Positions 1-64,000 of a stretch of 64,000 bases of DNA are shown piece by piece. Source of the stretch: Pseudomonas viridiflava. Lineage in GTDB: Bacteria; Pseudomonadota; Gammaproteobacteria; Pseudomonadales; Pseudomonadaceae. Every line of letters starts with the position of its first letter. Position 1 is the first letter of the stretch. The notes beneath the pieces are model-generated. The model made no database searches, was not told the DNA's origin, and worked only from the letters and a program-made list of their open reading frames with translations. A program made the position numbers and the translations under genes. The DNA lies in NCBI RefSeq assembly GCF_900580675.1, contig NZ_UTBG01000001.1, positions 186,001-250,000 on the forward strand, written 5' to 3'.

Positions 1-2807
1 ACCCGTTGATCGACCCGAGTGCGGCGTTGGGCTTGCTGGTGGCGGTCACCGTGTTCTCGGCGATCCTGGCGATCACCCAGGATGCGCTGGGCTTGGCCTG
101 CGCGGCGGCGCTCGGGGGCTTTGCCGCACCGATCCTCACGTCGACCGGCGCCGGCAACCATGTCGCGCTGTTCAGTTATTTCGCGTTGCTCAACGCCGGC
201 ATCCTCGCCATCGCCTGGTTCAAGGCCTGGCGCCTGCTTAACCTGATTGGTTTTGTCGGCACGTTCGGCATCGGTTTCGCCTGGGGCATTCGCTCGTACA
301 CCCCTGAGTTGCTGTGGAGCACCGAGCCGTTCCTGATTCTGTTCTTCCTGATGTACCTGGCCATCGGCCTGTTATTCGCCCGGCGCAAACTGCTCGAGAT
401 GCCCGGCGCGCCCGAGGATGAAAGCCGTGGCGCGCTGCTGCGTTGGTCGGCGGCCAAGGGTGACACTGTCGACGGCAGCATGCTGTTCGGCCCACCGCTG
501 GTGGGGTTTGGCTTGCAGTTCGCGTTGGTGCAGCACTTGGACTTTGCCGCTGCGTTCAGCGCACTGGGCCTGGGGATCATCTATATGGGCCTGGCCCGCG
601 TGCTGAGCAGCGGCCGCGCCTTGCTGCTGGCGGAAACCTGCCTGGCGCTGGGCGTGATTTTTTCCAGCCTGGCAATTCCCCTGGGGCTCGACGCGCGCTG
701 GACGGCTGCCGCATGGGCGGTGGAGGGTGCCGGGATTTTCTGGCTTGGTCTGCGCCAACAGCGGCCGCTCGCAAGGGCGTTTGGCCTGCTGCTGCAGTTG
801 GGGTCGGCGCTGGCCTTCCTCAGCGAATTGCGCATCGGCGAACACACGTTGCTCGACGGTGCCCCGCTGGGCGCGCTGCTGCTGGGTGCCGCTTTGCTGT
901 TCAGCTTCGACCAATTGCGCAAGGCTCCCACGGAGCAGGCGGCGGATTGGGAGCGCAAAGGCCTGCCGGTGCTGGCGAGCCTTGGCCTGAGCTTTTTGTA
1001 CCTGCTGGCGCCGCTGCTGTTGCTGACCCAAGGCACTGCCATTGCGTGGGCAATCGCTGGTTTGGCGACCCTGTTGGTCGGCCTGCGAATTGGCGCGCGT
1101 ACCTTCCTGTTTACGGCTTTCGCTGTGCAGTTGTTGGGCGGTACGTTATTCCTGCTGCGCTTGCAGGGCGGTGACGGGGCGGCGGTATTCAATGCCGGAT
1201 GGACCGGCTTGTTGACCGCCTCGCTGATTGGCATGGCCCTGGTCGGCGGGATGCTGCTGGCGGCGCGCGATGAGAGGGTGCGCGGCGATGTACGGCTGCT
1301 GCGTGGCCTGTCGGTGGTGCTGCTGGCCGGCCTGGTGCTGATCAATCTCGCGGTGCTGTTCGTGCTGCCATGGGAAAGCGCCAGCGGTGTGTGGGCGGCC
1401 AGTGGTTTGTTGATTATCTGGTTGAGCCTGTACTTGCAGCAGCGCGTGAGCTTTGTGTTCGGCCTGCTGCTGCAAGTGGTCGGCGGTGCCTCCTTCCTGG
1501 TGGCGGCGCCGCAGTTGCTCGGCCCGTTGACAGACGAAGGCTTGCGCCCATTGGCCCACAGCGGTTTCTGGACGCCAATGGTCCTGGGCCTGGCCGCGCT
1601 GGTCGGCGCCTGGCGCTTGCAGCGTGAGCCCCATGCGCCGGTGTTCAGAGTGCTCAAACTGCAACGCCTGTCTGACCTGCTGCTGGTATGGGGCGCGGCG
1701 TGGTGGACGATAGCGTTGATCGCTGAAGTGCTGCGGTTTATCCCCGATGAGCTGCAAGGCTCCTTCCTGCTGGGTATCGCAGCCGTCAGCGTGGCGACCT
1801 GGGCGCTGTTGGCCGAACGCCTGCGCTGGGCGTCGCTGGGCGTGCTGTGCGCGTTGCTGATGCCGGCGGCGGGCGTGGTGTTGCTGGTGTCGGCCCACAA
1901 CTACTATCACCCGGCAGCGCATTACGGCTGGCTCGCCTGGCTGGCGGTGTTCGTGGTGCATTTCGTCGCGCTGCGCCGCTTGGCGGCGAGTGTTCCAGCC
2001 AAAGTGCTGAGCGTGGCGCATGTGCTCGGCTGCTGGATGCTGATCGGCGTGCTGGCGCTGGAGCTGCGCTACAGCCTGTTGCTGCTGTCGAGCGAATACA
2101 ACGCCTGGCGCTGGCTGGGGTGGGCGATTCTGCCCAGCCTGTATCTGGTGCTGGCCGCTGCGCCGCGCAACTGGCCATGGCCGGTTGCGGCTTATCCGCG
2201 TGAGTACCGTGTGCTGGCGGCGTTGCCCTTGGCCGTGCTGATGCTCGGCTGGTTCTGGCTGGCGAATATCTTCAGCGACGGCACCGCCAAACCGCTGCCG
2301 TATGTGCCGCTGCTTAACCCGCTGGACCTGGGCCTGCTGTTTGCGTTGCTGGGCGTGTACCTGTGGTCGCGCAGTGTGGTGCCGCAGCGCGGGCCACGTG
2401 CGGCATTGGTCGCCGAAGGTGTCGCGGGCATTTCGCTGTTCGCATTCTTTACCGCGCTTGTCATGCGTACCGCGCACCATTGGGGCGGCGTGCCGTTCCA
2501 GCTGGATGCATTGCTTGAGTCAATGCTGGTGCAGGCCGGCCTGTCGATTGTGTGGACCCTGATCGCTCTCGGCCTGATGATCGGCGGCCATCTGCGCCAT
2601 CGTCGCGAAGTGTGGCTGATCGGCGCGGCGTTGATTGCGGTGGTGGTCGCCAAGCTGTTCTTTGTGGAGCTGAGCAACCGTGGCGGACTGGCGCGGATTG
2701 TGTCGTTTATCGGGGTGGGCGGGCTGTTGCTGGTGGTGGGCTACTTTGCGCCGCTGCCGCCCAAGCGCGCCGAACCTGTAGTGGAAACTGAAGGAGCAGC
2801 CTCTTGA
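1..2807 (+). CDS. DUF2339 multi-pass membrane protein (5' end outside window)
   Basis: The open frame is already running at the left edge, so the N-terminus is missing. The first possible start, TTG at 6, is probably internal. About 934 codons are visible, consisting of some two dozen hydrophobic helices separated by short Arg-rich loops. This is the organisation of the DUF2339 family of large inner-membrane proteins, whose cytoplasmic coiled N-terminal region would lie upstream. Molecular function is not known for the family. The stop overlaps the start of the DUF3999 gene by 4 bases, so the two are translationally coupled and probably act together in the envelope. The family call rests on the repeated helix pattern and the DUF3999 neighbour. 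Confidence 0.8.
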   Translation, partial: PLIDPSAALGLLVAVTVFSAILAITQDALGLACAAALGGFAAPILTSTGAGNHVALFSYFALLNAGILAIAWFKAWRLLNLIGFVGTFGIGFAWGIRSYTPELLWSTEPFLILFFLMYLAIGLLFARRKLLEMPGAPEDESRGALLRWSAAKGDTVDGSMLFGPPLVGFGLQFALVQHLDFAAAFSALGLGIIYMGLARVLSSGRALLLAETCLALGVIFSSLAIPLGLDARWTAAAWAVEGAGIFWLGLRQQRPLARAFGLLLQLGSALAFLSELRIGEHTLLDGAPLGALLLGAALLFSFDQLRKAPTEQAADWERKGLPVLASLGLSFLYLLAPLLLLTQGTAIAWAIAGLATLLVGLRIGARTFLFTAFAVQLLGGTLFLLRLQGGDGAAVFNAGWTGLLTASLIGMALVGGMLLAARDERVRGDVRLLRGLSVVLLAGLVLINLAVLFVLPWESASGVWAASGLLIIWLSLYLQQRVSFVFGLLLQVVGGASFLVAAPQLLGPLTDEGLRPLAHSGFWTPMVLGLAALVGAWRLQREPHAPVFRVLKLQRLSDLLLVWGAAWWTIALIAEVLRFIPDELQGSFLLGIAAVSVATWALLAERLRWASLGVLCALLMPAAGVVLLVSAHNYYHPAAHYGWLAWLAVFVVHFVALRRLAASVPAKVLSVAHVLGCWMLIGVLALELRYSLLLLSSEYNAWRWLGWAILPSLYLVLAAAPRNWPWPVAAYPREYRVLAALPLAVLMLGWFWLANIFSDGTAKPLPYVPLLNPLDLGLLFALLGVYLWSRSVVPQRGPRAALVAEGVAGISLFAFFTALVMRTAHHWGGVPFQLDALLESMLVQAGLSIVWTLIALGLMIGGHLRHRREVWLIGAALIAVVVAKLFFVELSNRGGLARIVSFIGVGGLLLVVGYFAPLPPKRAEPVVETEGAAS

Positions 2808-4150
2808 TCGGTAAGTTGAGCGTAGTCGTGCTGGGCTTGTGTACGACGTTGTCGGTATGGGCGCAGGAAACGCCAGCCGATTTCACCACCCAGGTGCCAC
2901 TGGCGGTGAGTGGCGGCGGCCCTTGGTATCGCCTGGAGTTGCCGCTGGCCGTGCAGTTGGCCGCGCGCCAGTCTGACCTCAGCGATGTGCGCGTCTTCAA
3001 TGCCGCCGGCGAGCCGCAAGCCTATGCGCTGTCGCGTCAAGCCGCCGAACGCACTGAAAGTCGCACTGTCACTGACGTGAAGTGGTTCCCGCTGTACGCT
3101 ACCGACAGCCGTGAAAAACTGCCAGACGTGGTGATGAAATCCACCGCCGAAGGCACATTGCTGCAAGTGCGCCCGTCCAAGGACGGCAAGCAGGTGCTGC
3201 GCGGCTGGGTGCTGGATGCCAGTGCGATCAAGGCGCCATTGCAGCAGTTGACGCTGGACTGGAGCCGCGAGCAGGACGGCTTCCAGCGTTTCAGCATCGA
3301 AGCCAGCGACGATTTGCAGCAGTGGCAAGCCTGGGGCGAGGGGCAGGTTGCGCGCTTGTCGTTTGCCGATGAGCGCGTTGAGCAGCATGACGTGAGCCTG
3401 CCGGGGCAATCGGCGCGTTACCTGCGCTTGGTGTGGCAAGGCCAGGCGGCGCCGCTGCTGACCTCGGCCAAGCTGACGAGCGCGTCCAGCAGCAGCCTGC
3501 CGCAGCCGCTGGTGTGGTCGCAGCCGCTGGCGGGCGCGCGGCTCAAGGCCGGAGAGTACAGCTGGCAGTTGCCGACGGGGCTGAATGTCGAGCGCCTGCG
3601 CATCGAGTTGAAGCAGCCCAATACCCTGGCGCCGGTGACCTTGACCGGTCGCCGCGACAGCAATCAGGCCTGGCAGCCATTGAGCAACGGCTTGCTGTAC
3701 CGCCTGGCCCAGAACGGCCAGGACCTGGTGCAGGATGAATTGCGCCTGCCTGGCCAGGTGGTCAACCAGCTCAAGTTGCAGGTGGACGAGCGCGGTGGCG
3801 GCCTGGGCGTTGAAGCGCCGGCCCTGCGCTTTGCGGTGCGCGCCACGCAGTTGGTGTTCCTCGCGCGGGGCGAGCCGCCGTTTACGTTGGCGCTGGGCAA
3901 TGCTTCGGTGAAAGCGGCGAATTTGCCGCTGTCGACGCTGATTCCCGACTACAGCGCCGAGCGCCTCAAGGGCTTGGGCCAGGCCAGGTTGGCCGGGGAA
4001 ATAGTGCTCAAGTCACCTGCCGTTGCCGCAGTGCCGGAAGCCGGTACCGACTGGAAAAAATTCGGCCTGTGGGCCGTACTCCTGCTGGGTGTGGCGGCGC
4101 TGGGCGGCATGGCCTACAGTTTGCTGCGCAAGCCACCGGCGGCACGTTAA
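2804..4150 (+). CDS. DUF3999 domain periplasmic protein, membrane-anchored
   Basis: A 448-residue protein with a TTG start inside the stop of the preceding gene and an AAGGAG ribosome-binding site at 2791. Residues 1-21 form a signal peptide ending VWA-Q. The body is beta-rich and repetitive, with several WSR/WQ segments suggestive of carbohydrate-binding-like sandwich folds. A single hydrophobic segment near residues 422-442 (FGLWAVLLLG) is followed by a short Arg/Lys tail. It is therefore likely a periplasmic protein anchored by its C-terminus. DUF3999 has no established function. The overlap with the DUF2339 gene suggests a two-protein envelope complex, which is inference. Confidence 0.8.
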   Translation: MIGKLSVVVLGLCTTLSVWAQETPADFTTQVPLAVSGGGPWYRLELPLAVQLAARQSDLSDVRVFNAAGEPQAYALSRQAAERTESRTVTDVKWFPLYATDSREKLPDVVMKSTAEGTLLQVRPSKDGKQVLRGWVLDASAIKAPLQQLTLDWSREQDGFQRFSIEASDDLQQWQAWGEGQVARLSFADERVEQHDVSLPGQSARYLRLVWQGQAAPLLTSAKLTSASSSSLPQPLVWSQPLAGARLKAGEYSWQLPTGLNVERLRIELKQPNTLAPVTLTGRRDSNQAWQPLSNGLLYRLAQNGQDLVQDELRLPGQVVNQLKLQVDERGGGLGVEAPALRFAVRATQLVFLARGEPPFTLALGNASVKAANLPLSTLIPDYSAERLKGLGQARLAGEIVLKSPAVAAVPEAGTDWKKFGLWAVLLLGVAALGGMAYSLLRKPPAAR

Positions 4151-4260
4151 ATAAAGTCCATGAACTCTATTGGGTTTAAATCCTCTGATAGGAGGAAATA
4201 CACCCCGACTCGCGTTAAACTGCGCGGGTTTTCAGCCCCCCCCATTCATCGGAGCCTTCC

Positions 4261-5271
4261 ATGTCCCGCGTTACCTTGAGTCGCTATTTGATTGAGCAGA
4301 CCCGCAGCAACAACACGCCTGCCGATCTGCGCTTCCTTATCGAAGTGGTGGCGCGTGCTTGCAAGGAAATCAGCCACGCCGTCTCCAAAGGCGCATTGGG
4401 TGGTGTCCTGGGCAGCATGGGCACTGAGAACGTGCAGGGCGAGGTGCAGAAGAAACTCGACGTGATCTCCAACGAGATCCTGCTCGAAGCCAACGAATGG
4501 GGCGGTCACCTGGCCGGCATGGCGTCCGAAGAAATGGACAATGCCTACCAGATCCCGGGCAAATACCCGAAGGGCGCGTACCTGCTGGTGTTCGACCCAC
4601 TGGACGGTTCGTCCAACATCGATATCAACGCACCGGTCGGCACCATCTTTTCGGTGCTGCGTTGCCCGAACGAATACCTGAGCCAGAACGAAGCCCTGAA
4701 CGAAAAGGCCTTCCTGCAGCCAGGCACCGAACAGGTTGCCGCCGGTTACGCGATCTACGGCCCGCAGACCATGCTGGTGCTGACCCTGGGCGATGGCGTC
4801 AAAGGCTTCACCCTGGACCGCGAGATGGGCAGCTTTGTGCTGACCCACGAAGACATCACCATTCCTGCGTCCACCCAGGAATTTGCGATCAACATGTCCA
4901 ACCAGCGTCACTGGGAAGAACCCGTCACCCGCTACGTGGGCGAGTTGATGGCCGGCGAGGAAGGCCCGTTGAAGAAAAACTTCAACATGCGCTGGGTGGC
5001 CGCGATGGTTGCCGACGTGCACCGCATCCTGACCCGTGGCGGTTTGTTCATGTACCCACGTGACAGCCGCGAGCCGTCCAAGCCGGGCAAATTGCGTTTG
5101 ATGTACGAAGCCAACCCGATGTCATTCCTGGTTGAGCAAGCGGGCGGCGCATCGACCGATGGCCACCAGCGTATTCTCGACATCCAGCCCGAAGGCCTGC
5201 ACCAGCGTGTCGCTGTATTCCTGGGTTCCAAGGAAGAAGTTGAACGTGTAACGGCCTACCACAAGAAGTAA
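4261..5271 (+). CDS. fbp: Fructose-1,6-bisphosphatase class I
   Basis: A 336-residue cytosolic enzyme hydrolysing fructose-1,6-bisphosphate to fructose-6-phosphate and phosphate, the gluconeogenic step opposing phosphofructokinase. The metal- and phosphate-binding signature [10 protein letters not shown] starts at residue 112, and upstream acidic residues of the metal site (residues 90-100, ASEEMD) are present. Length matches the class I family. The ATG is preceded by a CGGAGCC ribosome-binding site. A strong terminator follows, so the gene looks monocistronic. In pseudomonads that use the Entner-Doudoroff route, this enzyme is needed for growth on organic acids and for hexose recycling. Confidence 0.97.
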
Positions 5272-5321
5272 CCTGCTGCGATAAGTGATCGGCGTTGTTG
5301 TGAGCCGGTTCACCCTTAAAG

Positions 5322-5356
5322 AAGCCCCGAAACGTTTCAGCGTTTTCGGGGCTTTT
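5322..5356 (+). terminator. Rho-independent terminator of fbp
   Basis: AAGCCCCGAAACG pairs with CGTTTTCGGGGCTT across a short TTTCAG loop and is followed by a T run. It lies about 50 bases after the fbp stop and ahead of the small lipoprotein gene. Confidence 0.9.
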
Positions 5357-5447
5357 TTGTTTTCGTTCGTCGGGAACCAGACACCTCTTTTCCCTTCTAA
5401 GCTTCTGGCAGATACCCAAGCTGCTTGGCCCCTCCAGGAGTTTTTCC

Positions 5448-5702
5448 ATGTCGTTACGCCGTCTCGCCCTGCTGACTTTTTGCGTGCTGTTGGCCGCTTG
5501 CAGCAAGGTCAATCAAGAAAACTACGCAAAGTTGTCGGCTGGCATGGCCAAGGCTGAGGTGGAGCAGCTTCTGGGTCAGCCGACCGATTGTTCAGGCGCA
5601 CTGGGCATGTCCAGCTGCACCTGGGGCGATAAAAACAGCTTTATCAGCGTTCAATATGCCGGTGACAAGGTTCTGATGTTTTCCGGGCAAGGCCTGAAGT
5701 AA
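5448..5702 (+). CDS. Small outer-membrane-type lipoprotein (SmpA/DUF3862-like)
   Basis: An 84-residue protein with a lipoprotein signal peptide: two Arg, a hydrophobic stretch, and lipobox LLAAC with the lipidated Cys at residue 18. The following Ser rather than Asp suggests outer-membrane sorting. The mature part contains Y-x-KL-x-x-GM-x-x-x-x-V-x-x-LLGQP, the helical start typical of the SmpA/BamE-like small lipoprotein fold, and two further Cys (near residues 47 and 55) that could form a disulfide. An AGGAG site at 5434 precedes the ATG. It probably shares a transcript with blc 30 bases downstream. The specific role is unknown. Confidence 0.75.
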   Translation: MSLRRLALLTFCVLLAACSKVNQENYAKLSAGMAKAEVEQLLGQPTDCSGALGMSSCTWGDKNSFISVQYAGDKVLMFSGQGLK

Positions 5703-5732
5703 ACCGGGGCGAGAGCCTGCGGGAGAAGAAGA

Positions 5733-6302
5733 ATGATCCGTTTTGTTTTATGCCTTTGTGCCAGCCTGTTTTTGGCAGGCTGCGCCAGCCATTCTGGCGA
5801 TGATCTGCAACCCAAGACAGCCAGCAACGTCAACCTCAAGCGATACCAGGGCACCTGGTATGAGTTGGCTCGATTGCCGATGTACTTCCAGCGCAACTGC
5901 GCGCAGTCCGAAGCCCGCTACACCCTGCTGCCCGATGGCGACATGTCGGTGTTCAACCGCTGCCTGACGACCGAGTGGAAGTGGGAAGAAGCCAAGGGCA
6001 CGGCCACGCCGCAAGTGCCGGGCAAGACCGACAAGCTCTGGGTGGAATTCAATAACTGGTTTACCGCACTGCTGCCGGGCGTCGCCAAGGGCGATTACTG
6101 GGTGCTGTACGTCAGTGATGACTACAAGACCGCCCTCGTCGGCAGCCCGAGCCGGCGTTACATGTGGATCTTGTCGCGCACGCCGACGGTGAGTGCCGAT
6201 ACCCGCGAAGACCTGCTGAGCAGGGCACGCCAGCAAGGGTACGACACCACGCGTTTGATCTGGCGTACGTCGGACAAGCAGATGGCGAAGACTTCGCAGT
6301 AA
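5733..6302 (+). CDS. blc: Bacterial lipocalin lipoprotein Blc
   Basis: A 189-residue lipocalin. A lipoprotein signal ends at LAGC, with Cys17 as lipidation site. The lipocalin signature GTWYELARLP lies at residues 40-49 and is followed by beta-barrel strands including the conserved WVLYVSDDYKTALVG-type segment and a C-terminal helix with the RT/R residue. Family members are outer-membrane-anchored and bind lysophospholipids or fatty acids, linked to envelope stress and stationary phase. Only 30 bases separate it from the upstream lipoprotein gene, with AGAAGAAG as ribosome-binding site. It converges on hutF, with a REP doublet between them. Confidence 0.92.
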   Translation: MIRFVLCLCASLFLAGCASHSGDDLQPKTASNVNLKRYQGTWYELARLPMYFQRNCAQSEARYTLLPDGDMSVFNRCLTTEWKWEEAKGTATPQVPGKTDKLWVEFNNWFTALLPGVAKGDYWVLYVSDDYKTALVGSPSRRYMWILSRTPTVSADTREDLLSRARQQGYDTTRLIWRTSDKQMAKTSQ

Positions 6303-6328
6303 CCCTGAATCAACGCGGATCAAAAATG

Positions 6329-6414
6329 TGGGAGCGGGCTTGCTCGCGAAAGCGGTATATCAGCACCAGATGCAGTGACTGAAACACCGCTTTCGCGAGC
6401 AAGCCCGCTCCCAC
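6329..6414. repeat. REP doublet (REPIN) between blc and hutF
   Basis: Two inverted copies of GTGGGAGCGGGCTTGCTCGC (left arm from 6329, right arm ending 6414), extended by a matching GAAAGCGG/CCGCTTTC. They flank a roughly 35-base spacer. The element fills the gap between the convergent blc and hutF genes, where it could limit read-through. Confidence 0.9.
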
Positions 6415-6418
6415 AGTT

Positions 6419-7783
6419 TTAACCGAGTAAGTCCTTTAGTACCTGTGTAAACGCGATATTGCTGTCTTCTTCGCCAGCATGATGCCCATCCCGCACCACC
6501 CACTTCCCATTCACCAGCACATCGCGCACTTGCCGATCACCACCGGCGAACAGCCAGCGATTGAGTATCGCGTCTTCGCTCGCTGTAGCCAGGTACGGAT
6601 CATTACCGTCCAGCACAATCCAATCCGCGCGTTTACCCACTTCCAACCGACCAATCGGCTGCCCCAGCGCCTGTGCACCACCGTCCAATGCGGCATCAAA
6701 CAGCGTGCGTCCCACCATCGGCTGATCACTGCGATACAAGCGGTTACGCCGCTGGTCACGCAGGCGCTGGCCGTATTCCAGCCAGCGCAATTCTTCCACC
6801 ACGCTGAGTGACACATGGCTGTCGGAGCCGATCCCCATGCGCCCGCCTTGAGCGAGGAAATCCACCGCCGGGAAAATCCCGTCGCCCAGGTTGGCTTCGG
6901 TGGTCAGGCACAGGCCGGCAATCGCGCGGCTCTTGGCCATGCGGGTCACCTCGTCGGCATCGGCGTGGGTGGCGTGCACCAGGCACCAGCGCTCATCCAC
7001 TTCCACATGGTCATACAGCCATTGCAGCGGGCGCTTGCCGCTCCAGGCCAGGCAGTCGTCGACTTCTTTCTGCTGTTCGGCGATGTGGATGTGCACCGGG
7101 CAGGCCTTGTCGCTGGCGGCCAGCACGTCGTTGATTTGTTGCGGGGTCACGGCGCGCAGGGAGTGAAAGCACAGGCCCAGTTGCTGCGCCGGTTGAGCGG
7201 CGAGGATCGGTTTCAGGCGGGCTTGCAGTTCCAGGTAATTTTCGGTGCTGTTGATAAAGCGCCGCTGGCCCTCATTCGGCGCCTGGCCACCAAAGCCGGC
7301 GTGGGTGTAGAGCACCGGCACCAGGGTCAGGCCAATACCGCTGCTGGCGGCCGCCTGGCTGATCTGCCGCGACAGCTCCGTACGGTCGGCGTACGGCTGG
7401 CCGCTGACGTCGTGGTGCACGTAATGGAATTCGGCGACGGAGGTGTAGCCGGCCTTGAGCATTTCGATATACAGCTGGCGCGCGATGACCTGCAATTGGT
7501 CCGGGTTGATCTGGCCGACCATGCGGTACATCAGGTCGCGCCAGGTCCAGAAACTGTCATTCGGGTTGCCGGCCACTTCCGCCAAACCCGCCATGGCGCG
7601 CTGGAATGCGTGGGAATGCAGGTTTGGCATGCCCGCCAACACCGGGCCTCTCAGCCGCTCGGCGGCATCTGCACTGGCATTGGGCTCAACGTGGGTCAGC
7701 AGGCCGTCGGCGCTGACTTCAAAGCGTACATCGTTGGCCCATCCATTAGGCAGCAGCGCGCGTTCGGCAAAGAAAGCGGACAT
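6419..7783 (-). CDS. hutF: Formimidoylglutamate deiminase HutF
   Basis: A 454-residue amidohydrolase-superfamily enzyme deiminating N-formimino-L-glutamate to N-formyl-L-glutamate plus ammonia, the fourth step of the five-step histidine pathway completed by HutG. Zinc-site motifs are present in order: NLHSHAFQR near residue 60, HIHIAEQ in the middle, HATHAD, and GSDSH near residue 320. An in-frame TTG two codons upstream (7789) is rejected in favour of the ATG at 7783, which gives MSAFF as the N-terminus. It is transcribed divergently from hutC, and the shared region carries a HutC-type operator. Confidence 0.96.
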   Translation of the reverse strand: MSAFFAERALLPNGWANDVRFEVSADGLLTHVEPNASADAAERLRGPVLAGMPNLHSHAFQRAMAGLAEVAGNPNDSFWTWRDLMYRMVGQINPDQLQVIARQLYIEMLKAGYTSVAEFHYVHHDVSGQPYADRTELSRQISQAAASSGIGLTLVPVLYTHAGFGGQAPNEGQRRFINSTENYLELQARLKPILAAQPAQQLGLCFHSLRAVTPQQINDVLAASDKACPVHIHIAEQQKEVDDCLAWSGKRPLQWLYDHVEVDERWCLVHATHADADEVTRMAKSRAIAGLCLTTEANLGDGIFPAVDFLAQGGRMGIGSDSHVSLSVVEELRWLEYGQRLRDQRRNRLYRSDQPMVGRTLFDAALDGGAQALGQPIGRLEVGKRADWIVLDGNDPYLATASEDAILNRWLFAGGDRQVRDVLVNGKWVVRDGHHAGEEDSNIAFTQVLKDLLG

Positions 7784-7812
7784 GATCAAGGCACCCCGGT
7801 CGTGTGTTTATT

Positions 7813-7828
7813 TGTATATACATATACA
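7813..7828. promoter_or_regulatory. Probable HutC operator between hutF and hutC
   Basis: TGTATATACA (7813-7822) overlaps ATATACATATACA, giving two staggered copies of the TGTA-N2-TACA palindrome recognised by HutC-family GntR regulators. It lies in the divergent hutF/hutC gap, 30 bases upstream of the hutF ATG and about 64 upstream of the hutC GTG. It is therefore placed to repress hutF and autoregulate hutCD. The related site before hutU (9518-9531) supports the assignment. Confidence 0.75.
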
Positions 7829-7891
7829 GACGTTTGCCTGCTCGGTAAACTCCGGCAATCTATGCATCTTTTCCCCCTGCAAGGATTCCCT

Positions 7892-8641
7892 GTGCCGACT
7901 CCGCCTGCCAAGTCTTCGCTGGCTGCCCACATGGACGAAAGTCCGGCGCCCTTGTATGCCCGCGTCAAACAGATGATCAGCCAGCAGATCCTCAACGGCA
8001 ACTGGCCGCCGCATTACCGCGTGCCGTCCGAGAGCGAGCTGGTCAGCCAGCTGGGCTTCAGCCGCATGACCATCAACCGCGCGCTGCGCGAGCTCACCGC
8101 CGAGGGTTTGCTGGTGCGCATGCAGGGCGTCGGCACATTTGTCGCCGAGCCGAAAAGCCAATCGGCGCTGTTTGAAGTGCACAACATTGCCGATGAGATC
8201 GCCTCCCGCGGTCATCGGCATACCTGCCAGGTCATCCATTTGTGCGAAGAGGCCGCTGGCTCCGAGCGTGCCGTCGCCCTGGAAATGCGCGAAGGCGGCC
8301 GGGTGTTCCACTCGCTGATCGTGCATTTCGAAAACGATATTCCTGTGCAAATCGAAGACCGTTTCGTCAACGCCCTGGTGGCGCCGGACTACTTGCAGCA
8401 GGATTTCACCCAGCAAACGCCTTACGCCTATCTGAACCAGGTTGCGCCGCTGACCGAAGGTGAGCACGTGGTCGAAGCGATCCTCGCCGATGCCGAAGAG
8501 TGCAAGCTGCTGCAGATCGAGCCGAGCGAGCCGTGCCTGTTGATTCGCCGACGCACCTGGTCGGGCCGCCAGCCGGTGACCGCCGCGCGTTTGATCCACC
8601 CCGGTTCCCGTCATAGCCTGGAAGGACGTTTCAGTAAATGA
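7892..8641 (+). CDS. hutC: Histidine utilisation repressor HutC (GntR/UTRA)
   Basis: A 249-residue transcription factor. Residues 15-80 are a GntR winged helix-turn-helix (YRVPSESELVSQLGFSR, then MTINRALRELTAEGLL). Residues 95-240 are a UTRA ligand domain. The family binds urocanate, the inducer, and represses hut promoters. The open frame extends far upstream antisense to hutF, but GTG at 7892 has an AAGGA site seven bases ahead and gives the standard family length. The ATG at 7862 would add ten residues. The stop overlaps the hutD ATG by four bases, so hutC and hutD are coupled. Confidence 0.95.
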   Translation: MPTPPAKSSLAAHMDESPAPLYARVKQMISQQILNGNWPPHYRVPSESELVSQLGFSRMTINRALRELTAEGLLVRMQGVGTFVAEPKSQSALFEVHNIADEIASRGHRHTCQVIHLCEEAAGSERAVALEMREGGRVFHSLIVHFENDIPVQIEDRFVNALVAPDYLQQDFTQQTPYAYLNQVAPLTEGEHVVEAILADAEECKLLQIEPSEPCLLIRRRTWSGRQPVTAARLIHPGSRHSLEGRFSK

Positions 8642-9198
8642 GTGAAGTGAAAGTCTGGCGCGCCGCCGATTACGTGCGCATGCCGTGGAAAAACGGCGGC
8701 GGCAGCACCGAAGAAATTACGCGTGATGCGGGCACTGGCCTGGACGGTTTTGGCTGGCGCCTGTCGATTGCCGATATTGCCGAGTCGGGCGGGTTTTCCA
8801 CCTTCGCCGGTTACCAGCGTGTGATTACCGTGATCAAGGGCGCGGGCATGGTCCTGACCGTGGATGGCGAGGAGCAGCGCGGCCTGTTACCGCTGCAGCC
8901 GTTTGCGTTCAAGGGGGACAGCCAGGTGTCATGCCGACTGATCACCGGGCCGATCCGCGATTTCAACCTGATTTACTCGCCCGAGCGTTACCACGCGCGG
9001 CTGCAGTGGGTGGACGGCGAGCAGCGCTTGTTCAGTACGGCGCAGACCGTGCTGGTGTTCAGCGTGGCGGATGAGGTGAAGGTGCTTGGCGAGAAGCTGG
9101 GGCATCACGATTGCCTGCAAGTGGACGGTAACACCGGCTTGTTGGATATCTCCGTCAGCGGCCGCAGCTGCATCATCGAACTGACCGCACGCGGTTAA
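8638..9198 (+). CDS. hutD: HutD family protein
   Basis: A 186-residue cupin-type protein. The N-terminal motif MPWKNGGGSTEEI (about residues 16-28) and the GxGWRLSIADI strand are hallmarks of the HutD/Ves family. It is coupled to hutC by an ATGA overlap. In P. fluorescens SBW25, HutD was reported to be needed for normal fitness on histidine and proposed to set an upper limit on hut activity. Its biochemical ligand and mechanism are not settled. A REP doublet follows immediately, marking the end of the hutCD transcript. Confidence 0.92.
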   Translation: MSEVKVWRAADYVRMPWKNGGGSTEEITRDAGTGLDGFGWRLSIADIAESGGFSTFAGYQRVITVIKGAGMVLTVDGEEQRGLLPLQPFAFKGDSQVSCRLITGPIRDFNLIYSPERYHARLQWVDGEQRLFSTAQTVLVFSVADEVKVLGEKLGHHDCLQVDGNTGLLDISVSGRSCIIELTARG

Positions 9199-9203
9199 AA
9201 ACT

Positions 9204-9291
9204 GTGGGAGCGGGCTTGCTCGCGAATGCGGTGGGTCAGTCGCCACATCTGTTGACTGTCACACCGCATTCGCGAGCAAGCCCGCTCCCAC
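9204..9291. repeat. REP doublet between hutD and hutU
   Basis: Arms GTGGGAGCGGGCTTGCTCGC (9204) and its reverse complement (ending 9291), extended by GAATGCGGTG/CACCGCATTC. The spacer itself contains a short GTCAG/CTGAC-like pair. It separates the hutCD unit from the long hutU unit. The region from 9292 to 9497 shows no gene. A single TGTTAC half-site at 9340 resembles one arm of a CbrB-type enhancer, but the partner arm is not at the expected spacing. Confidence 0.9.
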
Positions 9292-9497
9292 ATTTGTTTC
9301 GCCATTGCCTTCAAGACCTGTTTCCAGCCCGCACCACTTTGTTACCGAACGCCCCAGCGTGGCGCAAAGCCGCGCCATCGTGACAAAACTCCCTCGCTGA
9401 AAAACACCCCCGCAAGAAATTTCACCAAGCCTCGAAGCCTTAGTTTCCAAGGCTCGCGCACGCATCACCAAAAAATCTCAACAGCTCTCTCAGAAGT

Positions 9498-9513
9498 TGG
9501 CCGCTTGATTGCA
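9498..9513 (+). promoter_or_regulatory. Sigma-54-type promoter for hutU
   Basis: TTGGC with -24 GG at 9499-9500 and TTGCA with -12 GC at 9511-9512, exactly ten bases apart, match the TGGCAC-N5-TTGCW consensus at the invariant positions. The predicted start of transcription falls near 9524, inside the HutC operator. This agrees with the reported RpoN/CbrB/NtrC dependence of hutU in fluorescent pseudomonads. No activator site is identified with confidence. Confidence 0.75.
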
Positions 9514-9517
9514 TATG

Positions 9518-9531
9518 CTTGTACATACAAG
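9518..9531. promoter_or_regulatory. HutC operator overlapping the hutU transcription start
   Basis: CTTGTACATACAAG is a perfect inverted repeat (CTTGTA/TACAAG) around a CA centre, matching the TGTA-N2-TACA HutC core. It covers the expected +1 of the sigma-54 promoter, so bound HutC would block the polymerase directly. The hutU start is 72 bases further on. Confidence 0.8.
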
Positions 9532-9602
9532 TAAAGATGTGTGCGTAAGACTCTCCTTCGCACCATCACTGTTCGCGCATCGATCGCCGAGGAGTCCTAG
9601 CA

Positions 9603-11273
9603 GTGACCAAGCCTACAAAATACCGTGACGTCGAAATCCGTGCCGCTCGCGGTAACAAGCTCACCGCCAAAAGCTGGCTGACTGAAGCGCCGTTGCGCAT
9701 GCTGATGAACAACCTCGACCCACAAGTGGCCGAAAACCCGAAAGAGCTGGTGGTCTACGGCGGCATCGGCCGTGCGGCGCGTAACTGGGAGTGCTACGAC
9801 CAGATCGTCGAGAGCCTCACCCACCTGAATGACGACGAAACCCTGCTGGTGCAATCCGGCAAGCCGGTCGGCGTGTTCAAGACCCACAGCAACGCCCCGC
9901 GTGTACTGATCGCCAACTCTAACCTGGTGCCGCACTGGGCCAGTTGGGAACACTTCAACGAACTCGACGCCAAGGGCCTGGCCATGTACGGCCAGATGAC
10001 CGCCGGCAGCTGGATCTACATCGGCAGCCAGGGCATCGTCCAGGGCACGTACGAAACCTTCGTCGAAGCCGGTCGCCAGCATTACGATTCAAATCTCAAA
10101 GGCCGCTGGGTCCTCACCGCCGGCCTCGGTGGCATGGGCGGCGCCCAGCCGCTGGCCGCGACCCTGGCCGGCGCCTGCTCGCTGAACATCGAGTGCCAGC
10201 AGGTCAGCATCGATTTCCGCCTGGCCAGCCGTTATGTAGACGAGCAAGCCACCGACCTCGACGACGCCCTGGCGCGCATCGCCAAGTACACCCAGGAAGG
10301 CAAGGCCATCTCCATCGCCTTGCTGGGTAATGCGGCGGAAATCCTGCCGGAACTGGTCAAGCGCGGCGTGCGCCCGGACATGGTCACCGACCAGACCAGC
10401 GCCCACGACCCCCTCAATGGCTACCTGCCGGCCGGCTGGACTTGGGACGAATACCGCGCCCGCGCCAAGACCGAGCCTGCCGCCGTGATCAAGGCCGCCA
10501 AGCAGGCGATGGCCGTGCACGTCAAAGCCATGCTCGCGTTCCAGAAACAAGGCATCCCGACCTTCGATTACGGCAACAACATCCGCCAGATGGCCCAGGA
10601 AGAAGGCGTGGAAGACGCGTTCGCCTTCCCAGGCTTCGTACCGGCCTACATCCGCCCGCTGTTCTGCCGTGGCATCGGCCCGTTCCGTTGGGCGGCGCTG
10701 TCCGGCGACCCGCAGGACATCTACAAGACCGACGCCAAAGTCAAAGAGCTGATCCCCGACGACGCCCATTTGCATAACTGGCTGGACATGGCCCGCGAGC
10801 GCATCAGCTTCCAGGGCTTGCCGGCACGTATCTGCTGGGTTGGCCTGGGCCAGCGCGCCAAGCTCGGCCTGGCATTCAACGAAATGGTGCGCAGCGGCGA
10901 GCTGTCGGCACCGGTCGTGATCGGCCGTGACCACCTCGACTCCGGCTCGGTCGCCAGCCCCAACCGCGAAACCGAAGCCATGCAGGACGGCTCCGACGCC
11001 GTGTCCGACTGGCCACTGCTCAACGCCTTGCTGAATACCGCGAGCGGCGCGACCTGGGTCTCGCTGCACCACGGCGGCGGCGTCGGCATGGGCTTCTCGC
11101 AGCACTCCGGCATGGTGATCGTGTGTGACGGCACCGACGAAGCGGCCGAGCGGATTGCCCGCGTGCTGCACAACGACCCGGCCACCGGTGTGATGCGCCA
11201 TGCGGACGCCGGTTACCAGATCGCGATCGACTGCGCCAAAGAGCAGGGCCTCAATCTCCCGATGATCAAGTAA
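9603..11273 (+). CDS. hutU: Urocanate hydratase (urocanase)
   Basis: A 556-residue cytosolic homodimeric enzyme with tightly bound NAD+, converting urocanate to 4-imidazolone-5-propionate, the second step of histidine breakdown. The urocanase signature [10 protein letters not shown] lies at residues 403-412, with the conserved Cys at 411. The Gly-rich nucleotide-binding stretch [10 protein letters not shown] is near residue 175. The GTG start at 9603 follows GAGGAGTCCTAGCA. This is the first gene of the long hutU-to-hutG run behind the sigma-54/HutC promoter. Confidence 0.98.
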
Positions 11274-11290
11274 CGGCTGGCCTGTTTCTA

Positions 11291-11365
11291 TGGGAGCTGG
11301 CTTGTTGTGGCGAGCAAGCTTGCTTGCGCTGGGGTGCGAAGCAGCCCCAAAAAGCCGCCTCCCAC
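11291..11365. repeat. Degenerate REP-like inverted repeat between hutU and hutTu
   Basis: TGGGAGCTGGCTTGTTGTGG on the left and GCCGCCTCCCA on the right bracket an inner hairpin GGGGTGCGAAGCAGCCCC. The arms match only at the GTGGGAG ends, so this is a decayed or composite REP element. It lies inside the hut operon and could adjust relative expression of hutU and downstream genes. Confidence 0.6.
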
Positions 11366-11414
11366 ATTTGATCTGCTGTGCACCAGAAAACAATCCACCG
11401 GAGGTTGAATACAC

Positions 11415-12860
11415 ATGGCTGCGAACGACATCACCCCGTTGATCGAAAAGCGTTCGATCGACTACATCCCGGAAGCGGAAAGACACGGTCGTCTGTTTAG
11501 CCAGTTCACCCTGTGGATGGGCGCCAACCTGCAAATCACCGCGATTGTCACCGGGGCCCTGGCCGTGGTGCTGGGCGGTGATGTGTTCTGGTCGTTGATC
11601 GGGCTGTTTATCGGCCAACTCATCGGCGGCGGCGTCATGGCGTTGCATGCGGCGCAAGGGCCGAAGCTGGGCCTGCCGCAGATGATCTCCAGCCGGGTGC
11701 AGTTTGGCGTTTACGGTGCGGCGATTCCGATCGTGCTGGTGTGCCTGATGTACCTCGGGTTCACCGCGACCGGCACCGTGTTGTCCGGGCAGGCGCTGGG
11801 CCAGTTGTTCGGGGTCAGCGACAGTGTCGGTATCCTGATTTTCGCCAGCGTCATCGTGCTGGTCACGGTGCTGGGTTACCGCGTGATCCACTTCATCGGC
11901 CGTGTCGCCAGCGTGATTGGGGTAATTGCCTTTGTGTACCTGTTCAGTCGCCTGATAGGCCAGACCGACGTCGGCGCACTCCTGCAAATCCGTCACTTCA
12001 GCTGGAGCAGCTTCCTGCTGGCGGTGTCGCTCGCGGCCTCCTGGCAGATCGCCTTCGGCCCATACGTGGCTGACTATTCGCGCTACCTGCCGAGCGCGAC
12101 GTCATCGGTGAAAACGTTTTTCGCGGCTGGCGCCGGCTCGGTCATTGGCGCACAGGTGGCGATGGTCCTCGGCGTGTTTGCCGCGGCCATGTCCAACGGG
12201 CAATTCGCCGGGCATGAAGTGGCCTACATCGTCGGGTTGAGCGGCACAGGCGCCACCGCCGCGCTGCTCTATTTCAGCATCGCGTTCGGCAAGGTCACCA
12301 TCTCCACGCTGAACTCCTACGGCAGCTTCATGTGCATCGCGACCATCATCAGCGGCTTTCGTGGCCGCCTGGAGGTCACGCGTGTGCAGCGTCTGGTGTT
12401 CGTGCTGGTGATCGTCGGCACGGCGACCCTGATCGCGCTGCTCGGCCAGCACTCGTTCCTCGGTGCATTCAAGTCGTTCATCCTGTTCCTGCTGGCGTTC
12501 TTCACGCCCTGGAGCGCGATCAACCTGGTCGACTACTACTGCATCACCCGCGAGCGCTACGACGTGCCGGCGCTGGCCGACCCGAACGGCCGCTACGGGC
12601 GCTGGAACCTGTTGGGTATCAGCGTGTACGTGTTCGGCGTGCTGGTGCAGTTGCCGTTCATCTCCACCAAGTTCTACACCGGCCCCCTGGTGGCCGCGCT
12701 GGGTGATGTGGATATTTCCTGGATTATCGGCCTGGTGCTGCCCGCAGCCCTGTACTACGTGTGTGCGAAAAAATGGCACGGCACGGTGCCCGATCACCTG
12801 ATCCTGCCGGTAGAGCAGGGCGCTATACCAACAACAAACGGGCTGGCTGCACAAGCCTGA
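11415..12860 (+). CDS. hutTu: NCS1-family permease, probable urocanate transporter HutTu
   Basis: A 481-residue integral membrane protein with about twelve helices and the NCS1 (cytosine/purine permease) pattern: an N-terminal cytosolic segment with ERHGRLFSQFTLWMGANLQ (residues 24-42), then GxxIGQLIGGGVMALHAAQGPKLGLPQM near residue 70. NCS1 transporters carry nucleobase-like rings by cation symport. The hut location and the reported urocanate specificity of the corresponding SBW25 gene make urocanate the likely substrate, although cytosine-type substrates cannot be excluded from sequence. An ACCGGAGG site precedes the ATG. Confidence 0.85.
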   Translation: MAANDITPLIEKRSIDYIPEAERHGRLFSQFTLWMGANLQITAIVTGALAVVLGGDVFWSLIGLFIGQLIGGGVMALHAAQGPKLGLPQMISSRVQFGVYGAAIPIVLVCLMYLGFTATGTVLSGQALGQLFGVSDSVGILIFASVIVLVTVLGYRVIHFIGRVASVIGVIAFVYLFSRLIGQTDVGALLQIRHFSWSSFLLAVSLAASWQIAFGPYVADYSRYLPSATSSVKTFFAAGAGSVIGAQVAMVLGVFAAAMSNGQFAGHEVAYIVGLSGTGATAALLYFSIAFGKVTISTLNSYGSFMCIATIISGFRGRLEVTRVQRLVFVLVIVGTATLIALLGQHSFLGAFKSFILFLLAFFTPWSAINLVDYYCITRERYDVPALADPNGRYGRWNLLGISVYVFGVLVQLPFISTKFYTGPLVAALGDVDISWIIGLVLPAALYYVCAKKWHGTVPDHLILPVEQGAIPTTNGLAAQA

Positions 12861-12929
12861 TGGGACGTGGACAGGGCAGGATGCCTACTGACTGCCGTAA
12901 TCCATTTCAAGATTGGGAGCGTCACAACA

Positions 12930-13895
12930 ATGAAAATGCATAAGACCCTGTTGGCCACTTTGCTCTCTGCAGGTTTGCTGGCCTCAGCCGGCGCCCAGGC
13001 GGCCGGTTGGTGCGAATCCGGCAAACCGGTGAAGTTCGCCGGCCTGAACTGGGAAAGCGGCATGTTGCTTACCGACATCCTGCAAACCGTGCTGGAAAAA
13101 GGCTACGACTGCAAAACCGACAGCCTGCCGGGCAACTCCATCACCATGGAAAACGCCCTGAGCAGCAACGACATTCAAGTGTTCGCCGAAGAGTGGGTCG
13201 GCCGCAGCGAGGTCTGGAACAAGGCTGAGAAGGCCGGCAAGGTCGTCGGCGTTGGTGCGCCGGTGGTCGGTGCTGTCGAAGGCTGGTACGTGCCGCGCTA
13301 TGTGATCGAAGGTGACGCCAAGCGCAAGCTTGAGCCCAAGGCGCCGGAACTGAAAACCATCGCCGACCTGGCCAAGTACGCCTCGGTGTTCAAGGACCAG
13401 GAAGAGCCGTCCAAGGGCCGTTTCTACAACTGCCCGGCCGGCTGGACCTGTGAGCTGGACAACAGCGAAATGCTCAAGAGCTACGGCCTGGAAAGCACCT
13501 ACACCAACTTCCGCCCAGGCACCGGCCCGGCGCTGGATGCGGCGGTGCTGTCGAGCTACAAGCGTGGCGAGCCGATCCTGTTCTACTACTGGTCGCCAAC
13601 CCCGCTGATGGGCCAGGTTGATCTGGTCAAGCTCGAAGAAAAGCCCGGCGTGGATAAAACCGTGAGCATCAAGGTCGGTTTGTCCAAGACCTTCCACGAG
13701 CAAGCGCCTGAGCTCGTCGCGGTGCTGGAAAAGGTCAACCTGCCGATCGACCTGCTGAACCAGAACCTGGGTCGCATGGCCAAGGAGCGAATTGAGTCGC
13801 CGAAACTGGCGAAAATTTTCCTCAAGGAACATCCTGAAGTCTGGCACGCATGGGTGAGCGACGACGCCGCCAAGAAAATCGACGCGGCCTTGTAG
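12930..13895 (+). CDS. hutX: HutX, periplasmic binding protein of histidine ABC transporter
   Basis: A 321-residue secreted protein. The ATG at 12930 gives a clean signal peptide MKMHKTLLATLLSAGLL ending AQA. The frame is open 63 bases further upstream, but that extension would bury the signal. The mature protein follows the ProX/OpuAC glycine-betaine-binding fold (GLNWESGMLLTDILQ near residue 40, later FYYWSPTP). Such proteins usually bind quaternary amines through an aromatic cage. In hut loci this set is assigned to histidine uptake. It is followed by its permease and ATPase genes. Confidence 0.88.
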   Translation: MKMHKTLLATLLSAGLLASAGAQAAGWCESGKPVKFAGLNWESGMLLTDILQTVLEKGYDCKTDSLPGNSITMENALSSNDIQVFAEEWVGRSEVWNKAEKAGKVVGVGAPVVGAVEGWYVPRYVIEGDAKRKLEPKAPELKTIADLAKYASVFKDQEEPSKGRFYNCPAGWTCELDNSEMLKSYGLESTYTNFRPGTGPALDAAVLSSYKRGEPILFYYWSPTPLMGQVDLVKLEEKPGVDKTVSIKVGLSKTFHEQAPELVAVLEKVNLPIDLLNQNLGRMAKERIESPKLAKIFLKEHPEVWHAWVSDDAAKKIDAAL

Positions 13896-13967
13896 GTCAA
13901 GCGTGTGCGGCTACCCTGAGGGGCGGGCCGCACACCCGGCCACAACCCACTGGACCGAGAGCACGCT

Positions 13968-14819
13968 ATGTTTCCTGAGAGTTTTACGTTTTCCATCGCC
14001 GACTGGGTCAACGGTTGGGTGGACTCACTGGTCACCAACTACGGCGATGTGTTCCGGCACATCTCCGACACCCTGCTATGGGCCATCGTTAACCTGGAGG
14101 GGTTGCTGCGTGCGGCGCCCTGGTGGCTGATGCTGGCGATTGTCGGCGCTGTTGCCTGGCACGCCACCCGCAAGGTGGTGACCACGGCGGTGATCGTCGG
14201 GCTGCTGTTCCTGGTGGGCGCCGTTGGCCTGTGGGACAAGCTGATGCAGACACTGGCGCTGATGATGGTCGCCACGGTGATCTCGGTGCTGATCGGCATT
14301 CCGCTGGGCATCCTGTCGGCGCGCAGCAATCGCCTGCGTTCGGTGCTGATGCCGTTGCTCGACATCATGCAAACCATGCCGAGTTTCGTGTACCTGATCC
14401 CGGTGCTGATGCTGTTCGGCCTGGGCAAGGTCCCGGCAATTTTCGCCACAGTGATCTACGCCGCGCCGCCGTTGATTCGCCTGACCGACCTGGGCATTCG
14501 CCAGGTTGACGGCGAAGTCATGGAAGCGATCAACGCCTTCGGTGCCAACCGCTGGCAGCAACTGTTCGGTGTGCAACTGCCACTGGCGCTGCCAAGCATC
14601 ATGGCTGGGATCAACCAGACCACCATGATGGCGCTGTCGATGGTGGTAATCGCCTCGATGATCGGTGCCCGTGGCTTGGGTGAAGACGTACTCGTCGGCA
14701 TCCAGACCCTCAACGTTGGACGTGGCCTCGAGGCCGGGCTGGCGATTGTGATTCTCGCAGTGGTCATCGACCGCATTACCCAGGCCTATGGTCGTCCACG
14801 GCATGAGGCGAGCAAATGA
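13968..14819 (+). CDS. hutW: HutW, permease of histidine ABC transporter
   Basis: A 283-residue inner-membrane protein of the ProW/OpuAB class with six to seven helices. The cytoplasmic coupling motif [20 protein letters not shown] (about residues 186-205) is the EAA loop that contacts the ATPase. The C-terminal stop overlaps the hutV ATG by four bases. It forms a transporter with HutX and HutV. Confidence 0.92.
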
Positions 14820-15640
14820 CTACTGTCAGCAAAATCGAAGTTAAAAACGTCTTCAAGATCTTTGGCAACCGCGCCAAGGAAGCGCTGGCGCTGGTTGGGC
14901 AGGGCAAAACCAAGGACCAGGTCCTGGCCGAGACCGGCTGCGTGGTTGGCGTGAACGACCTGTCGCTGAGCATCGCCACCGGCGAGATCTTCGTGATCAT
15001 GGGCCTGTCGGGTTCCGGCAAATCCACGCTGGTGCGCCACTTCAACCGCCTGATCGACCCCACCAGCGGCGCGATCCTGGTGGACGGCGAGGACATCCTC
15101 AAACTCGACATGGAAGCCTTGCGCCAATTCCGTCGGCACAAGATCAGCATGGTGTTCCAGAGCTTCGGCCTGTTGCCCCACAAGAGCGTGCTCGACAACG
15201 TCGCCTACGGCCTGAAAGTGCGTGGCGAAACCAAGCAGGTCTGCGCCGAGCGCGCGCTGCACTGGATCGAAACCGTGGGCCTGAAGGGCTACGAAAACAA
15301 ATACCCGCACCAGCTCTCCGGCGGCATGCGCCAGCGGGTGGGCCTGGCCCGCGCCCTGGCGGCCGACACCGACATCATCCTGATGGACGAAGCCTTCAGC
15401 GCGCTCGACCCGCTGATCCGCGCCGAGATGCAGGACCAGTTGCTCGAGCTGCAAAAGACCCTGCACAAAACCATCGTGTTCATCACCCACGACCTTGACG
15501 AGGCCGTGCGCATCGGCAACCGCATTGCGATCCTCAAGGACGGCAAGCTGATTCAGGTCGGCACACCGCGCGAGATCCTGCATTCGCCGGCGGATGAGTA
15601 TGTGGACCGGTTTGTTCAGCGGCGGGCGGCGGTGGTTTGA
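14816..15640 (+). CDS. hutV: HutV, ATPase of histidine ABC transporter
   Basis: A 274-residue ABC ATPase of the ProV subclass. The roughly 40-residue N-terminal extension ([19 protein letters not shown]) is typical of quaternary-amine-type importers. Walker [10 protein letters not shown] is at about residues 62-70, the signature LSGGMRQR at about 165, Walker [13 protein letters not shown] at about 189, and a switch His in FITHDLDEA. It lacks the C-terminal CBS pair that ProV uses for ionic-strength sensing, so osmotic gating is unlikely. Confidence 0.93.
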
Positions 15641-15663
15641 CCTGGACGTTGTGGTGAGCCGGC

Positions 15664-15742
15664 CGGCCCTATCGCAGGCAAGCCAGCTCCCACAGGGGAA
15701 TGCATTCCAAATGTGGGAGCTGGCTTGCCTGCGATAGGGCCG
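15664..15742. repeat. REP doublet between hutV and hutH1
   Basis: Arms CGGCCCTATCGCAGGCAAGC...CCCACA and its exact reverse complement form a near-perfect inverted repeat of about 31 bases per arm around a short spacer. It uses the second local REP variant (GTGGGAGCTGGCTTGCCTGC). It sits inside the hut run and could give the promoter-distal genes lower or separate expression. Confidence 0.9.
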
Positions 15743-15776
15743 CTAAGGCTGCACAAGAATTGAAGAAGGTATGAAG

Positions 15777-17300
15777 ATGTCCCAGCCAGCAAAAATCATC
15801 ATCGCCGATACCCCGCTGCGCTGGCAGGACGTGGTCGCCGTCGCCCGCCACAACGCGGTGCTCGAGCTCTCGGGCCAGGCCTGGGCGCGCATCGACAATG
15901 CCCAGGCCATCGTGCAGCGCATCGTCAGCAGTGGCGAACGCGCCTACGGCGTCAACACCGGCCTGGGCGCGCTGTGCAATGTGTCGCTCAAGGGCGAGCA
16001 GCTCAGCCAGCTGTCGCGCAATACCCTGCTGAGCCACGCCTGTGGCGTCGGTCCGATGCTCAGCGACGAGCAGACCCGCGCGATCATTTGCGCCGCAATC
16101 ATCAACTACAGCCACGGCAAATCCGGCCTGCACCCACAAGTGGTGCATTCGCTGCTGGCGCTGCTTAACCACGGCATTACGCCGCAGGTGCCGTCCCAGG
16201 GTTCGGTGGGTTATCTGACCCATATGGCGCACGTCGGCGTGGCCTTGCTGGGTGTGGGGAATGTGAGCTACCGAGGCCAGATCGTCCCCGCGCAACAGGC
16301 CCTGAGCGCAGAAGGCTTGCAGCCCGTGGTACTCGGCGCCAAAGACGGCCTGTGCCTGGTCAACGGCACGCCGTGCATGACCGGCCTGAGCTGCCTGGCC
16401 CTGGCCGATGCGCACCATTTGCTGCAATGGGCCGACGTGATCGGCGCCATGAGTTTCGAGGCCCAGCGTGGCCAGATCGACGCCTTCGACGAAGCGATCA
16501 TTGCCCTCAAGCCGCACCCTGGCATGCAGCACGTCGGCGTCAACCTGCGTGCGTTGCTTGATGGCAGTGAAGTGATCGACAGCAGCAAAGGCATCCGCAC
16601 CCAGGACGCGCTGAGCATCCGCTCGATCCCGCAGATCCACGGCGCGGCGCGCGACCAGGTGGAACACGCCACGCGCCAGATCGAGACCGAACTCAACAGC
16701 GCCACGGACAACCCGCTGGTGCTCGGCACCGCGGACAATTACCGCGTGGTTTCGCAAGCCAACCCGCATGGGCAGTCCGTGGCGCTGGCGGCGGACATGC
16801 TCGCCATCGCCATGGCCGAAATCGGCTCGGTGGCCGAGCGTCGCCTCGACCGCCTGATCAACCCGCACGTCAGCGGCTTGCCGGCGTTCCTGGTGAGCAA
16901 CCCCGGGGTCAACTCCGGGATGATGATCGTGCAGTACGTCGCCGCCTCGCTGTGCGGGCAAAACCGCCAGTTGGCGCAGCCGGCGGTGCTCGACAATTTC
17001 GTCACCTCGGGCCTGCAGGAAGACCACCTGAGCATGGGCACCAATGCCGCGCTCAAGCTGCATCAGCTGTTGGCCAACGTCACGCAGATTCTCGCCATCG
17101 AGTACCTGCTGGCGGCCCAGGCCTTCGAGTTTCTCAAGGACCAGCGTTTCGGCGCAGGCACTAACAGCGCCTGGCGTCTGCTACGTGAAAGAGTCCCGGC
17201 CTATGAGCAGGACCGCTGGCTGGCGCCGGACATCGCGAGCGCCGCCGCACTGCTCAAAGACGCCGCTTTGCTGCACCAGATATTACCCAATTTGCACTGA
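15777..17300 (+). CDS. hutH1: HutH1, aromatic amino acid ammonia-lyase homologue lacking the MIO triad
   Basis: A 507-residue member of the histidine/phenylalanine/tyrosine ammonia-lyase fold. It keeps YGVNTGLG (near residue 58), [11 protein letters not shown] (near 198), Arg in LSIRS, and QEDHLSM. At the prosthetic-group site, where active enzymes read [14 protein letters not shown], it reads [11 protein letters not shown] (Tyr near 146). The Ala-Ser-Gly that cyclises to 4-methylideneimidazol-5-one is absent, replaced by a three-residue-shorter loop. The catalytic Tyr of DPYSLR is Leu, and Phe of NFHAEP is Pro. It is therefore unlikely to deaminate histidine by the known mechanism. Start 15777 is preferred over 15771 for its spacing from AGAAGG. 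Confidence 0.88.
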
Positions 17301-17324
17301 GCACTTATTAACAGAAGTATTCAA

Positions 17325-17332
17325 AAGAACAA
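17325..17332 (+). promoter_or_regulatory. Possible Hfq/Crc catabolite-repression motif before hutH2
   Basis: AAGAACAA fits the AANAANAA motif bound by Hfq with Crc in Pseudomonas mRNAs, and lies 17 bases ahead of the hutH2 start beside its ribosome-binding site. A second match, AACAACAA at 12830-12837, lies in the end of hutTu. hut genes are known targets of catabolite control, but the motif is short. Confidence 0.4.
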
Positions 17333-17349
17333 TTCAAAGGAGCATGAAT

Positions 17350-18882
17350 GTGACTGCGCTAACTCTGATTCCAGGCCAACTGAGCCTTGCCCAACTGCGG
17401 GCCATCTACCAGCAGCCGGTAACCCTCAGTCTGGATGACGGCGCCTCGGCCCAGATCGAAGCCAGTGTCGCCTGCGTCGAGCAGATTCTCGCCGAGAATC
17501 GCACCGCCTACGGCATCAACACCGGTTTCGGCCTGCTGGCCTCGACCCGCATCGCCAGCGAAGACCTGGAAAACCTCCAGCGTTCCCTGGTGCTGTCCCA
17601 CGCCGCCGGCGTCGGTGAGCCGATCAGCGACGCGCTGGTGCGGCTGGTCATGGTGCTCAAGGTCAACAGCCTGAGCCGCGGGTTCTCGGGGATTCGCCGC
17701 CAGGTGATCGACGCGCTGATCGCACTGATCAATGCCGAGGTCTACCCGCATATTCCGCTGAAAGGCTCGGTCGGTGCTTCCGGCGACTTGGCGCCATTGG
17801 CGCACATGTCGCTGGTGCTGCTCGGCGAAGGCAAGGCGCGCTACAAAGGCGAATGGCTGGAAGCCACCGACGCGCTGAAAGTCGCCGGCCTCACGCCGCT
17901 GACCCTCGCCGCCAAAGAGGGCCTGGCGCTGCTCAACGGCACTCAGGTGTCCACCGCGTATGCCCTGCGCGGCCTGTTCGAGGGCGAAGATTTGTTCGCC
18001 GGCGCCCTGGCCTGCGGCGCGCTGACGGTGGAAGCGGTGCTGGGCTCGCGCTCGCCGTTCGACGCGCGTATTCATGCCGCGCGCGGCCAGCGTGGGCAGA
18101 TCGATTCGGCGGCGGCCTACCGTGACCTGCTGGGCGAAAGCAGCCAGGTCTCGCAGTCGCACCAGAACTGCGACAAGGTCCAGGACCCGTACTCCCTGCG
18201 CTGCCAGCCACAAGTCATGGGCGCCTGCCTGACCCAGTTCCGCCAGGCGGCTGAAGTGCTGGTGGTCGAAGCCAACGCCGTGTCGGATAACCCGCTGGTG
18301 TTTGCAGCCGAAGGCGACGTGATCTCCGGTGGCAACTTCCACGCCGAACCGGTGGCCATGGCCGCTGATAACATGGCGCTGGCCATCGCTGAAATCGGCT
18401 CCCTGAGCGAGCGTCGTATCTCGCTGATGATGGACAAGCACATGTCGCAATTGCCGCCGTTCCTGGTGGGCAATGGCGGGGTCAATTCCGGCTTCATGAT
18501 CGCCCAGGTGACCGCCGCGGCCCTCGCCAGCGAAAACAAGGCGCTGGCGCATCCGCACAGCGTCGACAGCCTGCCGACCTCGGCCAACCAGGAAGACCAC
18601 GTGTCGATGGCCCCGGCTGCCGGCAAGCGCCTGTGGGAAATGGCCGAGAACACCCGTGGGGTTCTGGCCGTCGAATGGCTGGCGGCGTGCCAGGGCCTGG
18701 ACCTGCGTGACGGCCTCAAGACCTCGCCGAAGCTGGAAAAAGCCCGTGGCATCCTGCGCGACAAAGTGGCGTTCTACGACAAAGACCGCTTCTTCGCCCC
18801 GGACATCAACGCCGCCAGCGAACTGCTCGCCAGCCGCTGCCTGAATGAGCTGGTGCCGGCGAAGTTGTTGCCGAGCCTGTAA
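17350..18882 (+). CDS. hutH2: Histidine ammonia-lyase HutH2 (functional histidase)
   Basis: A 510-residue tetrameric enzyme eliminating ammonia from L-histidine to give trans-urocanate, the first committed step. The MIO-forming Ala-Ser-Gly is intact in [14 protein letters not shown] with Ser at residue 144. The partner residues in [26 protein letters not shown] and QEDH are all present. Both ATG 17344 and GTG 17350 are in frame. AAAGGAG lies only one base from the ATG but seven from the GTG, and the GTG reproduces the known P. putida N-terminus (MT-LTL-PG). It is near-identical in layout to P. putida HutH, unlike its upstream paralogue. Confidence 0.97.
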
Positions 18883-18991
18883 CCGATCCAGAGGAAGGCA
18901 TGCGCCCTCGCCACAAAAGCCTGCCGCCCGGCGTTGAGTTTTCTCGGATCGGCTCGGCGGCGGCCATCATCGATAACTTAGGGAGGCGTTG

Positions 18992-20197
18992 ATGAAAACG
19001 CTTTGGCAACACTGCCACTTCGCAACCATGGCTGGCGGCAAATACTCGATCATCGAGGATGCCGCGATGGTCACCGCGGGTTCGCTCATCGAGTGGATCG
19101 GCCCCCGCAGCCAGGCGCCGACGGCGGATTATGCCCAGGTGCATGACCTGCAAGGCGCGTGGGTGACCCCCGGGCTGATTGACTGCCACACCCACACGGT
19201 GTTCGGCGGCAACCGCAGCGGCGAATTCGAGCAGCGTCTCGAAGGCGTGAGCTATGCCGAAATCGCCGCCAAGGGTGGCGGTATTGCCAGCACCGTGCGC
19301 GCCACCCGCGCCGCCACTGAAGAGGAGCTGTTCGACAGCGCACACAAGCGCCTGCGCAGCTTGCTGCGTGACGGCGTGACCACGGTGGAAATCAAATCCG
19401 GCTATGGCCTGGACCTGGCCAGCGAGCGCAAATTGCTGCGGGTAATTCGTCGCCTCGGCGAAGCGCTGCCGGTCAGTGTGCGCGCCACCTGCCTGGCGGC
19501 CCACGCCTTGCCGCCGGAGTACAAGGACCGCGCCGACGCTTACATCGACCACATCTGCAACGAGATGCTGCCGGCCCTGGCGGCGGAAGGGCTGGTGGAT
19601 GCAGTGGATGCGTTCTGCGAATACCTGGCGTTTTCCCCGGAGCAGGTGGAGCGCGTGTTCATCGTCGCGCAGCAACTCGGCCTGCCGGTGAAGCTGCACG
19701 CCGAACAGCTTTCCTCCTTGCATGGCTCCAGCCTGGCCGCGCGCTACCACGCGTTGTCGGCTGACCACCTGGAGTTCATGACCGAGGAAGACGCCATCGC
19801 CATGGCCGCCTCCGGCACGGTCGCGGTGTTGCTGCCGGGCGCGTTCTACTTCCTGCGCGAAACCCAGTTGCCGCCGATGGACGCGCTGCGCAAGCACGGC
19901 GTGAAGATCGCCATCGCCAGCGACCTCAACCCCGGCACCTCGCCGGCGTTGTCGGTGCGCCTGATGCTGAACATGGCCTGCACCCTGTTCCGCATGACCC
20001 CGGAAGAAGCCCTGGCCGGCGCGACCCAGCATGCAGCCACGGCGCTGGGCTTGGGCGCGACCCATGGCTCACTGGAAGTGGGCAAGGTCGCGGATTTTGT
20101 TGCCTGGCAGATCGATCGCCCCGCCGACCTGGCCTACTGGCTGGGCGGCGAACTGGATAAACGCGTCGTGCGCCATGGCGTCGACGTCACCGTCTGA
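18992..20197 (+). CDS. hutI: Imidazolonepropionase HutI
   Basis: A 401-residue metal-dependent amidohydrolase opening the ring of 4-imidazolone-5-propionate to N-formimino-L-glutamate, step three. Metal ligands are in [10 protein letters not shown] (near residue 65), further His in KLHAEQ (about 236), and Asp in IASDLNPGT (about 310). The ATG at 18992 is preceded by GGGAGG at five-base spacing, and the in-frame TTG just upstream is discarded. The 109-base gap after hutH2 shows no separate gene. Confidence 0.97.
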
Positions 20198-20208
20198 GGA
20201 GTGTTGTT

Positions 20209-21009
20209 GTGGATAAGGTTCTGAACTTCAAACAAGGCCGCACGCCGCTGCTGATCAGCATGCCCCACGCCGGCCTGCGCCTGACGCCTGCGGTCGAGGC
20301 CGGGTTGATCCCCGAGGCCCAGAGCCTGCCGGACACCGACTGGCACATCCCAGCGCTGTATGACTTTGCCGAAGAGCTGGGCGCGAGCACCCTGTCGGCG
20401 GAGTACTCGCGGTTTGTGATCGACCTGAACCGGCCATCGGACGATAAGCCGCTGTACGTCGGCGCCACCACCGGGCTGTACCCGGCGACGCTCTTTGACG
20501 GCGTGCCGTTGTTCCGCGAAGGCCTGGAGCCCAGCGAGACCGAACGCGCCAGTTACCTGCAAAAGGTCTGGGGCCCGTACCACCGCACGCTGCAAGAAGA
20601 GCTGGCACGGCTCAAGGCCGAGTTCGGCTACGCGCTGTTGTTCGATGCGCACTCGATCCGCTCGGTGATCCCGCACCTGTTCGACGGCAAGCTGCCGGAC
20701 TTCAACCTCGGCACCTTCAACGGCGCGGCGTGTGATCCAGAGTTGGCCAGCCAGCTCGAGGCGATCTGCGCCGCCCACCCGCAGTACACCCACGTGCTCA
20801 ACGGGCGCTTCAAGGGCGGGCACATCACCCGCCATTACGGCGACCCGGCGCAGGACATTCACGCCGTGCAACTGGAGCTGTGCCAGAGCGCGTATATGGA
20901 GGAGTTCGAGCCGTTCCGTTATCGGCCGGACCTGGCTGAGCCGACGCGGGTGGTGTTGAGGCAGTTGCTGGAAGGGTTGCTGGCTTGGGGTCGGCAGCAC
21001 TACCGGTAA
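20209..21009 (+). CDS. hutG: N-formylglutamate deformylase HutG
   Basis: A 266-residue enzyme of the N-formylglutamate amidohydrolase family, releasing glutamate and formate in the last step of the HutF-dependent branch. Conserved blocks seen are LISMPHAGLRL (residues 14-24), VIDLNRP, LFDAHSIRS (about 143) and GGHITRHYG (about 203). The GTG start at 20209 lies 12 bases after the hutI stop with GAGGAG ahead of it. It is the last gene of the hut run, and a REP doublet follows. Confidence 0.96.
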   Translation: MDKVLNFKQGRTPLLISMPHAGLRLTPAVEAGLIPEAQSLPDTDWHIPALYDFAEELGASTLSAEYSRFVIDLNRPSDDKPLYVGATTGLYPATLFDGVPLFREGLEPSETERASYLQKVWGPYHRTLQEELARLKAEFGYALLFDAHSIRSVIPHLFDGKLPDFNLGTFNGAACDPELASQLEAICAAHPQYTHVLNGRFKGGHITRHYGDPAQDIHAVQLELCQSAYMEEFEPFRYRPDLAEPTRVVLRQLLEGLLAWGRQHYR

Positions 21010-21029
21010 TTTTCGCTGCTGCTGCAACA

Positions 21030-21120
21030 GCTTTCGCGAGCAAGCCCGCTCCCACACTTGACCGAGTTCCAACATGAGAATGCGGTCAAAATGTGGGAGG
21101 GGGCTTGCCCCCGAAGAGGC
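21030..21120. repeat. REP doublet with unlike arms after hutG
   Basis: The left arm is the GCGAGCAAGCCCGCTCCCAC type. The right arm is GTGGGAGGGGGCTTGCCCCC, a different variant. Bases 21030-21099 are identical, in reverse orientation, to 30430-30499, including the entire 37-base spacer. Confidence 0.88.
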
Positions 21121-21252
21121 CCTCACAGTCGCCCCAGTGCAACTGCCGGTCGCCACAGGTCGTGTTAACACAGATCCCGCTGGGTAAGGTTGTGGGTAGG
21201 GCGCGCCAGACGCCACTCCCCACAATAAAGCTGCCGAGTGAGACCTCTTTCC

Positions 21253-22200
21253 ATGAAAAGACTGTTCAACCGTTACCTGTTGACCCTCACCGGCGCCGCG
21301 CTGCTCAGCGCACACGCCATGGCCGCCGAACCGGCCTCCTGCAAAGCCGTGCGCATGGGCGTGGTCAGCTGGACCGACGTGGTCGCCACTTCGGGCATGG
21401 CCGACGTGCTGCTCAACGGGCTGGGCTACGACAGCAAACAGACCCGCGCCGTGCAACAGATCATCTTTGCCGGTATCCGCGACAAGCGCCTGGACATCTT
21501 CCTGGGCTACTGGAAACCGGCGATGGACAACAACATCGCGCCGTTCCTGGCGGCCAAGCAGGTCAAGGTCTTCGACACGCCGAGCCTCTCGGATGCCCAG
21601 GCCACGCTGGCCGTGCCGCAGTACGTGGCCGATGCCGGTTTGAAAACCTTTGCCGACATTGCCCGCTTCAAAGACAAGTTGGGCGGCAAAATCTACGGCA
21701 TCGAGCCCGGCAGTGGCGCGAATACCGATATCCAGAAAATGATCGACACCAACCGCTTTGGTCTCGGCGGCTTCAAGCTGGTCGCCTCCGGCGAAGCGGG
21801 CATGCTCGCCGCCGTGCAGCGTGCAGTGAACCGCAAGGAATTCGTGGTGTTTGTCGGTTGGACCCCGCACCCGATGAACATCAACATGAAAATGGCCTAC
21901 CTCACCGGCAGCGAAGACGTGTTCGGTCCCGACGAAGGCCGCGCAACGGTTTCCACCGTCACCGCGCCGGACTTTGCCGAACGCTGCCCCAACGCCAACC
22001 GCCTGCTCAACAACCTGACCTTCACCGCCGCCCAGGAAAGCCAGCTGATGGTGCCGATCATGGAACGCCAATCGCCCCAGGATGTGGCCAGGCAATGGTT
22101 GCGCGACCATCCCGAGGATTTGCAGCGTTGGCTGGCGGGGGTTACTGCATTTGATGGCAGCGATGGCGTGGCGGCGGTACAGGCCAGCCTGAAACCCTAA
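21253..22200 (+). CDS. Orphan choline/betaine-type ABC substrate-binding protein
   Basis: A 315-residue secreted protein with signal peptide MKRLFNRYLLTLTGAALL ending AMA. The mature region follows the choline-binding ChoX/CaiX pattern: VSWTDVVATSGMADVLL (near residue 40), aromatic residues in FLGYWKPAMD, GIEPGSGANTDIQKM and VGWTPHPMN. These supply a Trp/Tyr cage for a quaternary amine. No permease or ATPase gene is adjacent, so it probably lends itself to a transporter core elsewhere, as described for other Pseudomonas quaternary-amine binding proteins. It lies beside hut, whose HutXWV is of the same transporter class. The ligand (choline, carnitine or betaine) cannot be fixed from sequence. 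Confidence 0.82.
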   Translation: MKRLFNRYLLTLTGAALLSAHAMAAEPASCKAVRMGVVSWTDVVATSGMADVLLNGLGYDSKQTRAVQQIIFAGIRDKRLDIFLGYWKPAMDNNIAPFLAAKQVKVFDTPSLSDAQATLAVPQYVADAGLKTFADIARFKDKLGGKIYGIEPGSGANTDIQKMIDTNRFGLGGFKLVASGEAGMLAAVQRAVNRKEFVVFVGWTPHPMNINMKMAYLTGSEDVFGPDEGRATVSTVTAPDFAERCPNANRLLNNLTFTAAQESQLMVPIMERQSPQDVARQWLRDHPEDLQRWLAGVTAFDGSDGVAAVQASLKP

Positions 22201-22234
22201 GCCGTAAGCGTCAGACCAAACCATCGAGGGCAAT

Positions 22235-22319
22235 GTGGGAGCTGGCTTGCCTGCGATGCAGGCACCTCGGTGTTTCAGTCACACCGCAGCGATGCTATCC
22301 CAGGCAAGCCAGCTCCCAC
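22235..22319. repeat. REP doublet between the binding-protein and esterase genes
   Basis: Arms GTGGGAGCTGGCTTGCCTGC (22235) and GGCAAGCCAGCTCCCAC (ending 22319) with extra pairing GCGATGC/GCAGCGATGC near the loop. It is the same variant as the 15664 element and fills most of the gap between two co-directional genes. Confidence 0.88.
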
Positions 22320-22350
22320 ATTTGATCCTCATCGTCAGGGATATCTGCGT

Positions 22351-23280
22351 ATGTATCCGCTTTCTCCTCAGCTTGCCGCCTTTGTCGCCAAGACCGAATC
22401 CTTCACCAGTGACGACTCATCGCTGGCCGGGGTGCGCCAAAACTACGACCGCATGTGCCAGGCGTTCACGCCACCACAGCCCCCAGGGCTGCAGCTGTCG
22501 GACTTTTCCCTCGGTGGCGTGCGCGTGCGCAGTTACCTGCCCTCAACCCCGACGCCGGAAGAGGGCTGGCCATGCCTCCTTTATATGCACGGCGGCGGTT
22601 GGGCTGTGGGTGGGCTGGCGTCCCATGACTTCATCTGCTTCGAACTGGCCACTGCCTTGCAGGTGTTGGTGATCGCCATTGACTATAGGCTGGCGCCGGA
22701 GCATCCGTTCCCGGCGGCCTATGAGGATTGTCGCGCGGTCTGGCAGGCGATCGGAGCAGGGCAGGCGCCGCACGCCATCAACCTGAAGCGTCTGGTGGTA
22801 ATCGGCGACAGCGCGGGCGGCAATCTGGCCGCGGCGTTGTGCCTGGGCTTGCGCGACGACGACCAGCCACTGCCGCGAGCGCAGGTGCTGATTTACCCGG
22901 GCCTGGGCGGCCCCGCCGATTTGCCGTCGCGCCGCGACTGCAGGGACGCGCCTTTGCTCAGCACTGCCGACACCGAGTGTTACCTGGCGCTCTACCTGCG
23001 CGGGGCCGGTAAGCCCTCGCCCTACGCCTTGCCGCTGCTGGCCGAGGATTTCAGCGGCTTGCCCAAGGCCTTGATCGCCGTGGCCCAGTTCGATCCGCTG
23101 CGCGATGACGGCATGCTCTACGCCGAACGCCTGCAAGCGGCGGGTGTGCCTGCCGTGCTGTACCCCGGCAAAGGCCTGGTCCACGGCTGTTTGCGCGCGC
23201 GCGGGCAGGCGCCGGAGGTTGATCAGCTCTACCGCTATCTTTTGGATTACCTGAGGAGCGAACTGCTGACACCGCTCTAA
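22351..23280 (+). CDS. Alpha/beta hydrolase, HSL-family (family IV) esterase
   Basis: A 309-residue esterase/lipase-like protein. The oxyanion motif HGGGW starts at His80. The nucleophile is Ser154 in GDSAGGN. The acid is probably the Asp in FDPLRDDG (near 250) and the base the His in LVHGCLR (near 285), completing the triad. No signal peptide is visible, so a cytosolic location is likely. The family hydrolyses short-chain acyl or aryl esters, and the natural substrate is unknown. Translation from ATG 22351 fits the family N-terminus. The upstream extension runs into the REP doublet and is discarded. Confidence 0.85.
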   Translation: MYPLSPQLAAFVAKTESFTSDDSSLAGVRQNYDRMCQAFTPPQPPGLQLSDFSLGGVRVRSYLPSTPTPEEGWPCLLYMHGGGWAVGGLASHDFICFELATALQVLVIAIDYRLAPEHPFPAAYEDCRAVWQAIGAGQAPHAINLKRLVVIGDSAGGNLAAALCLGLRDDDQPLPRAQVLIYPGLGGPADLPSRRDCRDAPLLSTADTECYLALYLRGAGKPSPYALPLLAEDFSGLPKALIAVAQFDPLRDDGMLYAERLQAAGVPAVLYPGKGLVHGCLRARGQAPEVDQLYRYLLDYLRSELLTPL

Positions 23281-23383
23281 GCGCTCAAGGGCATGCTCAT
23301 TGCACAATTCGGGTTTATAGTGCCAGACGGCAAAATAAAAGACGTCCCCCCAGGGATGAACCCGACCCCCTACGGAGCGCGCA

Positions 23384-24355
23384 ATGCAGACTTGGTACCC
23401 GCAGATCAAACCCTACGCCCGGCACGATCTGGCCGTCGATGACACCCACACGCTGTACGTCGATGAAAGCGGCTCCCCCGAGGGCTTGCCCGTTGTCTTC
23501 ATCCACGGTGGCCCCGGCTCCGGTTGCGACGCCCAGAGCCGCTGCTATTTCGACCCGAACCTGTACCGCATCGTTACCTTTGACCAGCGTGGTTGCGGGC
23601 GCTCCACCCCGCGCGCCAGCCTGGAAAACAACACCACCTGGGACCTGGTCGCCGACCTCGAACGCATCCGCGAGCACCTGGGCATTGAAAAATGGGTGCT
23701 GTTCGGCGGTTCCTGGGGCTCGACCCTGTCGCTGGCCTACGCGCAAACCCACCCCGAGCGCGTGCACGGCCTGATCCTGCGCGGCATCTTCCTGGCCCGC
23801 GACCAGGATATTCACTGGTTCTACCAGGAAGGCGCAAGCCGCATGTTCCCGGATTACTGGCAGGACTACCTGGCGCCGATCCCGGCGGACGAGCGCCACG
23901 ACCTGGTCGCGGCTTACCACAAGCGCCTGACCGGCAACGACCAGATCGCCCAGATGCACGCGGCCAAGGCCTGGTCCGGTTGGGAAGGGCGCATGCTCGG
24001 CCTGTGCCCGAGCCCGCAGCATGTGGAGCGTTTTTCCGAGCCGCAACGCGCGCTGTCGATTGCGCGTATCGAATGCCACTACTTCACCAATAACTCCTTC
24101 CTTGAGCCCAACCAGTTGATTCGCGATATGCATAAAATCGCGCACCTGCCTGGGGTCATCATTCATGGCCGCTACGACATGATTTGCCCGCTGGATAACG
24201 CCTGGGAGCTGCATCAGGCCTGGCCCAACAGCGAATTGCAGGTGATCCGCGAGGCGGGCCATGCGGCGTCCGAGCCCGGCATTACCGATGCACTGGTGCG
24301 CGCAACCGGCGAGATGGCACGGCGCCTGCTTGATCTGCCGCCAGAAGAAGCATGA
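23384..24355 (+). CDS. pip: Proline iminopeptidase
   Basis: A 323-residue S33-family peptidase removing N-terminal proline from peptides in the cytosol. Alpha/beta-hydrolase motifs: the oxyanion HGGPGSGC near residue 37, nucleophile Ser110 in GGSWGSTL, Asp in GRYDMICP (near 265), and His in EAGHAASEP (near 292). GRSTPRA and NTTWDLV match the family cap region. Its stop overlaps the dtd ATG by four bases, so the two are cotranslated. Confidence 0.96.
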
Positions 24356-24789
24356 AGGGCTTGTTGCAACGGGTGCGTGGCGCCCGGGTCGAGGTAGAGG
24401 GTGAAGTCGTCGGGGCAATCGACCAGGGTTTGCTGGTACTGGTGGCCGTCGAACCGACGGATACAGCCGAGAGCGCCGACAAACTGCTGCACAAGCTGCT
24501 TAACTATCGGGTGTTCAGCGACGACGAGGGCAAGATGAACCTGTCGTTGAAGGATATCGACGGTGGTTTGTTGCTGGTGTCGCAGTTCACCCTGGCGGCG
24601 GATACCAAAAGCGGGCTGCGGCCAAGCTTCTCCACGGCGGCACCGCCCGCCCTGGGAGCAACACTATTTGATCACTTGTTGTTACAAGCGCAACAATTGC
24701 ATGGCAAGGTGGCGTCGGGGCGTTTTGGCGCCGATATGCAGGTGCATTTGGTCAATGATGGCCCCGTGACCTTCCTCTTACAGACATGA
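24352..24789 (+). CDS. dtd: D-aminoacyl-tRNA deacylase
   Basis: A 145-residue cytosolic homodimer hydrolysing D-aminoacyl-tRNA (and glycyl-tRNA-Ala), protecting translation. Signature [12 protein letters not shown] (about residues 78-89) and the C-terminal Gly-Pro motif in NDGPVTFLL are both present. It is coupled to pip by an ATGA overlap. The 266 bases after it to the opgG start contain no credible gene. CATATAGAT near 25003 could be part of an opgG promoter. Confidence 0.96.
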
Positions 24790-25055
24790 ATGTATTAAAA
24801 ACGACTTTAATGCCTAAAAACGCAGGGTTTCGCTACAAATACTTCGTTGTCCCTGATGCGTTGTCTCGCGGGCTACTAGATAATCGCGCGCTACGGGGAT
24901 CAGCGTTGTTTGGTCCATTTTTGACTTAGGTAGAGACTTGTCCGACAGCGATTGGGGAATCATTCCGATCCAATGCAGTCGGAACAATGCTCGCCAACCT
25001 GGCATATAGATAGCTGGCCGTTGGTTTTTTGATCTGTTTTCGGCGAGGGTTGCTC

Positions 25056-26792
25056 GTGATTGTTAGTCCCTGTAATGCACCAAAATTGTCTGCCAAACGG
25101 TTACGAAACGCACTGGTAACGGGCTCCGCCCTGTTTTGCCTGTTCGGCGCGGGTCAACTGTGGGCATTCAGTCTGGATGATGTGTCGGCCAAGGCAAAAG
25201 AGCTGGCCGGGCAGAAATACGAAGCTCCGCGCAGCAATCTGCCGAACGAATTCCGCGAAATGAAATTCGCTGACTACCAGAAGATTCGTTTCCGTGCCGA
25301 TAAAGCCGAGTGGGCCGATCAGAACACTCCGTTCAAGCTGTCCTTCTATCACCAGGGTATGCACTTCGATACACCGGTGAAAATCAACGAAGTGACCGCT
25401 GACAGCGTGCAGGAAATCAAATACGACGCATCGCGTTTCGATTTCGGCGACGTCAAGGTTGATCCGAAGGCCACCGAACAGCTGGGTTATGCCGGTTTCC
25501 GTGTGCTGTACCCGATCAACAAGGGCGACAAGCAAGACGAAATCATGACCATGCTCGGCGCCAGCTATTTCCGCGTCGTGGGCAAGGACCAGGTGTACGG
25601 CCTGTCCGCCCGTGGCATGGCGATCGACACTGCGCTGCCGTCCGGCGAAGAATTCCCGCGTTTCACCGAGTTCTGGATTGAGCGTCCAAAGCCGGGTGAC
25701 AAGCACTTGGTGATCTTTGCTTTGCTGGATTCGCCACGTGCTACCGGCGCCTATCGCTTGATTCTGCGCCCGGGCACCGACACCGTGGTTGACGTCAAAT
25801 CGCAGATGTTCTTGCGCGACAAGGTCAGCAAGCTGGGCGTTGCCCCGTTGACCTCGATGTTCCTGTTCGGCGCCAACCAGCCGTCCAAGGTACTCAACTA
25901 CCGTCGTGAACTGCACGATTCCAGCGGCCTGTCGATCCATGCCGGCAATGGCGAGTGGATCTGGCGCCCGCTGAACAACCCTAAACACCTGTCGGTCAGC
26001 AACTTCACCGTCGAAAACCCGCGTGGTTTCGGCCTGCTGCAACGTGGCCGCAACTTCAGCCACTACGAAGACCTGGACGACAACTACGACAAGCGCCCAA
26101 GCGCCTGGATCGAGCCTGAAGGCGACTGGGGCAAGGGCTCCGTCGACCTGGTAGAGATCCCGACCGCCGATGAAACCAACGACAACATCGTTGCGTTCTG
26201 GAGCCCGGCCGAATTGCCGGAAGTCGGCAAGCCGCTGGACGTGGCCTACCGCCTGCACTGGACCCTGGACGATGCTGCCTTCCATTCGCCGGAAAGCGCG
26301 TGGGTCAAGCAGACCCTGCGTTCTACCGGTGACGTGAAGCAATCCAACCTGATCCGTCAGCCGGATGGCAGCGTCGCGTATCTGGTGGACTTCGAAGGCC
26401 CGTCGCTGAAAAAGCTGCTGCCGGATGCCCCAGTGCGCAGCCAGGTGAGCGTGGGTGACAACGCTGAGCTGGTTGAAAACAGCGTGCGTTACAACGAGCA
26501 CACCAAAGGCTGGCGCCTGACCCTGCGCATGAAAATCAAGGACGCAGGCAAGCCGACCGAGATGCGTGCAGCCCTGGTGCAGGACATTGTGCAGCCAGAG
26601 CCTGAGCCGGTTTCGACCCAGGTACTGAAGGCTGACAAGGTCTTGGCCAAGCAACACGACAAACAGGCCAAGAAAGACGCCAAGGACAAGGAAGCCAAGC
26701 AGCCAGAAGCTGCCCCAGCCACGCCGGAGCCGATCAAGACCGAACAAGTCCTGACCGAAACCTGGAGCTATCAGTTGCCTGCCGATGAGTAA
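25056..26792 (+). CDS. opgG: Osmoregulated periplasmic glucan biosynthesis protein OpgG
   Basis: A 578-residue periplasmic protein required for beta-1,2/1,6 glucan backbone formation or branching. The N-terminal signal has a basic start ([11 protein letters not shown]) and hydrophobic core ending QLWAF, followed by [13 protein letters not shown]. The mature part is a carbohydrate-type beta-sandwich followed by an Ig-like domain. It carries a Lys/Ala/Glu-rich tail (residues 515-560, [15 protein letters not shown]-like) before the final segment. GTG 25056 with GAGGG nine bases ahead is chosen over upstream TTG 25029. It overlaps opgH by eight bases. Confidence 0.94.
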
Positions 26793-29355
26793 TTCTCAAG
26801 TCCAGCCAGAGACTCTGTCCGAGTATCTGGCGCATCTCCCGATGACCGCTGAGCAGCGCGCCGAACTGGCGGGCTGCACATCCTTCACCGAACTGCACCA
26901 GCGCTTATCGTCCTCCACGTTCGACGCGCCGGCTGATGCCGCCCAGGCCTCGGTTGGCCGCCGCTTGACCTTGAACACGGCCGAAGAGTTGCAGGACGCC
27001 GAAATGCTGGTGCTCGACGCCAGCGGTCGCGTGTGCCTCAAGGCCACGCCGCCGATTCGTCGTACCAAGGTCGTGCCTGAACCATGGCGCACCAATATCC
27101 TGGTGCGTGGCTGGCGCCGCCTGACCGGCCGCACCAACCCGCCGAAGCCGCCGAAAGACGAGCGCGTGTTGCCGGCTGCGCGCTGGCGCACCGTCGGTTC
27201 GATCCGCCGTTACATCCTGTTGGTGCTGATGCTCGGCCAGACCATCGTGGCCGGCTGGTACATGAAAGGCATCATGCCGTACCAGGGCTGGTCGCTGGTC
27301 GACTTCGACGAAATCCGCAACCAGACCCTGCTGCAAACCGCTACCCAGGTACTGCCCTACGCCCTGCAAACCAGCATCCTGATCATGTTCGGGATCTTGT
27401 TCTGCTGGGTGTCGGCGGGTTTCTGGACCGCGTTGATGGGCTTCCTCGAATTGCTCACCGGCCACGATAAATACCGGATTTCCGGTAAAAGTGCCGGCGA
27501 CGAGCCGATCCCGAAAGACGCGCGCACCGCGCTGGTGATGCCGATCTGCAACGAAGACGTGCCGCGTGTATTTGCGGGTTTGCGCGCCACCTTCGAATCG
27601 GTGGCTGCTACCGGCGATCTGGACCGCTTCGATTTCTTCGTGCTCAGCGACAGTAACGAAGCCGATATCTGCATCGCCGAGCAGCAAGCCTGGCTCGACG
27701 TGTGCCGTGAAGCCGGTGGCTTCGGCAAGATCTTCTATCGCCGCCGTCGCCGTCGCGTCAAACGTAAAAGCGGCAACCTCGACGACTTCTGCCGTCGCTG
27801 GGGCGGTGACTACAAGTACATGGTGGTGCTCGACGCCGACAGCGTAATGAGCGGCGAATGCCTGACCAGCCTGGTACGCCTGATGGAAGCCACGCCGGAC
27901 GCCGGGATTATCCAGACCGCGCCGCGTGCGTCGGGCATGGACACCCTGTATGCGCGCATGCAGCAATTCGCCACCCGCGTGTACGGCCCGCTGTTTACCG
28001 CCGGCCTGCACTTCTGGCAACTGGGTGAATCCCACTACTGGGGTCACAACGCAATTATCCGCATGAAGCCGTTTATCGAGCACTGCGCCCTCGCGCCGTT
28101 GCCGGGTAAAGGTGCGTTTGCCGGTGCGATCCTCTCCCACGACTTCGTTGAAGCCGCGCTGATGCGCCGTGCCGGCTGGGGCGTGTGGATTGCCTACGAC
28201 CTGCCGGGCAGCTACGAAGAATTGCCGCCGAACCTGCTGGACGAACTCAAGCGTGACCGTCGCTGGTGCCACGGCAACCTGATGAACTTCCGCCTGTTCC
28301 TGGTCAAAGGCATGCACCCGGTGCACCGCGCGGTGTTCCTGACCGGCGTGATGTCTTATCTCTCGGCGCCGTTGTGGTTCTTCTTCCTGGTGTTGTCGAC
28401 GGCGTTGCTGGCGGTGAACACCCTGATGGAACCGCAGTACTTCATGGCGCCGCGCCAGTTGTACCCGCTGTGGCCGCAATGGCATCCGGACAAGGCGGTG
28501 GCGCTGTTCTCCACCACCATCGTGCTGCTGTTCCTGCCTAAATTGCTGAGCATCATCCTGATCTGGGCCAAGGGCGCGAAAGAGTTCGGCGGCAAGTTCA
28601 AGGTGACCTTGTCGATGCTGCTGGAGATGCTGTTCTCCATGCTGCTGGCGCCGGTGCGGATGATTTTCCACACCCGTTTCGTACTCGCCGCGTTCCTCGG
28701 CTGGGCTGCGACCTGGAACTCGCCACAGCGTGACGACGACTCCACGCCATGGAGCGAAGCGATCAAGCGCCACGGCACGCAGACCCTGCTGGGCTTCTTC
28801 TGGGCCGCCCTGGTGGTGTGGTTGAACCCGAGCTTCCTGTGGTGGCTGGTGCCGATCGTGGGTTCGCTGATGCTGTCGATCCCGGTGTCGGTGATCTCCA
28901 GCCGCGTGAACCTGGGCCTCAAGTCCCGCGACGAAAGCCTGTTCCTGATTCCTGAGGAATACAACCCGCCGCAGGCCTTGCTGTCGACCGAGAAGTACAC
29001 CCACGAAAACCGCTGGCACGCCCTGAATGACGGGTTTGTGCGTGCGGTGGTCGACCCGCAGCAGAACGCCCTGGCCTGCGCCCTGGCGACCTCGCGTCAC
29101 CGTGAGGCGGAGCCGATCGAGTACCTGCGTGCCGAGCGTGTTCGCCATGCGTTGAAAGTCGGCCCTGCCGGCCTCAACAACGGCGAGCGCGTGGCGCTGC
29201 TCAGCGACCCGGTTGCACTGGGCCGCTTGCACGAGGCGGTCTGGAGCGAAGGTCACCCTGAGTGGCTGGCCGCTTGGCGGGATTCGATCAAGTCCGACCC
29301 GCATGCGCCGTTGCTGCCGTTGCAACCGCTGTCGTCCCAGGCCCAACCGGCCTGA
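26785..29355 (+). CDS. opgH: Glucan biosynthesis glucosyltransferase OpgH
   Basis: An 856-residue inner-membrane glycosyltransferase family 2 enzyme using UDP-glucose to build the linear glucan backbone. Cytosolic N-terminus, then helices around residues 140-225, then the GT2 domain: MPICNED (about 253), the DxD site [11 protein letters not shown] (about 350), and the acceptor-site [10 protein letters not shown] (about 490). Five or six more helices follow to about residue 720, then a cytosolic tail. Family length is normal. It is translationally coupled to opgG. Confidence 0.95.
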
Positions 29356-29360
29356 TTCAG

Positions 29361-29390
29361 ACGCCCCCGAGGGTTCACCTCGGGGGCGTT
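29361..29390 (+). terminator. Terminator after opgH
   Basis: ACGCCCCCGAGG pairs with CCTCGGGGGCGT across a GTTCA loop. The following T run is short (TTCG), so efficiency is uncertain. It lies six bases after the opgH stop. Confidence 0.75.
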
Positions 29391-29495
29391 CGAAGCGCTG
29401 GTCCTACAGCGTTTCAGACCCCTTATGCGTCTCCCATCACTCTTATTGCCTTCGGGCGATTCCTGCCTGCGCGACAACAATTCCCCGTGAAACCT

Positions 29496-29523
29496 TTGTG
29501 ACAGGCAACGAGTGGGTTAGGAT
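29496..29523 (+). promoter_or_regulatory. Possible sigma-70 promoter of the amino-acid ABC operon
   Basis: TTGTGA and TAGGAT separated by 16 bases, about 60 bases ahead of the binding-protein gene, follow the opgH terminator. The match is moderate and no operator is obvious. Confidence 0.4.
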
Positions 29524-29589
29524 CGCACCCCGAAATGGTGCAGCCCTTTTGCGCGCCGACCTCATAAGAAACGTTCAGGGGACTTGATG

Positions 29590-30387
29590 ATGAAAAAGTA
29601 TCTTTCGATGCTGCTGCTAGGTGTCACTGCAATGGTGGCCGCGGCGGCGGCCCAGGCCGGCGCCATCGATGATGCGGTCAAGCGCGGCACGCTGAAAGTC
29701 GGCATGGACCCGACCTACATGCCGTTCGAAATGACCGACAAGCGCGGTGAAATCATCGGCTTCGAAGTCGACATCCTCAAGGCCATGGCCAAGTCCATGG
29801 GCGTCAAGCTGGAACTGGTGTCCACCGGTTACGACGGCATCATCCCGGCATTCCTGACCGGCAAGTTCGACATGATCGGCAGCGGCATGACCCTGACCCA
29901 GGAACGCAACCTGCGCCTGAACTTCAGCGAACCCTTCATCGTGGTCGGCCAGACCCTGCTGATTCGCAAGGACCTGGAAGGCACCATCAAGTCCTACAAA
30001 GACCTGAACGACGAGAAGTACCGCCTGACGTCCAAGCTCGGCACCACTGGTGAGATGGTCGCCAAGAAGCTGATTTCCAAGGCCAAGTACCACGGCTACG
30101 ACAACGAGCAGGAAGGCGTGCTGGACGTGGTCAACGGCAAGGCCGATGCCTTTGTGTATGACGCGCCGTACAACGTGGTCGCCGAGAAAAAGGTCGGTAA
30201 TGGCAAGCTGGTGTTCCTGGACGAACCCTTCACCTTCGAGCCGCTGGCGTTTGGCCTGAAAAAAGGTGATTACGACAGCCTCAACTACATCAACAACTTC
30301 CTGCACCAGATCCGCAACGACGGCACCTACGATCGCATCCATGACAAGTGGTTCAAGAGCTCCGAGTGGCTCAAGGACATGGAATAA
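29590..30387 (+). CDS. Polar amino-acid ABC transporter, substrate-binding protein
   Basis: A 265-residue SBP_bac_3 family protein. The signal peptide MKKYLSMLLLGV ends AQA. The mature N-terminus IDDAVKRGTLKVGMDPTYMPFEM and the segment YDGIIPAFLTGKFDMIGSGMT (near residue 80) are typical of the His/Gln/Arg/opine-binding cluster. Three starts (29584, 29587, 29590) are in frame, and 29590 is best spaced from AGGGGA. A permease and ATPase follow, separated by a REP doublet. In PAO1 the equivalent trio also lies beside opgGH. The ligand is not assignable. Confidence 0.9.
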   Translation: MKKYLSMLLLGVTAMVAAAAAQAGAIDDAVKRGTLKVGMDPTYMPFEMTDKRGEIIGFEVDILKAMAKSMGVKLELVSTGYDGIIPAFLTGKFDMIGSGMTLTQERNLRLNFSEPFIVVGQTLLIRKDLEGTIKSYKDLNDEKYRLTSKLGTTGEMVAKKLISKAKYHGYDNEQEGVLDVVNGKADAFVYDAPYNVVAEKKVGNGKLVFLDEPFTFEPLAFGLKKGDYDSLNYINNFLHQIRNDGTYDRIHDKWFKSSEWLKDME

Positions 30388-30410
30388 GTTCGGCTGAATA
30401 CCGAGTCGCG

Positions 30411-30502
30411 TCCTTCGCGAGCAAGCCCGCTCCCACATTTTGACCGCATTCTCATGTTGGAACTCGGTCAAGTGTGGGAGCGGGCTTGCTCGCGAAAGCG
30501 GC
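30411..30502. repeat. REP doublet between binding-protein and permease genes
   Basis: Symmetric arms CTTCGCGAGCAAGCCCGCTC and GAGCGGGCTTGCTCGCGAAAG. The spacer is the exact inverse of the 21030 element's spacer. Placement between a binding-protein gene and its membrane partners suits the usual excess of binding protein over transporter. Confidence 0.9.
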
Positions 30503-30533
30503 CTGACAGGCGACATCAATCCCGGAAAGTGAA

Positions 30534-31493
30534 ATGAAACAGAAAAAAGCCCAATGGCCCTGGCACCTGCTGACCGTGGTCGTGCTGGTCGGCCTGGCCG
30601 GTGCGTTGTACTACGCCACTTCGCTGATGTCCTACGAGTGGCGTTGGAACCGCGTGCCGCAATACTTCGCGTATCAGGCCGAAACATCGCAGCGCGCGGC
30701 CGACATCTCCACCGTCGTTGAGCTGGCACGCAAAGGCGATATGGCCGAGGTCACCCTGCGCAATGACGCGGGCGACCTGCAAATACTCACTGTGGCCGAC
30801 AACAGCCTGCAAGTGGCGCGCGGTGACGACGTGGCTGAAGGCGACGTGGTCGGCGTGACCCGGCAATGGGCGCTGGGGCCGTTGATGTGGGGCTTGTGGA
30901 CCACGTTGTGGCTGTCGGTGGTGTCCGGCGTCCTGGGCCTGGCGATTGGTTTGGCGACCGGGTTGTGCCGGCTGTCGAATAACCCGACCCTGCGCGATCT
31001 GTCGACGATCTACGTCGAACTGGTGCGCGGAACGCCACTGTTGGTGCAGATCTTCATCTTCTATTTCTTTATCGGCACGGTGCTCAACCTGTCCCGGGAA
31101 TTTGCCGGGATCGCTGCGCTGTCGCTGTTCACCGGCGCTTATGTCGCGGAAATCGTGCGTGCCGGCGTGCAGTCGATCACCCGTGGCCAGAACGAAGCCG
31201 CGCGCTCGCTGGGCCTGAGTGCCAGCCAGTCGATGCGCCATGTGGTGCTGCCGCAGGCCTTCAAACGCGTACTGCCGCCGCTGGCGGGGCAATTTATCAG
31301 CCTGGTGAAGGACACTTCCCTGGTGTCGGTGATCGCGATCACCGAACTGCTCAAGAGCGGCCGCGAGGTGATCACCACGTCGTTCTCGCCGTTTGAAATT
31401 CTGTTCTGCGTCGCAGGCCTGTACCTGCTGATCAACCTGCCGCTGTCGAAAATCGCCAGCCGGCTTGAGCGGAGGCTCGCGCAAAGTGATTGA
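30534..31493 (+). CDS. Polar amino-acid ABC transporter, permease
   Basis: A 319-residue inner-membrane protein of the HisM/GltK class. One N-terminal helix (residues 12-30) is followed by a roughly 85-residue periplasmic insert, which makes it longer than the usual 220-residue permease, then the five-helix HisMQ core. The EAA-type coupling loop [20 protein letters not shown] is at about residues 221-240. The single permease is probably a homodimer. The start of the ATPase gene lies inside its last codons. Confidence 0.92.
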
Positions 31494-32220
31494 AGTCCGC
31501 GATCTGGTAAAAGTCTTCGATACCCGTGGCCAGGTGGTGCGCGCGGTGGACCACGTGACCACCCAGGTGGCCAAGGGCGAAGTGCTGGTAGTGATTGGCC
31601 CATCGGGCTCCGGCAAGTCGACCTTCCTGCGTTGCCTCAATGGCCTTGAAGCATTCGATTCGGGCTCGGTGAGCATCGACGGCCTGCAACTGGCCGACCC
31701 GAAAACCGACGTGAACGCCTACCGCCGTGAAGTCGGCATGGTGTTCCAGCACTTCAACCTGTTCCCCCACATGACTGTGCTGGAAAACCTGTGCCTGGCG
31801 CAGAAAGTCGTGCGCAAGCGCAGCAAGACAGAGCGCGAGGCCAAGTCCATGGCGCTGCTGGAAAAGGTCGGCATCGCGCAGAAGGCCAATGAGTTCCCCT
31901 CGCGGTTGTCCGGTGGCCAGCAACAGCGCGTGGCGATTGCCCGGGCGCTGGCGATGGAGCCCAAGATGATGCTGTTTGACGAGCCCACCTCGGCCCTCGA
32001 CCCGGAGATGGTCGGCGAAGTGCTCGACGTCATGAAGACCCTGGCCCTGGAAGGCATGACCATGGTCTGCGTGACCCACGAAATGGGCTTTGCCCGCGAA
32101 GTGGCCGACCGCGTGCTGTTCTTCGACCATGGCAAGTTGCTCGAAGACGCGGCCCCGGCCGCGTTCTTCGACGCGCCAAAAGACCCGCGAGCCCAGGCAT
32201 TCCTGCGTCAGGTGTTGTAA
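31486..32220 (+). CDS. Polar amino-acid ABC transporter, ATPase
   Basis: A 244-residue GlnQ/HisP-type ATPase: Walker [10 protein letters not shown] at about residue 35, Q-loop [12 protein letters not shown], signature LSGGQQQR near 145, Walker [13 protein letters not shown] near 165, and switch His in VTHEMGF. GTG 31486 overlaps the permease stop by eight bases with GGAGG ten bases ahead and restores the family length. The TTG at 31465 would add seven residues. The convergent chemoreceptor gene ends four bases away. Confidence 0.94.
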
Positions 32221-32224
32221 CTGC

Positions 32225-34132
32225 CTACACTTTGAACTTGCCGACCCACTGCTGCAAATCCGAGCCCAGCCGCGCCAGTTCGACACTGGCCGCGGCGGTC
32301 TCCTGGCTGGCCGCTGAAGTCTGTTCCGACACGTCCTTGACCTTGATCACGCTGCGGTTGATCTCTTCGGCGACCGCCGTCTGCTCCTCGGCGGCGGCGG
32401 CGATTTGTGGGTTCATCTCCTGGATCACCGCCACGGTGCGGGTGATATTGGCCAGCGCGTCGCCTGCGCGGCGCGTCAGCTGTACGCTGTTGTCGGTAAG
32501 GTTACGGCTGTTGTCCATGATGTCGGCGACCTGCTGAGTGCCTCGATGCAGGCCGCTGATCAGCTCTTCGATTTCCTCCGCTGATTGCTGGGTACGTTGC
32601 GCCAGGCTGCGGACTTCATCGGCAACCACCGCAAAACCGCGCCCGGCTTCACCTGCGCGCGCTGCCTCGATGGCGGCATTGAGTGCCAGCAAGTTGGTTT
32701 GCTGCGACACGGATTTGATCACCTCCAGCACGCTGCCGATCTTCTGGCTTTCGCGTTGCAGCCCGAGCATGGCTTGGCTTGAGCGCGCCATTTCATGGGC
32801 AAGGTGTTCGATTTGCGTCACCGCATCCGTCACCACCTGGTCGCCCAGTTCAGTTTGTTGGTTAGCCTCGGCTGCGGCGAATGAGGCTTGCTCGGCGTGG
32901 CGCGCCACCTCTTGGGCGGTGGCGAGCATCTGGTTCATGGCCGTCGCCACCTGCTCGGTTTCTTCGCGCTGATTATCCACCCCCGCGCGGGTTTGTTCGG
33001 TAACCGAGGAAAGCTCCTCGGCAGCGCTGGCGATTTGCCTGGCGCTGTCGCCTATGCCGCCGATCAGGCCGCGCAGGTTGACGGTCATTTGTCCGATGCT
33101 GCGTTGCAACTGGCCCAGCTCATCGCGGCGCGCCGTCTGGATATCGTGGCTGAGGTCGCCCTCGGCGATCCGGTTGGCGGCGTGCAGGGCCTGCCGCAGC
33201 GGCGTGACGATTTGGCCGGCGATCAGCCAGGCGGCCAGGGCGCCGAGCAACAGGGCCACGGCGGTGATGCTCAGCAGCAGCATGCGGGCGAAGCCGGCGT
33301 CCTCGTCGCGCTTGGTCGTCTGGTCCTGGCTGAGCAGGTCGCTTTCATGCAGCAACTTGTCCAGCCACTGCTCCAGCTGGTTCTGAGTGGCCTCGGTGGT
33401 GAGCTGGGCATCCTTGAGGGCGGTCAGCTGAGCCCGATAGTCGAGCAGGGCCTTTTGCAGGGCGGCGGCATCCACCGGCAGCTTGCCGACAACGGCTTGA
33501 GCGCCGTCCAGGGTCTGCAGTGCGTCGTTCAGCGCGTCGGCATAGGCCTCGAGCGAAGCGGCAGCCCAGGCGGGGCTCTGGGCGCGGTCTTCGGCTTGTT
33601 CCATCGCCTGGCGCAGTTGCTCCACGGCGTCCAGCGCCTTTTCATCATCTTGGTCGGGCAGGTTGCTGGACAGTTCCGACAGGCTGTCGCTGCTCAGCAC
33701 CGAACTGCGCTTGAGCTGTTCGCGGGCGCTTTCACGCTGTTTGATCAAGCCCTCGAGGCTGCCCAAGGCAGTTTTGAAGCTCGCGACAAAGCGGCGCGAC
33801 TCCTGCAGTTGCTGCTGATTGACCGGGTCGGTAAAACGCGGCAACAGATCCTCAAGCAGGCGATCAATCTTTTCCATGTGCAGGCCCATGTTGGCCAGGC
33901 TCGCCGGGTTGTTAAGGGTTCGATACACAATGCGATCGGCACGCAGCTCTTCGCCGACGACGGCCAATTGCGAGAGAATCGTGAGTTTTTGCGAGCGATA
34001 CAGCGATGCGTTCAGGGCTTGCCAGCCGGTTGCCGCGATGATGAAGCTGAGGGTCAGCACCAGGGCAAAGCCCAGCGCAAGTTTGCGGGTGACGCTGGTG
34101 TTGCCCAGCAGGCGGGTCAGTGGACGAAACAT
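32225..34132 (-). CDS. Methyl-accepting chemotaxis protein (large helical periplasmic sensor)
   Basis: A 635-residue chemoreceptor. TM1 is about residues 13-33, then a roughly 240-residue all-helical periplasmic region, TM2 about 280-302, HAMP to about 355, and a cytoplasmic four-helix bundle. The signalling tip has [17 protein letters not shown] and [18 protein letters not shown]. The sensor length fits a helical bimodular (HBM) domain, though the RGY box of its neighbour is missing. There is no C-terminal CheR-docking pentapeptide (ends WVGKFKV). ATG 34132 has GGAGG ahead, and the upstream TTG is rejected. Ligand unknown. Confidence 0.92.
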   Translation of the reverse strand: MFRPLTRLLGNTSVTRKLALGFALVLTLSFIIAATGWQALNASLYRSQKLTILSQLAVVGEELRADRIVYRTLNNPASLANMGLHMEKIDRLLEDLLPRFTDPVNQQQLQESRRFVASFKTALGSLEGLIKQRESAREQLKRSSVLSSDSLSELSSNLPDQDDEKALDAVEQLRQAMEQAEDRAQSPAWAAASLEAYADALNDALQTLDGAQAVVGKLPVDAAALQKALLDYRAQLTALKDAQLTTEATQNQLEQWLDKLLHESDLLSQDQTTKRDEDAGFARMLLLSITAVALLLGALAAWLIAGQIVTPLRQALHAANRIAEGDLSHDIQTARRDELGQLQRSIGQMTVNLRGLIGGIGDSARQIASAAEELSSVTEQTRAGVDNQREETEQVATAMNQMLATAQEVARHAEQASFAAAEANQQTELGDQVVTDAVTQIEHLAHEMARSSQAMLGLQRESQKIGSVLEVIKSVSQQTNLLALNAAIEAARAGEAGRGFAVVADEVRSLAQRTQQSAEEIEELISGLHRGTQQVADIMDNSRNLTDNSVQLTRRAGDALANITRTVAVIQEMNPQIAAAAEEQTAVAEEINRSVIKVKDVSEQTSAASQETAAASVELARLGSDLQQWVGKFKV

Positions 34133-34304
34133 GGTGAACCTCCAACGAATCAAAAGGAGCGTTTCGGGAGTCCGGCTGACAGGGGTCAGGGAACTTGAAA
34201 CGCTACTTTTATTCGGCGCCAGGTGTGTAATTCACGACCTGATAAACGCGTAGGAAATTTCACAAATTTTCAGGGCGGCGGCCATGACGGCCGCCACGCG
34301 GGGT

Positions 34305-36221
34305 TCAAACCTTGAAGCGGCCCACCAAGGTTTGCAGGTAGATGCCCAGGCGAGCCAGCTCGGCACTCGACGCGGCGGTTTCTTCGCTGGCGGCGGAGGT
34401 TTGTTCGGAGACGTCGCGCACGTTCAGCACGCTGCGATTGATCTCTTCAGCCACGGCGCTTTGCTGCTCGGCGGCGGTGGCGATCTGGGAGTTCATCGCC
34501 TGAATGGTCGAGACCGTCCGGGTAATGTTGCCCAAGGCGCTGCCGGCACGGCGGGTCAGCTCGACACTGCTGTCGGTGAGGCTGCGGCTGTTGTCCATGA
34601 TGGTCGCCACCTGCTGAGTACCGCTTTGCAGGCCGACAATCAGCTCTTCGATCTCTTCGGTGGACTTCTGGGTGCGCTGCGCCAGGCTGCGCACTTCATC
34701 GGCCACCACTGCAAAACCACGCCCGGCTTCACCGGCACGCGCCGCTTCGATCGCGGCGTTGAGGGCCAGCAGGTTGGTTTGCTGGGCCACGGACTTGATC
34801 ACGTCGAGCACGCTGCCGATCTTGTCGCTTTCGCGCTTCAGATCGCCCATGGCGACCGTGGAGTTGCCCACTTCGGTGGCGAGGCGTTCGATCTGGGCGA
34901 TGGCTTCGCCCACCACCTTGTCGCCCTCGCGGGCCTGCTGGTCGGCGGCCACAGCGGCTTCAGAGGCTTCTTCGGCATTGCGCGCGACTTCTTGCACGGT
35001 GGCGGCCATTTCGTTCATGGCGGTGGCCACTTGATCGGTCTCGACCTTCTGGCTGTTGACCCCGGCGCTGGTCTGTTCGGTCACGGCCGACAGTTGCTCG
35101 GCGGCGCTGGCGATCTGGGTAACGCCGTCGCTGATGCCGCCGATCAGTTCGCGCAGGCCCACGCTCATGCTTTGCATGGCCCGTTGCAACTGGCCCAATT
35201 CGTCCTGGCGCAGTGAGGTCAGGTTGTGGCTGAGGTCGCCCGAGGCCACGCGTTCGGCGACTTGCAGGGTCTGGTTCAGGGGAATGGTGATCTGACGCGT
35301 GATGGCCCAGGCGGCAAGGATGCCGAAGATCAGCGCCAGCGCGGTGGCCAGCAGCAACAGTTGTTTGGCGTGTGCTGCGTCGGTGTCACGCACGACGGTT
35401 TGGGAGGTGGTGAGTTTTTCGCTGTGACCCAGCAGGATATCGCCCTGCGCGGTCATGATTTGCAAGGCCGCGGCGTTGGCGACCTGCGAGTCGCGATACT
35501 GGCTGACCGCCGCGCGGTAGGCCTGCAACGAAACACTGGCCTGTTGCAGGTTGTCCTGGAACTGGGCGGGCAGTTGGCCTTCGAGTTCGGTGATTTTCTT
35601 CAGGGCGTTGTCGATCGCATCCAGGGCAGGCTGTTCGGCCTCGACCTTGCCGCTGTAGGTGTAGCCGCGAACCTGGAAGCGCGATTGCTGGATCAGCTTG
35701 CTCAGGTCGACCACGCTGTTGAACTGAGTGACGCTGTCCCCTTGCAGCAGGGTTTTTTCGATTTCGTTGATTTTGGCGACGGCGTTGTCGGCGGTATCGC
35801 CGAGCCGGCTGCGCGCGCCTTCACGCTTGAGACCGGCCTGGACCATGGCGCCAAACGCCTTTTTGTAGAGGCCCAAGGCATCCAGTTGCTGGTCGACCAG
35901 GGCCTTGTCAGCGGGTTGCTCGATCAGGGTTTGCGCAGTTTTGAGGCCGCTGTCCAGCTGCGTGAGCAAGCCGTTGACCGCGTCCGTGCCCTGTTCGCCA
36001 CGGCGTGTTTCGAAGTCCAGGCGCGCCAGGCGCAAATCCTTGGTCAGCCCGTTGAGGCTGGAGATGAAGCCCAGCTTGTCACCCCGACTGATCACATCCC
36101 CCAGGCCGGTCCAGCCGGTGAAGGTAATCATCAATGTCAGCAGCAAGACCAGGCCAAAACCCGCGGCCAGTTTGTTTTTTACGCTGACATTCCCCAGCTT
36201 TTCGGCTAACCAACGATACAT
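34305..36221 (-). CDS. Methyl-accepting chemotaxis protein with HBM-type sensor
   Basis: A 638-residue chemoreceptor, paralogous to the gene just downstream and transcribed the same way. TM1 is about residues 16-37 and ends FTGWTGLG. The periplasmic region (about 38-280) carries the [13 protein letters not shown]-type block near residue 180, characteristic of the helical bimodular domain of McpS-like receptors for TCA-cycle acids. TM2, HAMP and the conserved signalling hairpin follow, ending LVGRFKV. ATG 36221 follows GGGAG. A GC-rich hairpin (34273-34297) lies between the two genes. Its amino-acid or organic-acid ligand is undetermined. Confidence 0.93.
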
Positions 36222-36321
36222 GCTGCGAACTCCCCTGGAACAAGGCTTGGACTTATTCACGGGTTATCGGCTGCGCGCAGGATATCTGTAGGCGCGTAGA
36301 CGTTGTGGCAGGCGCGCTTGT

Positions 36322-36455
36322 TGTGGCGAGCGGGCTTGCCCCGCGTTGGGCTGCGCAGCAGCCCCAGCTGGATAGACGCGGTCTGTCAGGTAGGCCGGGT
36401 TGGTAGGTTTTGGGGCCGCTTCGCAGCCCAACGCAGGGCAAGCCTGCTCGCCACA
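36322..36455. repeat. Long REP-like inverted repeat upstream of the chemoreceptor pair
   Basis: TGTGGCGAGCGGGCTTGCCC on the left and GGGCAAGCCTGCTCGCCACA on the right, with inner pairing GCGTTGGGCTGCGCAGCAGC against GGGCCGCTTCGCAGCCCAACGC. This is the GTGGCGAG-type variant, unlike the GTGGGAG type elsewhere. It fills the 263-base gap between the chemoreceptor promoter side and the rsmE stop. Confidence 0.8.
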
Positions 36456-36484
36456 TACAGCCGGAGCAGCCAGATAAGGGGGAT

Positions 36485-37192
36485 TTAGAAGAGGCGGGCG
36501 AGCAGGGCGGTGACGGCGGTTTCAACCCGCAGGATGCGCGCGCCCAGCTGCACCGGTTGTAACCCGGCTTTGGTCAGCAGGTCGACTTCATAGGGGATCC
36601 AGCCGCCTTCCGGGCCGATGGCCAGGGTCACGGGCTCGTCCAGGCCACGTGGGCACGCCGGGTAGTCGCCCGGATGGCCGATCAGGCCCAGGGTGCCTTC
36701 GGTCATGGCCGGCAGGCGGTCTTCGACGAACGGCTTGAAGCGCTTTTCGATAATGATCTCGGGCAGCACGGTGTCCCTCGCTTGCTCCAGACCAAGGATC
36801 AGTTGCTCGCGAACCGCCTCGGGCGTCAGGAAGGGGGTTTGCCAGAAGCTTTTTTCCACGCGGTAGCTGTTGACCAGCACCACTTTGGGCACGCCCATGG
36901 CCGCCACGGTTTGCAGCACGCGGCGCAGCATTTTCGGGCGCGGCAGGGCCAGCAGTAACGTCAGGGGCAGTTTGGCCGGGGGCGGCAGGTCGAAGCTGAC
37001 GTGCAGCTCGGCTTCGCCGGCTTCCAGGCGCAGCAGTTGCGCGTTGCCCATCAACCCGCCGAGGCGGCCTACCCGCAGGCTGTCGCCCACTGCAGCGCGG
37101 TGGACTTCTTGCATATGCACCAGGCGCCGGTCGCGCAGGACCACCCGGTCAGGCGCAATGAAATCGGCCTCTTCAAGCAGCAGCAGGTTCAC
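36485..37192 (-). CDS. rsmE: 16S rRNA (uracil1498-N3)-methyltransferase RsmE
   Basis: A 235-residue SPOUT-fold methyltransferase acting on U1498 of the 30S subunit with S-adenosylmethionine. A PUA-like N-terminal domain ([17 protein letters not shown], residues 26-42) is followed by the trefoil-knot motif LAIGPEGGW (about 191-199) and the C-terminal [11 protein letters not shown]. Its start overlaps the tatC stop by four bases, making it the last gene of the ubiE-to-rsmE minus-strand run. Confidence 0.95.
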
Positions 37193-37980
37193 GGCTGGGT
37201 CGCTGGCGGCTGGTCGTCGTCGGCGGGTTGGTCATCCGGGTGCTCGCCACGCTTGGTGATCAGGCTGCTGAACAGGATGCCGATCTCGAACAGCATCCAC
37301 ATCGGCACGGCGAGCAACGTCTGAGAGAAGATGTCCGGCGGCGTAAGAATCATGCCGACCACAAAGCAGCCGATGATCACGTACGGGCGGATTTTCTTCA
37401 GGTACTGCACATTGACCACGCCGATCCACACCAGCAGCACCACGGCCACCGGAATTTCGAAGGCCACGCCAAAGGCGAAGAACAGCGTCATCACGAAGTC
37501 CAGGTAGCTGGTGATGTCGGTCATCATCTCTACGCCAGCCGGGGTGGCGGCGGCGAAGAATTTGAAGATCAGCGGGAACACCAGGAAGTACGCGAAGGCC
37601 ATGCCGGTGTAGAACAGCAGGATGCTCGACACCAGCAGCGGCACGGCGATGCGTTTTTCATGCTTGTACAGGCCCGGCGCGATAAAGCCCCAGATCTGGT
37701 GCAGGATCACCGGGATCGCCAGGAACAGCGAAACCATCATCGTCAGCTTCAACGGCGTGAGGAAGGGCGACGACACATCGGTGGCGATCATCGTCGCGCC
37801 GACCGGTAAATACTGGCGCAGCGGCGTCGAGACAAAGGTGTAGATCTGCTGGGTAAAGGCAAACAGCCCGGCAAAAATAATGAAGATCGCCGCCACGCAC
37901 CGCAGCAGGCGGGTACGCAGCTCGGTGAGGTGCGAGACCAGCGGCATATGCTGGTCGTTTTCCGGTTTATCAGCGCTCAT
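37189..37980 (-). CDS. tatC: Sec-independent protein translocase TatC
   Basis: A 263-residue inner-membrane receptor of the twin-arginine pathway with six helices. [11 protein letters not shown] (residues 16-26) is the conserved N-terminal motif, and Glu in [21 protein letters not shown]-type loops recognises the RR signal. The C-terminal tail after residue 240 is acidic and Pro-rich ([11 protein letters not shown]), not part of the core. It overlaps both tatB and rsmE by four bases. Confidence 0.97.
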
Positions 37981-38393
37981 GGGGCTCGCGGCGGCAATGT
38001 AGGGTCATGGGGAGCGGGCGACGCAACGGGCGTCGGCGCTGGCTCACTTGGGACGGCGGGAGCCGGGGCAACGGGTGTGGCTTCAACGACAGGCGCCGGC
38101 GCGATGCTGTTTTGCGCCGCAGGGTCAGCCGGTTTGGCAGGCTCCTGCACCGGCGACAGAATCTTGCGCGCTTCCTGCTCCAACGAGAGGATATGTTCGT
38201 TGTGCAGCTGGCGGCGGATTTCGTCAGCGCCGATTTCCCGTTCAACTTCCTGTTTGATGGCGTTGAAACTGCGTTTCAGGCGCCCGATCCACAGGCCGGC
38301 CGTGCGAGCTGCACCTGGCAGGCGTTCCGGCCCCAGTACCAGCAGGGCCACGAGGCCGACGAGGAGCAGTTCAGAGAAGCTGATACCAAACAT
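37977..38393 (-). CDS. tatB: Sec-independent protein translocase TatB
   Basis: A 138-residue protein with one N-terminal helix, [20 protein letters not shown], followed by the GPERLP hinge and an amphipathic helix (residues 22-75). The C-terminal 60 residues are a Pro/Ala-rich low-complexity tail. It pairs with TatC as the signal-peptide receptor. Confidence 0.95.
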
Positions 38394-38403
38394 TATTCAG
38401 TGC

Positions 38404-38682
38404 TCACGAGTCTTTGCGGGTCGGCTCTTCGACTTTCTCAGCCTGCACGTCGAAGGTACGACGCTCGGTGATCGGCTGGGTGGCCTGGGGGTGCACGGGC
38501 TGGGCCGGAGGCACTGGGTTGACCACCGGGTCGGCCGGCTTTTCGTCATCGTTCATGGCTTTGCGAAAGCCCTTGATCGACTCGCCCACGTCGGTGCCGA
38601 GGTTTTTCAGTTTTTTGGTGCCGAACACCAGTACCACCACTACCAGAATGACGATCCAGTGTTTCCAGTCAAAAATGCCCAT
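38404..38682 (-). CDS. tatA: Sec-independent protein translocase TatA
   Basis: A 92-residue pore-forming component. A short transmembrane helix (residues 8-20) is followed by [10 protein letters not shown] and an amphipathic helix with [11 protein letters not shown], then a Pro-rich tail ([15 protein letters not shown]). Ten bases separate it from tatB. It completes tatABC. Confidence 0.95.
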
Positions 38683-38707
38683 GCTGCAATTCCTCTGTAA
38701 AAGTTAT

Positions 38708-39040
38708 TCAGGCGGACGGGCGCGAGGCCTTTTCGGCATGCCCGGACAAGCCGAAGCGACGGTCCAGTTCATCCAGTACGGCCTGCGGATGCTGCCCCAG
38801 TTGGGCGAGCATGACCAGGCTGTGGAACCACAAGTCGGCGGTTTCGTAGATCACATCGCTGCAGTCGCCGCTGATTTGTGCGTCCTTGGCGGCAATGATC
38901 GTCTCGATGGATTCTTCGCCGAGTTTTTCCAGGATCTTGTTCAGGCCCTTGTGGTACAGGCTGGCGACATAGGAGCTGTCGGCGTCCGCGCCTTTGCGGT
39001 CTTCCAGCACCTGGGCCACACGGTTCAGGGTATCGCTCAT
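38708..39040 (-). CDS. hisE: Phosphoribosyl-ATP pyrophosphatase HisE
   Basis: A 110-residue MazG-like all-helical enzyme converting phosphoribosyl-ATP to phosphoribosyl-AMP, the second step of histidine synthesis. The metal-binding EExxE motif is in [12 protein letters not shown] with Asp in [12 protein letters not shown] downstream. The ATG at 39040 overlaps the hisI stop, and an upstream extension is rejected. It is separate from hisI, not fused as in enterics. Confidence 0.95.
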
Positions 39041-39435
39041 GTCGAGTGTCCTGCGCAGTAGATAGCGTGCGGGTCTTTGAGCACCGGCTCGACCACCTTC
39101 CATTCGCCGTCTTCAAACACGCGATAGAAGCAGCTGTGGCGGCCGGTGTGGCAGGCGATGTCGCCGATCTGCTCGACCATCAGGATCACCACGTCGGCGT
39201 CGCAGTCGAGGCGCATCTCGTGCAGGGTCTGCACGTGCCCGGACTCTTCGCCCTTGCGCCACAGTTTGCCACGTGAACGTGACCAGTAAATGGCGCGCTG
39301 CTCAGTGGCGGTGAGGCTCAGGGCCTCGCGGTTCATCCAGGCCATCATCAAAATGCGCCCGGTCTTGTAGTCCTGGGCAATGGCCGGCACCAGGCCGTCA
39401 CTGTCCCACTTGATCTCGTCCAGCCAGTTTTTCAT
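39037..39435 (-). CDS. hisI: Phosphoribosyl-AMP cyclohydrolase HisI
   Basis: A 132-residue zinc enzyme opening the adenine ring of phosphoribosyl-AMP, the third step of histidine synthesis. Conserved blocks are [11 protein letters not shown] (about residues 29-39), [18 protein letters not shown] (55-72), DCDAD (near 84) and the Cys-His cluster [12 protein letters not shown] (about 100-111). ATG 39435 sets the family length. It overlaps hisE by four bases. Confidence 0.96.
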
Positions 39436-39476
39436 GTTCGGCTCCGGCAATTTGCGACAGTGTATAACCGGATTGG

Positions 39477-41081
39477 CTATCGACGCACGATCAGATAAAC
39501 ACCTACTGCGACCATGATGCCAGCTGGCCAATGGCCCAGTTGGTTCAGCGGCCCACCGATGGCCAGCATCACACCGCCCACCAGATGCGCGGCGCCCAGC
39601 AGGCGCAGGAACCAGTCGTCCTTGCGTTTTTGCCACGGCGGCGCCGGGTCCTTGGCGTGGGGCTGGGACATGCGCTCCAGCAAGTCGCGGGTCATGTTGG
39701 CCAGGTGCGGCAGCTGTTCCATTTGGCTATGCAGGTTGCCCAGCACGGTTTTCGGGCTCATCCGTTCGCGCATCCAGCGCTCGAGGAACGGTTGCGCGGT
39801 GTTCCACAGGTCGAGGTCCGGGTACAGCTGGCGGCCCAGGCCTTCGATGTTCAGCAGGGTTTTTTGCAGCAGTACCAGCTGCGGCTGCACTTCCATATTG
39901 AAGCGCCGCGCGGTCTGGAACAGGCGCATCAGTACCTGGCCGAATGAAATATCTTTTAACGGTTTTTCGAAGATCGGTTCGCACACGGTACGGATGGCGG
40001 CTTCGAATTCGTTGAGTTTGGTTTCCGCCGGCACCCAGCCCGAATCGATGTGCAACTGCGCCACACGGCGATAGTCACGCTTGAAGAACGCGAACAGGTT
40101 GCGCGCCAGGTAGTCCTGGTCTTCCGGGGTCAGGCTGCCGACGATGCCGCAGTCGATCGCGATGTACTGCGGGCTCCACGGGTTGACGGTGCTGACGAAG
40201 ATATTGCCCGGGTGCATGTCGGCGTGAAAGAAGCTGTCGCGGAACACTTGAGTGAAGAAAATCTCCACGCCGCGCTCGGCGAGCATCTTCATGTCGGTGC
40301 GCTGGTCGGCCAGGGTCGCGAGGTCGGTGACTTGCACGCCGTAGATGCGCTCCATCACCAGCACTTTGGGGCGGCACCAGTCCCAATACACTTGCGGCAC
40401 GTACAGCAGCGGCGAGCCTTCGAAGTTGCGCTTGAGCTGGCTGGCGTTGGCGGCTTCGCGCAGCAGGTCGAGTTCGTCGTAGATGGTTTTTTCGTAGTCG
40501 GCGACCACGTCCACCGGGTGCAGCAGGCGCGCGTCGGCAGAGAAACGCTCGGCGGCGCGGGCGAGGATAAACAGCCACGCCAGGTCCTGGCCGATGATCG
40601 GCTTGAGGCCGGGGCGAATGACCTTCACCACCACTTCTTCGCCGGTCTTGAGCTGCGCCGCATGCACCTGCGCCACCGAGGCCGAAGCCAGCGGCGCGAC
40701 GTCGAAGCGGCTGAACACCTCGCTGATCTTCTTGCCCAGCTGTTCTTCGATCAGCTTCATCGACTGCTGCGAATCGAACGGCGGCACGCGGTCCTGCAAC
40801 AGCATCAGCTCATCGGCGATGTCTTCCGGCAACAGGTCGCGGCGGGTCGAGAGGATCTGCCCGAACTTGATAAAGATCGGCCCCAGGTCCTGCAAGGCCA
40901 GGCGCAGGCGCGCACCGCGGCTCAGCTCGAGCTGTTTACGCGGGAACCAGCGCCACGGCAGCACGTAGCGCACCGCCAGCAGAAACCACGGCAGGGGCAG
41001 GGCGAACAGCAGGTCATCGAGGCGGTAGCGGATTACGACGCGCTGGATACGAAACAAACGGCGGACGGCGAGCAGCTTCAT
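39477..41081 (-). CDS. ubiB: Ubiquinone biosynthesis accessory kinase-like protein UbiB
   Basis: A 534-residue atypical kinase (ADCK/ABC1 family) needed for ubiquinone synthesis. The KxGQ motif (KFGQILSTR, about residue 70) and the Ala-rich loop ASASVAQVH (about 128) are family-specific. HADMHPGN and DCGIVG mark the catalytic and metal loops. Two C-terminal transmembrane helices lie at about 495-530 ([17 protein letters not shown], then [13 protein letters not shown]). Its start overlaps the ubiJ stop by four bases. Confidence 0.95.
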
Positions 41082-41701
41082 GCGTTATCGCTTGGATCAA
41101 GGGAACGGCTCAGGCGCTCGAAGCGTGCCTCGAGGCGTTCCAGGTCGATTTTGGCCTTGTCGAGTTCGCGAAAGCGCGCTTGCGCTTCGCGTTCTCCGAC
41201 CAGGGTGCGCGATTCTTCGCTCAGGTATTCGGCGAGGTTCTGATTGAGGCTGGCGAACCCCTGCTGGTACCAGCGCGAGCGGCTGCGCAGGTGCCCGCTG
41301 ATCAACTGGGTGGCCACGGGGCCGATCCAGCGTGACAGCTCGTATTCCCAATCCAGCTCCAGGTCTTGCAGCACGGCGGCCAGGTCCATCAGCACGGCGC
41401 TGTCGCCTTCCAGTTCCACTTCAGGGCCGTGAAGGATCGCGGTCTTGTTGCGGCTCAGGGCCAGGTGCAACAGGCTCGAAGCCGGCGCGCGCAAGGTGCA
41501 GTCGGCCTCGGCGGCCCACTGGGTGGCGAGCCACAGGCCTTCGTCGCTGGGCAGGATAAACAGCTGCAAGGCCGGGCTGGTGCAGTCGACGGCAATCACC
41601 TTGCCATTCAAGTGCGCGAGCCGCGCCAGGGCGGTGCTGTCCAGGCGCAGCACACGGTTGAGGCCGTGTTCTACGCTGGCGAGAAGGCCTGCGAACAGCA
41701 T
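41078..41701 (-). CDS. ubiJ: Ubiquinone biosynthesis accessory factor UbiJ
   Basis: A 207-residue protein with an N-terminal SCP2 sterol-carrier-like domain (about residues 15-115) and a C-terminal amphipathic helical region ending in a coiled coil ([20 protein letters not shown]). UbiJ helps assemble the soluble complex of ubiquinone-modifying enzymes and binds lipid intermediates. It is placed between ubiE and ubiB, the standard gammaproteobacterial order, and its start shares one base with the ubiE stop codon. Confidence 0.92.
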
Positions 41702-42471
41702 CAGGGCTTGATGCCGCGGTGCAGGGCGACAATGCCCGAGGTCATGTTGTGGTAGGTCACGCGGTCGAAACCGGCTTCTACCATCATCGACTTCAGGGTT
41801 TCCTGGTCGGGGTGCATGCGGATCGATTCGGCCAGGTAGCGGTAGCTTTCGGCGTCATTGGTGATCAGCTTGCCCATCAACGGCATGAAGGCGAACGAGT
41901 AGGTGTCGTAGACCTTGGACATCAGCGCGTTGGTCGGCTTGGAAAACTCCAGCACCAGCAGGCGGCCACCCGGCTTGAGCACGCGCAGCATCGAGCGGAT
42001 CGCGTCTTCTTTATGGGTGACGTTGCGCAGGCCGAAGGCGATGGTCACGCAGTCGAAATGGTTGTCCGGGAACGGCAGTTTTTCCGCATCCGCCTGGACG
42101 AATTCGATATTGCCGGCCACGCCTTTGTCCAGCAGGCGATCACGCCCGACCTTGAGCATCGAGCCGTTGATGTCCGCGAGCACGACTTGACCGGTAGGGC
42201 CGACGAGCTTGGAGAATTTGGCCGCCAGGTCGCCCGTGCCGCCGGCGATGTCCAGCACGCGGTTGCCGGTGCGTACGCCCGATAACTCGATGGTGAACCG
42301 CTTCCACAGGCGGTGCATGCCGCCCGACAGCACGTCGTTCATCAGGTCGTACTTGGCGGCTACGGAGTGGAACACCTCAGCGACTTTTTCCGCTTTCTGG
42401 CTTTCCGGAACGTTCTTGAAGCCGAAGTGAGTGGTGGGTTCGGCATCGCTGCCTTTGCGCTGATCAGTCAT
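41701..42471 (-). CDS. ubiE: Ubiquinone/menaquinone C-methyltransferase UbiE
   Basis: A 256-residue SAM-dependent methyltransferase acting on the ubiquinone ring. Motif [16 protein letters not shown] is at about residues 74-88 and the family signature [17 protein letters not shown] at about 44-60. A second PROSITE block, [17 protein letters not shown], is at about 160. ATG 42471 gives the normal N-terminus. The frame's upstream extension lies in the divergent promoter region facing the PHA-associated gene. It heads the minus-strand run ending in rsmE. Confidence 0.97.
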
Positions 42472-42615
42472 ATCGCTGTCACCAAAAGAGATTGCGGGAC
42501 ATGATAATCCCCACCGCCTGCTTTGTCTTGGCAAGGCTGAAGGTAAGATGGGCGGCCACCGAGACTTTTTGCCGCATGGCAGGTGTTCCAGTCGTTATAA
42601 AGAGGAGTCATTGCA

Positions 42616-42891
42616 ATGGCCCGTATTACCGTTGAGCGTGCACATTCCCTGGGTAAAGAAGGCGCACGTGCCAAGGCCGAGAAGTTGGCACTCAAACTCC
42701 AGGAGCAATATGGCCTGGCGCCGTCGTGGTCCGGCGATACCTTGAACCTCAAGCGTTCTGGGGTTAAGGGCACGGTGGTGGTGGCGGATGATTCGCTGCG
42801 TATAGAGGTGGAACTGGGCCTGTTGATGTCGGCCATGAGTGGCACCATCAAGTCTGAAATCGAGAAAGCCCTGGATAAGGCCCTGGCCTGA
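42616..42891 (+). CDS. Polyhydroxyalkanoic acid system family protein (PHA_gran_rgn)
   Basis: A 91-residue cytosolic protein, MARITVERAHSLG at the start, with an alternating strand/helix pattern and a Lys/Glu C-terminal helix (KSEIEKALDKALA). This matches the small proteins annotated as polyhydroxyalkanoic-acid system family found next to pha loci. GAGGAG lies ahead of the ATG. Its biochemical role is not established. It is co-directional with phaI and phaF but separated by about 105 bases holding an inverted repeat. Confidence 0.8.
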   Translation: MARITVERAHSLGKEGARAKAEKLALKLQEQYGLAPSWSGDTLNLKRSGVKGTVVVADDSLRIEVELGLLMSAMSGTIKSEIEKALDKALA

Positions 42892-42902
42892 TTCAATGTA
42901 CT

Positions 42903-42931
42903 TAGGGTGCCGATTCTAATTTTTCACCCTA
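42903..42931. promoter_or_regulatory. Inverted repeat upstream of phaI
   Basis: TAGGGTG and CACCCTA form a perfect 7-base inverted repeat with a 15-base AT-rich centre, 65 bases before the phaI start. It could be an operator, for instance for PhaD, which is known to act at the phaI promoter, or a weak terminator of the preceding small gene. I find no copy before phaC1. Confidence 0.4.
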
Positions 42932-42995
42932 CTTTGTGCCCACGCCTTCAACTCCTGAGGGCCGTTCCTCCACCCTTTTCTGCGTGAGGTGCACC

Positions 42996-43418
42996 ATGGC
43001 CAAAGTTATCTTGAAGAAAAAAATCGACGTTCAGACCACTGCCCTGAGTGACGTTAAAAGCTATGCCCGCAAGATCTGGCTGGCAGGCCTGGGGGCCTAT
43101 GCCAAGGTCGGCAGCGAAGGTGGCGAGTACTTCAAAGAGCTGGTTAAGACCGGTCAACATGTTGAAAGTAAAGGTAAAAAAGTTGCCATTGAACAACTTG
43201 ATGCCGCCAACAGTCAGATTGACCAAGTAAAGAGTAATGTCTCGTCTGTCAAAGGTCTGGTAGAAGTTCAGCTGGATAAGGTTGAAAAAGCTTTTGATAC
43301 TCGTGTCGCCAGTGCCTTGAATCGAATCGGCATTGCGTCTAAACATGACGTTGAGACACTCTCTGCTAAGCTCGAAGAGCTGACGACATTGCTAGAACGT
43401 GTCGCGCGTAAACACTAA
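42996..43418 (+). CDS. phaI: Phasin PhaI
   Basis: A 140-residue granule-associated protein of the PhaI/PhaF phasin family. KSYARKIWLAGLGAYAKVGSEG (residues 21-42) is the hydrophobic/amphipathic granule-binding segment, followed by a long heptad-rich helix with oligomerisation potential and a short C-terminal coiled coil. It coats medium-chain-length PHA granules. ATG 42996 is selected over the upstream open frame because it gives MAKVILKKK. phaF begins 12 bases downstream. Confidence 0.93.
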   Translation: MAKVILKKKIDVQTTALSDVKSYARKIWLAGLGAYAKVGSEGGEYFKELVKTGQHVESKGKKVAIEQLDAANSQIDQVKSNVSSVKGLVEVQLDKVEKAFDTRVASALNRIGIASKHDVETLSAKLEELTTLLERVARKH

Positions 43419-43430
43419 GGAGACATCCGG

Positions 43431-44405
43431 ATGGCTGTTAAAAAGACTACTCAGAAAGAAGGCAGCTCGTGGGTCGGGGAAGTTGAAAAATATTCCCGTA
43501 AGATCTGGCTTGCTGGTTTAGGCGTGTACTCGAAGGTTAGCAGTGACGGCGGCAAATACTTTGAGACTTTGGTCAAGGACGGTGAAAAGGCCGAGAAGTT
43601 GACCAAGAGCACGGTCGGTAAAAAAGTTGATGCGGCAAAAGCAACTGCCGGTTCCGCCAAGTCGAGCATTTCTGACACGTGGGGCAAGTTGGAAGAGACT
43701 TTCGACAAGCGCCTTAACAGTGCCATCTCGCGACTGGGCGTGCCTAGCAAAGCTGAACTGAAGACGCTGCACAGCAAGGTCGATACCCTGACCAGGCAAA
43801 TCGAAAAACTGACCGGCGCTAAAGTGGCCCCGGCCAAAGCTGCAGCGGCTAAACCTGCAGCCAAGCCAGCGGCTAAAACCGCTGCCGCCAAACCGGCCGC
43901 AAAATCGGCAGCCAAGCCTCTGGTAAAAGCCGCCGCCAAACCGGCTGCTAAAGCTGCTACCAAGGCACCGGCAAAAGCTGCAGCGAAACCTGCAGCCAAG
44001 CCAGCGGCCAAAACCGCTGCTGCCAAACCGGCCGCCAAGCCTGCCGCCAAACCAGTGGCTGCTAAAGCTGCTGCCAAGCCTGCCACCAAAACTGCAGTCA
44101 AGGCGCCAGCAAAACCGGCCGCCAAGCCCGCGGCTAAAACCGCCGCCGCCAAACCGGCCGCTGCGAAGCCTGCAGCCAAGCCAGTGGCTGCCAAACCTGC
44201 CACCAAGCCTGCCGCCAAACCCGCGGCCGCGAAAAAACCGGTAGCAGCAAAAAAACCAGCAGCGTCCAAGCCAGCTGTCGCGGCCAAGCCTGCTGCCGCG
44301 CCTGCGCCAACCGCTTCCTCAGCCAACTCGGTGTCCGCACCGACCCACGCTGCCGCTACCCCGACTGCAACGCCGGTAACCCCGACGCCCTCCAGTCAGT
44401 CCTGA
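43431..44405 (+). CDS. phaF: Phasin/nucleoid-associated protein PhaF
   Basis: A 324-residue two-domain protein. Residues 1-125 are a phasin domain paralogous to PhaI (YSRKIWLAGLGVYSKV), ending in a leucine-zipper-like segment (LHSKVDTLTRQIEKL). Residues 135-290 are a histone-H1-like tail of repeated Ala-Ala-Lys-Pro units, strongly basic. PhaF binds DNA non-specifically and granules at once, helping to distribute granules to daughter cells. An Ala/Thr/Pro/Ser-rich end follows. A bidirectional terminator separates it from phaD. Confidence 0.95.
   Translation: MAVKKTTQKEGSSWVGEVEKYSRKIWLAGLGVYSKVSSDGGKYFETLVKDGEKAEKLTKSTVGKKVDAAKATAGSAKSSISDTWGKLEETFDKRLNSAISRLGVPSKAELKTLHSKVDTLTRQIEKLTGAKVAPAKAAAAKPAAKPAAKTAAAKPAAKSAAKPLVKAAAKPAAKAATKAPAKAAAKPAAKPAAKTAAAKPAAKPAAKPVAAKAAAKPATKTAVKAPAKPAAKPAAKTAAAKPAAAKPAAKPVAAKPATKPAAKPAAAKKPVAAKKPAASKPAVAAKPAAAPAPTASSANSVSAPTHAAATPTATPVTPTPSSQS
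43830..44275 (+). repeat. Imperfect tandem repeats encoding the AAKP tail of phaF
   Basis: Repeated GCC-GCC-AAA/AAG-CC(G/T) units in varied order and synonymous codons run through this segment. Codon variation shows they are not freshly duplicated. Such tracts commonly differ in copy number between strains. Confidence 0.85.
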
Positions 44406-44421
44406 TTGTTTCAGGGCACAG

Positions 44422-44456
44422 AAAAACGCCCGGCCTGCAAAGGTCGGGCGTTTTTT
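44422..44456. terminator. Bidirectional terminator between phaF and phaD
   Basis: AAAAACGCCCGGCCT pairs with AGGTCGGGCGTTTTTT over a GCAA loop. The A run on one side and T run on the other let it serve both the plus-strand phaF and minus-strand phaD transcripts. Confidence 0.92.
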
Positions 44457-44486
44457 ATTGGCACGCTCTGAAGACATCCCACATTT

Positions 44487-45107
44487 TTAATCTATGTTAT
44501 CCAGATATTTCAGTGCGAACGTCTCGGTGGCCTGGCGCGCCGGAGGCAACAGGTGCGGCGCCACCAGCATCATGATTTGGTACACCACCACCCGCACCTC
44601 GCCTTCACGGTCAAGAATGCGTTGGTAGTCCAGGGAGAACAGCAGTGTCAGGGTGATCTGCTCCACCAGTTGCCCCAGTGCCTGGGTGTCGCTGACCAGC
44701 TGCCCCGCCGCCTTCAACCGCGCGAGCAATGAGGCCAGAGTGCGCTTGAGCGCCGTCAACAGGTTGCGAATGCCTTTGGCCAGCTTCGGCAGGCGCCCCG
44801 CCAGGTTCGACAGGTCCTGGAAGAGAAAACGGTAGTGGGCCATGCGCTCGATGATCAGGTGCAGGAACAGCCAGTAATCCTCGGCCTGCAATTGTGCGTC
44901 CGCCGGTGGGTCGAGCAGCGGCGCCAGCTCATTCTGGAAACGCTCGAACAGCCCGAGCACCAGTGGCTCCTTGCCGTGAAAGTGGTAGTAGAGGTTGCCG
45001 GGGCTGATCCCCATTTCATTGGCCACCTCCATGGTCGACACGTTCGGCTCGCCCTTCTGGTTGAACAACTGCAAGGCACATTCAAGGATACGGTCGCGGG
45101 TTTTCAT
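44487..45107 (-). CDS. phaD: TetR-family PHA regulator PhaD
   Basis: A 206-residue TetR-type protein with the DNA-binding domain at residues 1-50 (VSTMEVANEMGISPGNLYYHF). In P. putida PhaD acts unusually as an activator of phaC1 and phaI promoters, probably sensing a fatty-acid degradation intermediate. The C-terminal domain is helical and shows no obvious family-specific residues. It is the last gene of the minus-strand pha unit, 27 bases after phaC2. Confidence 0.93.
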   Translation of the reverse strand: MKTRDRILECALQLFNQKGEPNVSTMEVANEMGISPGNLYYHFHGKEPLVLGLFERFQNELAPLLDPPADAQLQAEDYWLFLHLIIERMAHYRFLFQDLSNLAGRLPKLAKGIRNLLTALKRTLASLLARLKAAGQLVSDTQALGQLVEQITLTLLFSLDYQRILDREGEVRVVVYQIMMLVAPHLLPPARQATETFALKYLDNID

Positions 45108-45134
45108 CCAGTCTTCTTAATGTGATCGTTGAGC

Positions 45135-46817
45135 TCAGCGCACCCGCACGTAAGTGCCCGGCGCCGCTTCCATCGGTGGGTAATTCTGGTTGCCCAGGGC
45201 GGTCAGGGTTTCGCGCTGTACGCCCGAACGTTGCTGGATCCATTCCAGCCACTGCGGCCACCAGCTGCCTTCGACATGGCTGGCGTCGTAATACCAGGCG
45301 CGTGGGTCGCTGCTCAGCTTGAGGTTTTCGACGTAGTTAGCCTTGGGGTTGCCCGGTGGGTTGAGGATGCTCTGCACGTGCCCACTGTTGGACAGCACGA
45401 AGCGCCGCTCGCCGCCCAGCAGCTGCGTGGAGCGGTACACCGCGTCCCACGGCGTGATGTGGTCGTTGATCCCGGCCACGCTGAAGCTGTCCACCGTGAC
45501 CTTCTGCAGGTCGATGGGCGTGCCGCACACTTCCAGGCCGCCGGGATGGCTCAGCGGGTTGTGCTTGAAGAAGTCCAGCAAGTCGCCGTGCAATGCAGCG
45601 GGCAGGCGCGTGTTGTCGTTGTTCCAGTACAGGATGTCGAAGGCGGGCGGTTCCTTGCCCAGCAGGTAATTGTTGATCCAGTAATTCCAGATCAGGTCAT
45701 TGGGGCGCATCCAGGCAAAGACCCTGGCCATGTCGCGGCCGTCGAGCACGCCTTGCTGGTAGGAACGGCGCTTGGCGGCCTCCAGGGCTTGCTCATCGAC
45801 GAACAGGGCGGCAGGGCTGTCGATCTGGCTGTCCAGCAGGCTCACCAGGTAGCTGGCGCTGGAGATCCGCCGCAGCTGGCGCTTGGCCTGCAAGTGGCCC
45901 TGCAGCGCGGCGATGGTCAGGCCGCCGGCACAGGCACCCATCAGGTTGACCTCGCGCGCACCGGTGATCGCCCGGCACACGTTGAGCGCTTCCTCCAGCG
46001 CCGCCACATAGGTGGACAGGCCCCACTCGCGATGGCGCACATCCGGGTTGCGCCAACTGACGATAAAAGTCTGCAGGCCGTTTTTCAGGGCGTACTGCAC
46101 AAAACTGTTGGCCGGGCTGAGGTCGAAAATGTAGTACTTGTTGATTTGCGGCGGCACGATCAGCAGCGGCTTGGCGTACTGTTTTTCGCTCATGGGCTTG
46201 TACTGGATCAGTTCCAGCAGCTCATTGCGAAACACCACCGAGCCCGGGGTCGTGGCCACGGTTTTGCCCACTTCAAAGGCATGTTTGCTGACCTGGCTGG
46301 GCAGGCCGTTGTTGTGCAGCAAATCGTTGAACAGGTTGCTCACGCCACGCACCACGCTGTTGCCGCCGGAGTTGAGCAGCTCCTTGACGGCCAGCGGGTT
46401 GAGCAGGGTGTTGGAGGGCGCAACGGCGTCGTTGATCAGGGCGAAGGCGAAGTGCGCGCGAGCACGGTCGTCGGCGCTCAGTGAGCTGTCATCGATCCAG
46501 TGGCGGGTCTGCTTCTGCCAGCTCAGATAAGCTTGCAGGCTGCGCCGGTACAGCGGGTTGAGGGCCCAGGTCGGGTCGGCAAAGCGGCTGTCCTTCGGGT
46601 TGGTCTCATGCACCGTTTCACCCAGCAGCACGCGGCCCAGTTGCCCGCCCAGGGCGAGGGCGTGGCGGGCGGTATGCACCGGGTTGCGCAAGCCGTGGGC
46701 GGCGACGCTGCGCAAGGTGGAGAGCAGGTCCCGGCCGCGCAGACCGGTGATCGCATTTTGCGCATTGATGAACGCAGCGGGGGTGGGCGCCGGGTTCGTC
46801 ACGGGTCTTTCTCGCAT
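45135..46817 (-). CDS. phaC2: Medium-chain-length PHA synthase 2 (class II)
   Basis: A 560-residue class II polyester synthase polymerising (R)-3-hydroxyacyl-CoA. The lipase-like box with catalytic Cys reads GACAGG (about residue 296), with Asp in the GINDHITPWD block and His in SGHVQSILNPPGNPKA completing the triad. The N-terminal domain (residues 1-200) is the PhaC_N type. The final residues GTYVRVR match class II enzymes. It lies downstream of phaZ. Confidence 0.96.
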   Translation of the reverse strand: MRERPVTNPAPTPAAFINAQNAITGLRGRDLLSTLRSVAAHGLRNPVHTARHALALGGQLGRVLLGETVHETNPKDSRFADPTWALNPLYRRSLQAYLSWQKQTRHWIDDSSLSADDRARAHFAFALINDAVAPSNTLLNPLAVKELLNSGGNSVVRGVSNLFNDLLHNNGLPSQVSKHAFEVGKTVATTPGSVVFRNELLELIQYKPMSEKQYAKPLLIVPPQINKYYIFDLSPANSFVQYALKNGLQTFIVSWRNPDVRHREWGLSTYVAALEEALNVCRAITGAREVNLMGACAGGLTIAALQGHLQAKRQLRRISSASYLVSLLDSQIDSPAALFVDEQALEAAKRRSYQQGVLDGRDMARVFAWMRPNDLIWNYWINNYLLGKEPPAFDILYWNNDNTRLPAALHGDLLDFFKHNPLSHPGGLEVCGTPIDLQKVTVDSFSVAGINDHITPWDAVYRSTQLLGGERRFVLSNSGHVQSILNPPGNPKANYVENLKLSSDPRAWYYDASHVEGSWWPQWLEWIQQRSGVQRETLTALGNQNYPPMEAAPGTYVRVR

Positions 46818-46905
46818 GAGCCACTACTCCTTCATCAAGCGATCAACAGGCACACCAATTCAGAACCATAGTCGGTTCTCGCCAAGTTGCGCGCCGGTGT
46901 GGTCC

Positions 46906-47751
46906 TTACACCGACGGTCTTGGGTGAATAACCGCTCGCAGGCGCTCCTCTTGCAGAAACTTCATGATGATCGGCGCTACTGCTTCGGCGCGGGTGATCA
47001 GGAATAGGTGGCCGTCATCAATGATGTGCAGCTGTGCGTTGGGAATGCGCCAGGCCAGCATGCGCATGTTGATCAGCGGGATCAGCGGGTCGTCGTCCCC
47101 CGCCAGCACCAGGGTCGGCTGGCGGATCTTGTGCAGCCAATGGATGCTGGTCCAGCCGAGCCCTGCAAACAGCTGCCAGTAGTAACCCAGCTTGCCGGCC
47201 GAGCGCACTTTGCTGGCGTGCTCGGCGGCCAGTTTCGAATCGCGACGGAACGAGCCGCCATAGATCATCGGCGCGATGCGCACCACGTGGGACGGCTGGA
47301 TGTAGCGCCGCGGGCTTGCCATCAGCCACAGCACCTTGGGCTTGCCCGGCACCATGAAGGCCCCGGCAGCGGTGGCGGCCAGGATCAGCTTCTTGCAGCG
47401 CTCCGGGTAGTCATAGGCAAACTGTTGCGCCAGCGCACCGCCCCAGGACACGCCCACCGCGTTCACCTGGCCGTAGTCCAGATAATCGAGCATGCGCGCG
47501 GTGAGCTTGGCCAGGCCAGGGAAGCGATAGGGTCGATTGGGCGTGGAGGAACCGCCCACGCCCGGCACATCGAAAGCGATGACTTCCAGGTCCGGGTCCA
47601 GTGCCTGGACGAACGGAAACACCAGCTCAAGGTTGGCACCGATGCCGTTGAAGATCAGCAGTGGCGTCAAGTGAGGCTTGCCCGGGCGCACCGCCGTGCG
47701 GATGGCCTGGCCATTCAGGTCGATGGTGCGGAAGATGAACGGTTGCGGCAT
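46906..47751 (-). CDS. phaZ: Intracellular PHA depolymerase PhaZ
   Basis: A 281-residue alpha/beta hydrolase releasing 3-hydroxyacids from native medium-chain PHA granules. The nucleophile is Ser102 in GVSWGGAL, the number known from P. putida PhaZ, which supports ATG 47751 rather than TTG 47757. Asp is in LAGDDDPLIP (near 221) and His in IDDGHLFL (near 248). The gene sits between the two synthase genes, so synthesis and mobilisation are co-expressed and turn over together. Confidence 0.96.
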   Translation of the reverse strand: MPQPFIFRTIDLNGQAIRTAVRPGKPHLTPLLIFNGIGANLELVFPFVQALDPDLEVIAFDVPGVGGSSTPNRPYRFPGLAKLTARMLDYLDYGQVNAVGVSWGGALAQQFAYDYPERCKKLILAATAAGAFMVPGKPKVLWLMASPRRYIQPSHVVRIAPMIYGGSFRRDSKLAAEHASKVRSAGKLGYYWQLFAGLGWTSIHWLHKIRQPTLVLAGDDDPLIPLINMRMLAWRIPNAQLHIIDDGHLFLITRAEAVAPIIMKFLQEERLRAVIHPRPSV

Positions 47752-47792
47752 GCTCAAGCCCTGTGGAGTGGTGCAGCCGGGGTGAGGTCATT

Positions 47793-47879
47793 GTGGGAGC
47801 GGGCTTGCTCGCGAATGCGGTGTGTCAGTCAATACATCTGACCCTGACACACCGTATTCGCGAGCAAGCCCGCTCCCAC
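47793..47879. repeat. REP doublet between phaC1 and phaZ
   Basis: Arms GTGGGAGCGGGCTTGCTCGC and GCGAGCAAGCCCGCTCCCAC, extended by GAATGCGGTGTGTCAG/CTGACACACCGTATTC around a short spacer, so almost the whole element can pair. It lies inside the phaC1-Z-C2-D unit and may reduce read-through into phaZ. Confidence 0.9.
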
Positions 47880-47913
47880 ACTTAGATCCCATTTCAATCA
47901 GAAAAAAGTGTGG

Positions 47914-49593
47914 CTAGCGTTCATGCACATAAGTACCCGGTGCCGCCTCAGCTGCGGCATAGGTTTTGTTACCCAAAGTTGTCGAAGCTTTCTTCAATTT
48001 GCCTGCGCGCTCCGCTTGCCATGCCTGCCAGTGCAGCCACCAGGAATCGGTGTGCTTGGTGGCGTTTTCCTGCCAGTCCAGCGCCTTGCCTGCCAGGCTG
48101 TCGCTGGTCTGGTAGCGTGCCTTGGGGTTGCCCGGCGGGTTGAGGATGCTCTGGATATGCCCGCTGCTGGAGAGCACAAACTCCACCTTGCCACCAAACA
48201 GCTGCGCCGACTTGTAGCAGGATTGCCACGGCGTAATGTGGTCGTTGGTGCCCGCGAGGGAGTAGATATCGGCGGTCACCTGTTTCAGGTCGATCGGCGT
48301 GCCGCACACTTCCAGGGCGTTCGCGCGTACCAGCGGGTTGTTTTTGAACAGCTCGATCAGGTCCCCGTGGAACGCGGCGGGCAAGCGCGTGGTGTCGTTG
48401 TTCCAGAACAGGATGTCGAACACCGGCGGCTCGTTGCCGAGCAGGTAGTTGTTCACCCAGTAGTTCCAGATCAGGTCATTGGGGCGCATCCAGGCGAACA
48501 CCTTGGCCATGTCGCGGCCTTCCAGCACGCCGGCCTGGTAGGAATGGCGCTTGGCCGCCTCCAGGGTTTGCTCGTCGACGAACAGCGCCACCTGGGTGTC
48601 CAGGGTGGTGTCCAGCACGCTGACCAGCAGGGTCAGGGCGTTGACCTTTTTCTCCCCCAGCGCCGCGTAGTGGCCCAGCAGCGCGGTGCAGGTGATGCCG
48701 CCGGAGCAGGCGCCGAGCATATTGATGTCTTTGCTGCCGGTAATCGCCGAGACCACGTCGACCGCTTCCTTGAGCGCCTCGATATAGGTCGACAGGCCCC
48801 ATTCGCGCTGGGCCTTGGTCGGGTTGCGCCAACTGACGATAAACGTCTGCTGGCCATTGCGCAGGCAAAAGCGCGCCAGGCTCTTTTCCGGGCTCAGGTC
48901 GAATACATAGAATTTGTTGATCTGCGGCGGCACCACCAGCAGCGGGCGTTCGTGCACCTGCTCGGTGATCGGCTTGTACTGGATCAGCTCCAGCACGTCA
49001 TTGCGAAACACCACGGCACCGTCGGTGGTGCCCAGGGTCTTGCCCACTTCAAAGGCACCCATGTTGACCTGGCTCGGCATGCCGCCGTTATGCACCATGT
49101 CCTTGGCCAGGTGCGACAAGCCATCGAGCAGGCTTTTGCCGCCGGTCTCAAAGAAGCGTTTTACGGCGGCCGGGTTGGCTGCGCTGTTGGTAGGCGCCAT
49201 GGCTTCGGTCATCAGGTTGATCACGAAGTGGCCGCGGCTGATGTCCTGATCCGACAGGTTGCTGTCGCCGATCCAGTCGTGCAGTTCCTTGCGCCACGCC
49301 AGGTAGGTTTGCAGGTAGCGCTTATAGAGCGGGTTCTGGCTCCAGGCCGGGTCGTGGAAGCGGCGGTCGTCGCTTTCGGGTACCAACGCGGATTTGCCGA
49401 ACATCACGTTCTTCAATTCCACGCCAAAATGGGCAACGTGTTTGACGCTGTGCAACGGTTGCTTGATGGCTTGGGTCAGCACCATCTTCGCCGAGGCCAG
49501 TAAATCCTTTTTTCGTAACGCGATGATCGGGTTGAGCCCCAGGGTGTTTTCCGAGGCCTGGCGTTTCAAGTCATCGTTATTCTTGTTACTCAT
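47914..49593 (-). CDS. phaC1: Medium-chain-length PHA synthase 1 (class II)
   Basis: A 559-residue class II synthase, the first gene of the minus-strand pha cluster. The Cys nucleophile is in GACSGG (about residue 296), with GTNDHITPWQ and SSGHIQSILNPPGNPKA carrying Asp and His. The C-terminus GTYVHER is the class II form. It resembles PhaC2 over its whole length. A sigma-54-like element lies 117 bases upstream. It is the main synthase in mcl-PHA producers using fatty-acid or de novo precursors. Confidence 0.97.
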   Translation of the reverse strand: MSNKNNDDLKRQASENTLGLNPIIALRKKDLLASAKMVLTQAIKQPLHSVKHVAHFGVELKNVMFGKSALVPESDDRRFHDPAWSQNPLYKRYLQTYLAWRKELHDWIGDSNLSDQDISRGHFVINLMTEAMAPTNSAANPAAVKRFFETGGKSLLDGLSHLAKDMVHNGGMPSQVNMGAFEVGKTLGTTDGAVVFRNDVLELIQYKPITEQVHERPLLVVPPQINKFYVFDLSPEKSLARFCLRNGQQTFIVSWRNPTKAQREWGLSTYIEALKEAVDVVSAITGSKDINMLGACSGGITCTALLGHYAALGEKKVNALTLLVSVLDTTLDTQVALFVDEQTLEAAKRHSYQAGVLEGRDMAKVFAWMRPNDLIWNYWVNNYLLGNEPPVFDILFWNNDTTRLPAAFHGDLIELFKNNPLVRANALEVCGTPIDLKQVTADIYSLAGTNDHITPWQSCYKSAQLFGGKVEFVLSSSGHIQSILNPPGNPKARYQTSDSLAGKALDWQENATKHTDSWWLHWQAWQAERAGKLKKASTTLGNKTYAAAEAAPGTYVHER

Positions 49594-49709
49594 CTACGAC
49601 GCTCCATTGTCCGAAAGACGAGTACCGGGGACCGCTGCGCACGAGGTTTCGATACACAACACAAGCCTGGTACTGCGACTCGAGTGACCGTTGATACCGC
49701 ATCGTCAAA

Positions 49710-49726
49710 TGCAGGGAACTTGCCAG
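49710..49726 (-). promoter_or_regulatory. Sigma-54-like promoter element upstream of phaC1
   Basis: On the minus strand the element reads CTGGCAAGTTCCCTGCA. The -24 GG and -12 GC are ten bases apart with TGGCA and TGCA flanks, two mismatches from consensus. RpoN involvement at phaC1 has been proposed in P. aeruginosa. It would give a leader of about 105 bases. The rest of the 249-base gap to the DUF971 gene shows no gene. Confidence 0.55.
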
Positions 49727-49842
49727 TTCCATTGGTTACCCGAGTTTAATTTTTTTCGCAAGCGGGCCAGTCATTGGCCACGCGACAAGGCATTCAAGCA
49801 GATGAAATTAGAAAATGCCCTCTAAAGAGCAAGAAGCCTGGG

Positions 49843-50220
49843 CTAGAGCATTAGCCGTACGACTGACTGGCTCGGGTCGCGGGTTTTGCCGGCGGCTTTG
49901 AGCTCGGCAAGATAATCGGCCCAGAGCGCGTCCTGACGCACGGCCAATTGGTAGAGGTAGTCCCACGTGAACAAACCGCTGTCATGCCCGTCGTCGAAGG
50001 TCAATTTCAGTGCGTACTGACCGGCCGGTTCTACTTTGGTCAGGCGTACATTGAGCTTGCCGAATTGCAGGACAGGTTTGCCGTGGCCCTGGACCTCGGC
50101 AGAGGGCGAATGGGTGCGCAGCAGCTCTGCGGGGAGCTGGTAGACCTCATCGGGCCCGTAGGTGAGGCCAAGGGTGTTGGAGGTTTTGTGCAGGTTGATG
50201 GCAGTAGGGAATTTGGTCAT
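49843..50220 (-). CDS. DUF971 protein (gamma-butyrobetaine hydroxylase-like N-terminal domain)
   Basis: A 125-residue single-domain protein. The motif LGLTYGPDEVYQLPAELLRTHSPSAEV (about residues 17-43) and FDDGHDSGLFTWDYLYQLA (about 74-92) are characteristic of the DUF971 fold that also forms the N-terminus of gamma-butyrobetaine dioxygenases. Stand-alone forms have been linked to iron-sulfur cluster carriers. It lies downstream of hslU on the same strand but is cut off by an inverted repeat. Confidence 0.85.
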   Translation of the reverse strand: MTKFPTAINLHKTSNTLGLTYGPDEVYQLPAELLRTHSPSAEVQGHGKPVLQFGKLNVRLTKVEPAGQYALKLTFDDGHDSGLFTWDYLYQLAVRQDALWADYLAELKAAGKTRDPSQSVVRLML

Positions 50221-50249
50221 GGCGTAAGTCGTCCAGTATGGCTGCTAAA

Positions 50250-50343
50250 TGTGGCGAGGGAGCTTGCTCCCGCTGGGCTGCGCAGCGGCCCCAAAATCTT
50301 GGGAGCGCTTCGCACTCCAGCGGGAGCAAGCTCCCTCGCCACA
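50250..50343. repeat. Perfect 27-base inverted repeat between DUF971 gene and hslU
   Basis: TGTGGCGAGGGAGCTTGCTC...GCTGG (50250-50276) is exactly repeated in inverse at 50317-50343, and each arm holds its own GGGAGCTTGCTCCC palindrome. The 40-base centre contains degenerate copies of the GCTGCGCAGCGGCCCC block seen at 36322 and 11291. Confidence 0.88.
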
Positions 50344-50369
50344 AGAGCCCGCTGTCACAGGCAGATGAC

Positions 50370-51707
50370 TTACAGGATATAACGAGACAGGTCTTCGTTC
50401 TGCGCCAATTCGCCCAGGTGGCTGTTGACGTACTCAGCGTCGATCTTGATCGCTTCGCCATTCTGCAAGCCAGCCATGTCGCCGGCGCTGAAGGAAACCT
50501 CCTCCAGCAGGCGCTCAAGCAGGGTGTGCAGGCGACGGGCACCGATGTTCTCGGTCTTCTCGTTGACCTGCCAGGCAATCTCCGCCAGGCGCTTGATGCC
50601 GTCCGGCAGGAACTCGATGGCCAGGCCTTCGGTTTTCAGCAGCTCGCGGTACTGCTCGGTAAGCGACGCGTGCGGCTCACTGAGGATGCGCTCGAAGTCC
50701 CCCGGGGTCAGGGCTTTCAGCTCAACCCGAATCGGCAGGCGGCCTTGCAGCTCAGGCACCAGGTCGCTCGGCTTGCTCAGGTGGAACGCACCGGAAGCGA
50801 TAAACAGGATGTGGTCGGTCTTGACCATGCCCAGCTTGGTATTGACGGTGCAGCCTTCGATCAGCGGCAGCAGGTCACGCTGCACGCCTTCGCGGGATAC
50901 GTCGACGCCGCCGGAGTTGCCGCGCTTGGCCACCTTGTCGATCTCGTCGATAAACACGATGCCATGCTGCTCGACGGCTTCCAGGGCCTTGGCCTTGAGT
51001 TCTTCCTCATTCACCAGACGCCCGGCTTCTTCGTCGCGCACCAGTTTCAGCGCTTCCTTCACCTTGAGCTTGCGGCTTTTCTTCTTGCCCTTGCCCATGT
51101 TGGCGAACAGGTTCTGCAGCTGGCTGGTCATTTCTTCCATGCCGGGCGGCGCGGAGATATCCACGCCGGAGACTTCGGCTACTTCGATCTCGATTTCCTT
51201 GTCATCCAGCTGGCCTTCACGCAGGCGCTTGCGGAACAGCTGGCGGGTGTTGGAATCCGAGGCCGGTGCGGCGTCTTCATTGAAACCCATGCGTGCCGGC
51301 GGCAGCAGGGCATCAAGGATACGTTCTTCGGCGGCGTCTTCGGCGCGGTGGCTGACCTTGGTCATTTCCTGCTCGCGCAGCAGTTTCAGGGCGGCGTCGG
51401 CCAGGTCACGGATGATCGACTCGACGTCGCGGCCCACATAGCCGACTTCGGTGAACTTGGTGGCTTCGACCTTGATGAACGGGGCGTTGGCCAGTTTGGC
51501 CAGGCGCCGGGCGATTTCGGTTTTACCGACGCCGGTCGGGCCGATCATCAGGATGTTTTTCGGGGTTACTTCAACGCGCAGTTCTTCGGGCAGTTGCATC
51601 CGGCGCCAGCGGTTACGCAGCGCAATGGCAACGGCGCGCTTGGCATCGTCCTGGCCGATGATATGGCGATTGAGTTCATGGACGATTTCGCGGGGAGTCA
51701 TGGACAT
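50370..51707 (-). CDS. hslU: HslUV protease ATPase subunit HslU
   Basis: A 445-residue AAA+ unfoldase feeding substrates into the HslV peptidase. Walker [10 protein letters not shown] is at about residues 56-64, Walker [12 protein letters not shown] at about 246, and the pore motif near GYVGRDVES (about 89). The I-domain insertion (about 110-230) is rich in Lys/Glu. The C-terminal LSRYIL matches the activating tail that inserts into HslV. ATG 51707 gives the usual length. hslV lies 37 bases upstream in the same transcript. Confidence 0.97.
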
Positions 51708-51744
51708 AGTGTTTGGCGGCCTCAAGCGGGAATAAGCCTACGGC

Positions 51745-52275
51745 TTACTCAGCGAGGTCCTGCTCCTCAATGGTGAAGTTGTGGTTGGTGAACACGCAGA
51801 TATCGCCGGCAATGCCCAGGGCAGTCTCGACGATTTCACGGGCCGACAGGTCGGTTTTCTTCAACAGTGCGCTGGCTGCCGCCTGGGCGTAGCCACCGCC
51901 GGAACCCATGGCGATCAGGCCATGCTCAGGCTCAACCACGTCGCCGTTACCGGTGATGATCAAGGAGGCGTCTTTGTTGGCAACGGCCAGCATGGCTTCC
52001 AGGCGGCTGAGGGTACGGTCGGTGCGCCATTCTTTGGCGAGTTCGACTGCAGCGCGTACGAGGTGGCCCTGGTGTTTTTCCAGCTGGCCCTCGAAACGCT
52101 CGAAGAGGGTGAAGGCGTCGGCGGTAGCGCCGGCAAAGCCCGCGAGAACCTGGCCGTGGTACAGGCGGCGCACTTTTTTGGCGTTGCCTTTCATCACGGT
52201 GTTGCCAAGGGAAACCTGGCCGTCGCCGCCCATGACGACTTTGCCGTGGCGACGTACTGAAACGATGGTGGTCAA
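51745..52275 (-). CDS. hslV: HslUV protease peptidase subunit HslV
   Basis: A 176-residue threonine peptidase forming a dodecamer capped by HslU. The catalytic Thr must become the N-terminus after Met removal: TTG 52275 gives [12 protein letters not shown], exactly the required maturation site, while the in-frame extension to 52290 would add METLP ahead of it. GGAGA lies about nine bases before the [14 protein letters not shown] and [12 protein letters not shown] are family blocks. Confidence 0.96.
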
Positions 52276-52420
52276 GGGGAGAGTCTCCACGCAGCGGGGC
52301 GAAAATGCCCTGATGGAAACTGATATGGGGGTCGTGGGGGGGATTTCAACCGTAGGACTTGAGTGCGGACGAGTGGCGTTTATGTGTCGGTCTCGGTCCT
52401 GACGGCGATGAAAATCAAAT

Positions 52421-52508
52421 GTGGGAGCGGGCTTGCTCGCGAATGCGGTGTGTCAGTCACTGGAAATATTGACTGATCTGGCGCCTTCGCGAGCAAGCCC
52501 GCTCCCAC
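52421..52508. repeat. REP doublet between the SPOR gene and hslV
   Basis: Arms GTGGGAGCGGGCTTGCTCGC at 52421 and GCGAGCAAGCCCGCTCCCAC ending 52508. The adjoining GAATGCGGTG and GCGCCTTC no longer pair fully. The spacer holds TCAGTCA...TGACTGA, a second small palindrome. Confidence 0.9.
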
Positions 52509-52532
52509 ATGGGTACTGCTGTGTGTTCGGAA

Positions 52533-53234
52533 TCAGCGGCTCTGGCGTTGTTGTAACAACAGGTTGCTAAACCCTGCGCCCGCCAGTTGTTTCTGCGCCA
52601 CGGTCAGCTGTTCGCGGTTGCTGAACGGCCCCACCAGCACGCGATACCAAGTGGCGTCCTTCACCGTGCCGGATTCCACCGTCACCGTCTGGCCCAGCAG
52701 AATGATCTGCGCACGCACGCGGTCCGCATCCGCCTGTTTCGGGAACGAGCCCGCTTGCAGGAAGAATTTGGTCACCGGTGCTGCCTTGGTCTCGGCAACC
52801 GGCGGCGCTGGCGGCGGGGTGATCCCGGCCAGCGCTGCCTGGGCGCGCGCGGTGTCGATTTTCGCCGCTTCAGCTGGCGTCACCGGCGTGGTCGGCACTT
52901 GCGGCGTCGGCAGGGTTTTCTCCGGCACAGCGTCGGGCGGCACGATCACTTCGGATTCCGGCAGCAGCGTGTAGAAGTCATATTTCGGCTTCACGGGTGC
53001 GGTCGGGCTCGGCGCGGTCTTGTTGGCCTCGGCCATTTTCGTGGCCTTCAGCTGCTCCTGCTTGACGCGTTTGACGTCATCGCCCTTGCCCGGCTCCAGC
53101 TTCATCAGGATCACCACAAACGCGCCGACCGCCAGGCCGATGGCCATCCACAACCAGCCTGGAATAGGCTTCTTCGCGGGTGCCTGGTAGCGGCTGGCGC
53201 CGCGCTTGGGTGCAGGTTTTTTCTTGGCAGCCAA
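52533..53234 (-). CDS. SPOR-domain membrane protein (FtsN-like)
   Basis: A 233-residue protein with a basic cytosolic N-terminus (AAKKKPAPKRGASRYQ), a single transmembrane helix at residues 26-44 (WLWMAIGLAVGAFVVIL), a Pro/Thr/Ala-rich periplasmic linker, and a C-terminal SPOR domain (about 152-230, FFLQAGSFPKQADADRVRA). SPOR domains bind glycan strands stripped of peptides at division sites. The same arrangement defines FtsN, but this size and the argS neighbour are typical of the gene annotated as a sporulation-related protein in Pseudomonas. It starts two bases after argS ends. Confidence 0.9.
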   Translation of the reverse strand: MAAKKKPAPKRGASRYQAPAKKPIPGWLWMAIGLAVGAFVVILMKLEPGKGDDVKRVKQEQLKATKMAEANKTAPSPTAPVKPKYDFYTLLPESEVIVPPDAVPEKTLPTPQVPTTPVTPAEAAKIDTARAQAALAGITPPPAPPVAETKAAPVTKFFLQAGSFPKQADADRVRAQIILLGQTVTVESGTVKDATWYRVLVGPFSNREQLTVAQKQLAGAGFSNLLLQQRQSR

Positions 53235-53235
53235 C

Positions 53236-54972
53236 TTACATACGCTCCAGGGTTTCCAGGCCTAACAGTTCCAGGCCTTGCTTGAGGGTCCGTCCAGCCA
53301 GTGCGGCGAGGCGCAGGCGACTTTGCTTCTGGGCTTCGTCGTCGGCGGTGAGGATCGGGCAGTTCTCGTAGAAGCTGGAGAACAGGCCGGCGACTTCGTA
53401 CAGGTAGGTGCAGAGGATATGCGGCGTGCCTTTCTCGCCGACGCTGTTCAGCACTTCGCCAAATTGCGCCAGTTTGGCCGCCAGTTCCTGCTCATGCGGG
53501 GCATCCAGCACGATCTGGCCTTCGACCTGGCTGAAATCCTTGCCCAGCTTGCGGAACACACCGGCCACGCGGGTGTAGGCGTACAGCAGGTACGGCGCGG
53601 TATTGCCTTCGAAATTGAGCATCAGTTCGAAGTTGAAGCTGTAGTCGCTGGTGCGGTGCTTGGACAGGTCGGCGTATTTCACCGCGCCAATCCCCACCAC
53701 GCGGGCGATGTTGCGCAGGTCGGCTTCGGCCAGCTCCGGGTTCTTTTCCTTCACCAGGTTGTAGGCGCGTTCCTGGGCTTCGTTCAGCAGGTCGATCAGC
53801 TTCACGGTGCCGCCGTCACGGGTCTTGAACGGGCGGCCATCGGCGCCGTTCATGGTGCCGAAGCCCATGTGTTCCATGTGCATCGGGTGGGTGACGAAAC
53901 CGGCGCGGCGCGCCACTTCAAACACCTGCTGGAAGTGCAGGGCCTGGCGCTGGTCGACGAAATACAGGGCGCGGTCGGCTTTCAGCACGCCGCTGCGGTA
54001 GCGCACGGCCGCCAGGTCGGTGGTGGCGTAGAGATAGCCGCCATCGGCCTTGACGATGATCACCGGCAGCGGCTCGCCGTCGGCGGTCTTGAATTCTTCG
54101 AGGAACACGCACTGCGCGCCGTTGCTCTCAACCAGCAGGCCCTTGGCCTTGAGGTCGTTGACCACGTTGACCAGGTCGTCGTTGTAGGCGCTTTCGCCCA
54201 TCACGTCGGCCATGGTCAATTTGACGTTGAGCAGTTCGTAGATTTCCTGGCAGTGCGACAGCGAGATCTCACGGAAGCGGCCCCACAGCGCCAGGCATTC
54301 CTCGTCACCGGCTTGCAGCTTGACCACCAGGCCACGGGCGCGGTCGGCGAATTCTTCGGATTCGTCGAAGCGTTTCTTGGCGGCGCGGTAGAAGTTTTCC
54401 AGGTCGGCCAGCTCGTTGCTGGTGATCGGGTTTTCCTGCAGGTACGCCATCAGCATGCCGAACTGGGTGCCCCAGTCGCCCACGTGGTTCTGGCGGATCA
54501 CGGTGTCGCCGAGAAACTCCAGTACCCGCGCCACGCCGTCGCCGATGATGGTCGAGCGCAAGTGGCCGACGTGCATCTCTTTGGCCAGGTTGGGGGCCGA
54601 CAGGTCAACGACCACGCGCTGCAGCGGGCCGGCTTTGCGTGCACCGATCCCGGCGTCGGCCAGGGCCGCGTCCAGGCGCGAAGCCAGGGCCTGGGTGTTC
54701 TGGAAGAAGTTGATAAAACCCGGGCCGGCGATTTCGGCCTTGGTGATGCTCTCGTCGGCAGGCAGGGCGGCGATGATTTTTTCCGCCAGGTCGCGCGGCT
54801 TCATGCCCGCAGGCTTGGACAGCATCATCGCGATGTTGCTGGCGAAGTCGCCGTGGGTCTTGTCGCGGGTGTTTTCCACCTGGATCGCCGGCGTCAGGCC
54901 TTCAGGCAACACACCTTCGTTGACGAGTTGGGTGAGGGCTTGTTGGATCAGCTGGCGAATGGTGTCTTTCAT
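53236..54972 (-). CDS. argS: Arginyl-tRNA synthetase
   Basis: A 578-residue class Ia synthetase. The HIGH motif appears as HVGHLRST (about residue 130). The KMSK loop is replaced by KTRDGG (about 380), as in many ArgRS that lack canonical KMSK. An N-terminal Arg-tRNA-specific domain and a C-terminal DALR anticodon-binding domain ending GLETLERM are present. ATG 54972 is chosen over 54993. It is followed immediately by the SPOR gene. Confidence 0.97.
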
Positions 54973-55090
54973 GGTGTTCTCTTTCGACCGCAAGCGGCGG
55001 CGCGCGATGCGCAGGTGGAAAAACTGGGCATTATCCGTGGCGAGGGCGGGCTTGCCAACCGTTCAGACGGGTTGGTAGACCTGCGGGCCT

Positions 55091-55166
55091 CATCGCGGGC
55101 AAGCCCGCTCCCACATTTAAGGGGGTTCATATTGCAAAATGTGGGAGCTTGCTTGCCTGCAATGGC
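55091..55166. repeat. REP doublet between argS and priA
   Basis: CATCGCGGGCAAGCCCGCTC...CCAC and GTGGGAGCTTGCTTGCCTGC...ATGGC form unlike arms (one GCGGGC type, one GCTTGC type) around a 26-base spacer. The minus-strand argS promoter must lie between it and 54972, or transcription comes from priA. Confidence 0.82.
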
Positions 55167-55176
55167 GATGTTGCAA

Positions 55177-57396
55177 TCAGTACAAATCTACCGGGTCTAC
55201 ATCCAGCGACCATCGCACTTGCCGGCCGCTGGGCATTTGCTCCAGGGCAAGCAACCAGCTACTTAAGAGCCGATGCAGCGGCGCGCGTGACGTTGCCTGC
55301 AAGAGTAGCTGAGCCCGATAACGCCCGGCGCGGCGCTCCATGGGCGCGGGCACCGGGCCGAGCAACTCGATGCCGGTCAGACCCAGCTCGCCGAGCAAAC
55401 GTTCGGCGGCGCTGCAGGCTTCATCCAGAAAGCCCTCGGCCTGCCCCGGTTTGTGCGCTTCGGCGCGCAGTAGTGCGAGGTGCGCGAAGGGCGGCAGGCC
55501 GGCCGCGCGGCGCTCGCTCAGCGCCTGTTCGGCGAAGGCAAAGTAGCCTTGTTCTGTCAGCTGAATCAGCAGCGGGTGGTCGGCCAGGTGCGTCTGGATA
55601 ATCACCTTGCCCGGCTCCTCGGCCCGTCCGGCACGGCCAGCAACCTGCACGATCAACTGCGCCATGCGCTCGCTGGCGCGGAAGTCGCCGGAGAACAGGC
55701 CGCCGTCGGCATCCAGGATCGACACCAGCGTCACCCGTGGGAAGTGATGCCCTTTGGCAAGCATCTGTGTGCCCACCAGGATGCACGGTTGGCCCTTCTG
55801 GATGGTGGCAAATAACTGGTTCATCGCATCTTTGCGCGAGGTGCTGTCGCGGTCCACGCGCAACACCGGGTAATCCGGGAACAGAATGCCCAGGCGCTCT
55901 TCAGCCCGCTCGGTGCCTGCACCCACCGGGCGCAAATCCACTTTGCCGCACTGTGGGCAATGGCGCGGCGTGCGCTCCACGTGGCCGCAGTGGTGGCAGC
56001 GCAACTCGCCGTGGCGCTGGTGCACGGTCATGCGCGCATCGCAGCGCTCGCACTCGGACATCCAGCCGCAGTCATGGCACAGCAGCGTCGGCGCAAAGCC
56101 GCGGCGGTTGAGAAACACCAATACTTGCTGGCCGGCGGCGAGGGTCTGGCCGATGGCTTGTTGCATCGGCCCGGAAATACCACTGTCCAGCGGGCGGCTT
56201 TTTACGTCCAGGCGCAGGAAACGTGGCTGCTTGGCACCACCCGCGCGCTCATTCAGGCGTAGGAGCCCATACCGGCCGGTATAGGCGTTGTGCAGGCTTT
56301 CGAGGGACGGCGTGGCCGAGCCCAGCACAATCGGGATGTCTTCCTGGCGCGCGCGCACCAGCGCCAGGTCACGGGCGTGGTAGCGCAGGCCTTCCTGCTG
56401 TTTGTAGGAGCCGTCGTGCTCTTCATCAATGATGATCAGCCCGGGGTTTTTCATCGGTGTGAACAGCGCCGAGCGGGTGCCGATAATAATGTCGGCCTCG
56501 CCATCACGCGCCGCCAGCCAGGATTCCAGGCGCTCGCGGTCATTGACCGCCGAGTGCACCAGCGCGATCCGCGCGTTGAAGCGCTGCTCGAAACGCGCCA
56601 GGGTCTGCGGGCCCAGGTTGATCTCGGGGATCAACACCAGCGCCTGTTTACCGGCCTGCAGGGTTTCGCGGATCAGCTGCAAATACACTTCGGTCTTGCC
56701 GCTGCCGGTGACGCCGGCCAGCAGGAACGCGTGGAAACTGTCGAAACCGGCACGAATCGCCTCATACGCCGCGCGCTGCTCCGGGTTCAGTGGCAGTTCC
56801 GGCTGGGCCAGCCAGTGTTCGTGGCGCGGGTCGGGCGCGTGCTTGCGGATTTCAACTTGCACCAAGCCTTTGGCCAGCAGCAGGTCGAGGCTGTCCTTGC
56901 TCAGCATCAGCTTGCTTAATAGCTGATGGGCCACGCCGTGGGGGTGCTGGGCCAGGGTCGCCAGGGCTTCACGCTGGCGCGGTGCGCGGGCGATACGCGG
57001 GTCGTCGAGGCGCGCGCCGGGCACCGTCGACCAGAAACGTTCCTGGCGTGCTTCGGCCAATTCGCCCTGGCGCAGCAATACCGGCAGCGCCCAGCTCAGG
57101 GTGTCGCCCAGGCTGTGCTGATAATACTGGGCGGTCCACAGGCACAGCTTGAACAGCGCGGGCGGCAGCGGCGCCGTTTCGTCGAGGATGGCCACGGCCG
57201 GCTTGAGTTTTTCTGCGGGGACTTCGCTGTGGTCGGCGATTTCGATAAGGATGCCGATCATTTCCCGTCGCCCGAATGGCACGCGCACGCGCATCCCCGG
57301 CTGCAACTGCGCCCGCAGCACACCGGCCGGGGCCCGGTAATCGAACAGGCGGCGCAGGGGCGAGGGCAGGGCTAGGCGCAATATGGCGTCGGGCAC
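55177..57396 (-). CDS. priA: Primosomal replication restart helicase PriA
   Basis: A 739-residue superfamily 2 3'-to-5' helicase loading DnaB at collapsed forks. An N-terminal 3'-DNA-binding domain (residues 1-105) is followed by Walker A GVTGSGKTE (about 230), the DEEH box in IIDEEHDGSYKQ (about 325), and a zinc-binding insertion of eight Cys spaced CHDC, CERC, CHHC and CPQC (about 440-485). Helicase motif VI is in QVAGRAGRAE. The length is normal. It is divergent from rpmE. Confidence 0.97.
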   Translation of the reverse strand: MPDAILRLALPSPLRRLFDYRAPAGVLRAQLQPGMRVRVPFGRREMIGILIEIADHSEVPAEKLKPAVAILDETAPLPPALFKLCLWTAQYYQHSLGDTLSWALPVLLRQGELAEARQERFWSTVPGARLDDPRIARAPRQREALATLAQHPHGVAHQLLSKLMLSKDSLDLLLAKGLVQVEIRKHAPDPRHEHWLAQPELPLNPEQRAAYEAIRAGFDSFHAFLLAGVTGSGKTEVYLQLIRETLQAGKQALVLIPEINLGPQTLARFEQRFNARIALVHSAVNDRERLESWLAARDGEADIIIGTRSALFTPMKNPGLIIIDEEHDGSYKQQEGLRYHARDLALVRARQEDIPIVLGSATPSLESLHNAYTGRYGLLRLNERAGGAKQPRFLRLDVKSRPLDSGISGPMQQAIGQTLAAGQQVLVFLNRRGFAPTLLCHDCGWMSECERCDARMTVHQRHGELRCHHCGHVERTPRHCPQCGKVDLRPVGAGTERAEERLGILFPDYPVLRVDRDSTSRKDAMNQLFATIQKGQPCILVGTQMLAKGHHFPRVTLVSILDADGGLFSGDFRASERMAQLIVQVAGRAGRAEEPGKVIIQTHLADHPLLIQLTEQGYFAFAEQALSERRAAGLPPFAHLALLRAEAHKPGQAEGFLDEACSAAERLLGELGLTGIELLGPVPAPMERRAGRYRAQLLLQATSRAPLHRLLSSWLLALEQMPSGRQVRWSLDVDPVDLY

Positions 57397-57527
57397 GCGG
57401 GGAGTCTCATCTATAAAGGCAGGCGGTGGTGCAGGGGCGCGAGCCTAGCAGACGGTGGGAGCCTTGGGTATGCCATGGTTTTCTGATGAAAGGTGCTTTT
57501 ATCTCCACAGGCGAAAGGTACTGGCGC

Positions 57528-57555
57528 TTGCGCGATTGAAAAGGTCTGGTAGAAT
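57528..57555 (+). promoter_or_regulatory. Probable sigma-70 promoter of rpmE
   Basis: TTGCGC and TAGAAT are separated by 16 bases and followed by a GC-rich start region (CCGCGGCC), typical of a stringently controlled ribosomal promoter. It predicts a leader of about 65 bases. Confidence 0.6.
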
Positions 57556-57579
57556 CCGCGGCCTAATTACGTGCGGTAT

Positions 57580-57595
57580 TCGACAATAGTGTCGA
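57580..57595 (+). promoter_or_regulatory. Hairpin in the rpmE leader
   Basis: TCGACA and TGTCGA pair perfectly around an ATAG tetraloop, about 30 bases before the rpmE start. Autoregulation of L31 through its own leader has been reported in E. coli, so a protein-binding role is possible but unproven. Confidence 0.35.
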
Positions 57596-57624
57596 GTGGC
57601 GGCACGCTAGCCCGAGGAAGTGCC

Positions 57625-57858
57625 ATGAAAGCCGATATCCATCCAGCGTACGAAACCATCGAAGTAACCTGCAGCTGCGGCAACAAGTTCGAAACTCGCT
57701 CGAACCTGTGCAAGCCACTGGGTACTGACGTATGCAACGAGTGCCACCCGTTCTACACCGGTAAGCAGAAAACTCTGGACACCGGCGGCCGTGTACAGCG
57801 CTTCGCAGATCGCTTTGGTGCTTTCGGCAAGAAGCCTGCTGCTACTCCAGCAGAGTAA
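57625..57858 (+). CDS. rpmE: 50S ribosomal protein L31 (zinc form)
   Basis: A 77-residue ribosomal protein bridging the subunits. The zinc-binding C+ form is shown by Cys in TCSCG (residues 16 and 18) and VCNECH (37 and 40). [12 protein letters not shown] is the standard N-terminus, so ATG 57625 is used instead of the longer open frame. GAGGAAG lies ahead. A strong terminator follows. Confidence 0.97.
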
Positions 57859-57893
57859 GGCTCAAAAGCCCATTGGGTTTTTGCAGGCTGTTG

Positions 57894-57923
57894 AAAAAGG
57901 CGTCCCTTGTGGACGCCTTTTTT
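57894..57923 (+). terminator. Terminator of rpmE
   Basis: AAAAAGGCGTCC pairs with GGACGCCTTTTTT over CTTGT. The T run ends at 57923. The next 220 bases before the malic enzyme gene are AT-rich (TTTAAATCAACTTTG, ATTTTTTATG) and carry TTGACA at 58054 with no clear -10. Nothing there codes. Confidence 0.93.
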
Positions 57924-58146
57924 GTGCCTGGAATTTGGTGGTAGGTCATTTAAATCAACTTTGAAGAAAAAATTGTAGACATTTTTTATGTTGATTGTGA
58001 ACAGTTGAGCCCTTGTATCCCGTGGCTCTTGGCCGAAAGTCTTACTGCAGGGCCCTTGACACCTGTGACTGCCCAGTCTTGTAGGGACTTTGCGACACGC
58101 GTATCCTCGGCGGTCCGTCGACCAACAGTAAAAGCGGAATGCCGAT

Positions 58147-59415
58147 ATGTCTGATTTGAAAACTGCCGCTCTCGAATATCATGCCCATCCTCGTCCAGGA
58201 AAGCTGAGTGTAGAGCTCACCAAAGCCACTGCCACCGCCCGCGACCTGTCGCTGGCCTACAGCCCTGGCGTTGCCGAGCCCGTACGTGAAATCGCCCGCG
58301 ACCCTGAACTGGCGTACAAGTACACCGGCAAAGGCAACCTGGTTGCAGTGATTTCCGATGGCACCGCGATTCTGGGCCTGGGTAACCTCGGCCCATTGGC
58401 TTCCAAGCCAGTCATGGAAGGTAAAGGCGTGCTGTTCAAGCGCTTTGCGGGCATCGACGTATTCGACATCGAAGTCGACTCCGAAAGCCCGCAGGCTTTC
58501 ATCGACACCGTAAAGCGCATTTCCATCACCTTCGGTGGCATCAACCTGGAAGACATCAAGGCACCTGAGTGCTTCGAGATCGAAAAGGCCCTGATCGAGC
58601 AGTGCGACATTCCGGTATTCCACGATGACCAGCACGGCACCGCGATTGTTACCGCGGCCGGCATGATCAACGCCCTGGAAATCGCCGGCAAAACCCTCGC
58701 TGACGCACAGATCGTCTGCCTGGGCGCCGGTGCTGCAGCCATCTCCTGCATGAAATTGCTGGTGAGCATGGGCGCCAAGCTGGAAAACATCTTCATGGTC
58801 GACAGCAAGGGCGTGGTCCAGTCCGAGCGTACCGACCTGAACCAGTACAAGGCGATGTTTGCCCACGCTACCGACAAGCGCACCCTGGCTGACGCCCTCG
58901 ACGGTGCAGACGTGTTCGTCGGCCTGTCCGGCCCGAACCTGCTGAGCGCCGAAGGCCTGAAAACCATGGCGGCCAACCCGATCGTGTTTGCCTGCTCCAA
59001 CCCGGACCCAGAGATCTCCCCGGAGCTGGCGCACGCCACCCGTAGCGACGTGATCATGGCCACCGGCCGTTCGGACTACCCGAACCAGGTCAACAACGTA
59101 CTGGGCTTCCCGTTCATCTTCCGTGGTGCCCTGGACGTTCGCGCCAAGCGCATCAACGAAGAAATGAAAGTGGCCGCCGCCAACGCCCTGCGTGAACTGG
59201 CCAAGCTGCCGGTCCCTCAGGACGTATGCGATGCCTACGGTGGCGCCAAGCTGGAATTCGGCCGTGAGTACATCATTCCGAAACCAATGGATAAGCGCCT
59301 GATTACCCTGATCTCCGATGCCGTGGCCAAAGCCGCGATCGAGACCGGTGTGGCCACCCTGCCGTATCCGAAGCACTACCCGCTGCAAAGCGTGGACGAT
59401 GTGTTCAACGGCTAA
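58147..59415 (+). CDS. NAD(P)-dependent malic enzyme (single-domain)
   Basis: A 422-residue enzyme decarboxylating malate to pyruvate. The sequence [11 protein letters not shown] (near residue 36) carries the catalytic Tyr, [12 protein letters not shown] (about 71-82) the substrate loop, and [12 protein letters not shown] (about 157-168) the metal-binding Asp residues. The nucleotide fold [14 protein letters not shown] is near 195. It lacks the C-terminal phosphotransacetylase-like domain of MaeB, so it is the short bacterial form. In pseudomonads it feeds pyruvate and reducing power from C4 acids. NAD versus NADP use cannot be decided with confidence. Confidence 0.93.
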
Positions 59416-59434
59416 GCCGTTGTAGCGCAACAAC

Positions 59435-59469
59435 AAAAAGCCCCGGCTCTTGCGAGTCGGGGCTTTTTT
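59435..59469 (+). terminator. Terminator of the malic enzyme gene
   Basis: AAAAAGCCCCGGCTC pairs with GAGTCGGGGCTTTTTT over TTGC, 20 bases after the stop. The A and T flanks could also serve the opposite strand. Confidence 0.93.
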
Positions 59470-59491
59470 GTGGGCTGTGTCCCGTCCAAAT

Positions 59492-59577
59492 GTGGGAGGG
59501 GGCTTGCCCCTGATTGCATTGGGTCAGCTACAGATTAGCTGACTGATACACCGCTATCGGGGCAGGCCCCCTCACAC
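59492..59577. repeat. REP doublet between malic enzyme gene and ponA
   Basis: Arms GTGGGAGGGGGCTTGCCCC and GGGGCAGGCCCCCTCACAC with a spacer containing the perfect hairpin GTCAGCTA/TAGCTGAC. It uses the third local variant (GGGGGCTTGCCCC), with one arm already diverged. It lies between convergent genes. Confidence 0.85.
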
Positions 59578-59607
59578 ATTTTTCACCTCATCGGCTTGAG
59601 GTCGCGA

Positions 59608-62070
59608 TCAGAACAAATCGATCGGCGCCGCCTCATCCGCCGGCAACGGGCTGCCCGGTGCGACGCCATTGCCCAGCTCGTTGACCGAGGGCGGCGTGTC
59701 TTCGCTCTTGAACAGTTCGAAGTACGCATTCGGCGTGCTTGGCGAGGCCGCACGGCCGCTGACTGGGTCGATCCGCAGGCTGAGAATGCCTTCCGGCTCA
59801 GGCTGGGTATGCAGCGGCTTGTCCTTCAAGGCCGCGCCCATGTAGCTCATCCAGATCGGCAGCGCCACGGTGCCGCCGAACTCGCGACGGCCAAGGCTTT
59901 CCGGCTGGTCGTAGCCGGTCCACACGGTGGTCACGTAGTCGGCGTTGTAGCCGGAGAACCAGGCATCCTTGGATTCGTTGGTGGTACCGGTCTTGCCGGC
60001 GATATCCGCCCGGCCCAGGGCCAGGGCGCGGCGGCCGGTACCTTTCTTGATCACGTCTTCAAGGATGCTGTTGAGGATATAGGTGGTGCGGCCATCCACG
60101 ATGCGCTCCGCCACGGCAGGCGTCTGCGGCTCCTGCGGTGTGGTGGTGCTGGACGCAGCAGCGCCGGGCGTCGGTTCGATGGTGATGCCGCCATTGCTCG
60201 GGGCTGCCAGGCCATCGGTGGCGGCCACGCCGTTGACCACATCACCCGGCACGCGCGGTGGGTTGGCGGTGAACAGGGTGTCGCCGTTGCGGCTTTCAAT
60301 CTTGTCGATCAGATAAGGCGCGATCTTGTAGCCGCCGTTGGCGAACGTGCTCCAGCCGGTGGCGATCTCCATCGGCGTCAGGGTCGCGGTGCCGAGGGCC
60401 AGTGACAGGTTCGGCGGCAGGTCCGATTTCGCGAAGCCAAAGCGCGTCATGTAATCGATGGTCTTGCCCACGCCCATTGCCTGCAGCAGGCGGATCGAAA
60501 CGAGGTTGCGCGACTTGTACAGCGCTTCACGGATGCGAATCGGGCCCAGGAAGGTGTTGGTGTCGTTCTTCGGGCGCCAGACCTTGTCCAGGTATTCGTC
60601 GACGAACACGATTGGCGCATCGTTGACCAGGCTGGCGGCGGTGTAGCCGTTATCCAGCGCGGCACTGTAGATGAACGGCTTGAAACTCGAGCCCGGTTGG
60701 CGTTTGGCCTGGGTGGCGCGGTTGTAGTTGCTCTGCTCGAAAGCGAAACCGCCGACCAGCGCGCGGATTGCGCCGTTCTGCGGGTCCAGCGACACCAGGG
60801 CGCCTTGGGCCAGCGGCACCTGGCTGAATTTGAGGCTGTCGTCCGGCTGGCGTTGCACGCGGATCAAGTCACCCACTTGCGCGACGTCCGACGGCTGCTT
60901 GGGCATCGGGCCCATGCTGTTGGTGTTCAGGAATGGGCGCGCCCATTTCATGCTGTCCCAGGCTACATGCGCTTCGCCGGTGCGGGTCAGTACCTGCACG
61001 CCATCTTTCTTCACTTGAGTGACGATGGCCGGTTCCAGGCCGCTGATCGGGCGTTGTTTGCCCAGCTCGGTGGTCCAGGCGCTCAGGGTCTTGCCCGGCA
61101 GGCGCGACTCAGGACCACGGTAGCCGTGACGCTGGTCATAGGTGACCAGGCCGGAATGTACGGAGGTATTGGCGATTTCCTGCAGGTTGCTCGGAACCGT
61201 CGTAGTCACGCGGAAGCCTTCGGTGTAGGCCTCGCTGCCATACCTGCCGACCATTTCGGCTCGCGCCATTTCGGCGATGTACGGCGCATTCACTTCTGGC
61301 GTCGGCACGTGGTAGCTGGCGTTCAACGGCTCGGCGACTGCGCTTTCATACGCGGCCTGGTCGATCTTGCTTAGCTTGTACATCCGCCCCAGGATCCAGT
61401 CGCGGCGCTCTTTGCTGCGTGCCGGGTTGGCCAGTGGGTTGAAGCGCGACGGCGCCTTGGGCAAGCCGGCAATCATGGCCATCTGCGCCAGGCTCGCGTC
61501 ACGAATCGACTTGCCGTAGTACACCTGCGAGGCCGCCTCGATCCCGTAGGCGCGGTTGCCCAGGTAGATCTTGTTGACGTACAGCTCGAGGATTTCGTCC
61601 TTGGTCAGCTGGCGTTCGATCTGTAGCGCCAACAGGATTTCGGTGGCTTTGCGCGAAAAGCTGCGCTCGCTGGTGAGGAAGAAGTTCTTCGCCACCTGCA
61701 TGGTGATCGTGCTGCCACCCGACTGAATGTGTCCGCTTTTTACCAATTGTGTGGCCGCACGCACCAGGCTGCTCGGGTCGACGCCATAGTGGTTGGCAAA
61801 ATTATCGTCTTCGGCCGACAGCAGGGCGCTGATGAAATTGGGCGGAATGTCGGCAAAACGGATCGGTGTGCGGCGCATTTCGCCGAACTCCGCGATCAGC
61901 TTTTCATCGCTGCTGTAGACCCGCAAAGGAATCTGCAACTGGATGCTTCTCAGGGCCTCTACGGAGGGTAAACCCGGACTAAGGTAGAGGTAGGCCCCGC
62001 TGAGCACGAGCATCAGCCCGCAGACGATCGCGACAATGGAGTACCCGAAAAACTTCAGCAGACGAATCAA
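59608..62070 (-). CDS. ponA: Penicillin-binding protein 1A (bifunctional peptidoglycan synthase)
   Basis: An 820-residue class A PBP. The N-terminal anchor helix is at about residues 8-30. The GT51 glycosyltransferase domain has EDDNFANHYGVD (catalytic Glu near 87) and QVAKNFFLTSERSFSRK. The transpeptidase has SSFKPF (nucleophile Ser near 468), YKSRN, and KTGTTNESKDAWF (about 692). An OB-like insert lies between the domains. An unusual Thr/Pro/Ala-rich loop (about 640-665, EPTPGAAASSTTTPQ) lies before the last motif. It is divergent from the pil genes, the conserved Pseudomonas order. Confidence 0.96.
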   Translation of the reverse strand: MIRLLKFFGYSIVAIVCGLMLVLSGAYLYLSPGLPSVEALRSIQLQIPLRVYSSDEKLIAEFGEMRRTPIRFADIPPNFISALLSAEDDNFANHYGVDPSSLVRAATQLVKSGHIQSGGSTITMQVAKNFFLTSERSFSRKATEILLALQIERQLTKDEILELYVNKIYLGNRAYGIEAASQVYYGKSIRDASLAQMAMIAGLPKAPSRFNPLANPARSKERRDWILGRMYKLSKIDQAAYESAVAEPLNASYHVPTPEVNAPYIAEMARAEMVGRYGSEAYTEGFRVTTTVPSNLQEIANTSVHSGLVTYDQRHGYRGPESRLPGKTLSAWTTELGKQRPISGLEPAIVTQVKKDGVQVLTRTGEAHVAWDSMKWARPFLNTNSMGPMPKQPSDVAQVGDLIRVQRQPDDSLKFSQVPLAQGALVSLDPQNGAIRALVGGFAFEQSNYNRATQAKRQPGSSFKPFIYSAALDNGYTAASLVNDAPIVFVDEYLDKVWRPKNDTNTFLGPIRIREALYKSRNLVSIRLLQAMGVGKTIDYMTRFGFAKSDLPPNLSLALGTATLTPMEIATGWSTFANGGYKIAPYLIDKIESRNGDTLFTANPPRVPGDVVNGVAATDGLAAPSNGGITIEPTPGAAASSTTTPQEPQTPAVAERIVDGRTTYILNSILEDVIKKGTGRRALALGRADIAGKTGTTNESKDAWFSGYNADYVTTVWTGYDQPESLGRREFGGTVALPIWMSYMGAALKDKPLHTQPEPEGILSLRIDPVSGRAASPSTPNAYFELFKSEDTPPSVNELGNGVAPGSPLPADEAAPIDLF

Positions 62071-62164
62071 GGCTTTTGGATTTCCAGAGAAAAGAATGAG
62101 TTAGGCGTCGGGGCATGCATGGCAAACGATGGATCAACCCGAGCGGCAGATAAAGCGGAAAAAA

Positions 62165-62243
62165 CGCTGGGCATTAAAGCATTTTTCGACTTGGGGCGTC
62201 ATTCGCGCAGCTGCCAAGTCGACCGAATGCACGGCGCCCAGCG
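62165..62243. repeat. Large imperfect inverted repeat in the ponA-pilM divergent region
   Basis: Two 30-base arms (62165-62194 and 62214-62243) around a 19-base centre. The outer ends CGCTGGGC/GCCCAGCG and inner ends TCGACTTGG/CCAAGTCGA are perfect inverted matches, and a GCATT/AATGC pair lies between them with a one-base offset. It does not resemble the REP elements. It sits about 95 bases before the ponA start and about 50 before pilM. Confidence 0.75.
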
Positions 62244-62295
62244 CTAATCAGATGTAACGACTGCCGGTATGACAGGCAAAGTTTTAGGGAGTTTT

Positions 62296-62949
62296 ATGAG
62301 AAAGGGATTTTTCAGGCGAAAAGGCAACCTCCTACTGGGTGTCGACATCAACGACGCGGCCATTCGCGTGGTCGAGCTGGGCCGTTCAACCTCCGGTTAC
62401 AACATTCAGGGCTACACCACACAGGCGCTGCCCGCCCATGCGGTCGTGGATGGCACATTGCTTGATCTTGAAGGGATCGCGCGTGCGCTGCAGGCTGGGT
62501 TGGCTCGGCTGTGCACCTCGGCCCGTGGCGCTGCCATAGCGGTGGCGGGGCCCTCGGTGATTACCCGGATGATCGAAATGGAAGCCGGGCTCAGTGATGA
62601 CGAGATGACATGGTTGATCCAGATGGAGGCTGACCAGTACATTCCTTATCCATTGGATGACGTGGCCATCGACTTTCAGGTCCAGGGGCCTTCGCCACAG
62701 GACCCGTTGCGGGTGCAGGTGTTGCTGGCGGCGTGCCTGAAGGCGCAGGTGGAAGCCCGCCAGGCGGTTTTGGCCCTGGCCGGGTTGGTGCCAAAGGTGG
62801 TAGATGTCGAAGCGTTTGCATTGGCGCGCGCTTGCGGTCAGGATTTCGCCAGCTTCACGCCGGGCCATCGAGTCGATGGCGCACAGTGGGCCGTGGATGC
62901 CCAAGGGATGGGAGTTGCTTGCGGGTTGGCCCTGAGGAGTTTCGCTTGA
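62296..62949 (+). CDS. pilM: PilM, internally deleted type IV pilus assembly protein
   Basis: A 217-residue protein, where PilM is normally about 354. The N-terminal actin-like lobe is intact: NLLLGVDINDAAIRVVEL, SDDEMTWLIQMEADQYIPYP, and LAGLVPKVVDVEAFALARA (to about residue 180). The sequence then passes through about 20 unrelated residues to the normal terminal block GVACGLALRSFA. The roughly 130 residues carrying the second nucleotide-binding half (DIGATMT and VLAGGTA blocks in intact PilM) are missing, with the frame preserved. The region contacting the PilN N-terminus seems kept. ATG 62296 with AGGGAG is preferred to 62269. Confidence 0.88.
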   Translation: MRKGFFRRKGNLLLGVDINDAAIRVVELGRSTSGYNIQGYTTQALPAHAVVDGTLLDLEGIARALQAGLARLCTSARGAAIAVAGPSVITRMIEMEAGLSDDEMTWLIQMEADQYIPYPLDDVAIDFQVQGPSPQDPLRVQVLLAACLKAQVEARQAVLALAGLVPKVVDVEAFALARACGQDFASFTPGHRVDGAQWAVDAQGMGVACGLALRSFA

Positions 62950-63500
62950 TGACACGAATCAATCTTTTGCCTTGGCGCCAGGCGCTGGCAGAGCGGCGGC
63001 GCAAGTACTTCCTCGCGTTTTTGCTGGCGTTCGCCTGTGTGGCGCTCGCAGCGGTGTGGCTGGCGGACCAGGTGATCGATCGGGCCATTGACCGGCAAGT
63101 AACGCGCAATGACCACTTGGGCAAAGAGGTCGGCGTGCTGGACGCGCGCATCAACAACATCGACGACCTGCAGGCGCAAAGCCGGCAGTTGGCGGAGCGC
63201 ATGAAAGTCGTGCAAGACCTGCACGACTCCCGCTCGTCCGGCGCTCAGTTGCTCGACCAACTGGCGCGCGCAGTGCCTGACGGTGTGCATCTGCATGAAG
63301 TGGTAGCCAAGGGTGACACGTTGAGCATCAGGGGCAGCGCTGAATCCAGCCAGGATATTGCCCAGTTGATGCGCCGCCTGCAGACCTCTGAAGAAGGGCG
63401 CGCCACCCGGCTGCAACATGTGCGAACAGATGGCGCTCGCGGCAACAACGAATTCCAACTGATGGTGCGCCAGGGAGAGTCCACAGAGGCCCAACCATGA
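62949..63500 (+). CDS. pilN: Type IV pilus alignment protein PilN
   Basis: A 183-residue inner-membrane protein. The cytosolic N-terminus MTRINLLPWRQ holds the INLLPWR peptide that docks on PilM. A transmembrane helix spans residues 21-42. A coiled coil (about 45-95) and a ferredoxin-like periplasmic domain follow. The start shares one base with the pilM stop, and its stop overlaps the pilO start. It links cytosolic PilM to PilO and the outer-membrane secretin complex. Confidence 0.95.
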   Translation: MTRINLLPWRQALAERRRKYFLAFLLAFACVALAAVWLADQVIDRAIDRQVTRNDHLGKEVGVLDARINNIDDLQAQSRQLAERMKVVQDLHDSRSSGAQLLDQLARAVPDGVHLHEVVAKGDTLSIRGSAESSQDIAQLMRRLQTSEEGRATRLQHVRTDGARGNNEFQLMVRQGESTEAQP

Positions 63501-64000
63501 GCCTGCCCAGGCTCGATATTTCTGCGCTTACTCACAACACCGCTAAATGGCCCCTACCCGGCAAGGCCCTGCTGGGCTGCGCGCTGGCCGGTGCAGTGTG
63601 GGTGGCCGGTGAACTCGCGTACCTGAACCCTTCGCGGGATAGGTTGCGCGAGGCCGAGGCGCACGAAGTGGCCCTTCAGCAGCAACTTGCGCAAAAGGCC
63701 GGCTTGTCCGCGAGCCTTGAAGAGCGAGCCCGTCAGGTCCGGCGTCTGCAGGCCAGGGGGAATGCGCTGTTGCAGGCATTGCCGGCTCAGTCAGAAGTGC
63801 CTGGCTTGCTGGAAGACGTCGCTCGCTTGGCATTGGTCAATGGCTTGCTCGTCGAAAGCGTCACCCCGCTGGATGAGCAGCCTCGGCCGTTCTTCAGCGA
63901 ACAGCCCGTACACATCAGCGTGGCAGGCGCCTATCACGACCTCGCGACGTTTGTGAGCGGCCTGGGTGGCCTGCAGAGGATCGCCACCGTGCACGACGTT
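63497..64000 (+). CDS. pilO: Type IV pilus alignment protein PilO (3' end outside window)
   Basis: The ATG at 63497 overlaps the pilN stop by four bases and the frame stays open to the window end, 168 codons. Residues 22-42 form a transmembrane helix (KALLGCALAGAVWVAG). A coiled coil with REAEAHEVALQQQLAQK follows, then SEVPGLLEDVARLAL and HISVAGAYHDLATFVSGL, the conserved PilO ferredoxin-like core. It heterodimerises with PilN. About 35-40 residues are expected beyond the edge, followed by pilP and pilQ in related genomes. Confidence 0.93.
   Translation, partial: MSLPRLDISALTHNTAKWPLPGKALLGCALAGAVWVAGELAYLNPSRDRLREAEAHEVALQQQLAQKAGLSASLEERARQVRRLQARGNALLQALPAQSEVPGLLEDVARLALVNGLLVESVTPLDEQPRPFFSEQPVHISVAGAYHDLATFVSGLGGLQRIATVHDV

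Follow-up and report, generated by a model that had tools for sequence, protein, structure and literature searches.

The window, by which we mean the whole 64,000-nucleotide stretch of Pseudomonas viridiflava DNA analyzed here, carries a hut operon whose genes follow one another in the order HutU, NCS1 permease, HutX, HutW, HutV, HutH1, HutH2, HutI, HutG and a second OpuAC-type binding protein. The features on which the analysis rests are these:

9603 to 11273, + strand: HutU, canonical urocanate hydratase (TIGR01228, 1017.4 bits), proposed acceptor of the HutH1 product.
11415 to 12860, + strand: NCS1-type permease (PF02133), HutTu by position according to excerpts of the SBW25 description (PMC8871633).
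12927 to 13895, + strand: HutX, OpuAC-type substrate-binding protein and proposed hercynine binder (PF04069; PDB relatives; Trp42, Trp90, Trp173, Trp222).
13968 to 14819, + strand: HutW, ABC permease (PF00528).
14816 to 15640, + strand: HutV, ABC ATPase (PF00005).
15777 to 17300, + strand: HutH1, MIO-less lyase-family protein and proposed hercynine trimethylamine-lyase (open reading frame; PF00221, 554.5 bits; Tyr loop; lost Tyr280; clade membership).
16200 to 16232, + strand: Tyr loop of HutH1 (residues 142-152), replacing the MIO-loop stretch of HutH2 (sequence; 80/80 related loci).
17344 to 18882, + strand: HutH2, canonical MIO histidine ammonia-lyase (TIGR01225, 732.3 bits; ASG loop).
18989 to 20197, + strand: HutI, amidohydrolase-family imidazolonepropionase (PF01979/PF07969; named by family and operon position).
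20209 to 21009, + strand: HutG, N-formylglutamate amidohydrolase (PF05013).

The HutH1 reading frame spans 15771-17300 on the + strand and has ATG codons at both 15771 and 15777. Because the Shine-Dalgarno-like AAGAAGG ahead of it (15763-15769) is better spaced for the ATG at 15777, we prefer that start, which was also the choice of an earlier reading made from the letters alone (the sequence-only reading). PF00221 is represented by three genes in the genome. Besides HutH2 and HutH1 there is a third paralogue, about 75 kb downstream of HutH2 and beyond the window, which retains Ala-Ser-Gly (ASG). The second OpuAC-type binding protein (21238-22200) lies directly 3' of HutG, has a same-place counterpart in loci L167 and L168, and is possibly an extra binding protein for HutWV. 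Between hutV and hutH1 there is a perfect inverted repeat (15664-15742) with two 31-nt arms 17 nt apart, and its arm motif occurs five times in the window with at most three mismatches; we take it to resemble a Pseudomonas REP doublet.

In histidine ammonia-lyase (HAL) the Ala-Ser-Gly triad gives rise to MIO. When HutH1 is aligned with HutH2, a single Tyr replaces Ala-Ser-Gly-Asp: it stands at A142, and S143, G144 and D145 face gaps. Leu is found at Y280 and Pro at F329, whereas Y53, H83, N195, Q277, R283 and E414 are retained (we take these labels to be P. putida HAL numbering). The alignment bears out the sequence-only reading on the absence of the triad, on the change from Tyr to Leu in DPYSLR (Leu at Y280 in HutH1 and in all 35 rows of the clade described below), on the altered NFHAEP (Phe329 being Pro) and on the persistence of the other active-site residues (Asn195, Gln277, Arg283, Glu414). 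That reading had placed the loop at 16197-16226, which is the right place but begins one codon early and stops two codons short of the true span, 16200-16232.

HutH1 belongs to the PF00221/Lyase_aromatic fold and family by profile score (554.5 bits) and by Foldseek, in which P. putida HAL entries come top and ergothionase ranks 15th (TM-score 0.79 versus 0.78). Compared with P. putida HAL (1b8f), it shares the fold, Y53, H83, N195, R283, E414 and the hut operon setting, but the features of a MIO enzyme fail at the Ala-Ser-Gly triad and at Tyr280 of DPYSLR, which is Leu, and Phe329 is Pro. Because the triad is lost, HutH1 is not a MIO histidine ammonia-lyase. The NCBIfam equivalog model for that enzyme (TIGR01225) nevertheless scores HutH1 at 539.4 bits, barely above the cut-off of 539.15; all three other clade members tried and a Klebsiella protein fall under it (427.2, 453.5, 457.9 and 501.7), as do the divergent proteins of L166 (451.8) and L163 (503.4). 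The AF2 monomer of HutH1 has a mean pLDDT of 73.5 and a pTM of 0.81, with values <50 pLDDT at active-site loops, among them 58-63, 144-146, 270-276, 326-330 and 402-415.

The Tyr-loop reading frame is present in 80 out of 80 related Pseudomonas loci from the named genome collection, and an ASG HutH2 accompanies it in 79. In a wider set of 113 loci, which includes copies from the own genome and possibly the same species twice, 112 have the Tyr loop. The median dN/dS against the window genes was 0.086 for HutH1 and 0.032 for HutH2, based on 68 pairs kept from the 79 loci with both genes (the remainder were removed for length, saturation or dN >0.3). HutH1 is constrained, less strongly than HutH2. 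These values agree with the earlier claim of a full-length gene under coding constraint and free of decay. The loop in all 80 loci also answers the question, raised in that reading, of its conservation across Pseudomonas homologues; no close homologue carrying ASG, which would point to a local error, turned up among them. At the level of sequence comparison we can confirm HutH1 as an intact lyase-family gene that is under purifying selection and is without the MIO-forming triad.

When 398 Pseudomonadota genomes were scanned with a DNA pattern for G-Y-L-T-H-x-A-H, 18 gave a match, in 17 cases within a Tyr-loop lyase reading frame; in G604 (L123) there was no Tyr-loop lyase frame at the match, which we treated as chance. 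Tyr-loop lyases were found in plasmid records too, from Erwinia (71.5% identity), Burkholderia and rhizobia. In a tree of 54 rows, from which five near-duplicates had been removed beforehand, all 35 Tyr-loop proteins fall together (support 100/99), and 18 of them grouped again in a tree of 38 chosen rows (100/100). A Streptomyces sequence (L170), intended as outgroup, was excluded because its loop was not located by the script. Tyr57, His87, Tyr146, His149, Asn196, Leu279, Arg282 and Glu415 are invariant across the 35 clade rows. Four divergent Pseudomonas members have the loop GYLAH, GYLSH or GYISH; the clade is uniform in the deletion and the Tyr but not in the Thr. In the unrooted 38-row tree, a branch with support 93/85 has the ASG rows on the same side, and MIO may have been lost in this fold once or several times. 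Leu also stands for Tyr280 in ergothionase, in three plasmid proteins that group with ergothionase and in five other MIO-less lyases (L171, L174, L175, the second gene of L140, and L182). Among the MIO-less lyases examined, the loss of the triad and the loss of Tyr280 go together.

Some of these relatives have features of their own. L174, L175, L140 (4423-5961) and L182 (8804-10456) encode a further MIO-less type with the loop GS[IL]GAADLA and the motif QDPLSYR; those of L174 and L175 are annotated hutH and adjoin CoA-transferase, SDR and MaoC genes, and in L175 a glycine-betaine binding protein lies beside the lyase. Ergothionase-type MIO-less genes occur on plasmids of Paracoccus, Polaromonas and Sinorhizobium meliloti (L145, L147, L148). 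The Paracoccus gene comes after a hut cluster that includes an ASG HutH of its own; judged by eye, an apparent signal peptide opens the S. meliloti protein. On a Rhizobium daejeonense plasmid (L151) a Tyr-loop lyase adjoins a desaturase-family protein, a cytochrome c and a two-gene molybdopterin/2Fe-2S oxidoreductase; this neighborhood may indicate a modified imidazole substrate.

Across Pseudomonas genomes, HutH1 tracks HutX and not HutH2. With presence set by E-value (HutH1 <1e-200, HutX <1e-150), 195 of 298 genomes have both HutH1 and HutX, 9 have HutH1 alone, 3 have HutX alone and 91 have neither (Fisher p ~1e-61, a value that ignores shared ancestry). Four genomes with a divergent HutH1 (G041, G063, G133, G249) were scored absent; when they are scored present the counts become 195, 13, 3 and 87. 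The linked quaternary-ammonium transporter of the window is HutXWV. We also inspected 31 further clade loci, which are not independent because several of the rhizobia, Burkholderia and Pseudomonas are closely related. A transporter of the betaine-type ABC, BCCT or amino-acid ABC kind lies within 6 kb in 28 of them, and none of these types does in the other three. Beyond the main Pseudomonas group the commonest linked type is the PAAT amino-acid ABC transporter, the sole type in 15/31 loci. A quaternary-ammonium type is present in 13/31: a betaine-type ABC transporter (OpuAC or HutWV) in eight, three of which also have PAAT, and a BCCT in five (L140, L141, L163, L164, L165). By contrast, the control loci, 14 Pseudomonas hut loci without HutH1 drawn from the ~70 of 298 genomes that have a HutH2-type gene but no HutH1 by E-value, all lack a betaine-type ABC, a BCCT and an amino-acid ABC transporter. 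Gene order tells the same story locally: among loci arranged as HutI, HutU, HutH2 and HutC, HutU adjoins HutH2 in L199-L202, whereas in L163 and L165 a BCCT and HutH1 lie together between them, so that transporter and HutH1 act as one cassette. The observation is therefore broader than the earlier claim about a single protein: a clade of MIO-less lyases is linked to transporters that are often of a quaternary-ammonium type.

At E <=0.001 the PDB matches of HutX are betaine-class binding proteins only (8 sequences). HutX Trp90, Trp173 and Trp222 align with ProX Trp65, Trp140 and Trp188, which we take to be the ProX betaine box. Trp42, Trp90, Trp173 and Trp222 are kept in 79 of the 79 loci that have HutX (out of 80; phmmer and alignment). 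As a separate observation, six Pseudomonas loci (L156-L159, L167, L168) carry HutW and HutV, yet HutX is missing from the interval that separates the permease gene from HutW. HutXWV has been reported to take part in histidine uptake, according to excerpts of PMC8871633.

Relatives in other contexts bear on the reaction. On the Agrobacterium plasmid pAtAF1_95 a clade member (L152) comes after a glycine-betaine-type ABC transporter, in a cluster whose genes exceed the NCBIfam cut-offs for S-methyl thiourocanate hydratase (976.5/880), S-methyl thiohydantoin desulfurase (536.3/450), ErtD (783.6/600) and ErtE (578.2/520). It is the sole lyase-family place in that plasmid record (the search was confined to the plasmid), and therefore the candidate for the trimethylamine-releasing step of an S-methyl-ergothioneine-type breakdown, a reaction that we likewise infer. 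Like HutH1, it has the Tyr loop and an OpuAC-type transporter, the binding protein of which has the same aligned Trp residues as HutX; unlike HutH1, it is surrounded by thio-pathway hydratase, desulfurase, ErtD and ErtE genes, which the window lacks. In G599 the hut operon consists of HutF, HutU, BCCT, HutH1, HutI and HutG, and there is no HutH-type ASG lyase in the genome; its other two family members are a second MIO-less lyase nearby and an ASG lyase of the third-paralogue kind. A Klebsiella plasmid combines a MIO-less lyase, the only lyase place in the record, with HutU, HutI, HutG, HutF, HutC, HutD and an OpuC-type ABC transporter; the plasmid's host may encode a separate HutH on the chromosome. 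The plasmid lyase (L171/L178) resembles HutH1 in the Tyr that replaces ASG, in Leu280, in the hut pathway and in the osmoprotectant ABC transporter, but it lies outside the clade, joined to it at 96/83, and has Ala for His149. Since the hydratases of G599 and of the Klebsiella plasmid score as canonical HutU, the lyase product there should be urocanate. In L178 (Klebsiella pneumoniae plasmid, OW849244.1, 103847-123271) the lyase is at 8944-10476, with the loop GSVGYLIATAH and the OpuC-type osmoprotectant ABC transporter. Near-identical lyase DNA is present in 203 plasmid records (191 Klebsiella, 10 Raoultella and 2 Escherichia), 163 of which cover >=80% of it.

A MIO-less member of this fold with known chemistry offers a comparison. 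According to excerpts of PMC13405746, ergothionase, a relative without MIO, cleaves trimethylamine from ergothioneine. HutH1 and the Treponema denticola enzyme (6s7j/6s7q) are both MIO-less, share the fold and Leu280, and keep Tyr53, H83, R283 and E414. They differ in the loop, which is SSIGEGDITTLSH in ergothionase, and in that ergothionase acts on a 2-thio ring, the breakdown genes for which are not over cut-off in the own genome. T. denticola ergothionase is said to have four essential residues. The ergothionase-type rows and the HutH1 clade form two separate groups, each with support of at least 99. The tree grouping and the partner genes rule out HutH1 as a member of the ergothionase group, although it may work alike; we propose that the HutH1 group works like ergothionase yet stands separate from it.

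We consider that HutH1 is probably an active MIO-free trimethylamine-lyase that converts imported hercynine (histidine betaine) into urocanate for HutU, a chemistry that we infer. The OpuAC-type transporter HutXWV would import hercynine (N,N,N-trimethyl-histidine). HutH1, which keeps the fold of HAL along with most residues for substrate binding and acid/base chemistry, would remove the beta-proton and expel trimethylamine to yield urocanate, and HutU, HutI, HutF and HutG would then degrade the urocanate in the usual way. MIO would not be needed because the substrate would bear trimethylammonium, which leaves readily, where histidine has its amino group. Tyr57 could act as the base, Tyr146 could face the cation and Arg282 could hold the carboxylate. 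If HutXWV imports a betaine and elimination gives urocanate, that betaine would be hercynine. This reading is favored by the own genome, where canonical HutU is the sole urocanase-type match and neither of two thio-pathway models gives a hit over its cut-off. The SolA-like N-methyl-amino-acid oxidases beside the clade gene in four loci (two of the four confirmed by NCBIfam) fit with N-methylated substrates. Several points count against the hercynine reading, namely the PAAT-only loci, the part of HutXWV in histidine uptake, the marginal TIGR01225 pass, the unsure AF2 loops and the phenotype of PA5093, which we assume to be the HutH1 orthologue. Deletion of PA5093, there named hutG, led to poor growth on histidine and on urocanate in the excerpted text of a 2025 study (PMC12772324); if the gene is the orthologue, polar effects on the genes downstream, or naming, are the likelier cause, because losing a reaction that precedes urocanate cannot account for a growth defect on urocanate itself. 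Among the matches listed from the open-licence literature, no title or abstract proposed a hercynine-lyase function for HutH1.

The same chemistry could serve another main substrate, such as ergothioneine, S-methyl-ergothioneine or another ring-modified histidine betaine. The Agrobacterium clade member within an S-methyl-ergothioneine-type cluster speaks for this. However, HutH1 sits in a canonical hut operon, and the window HutU, the single match to a urocanase-type model in its genome, is canonical: it scores 1017.4 with TIGR01228 versus 706.0 (705.8 in the genome-wide search) with the S-methylthio-urocanate model (cut-off 880) and 683.8 with the thio-urocanate model (cut-off 930). In the own genome no match exceeded the thio-pathway cut-offs of NF058531 and NF058538, the window HutU is under that of NF058530, and no ErtD was found over cut-off (best 189 vs 600). 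We therefore regard a ring-modified main substrate as unlikely, if the most credible of the alternatives.

Less credible again is that HutH1 is a paralogue devoid of catalysis whose role is to enter mixed tetramers with HutH2 or to tune that enzyme. HAL-fold active sites are built from several subunits, the catalytic triad of HutH1 is gone, and in the window the gene shares an operon with HutH2 and adjoins it. But G599 encodes HutH1 in the absence of any HutH-type lyase, the distribution of HutH1 follows that of HutX rather than HutH2, and most catalytic residues are invariant across the 35 rows; a pseudoenzyme partner of HutH2 is disfavored by G599 and by these residues. The sequence-only reading had offered three guesses. 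A structural or allosteric partner of HutH2 is opposed by G599 and by the Agrobacterium record in which a clade member is the sole lyase. A histidine- or urocanate-binding regulator found no support and leaves the linked transporters unexplained. The evidence points to the third guess, an enzyme of different chemistry.

We give still less credence to a MIO-free eliminase whose substrate, brought in by either type of transporter, is a histidine derivative that carries some other leaving group. Such an enzyme would suit the 15/31 loci in which PAAT is the sole linked type and the four loci with adjoining SolA-like oxidases, but MIO-less lyases are accompanied by three kinds of quaternary-ammonium transporter (OpuAC and BCCT within the clade and OpuC in Klebsiella), and the S-methyl-ergothioneine-type cluster of Agrobacterium also argues against it. 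It is hardly conceivable that the triad is absent through faulty sequencing or assembly, or that HutH1 is decaying: we found no point in support of this, and the loop in 80/80 loci, the dN/dS of 0.086 and the spread of the clade across several genera rule it out.

If HutH1 is a hercynine trimethylamine-lyase, two puzzles of the Pseudomonas hut system would be explained: a second 'histidase' that is not needed on histidine, and the presence, within an operon for histidine use, of a transporter of the betaine class. In excerpts of PMC8871633, hutH1 is reported to be dispensable for growth on histidine. More generally, MIO-less lyases of the HAL fold extend beyond ergothionase, and Tyr standing where Ala-Ser-Gly is expected, combined with Leu at position 280, provides a sequence marker for re-examining proteins named hutH. 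The chances seem to us evenly balanced that HutXWV-HutH1 is a hercynine catabolism module passing under the hutH name in about two-thirds of the sampled Pseudomonas species, with clade members in rhizobia, Burkholderia and Erwinia and a relative on ~200 plasmid records of Klebsiella, Raoultella and Escherichia. Hercynine is produced by fungi and actinomycetes, and the module would be a predicted route for its breakdown. If this is true, HutXWV-HutH1 would also be an uncounted bacterial source of trimethylamine.
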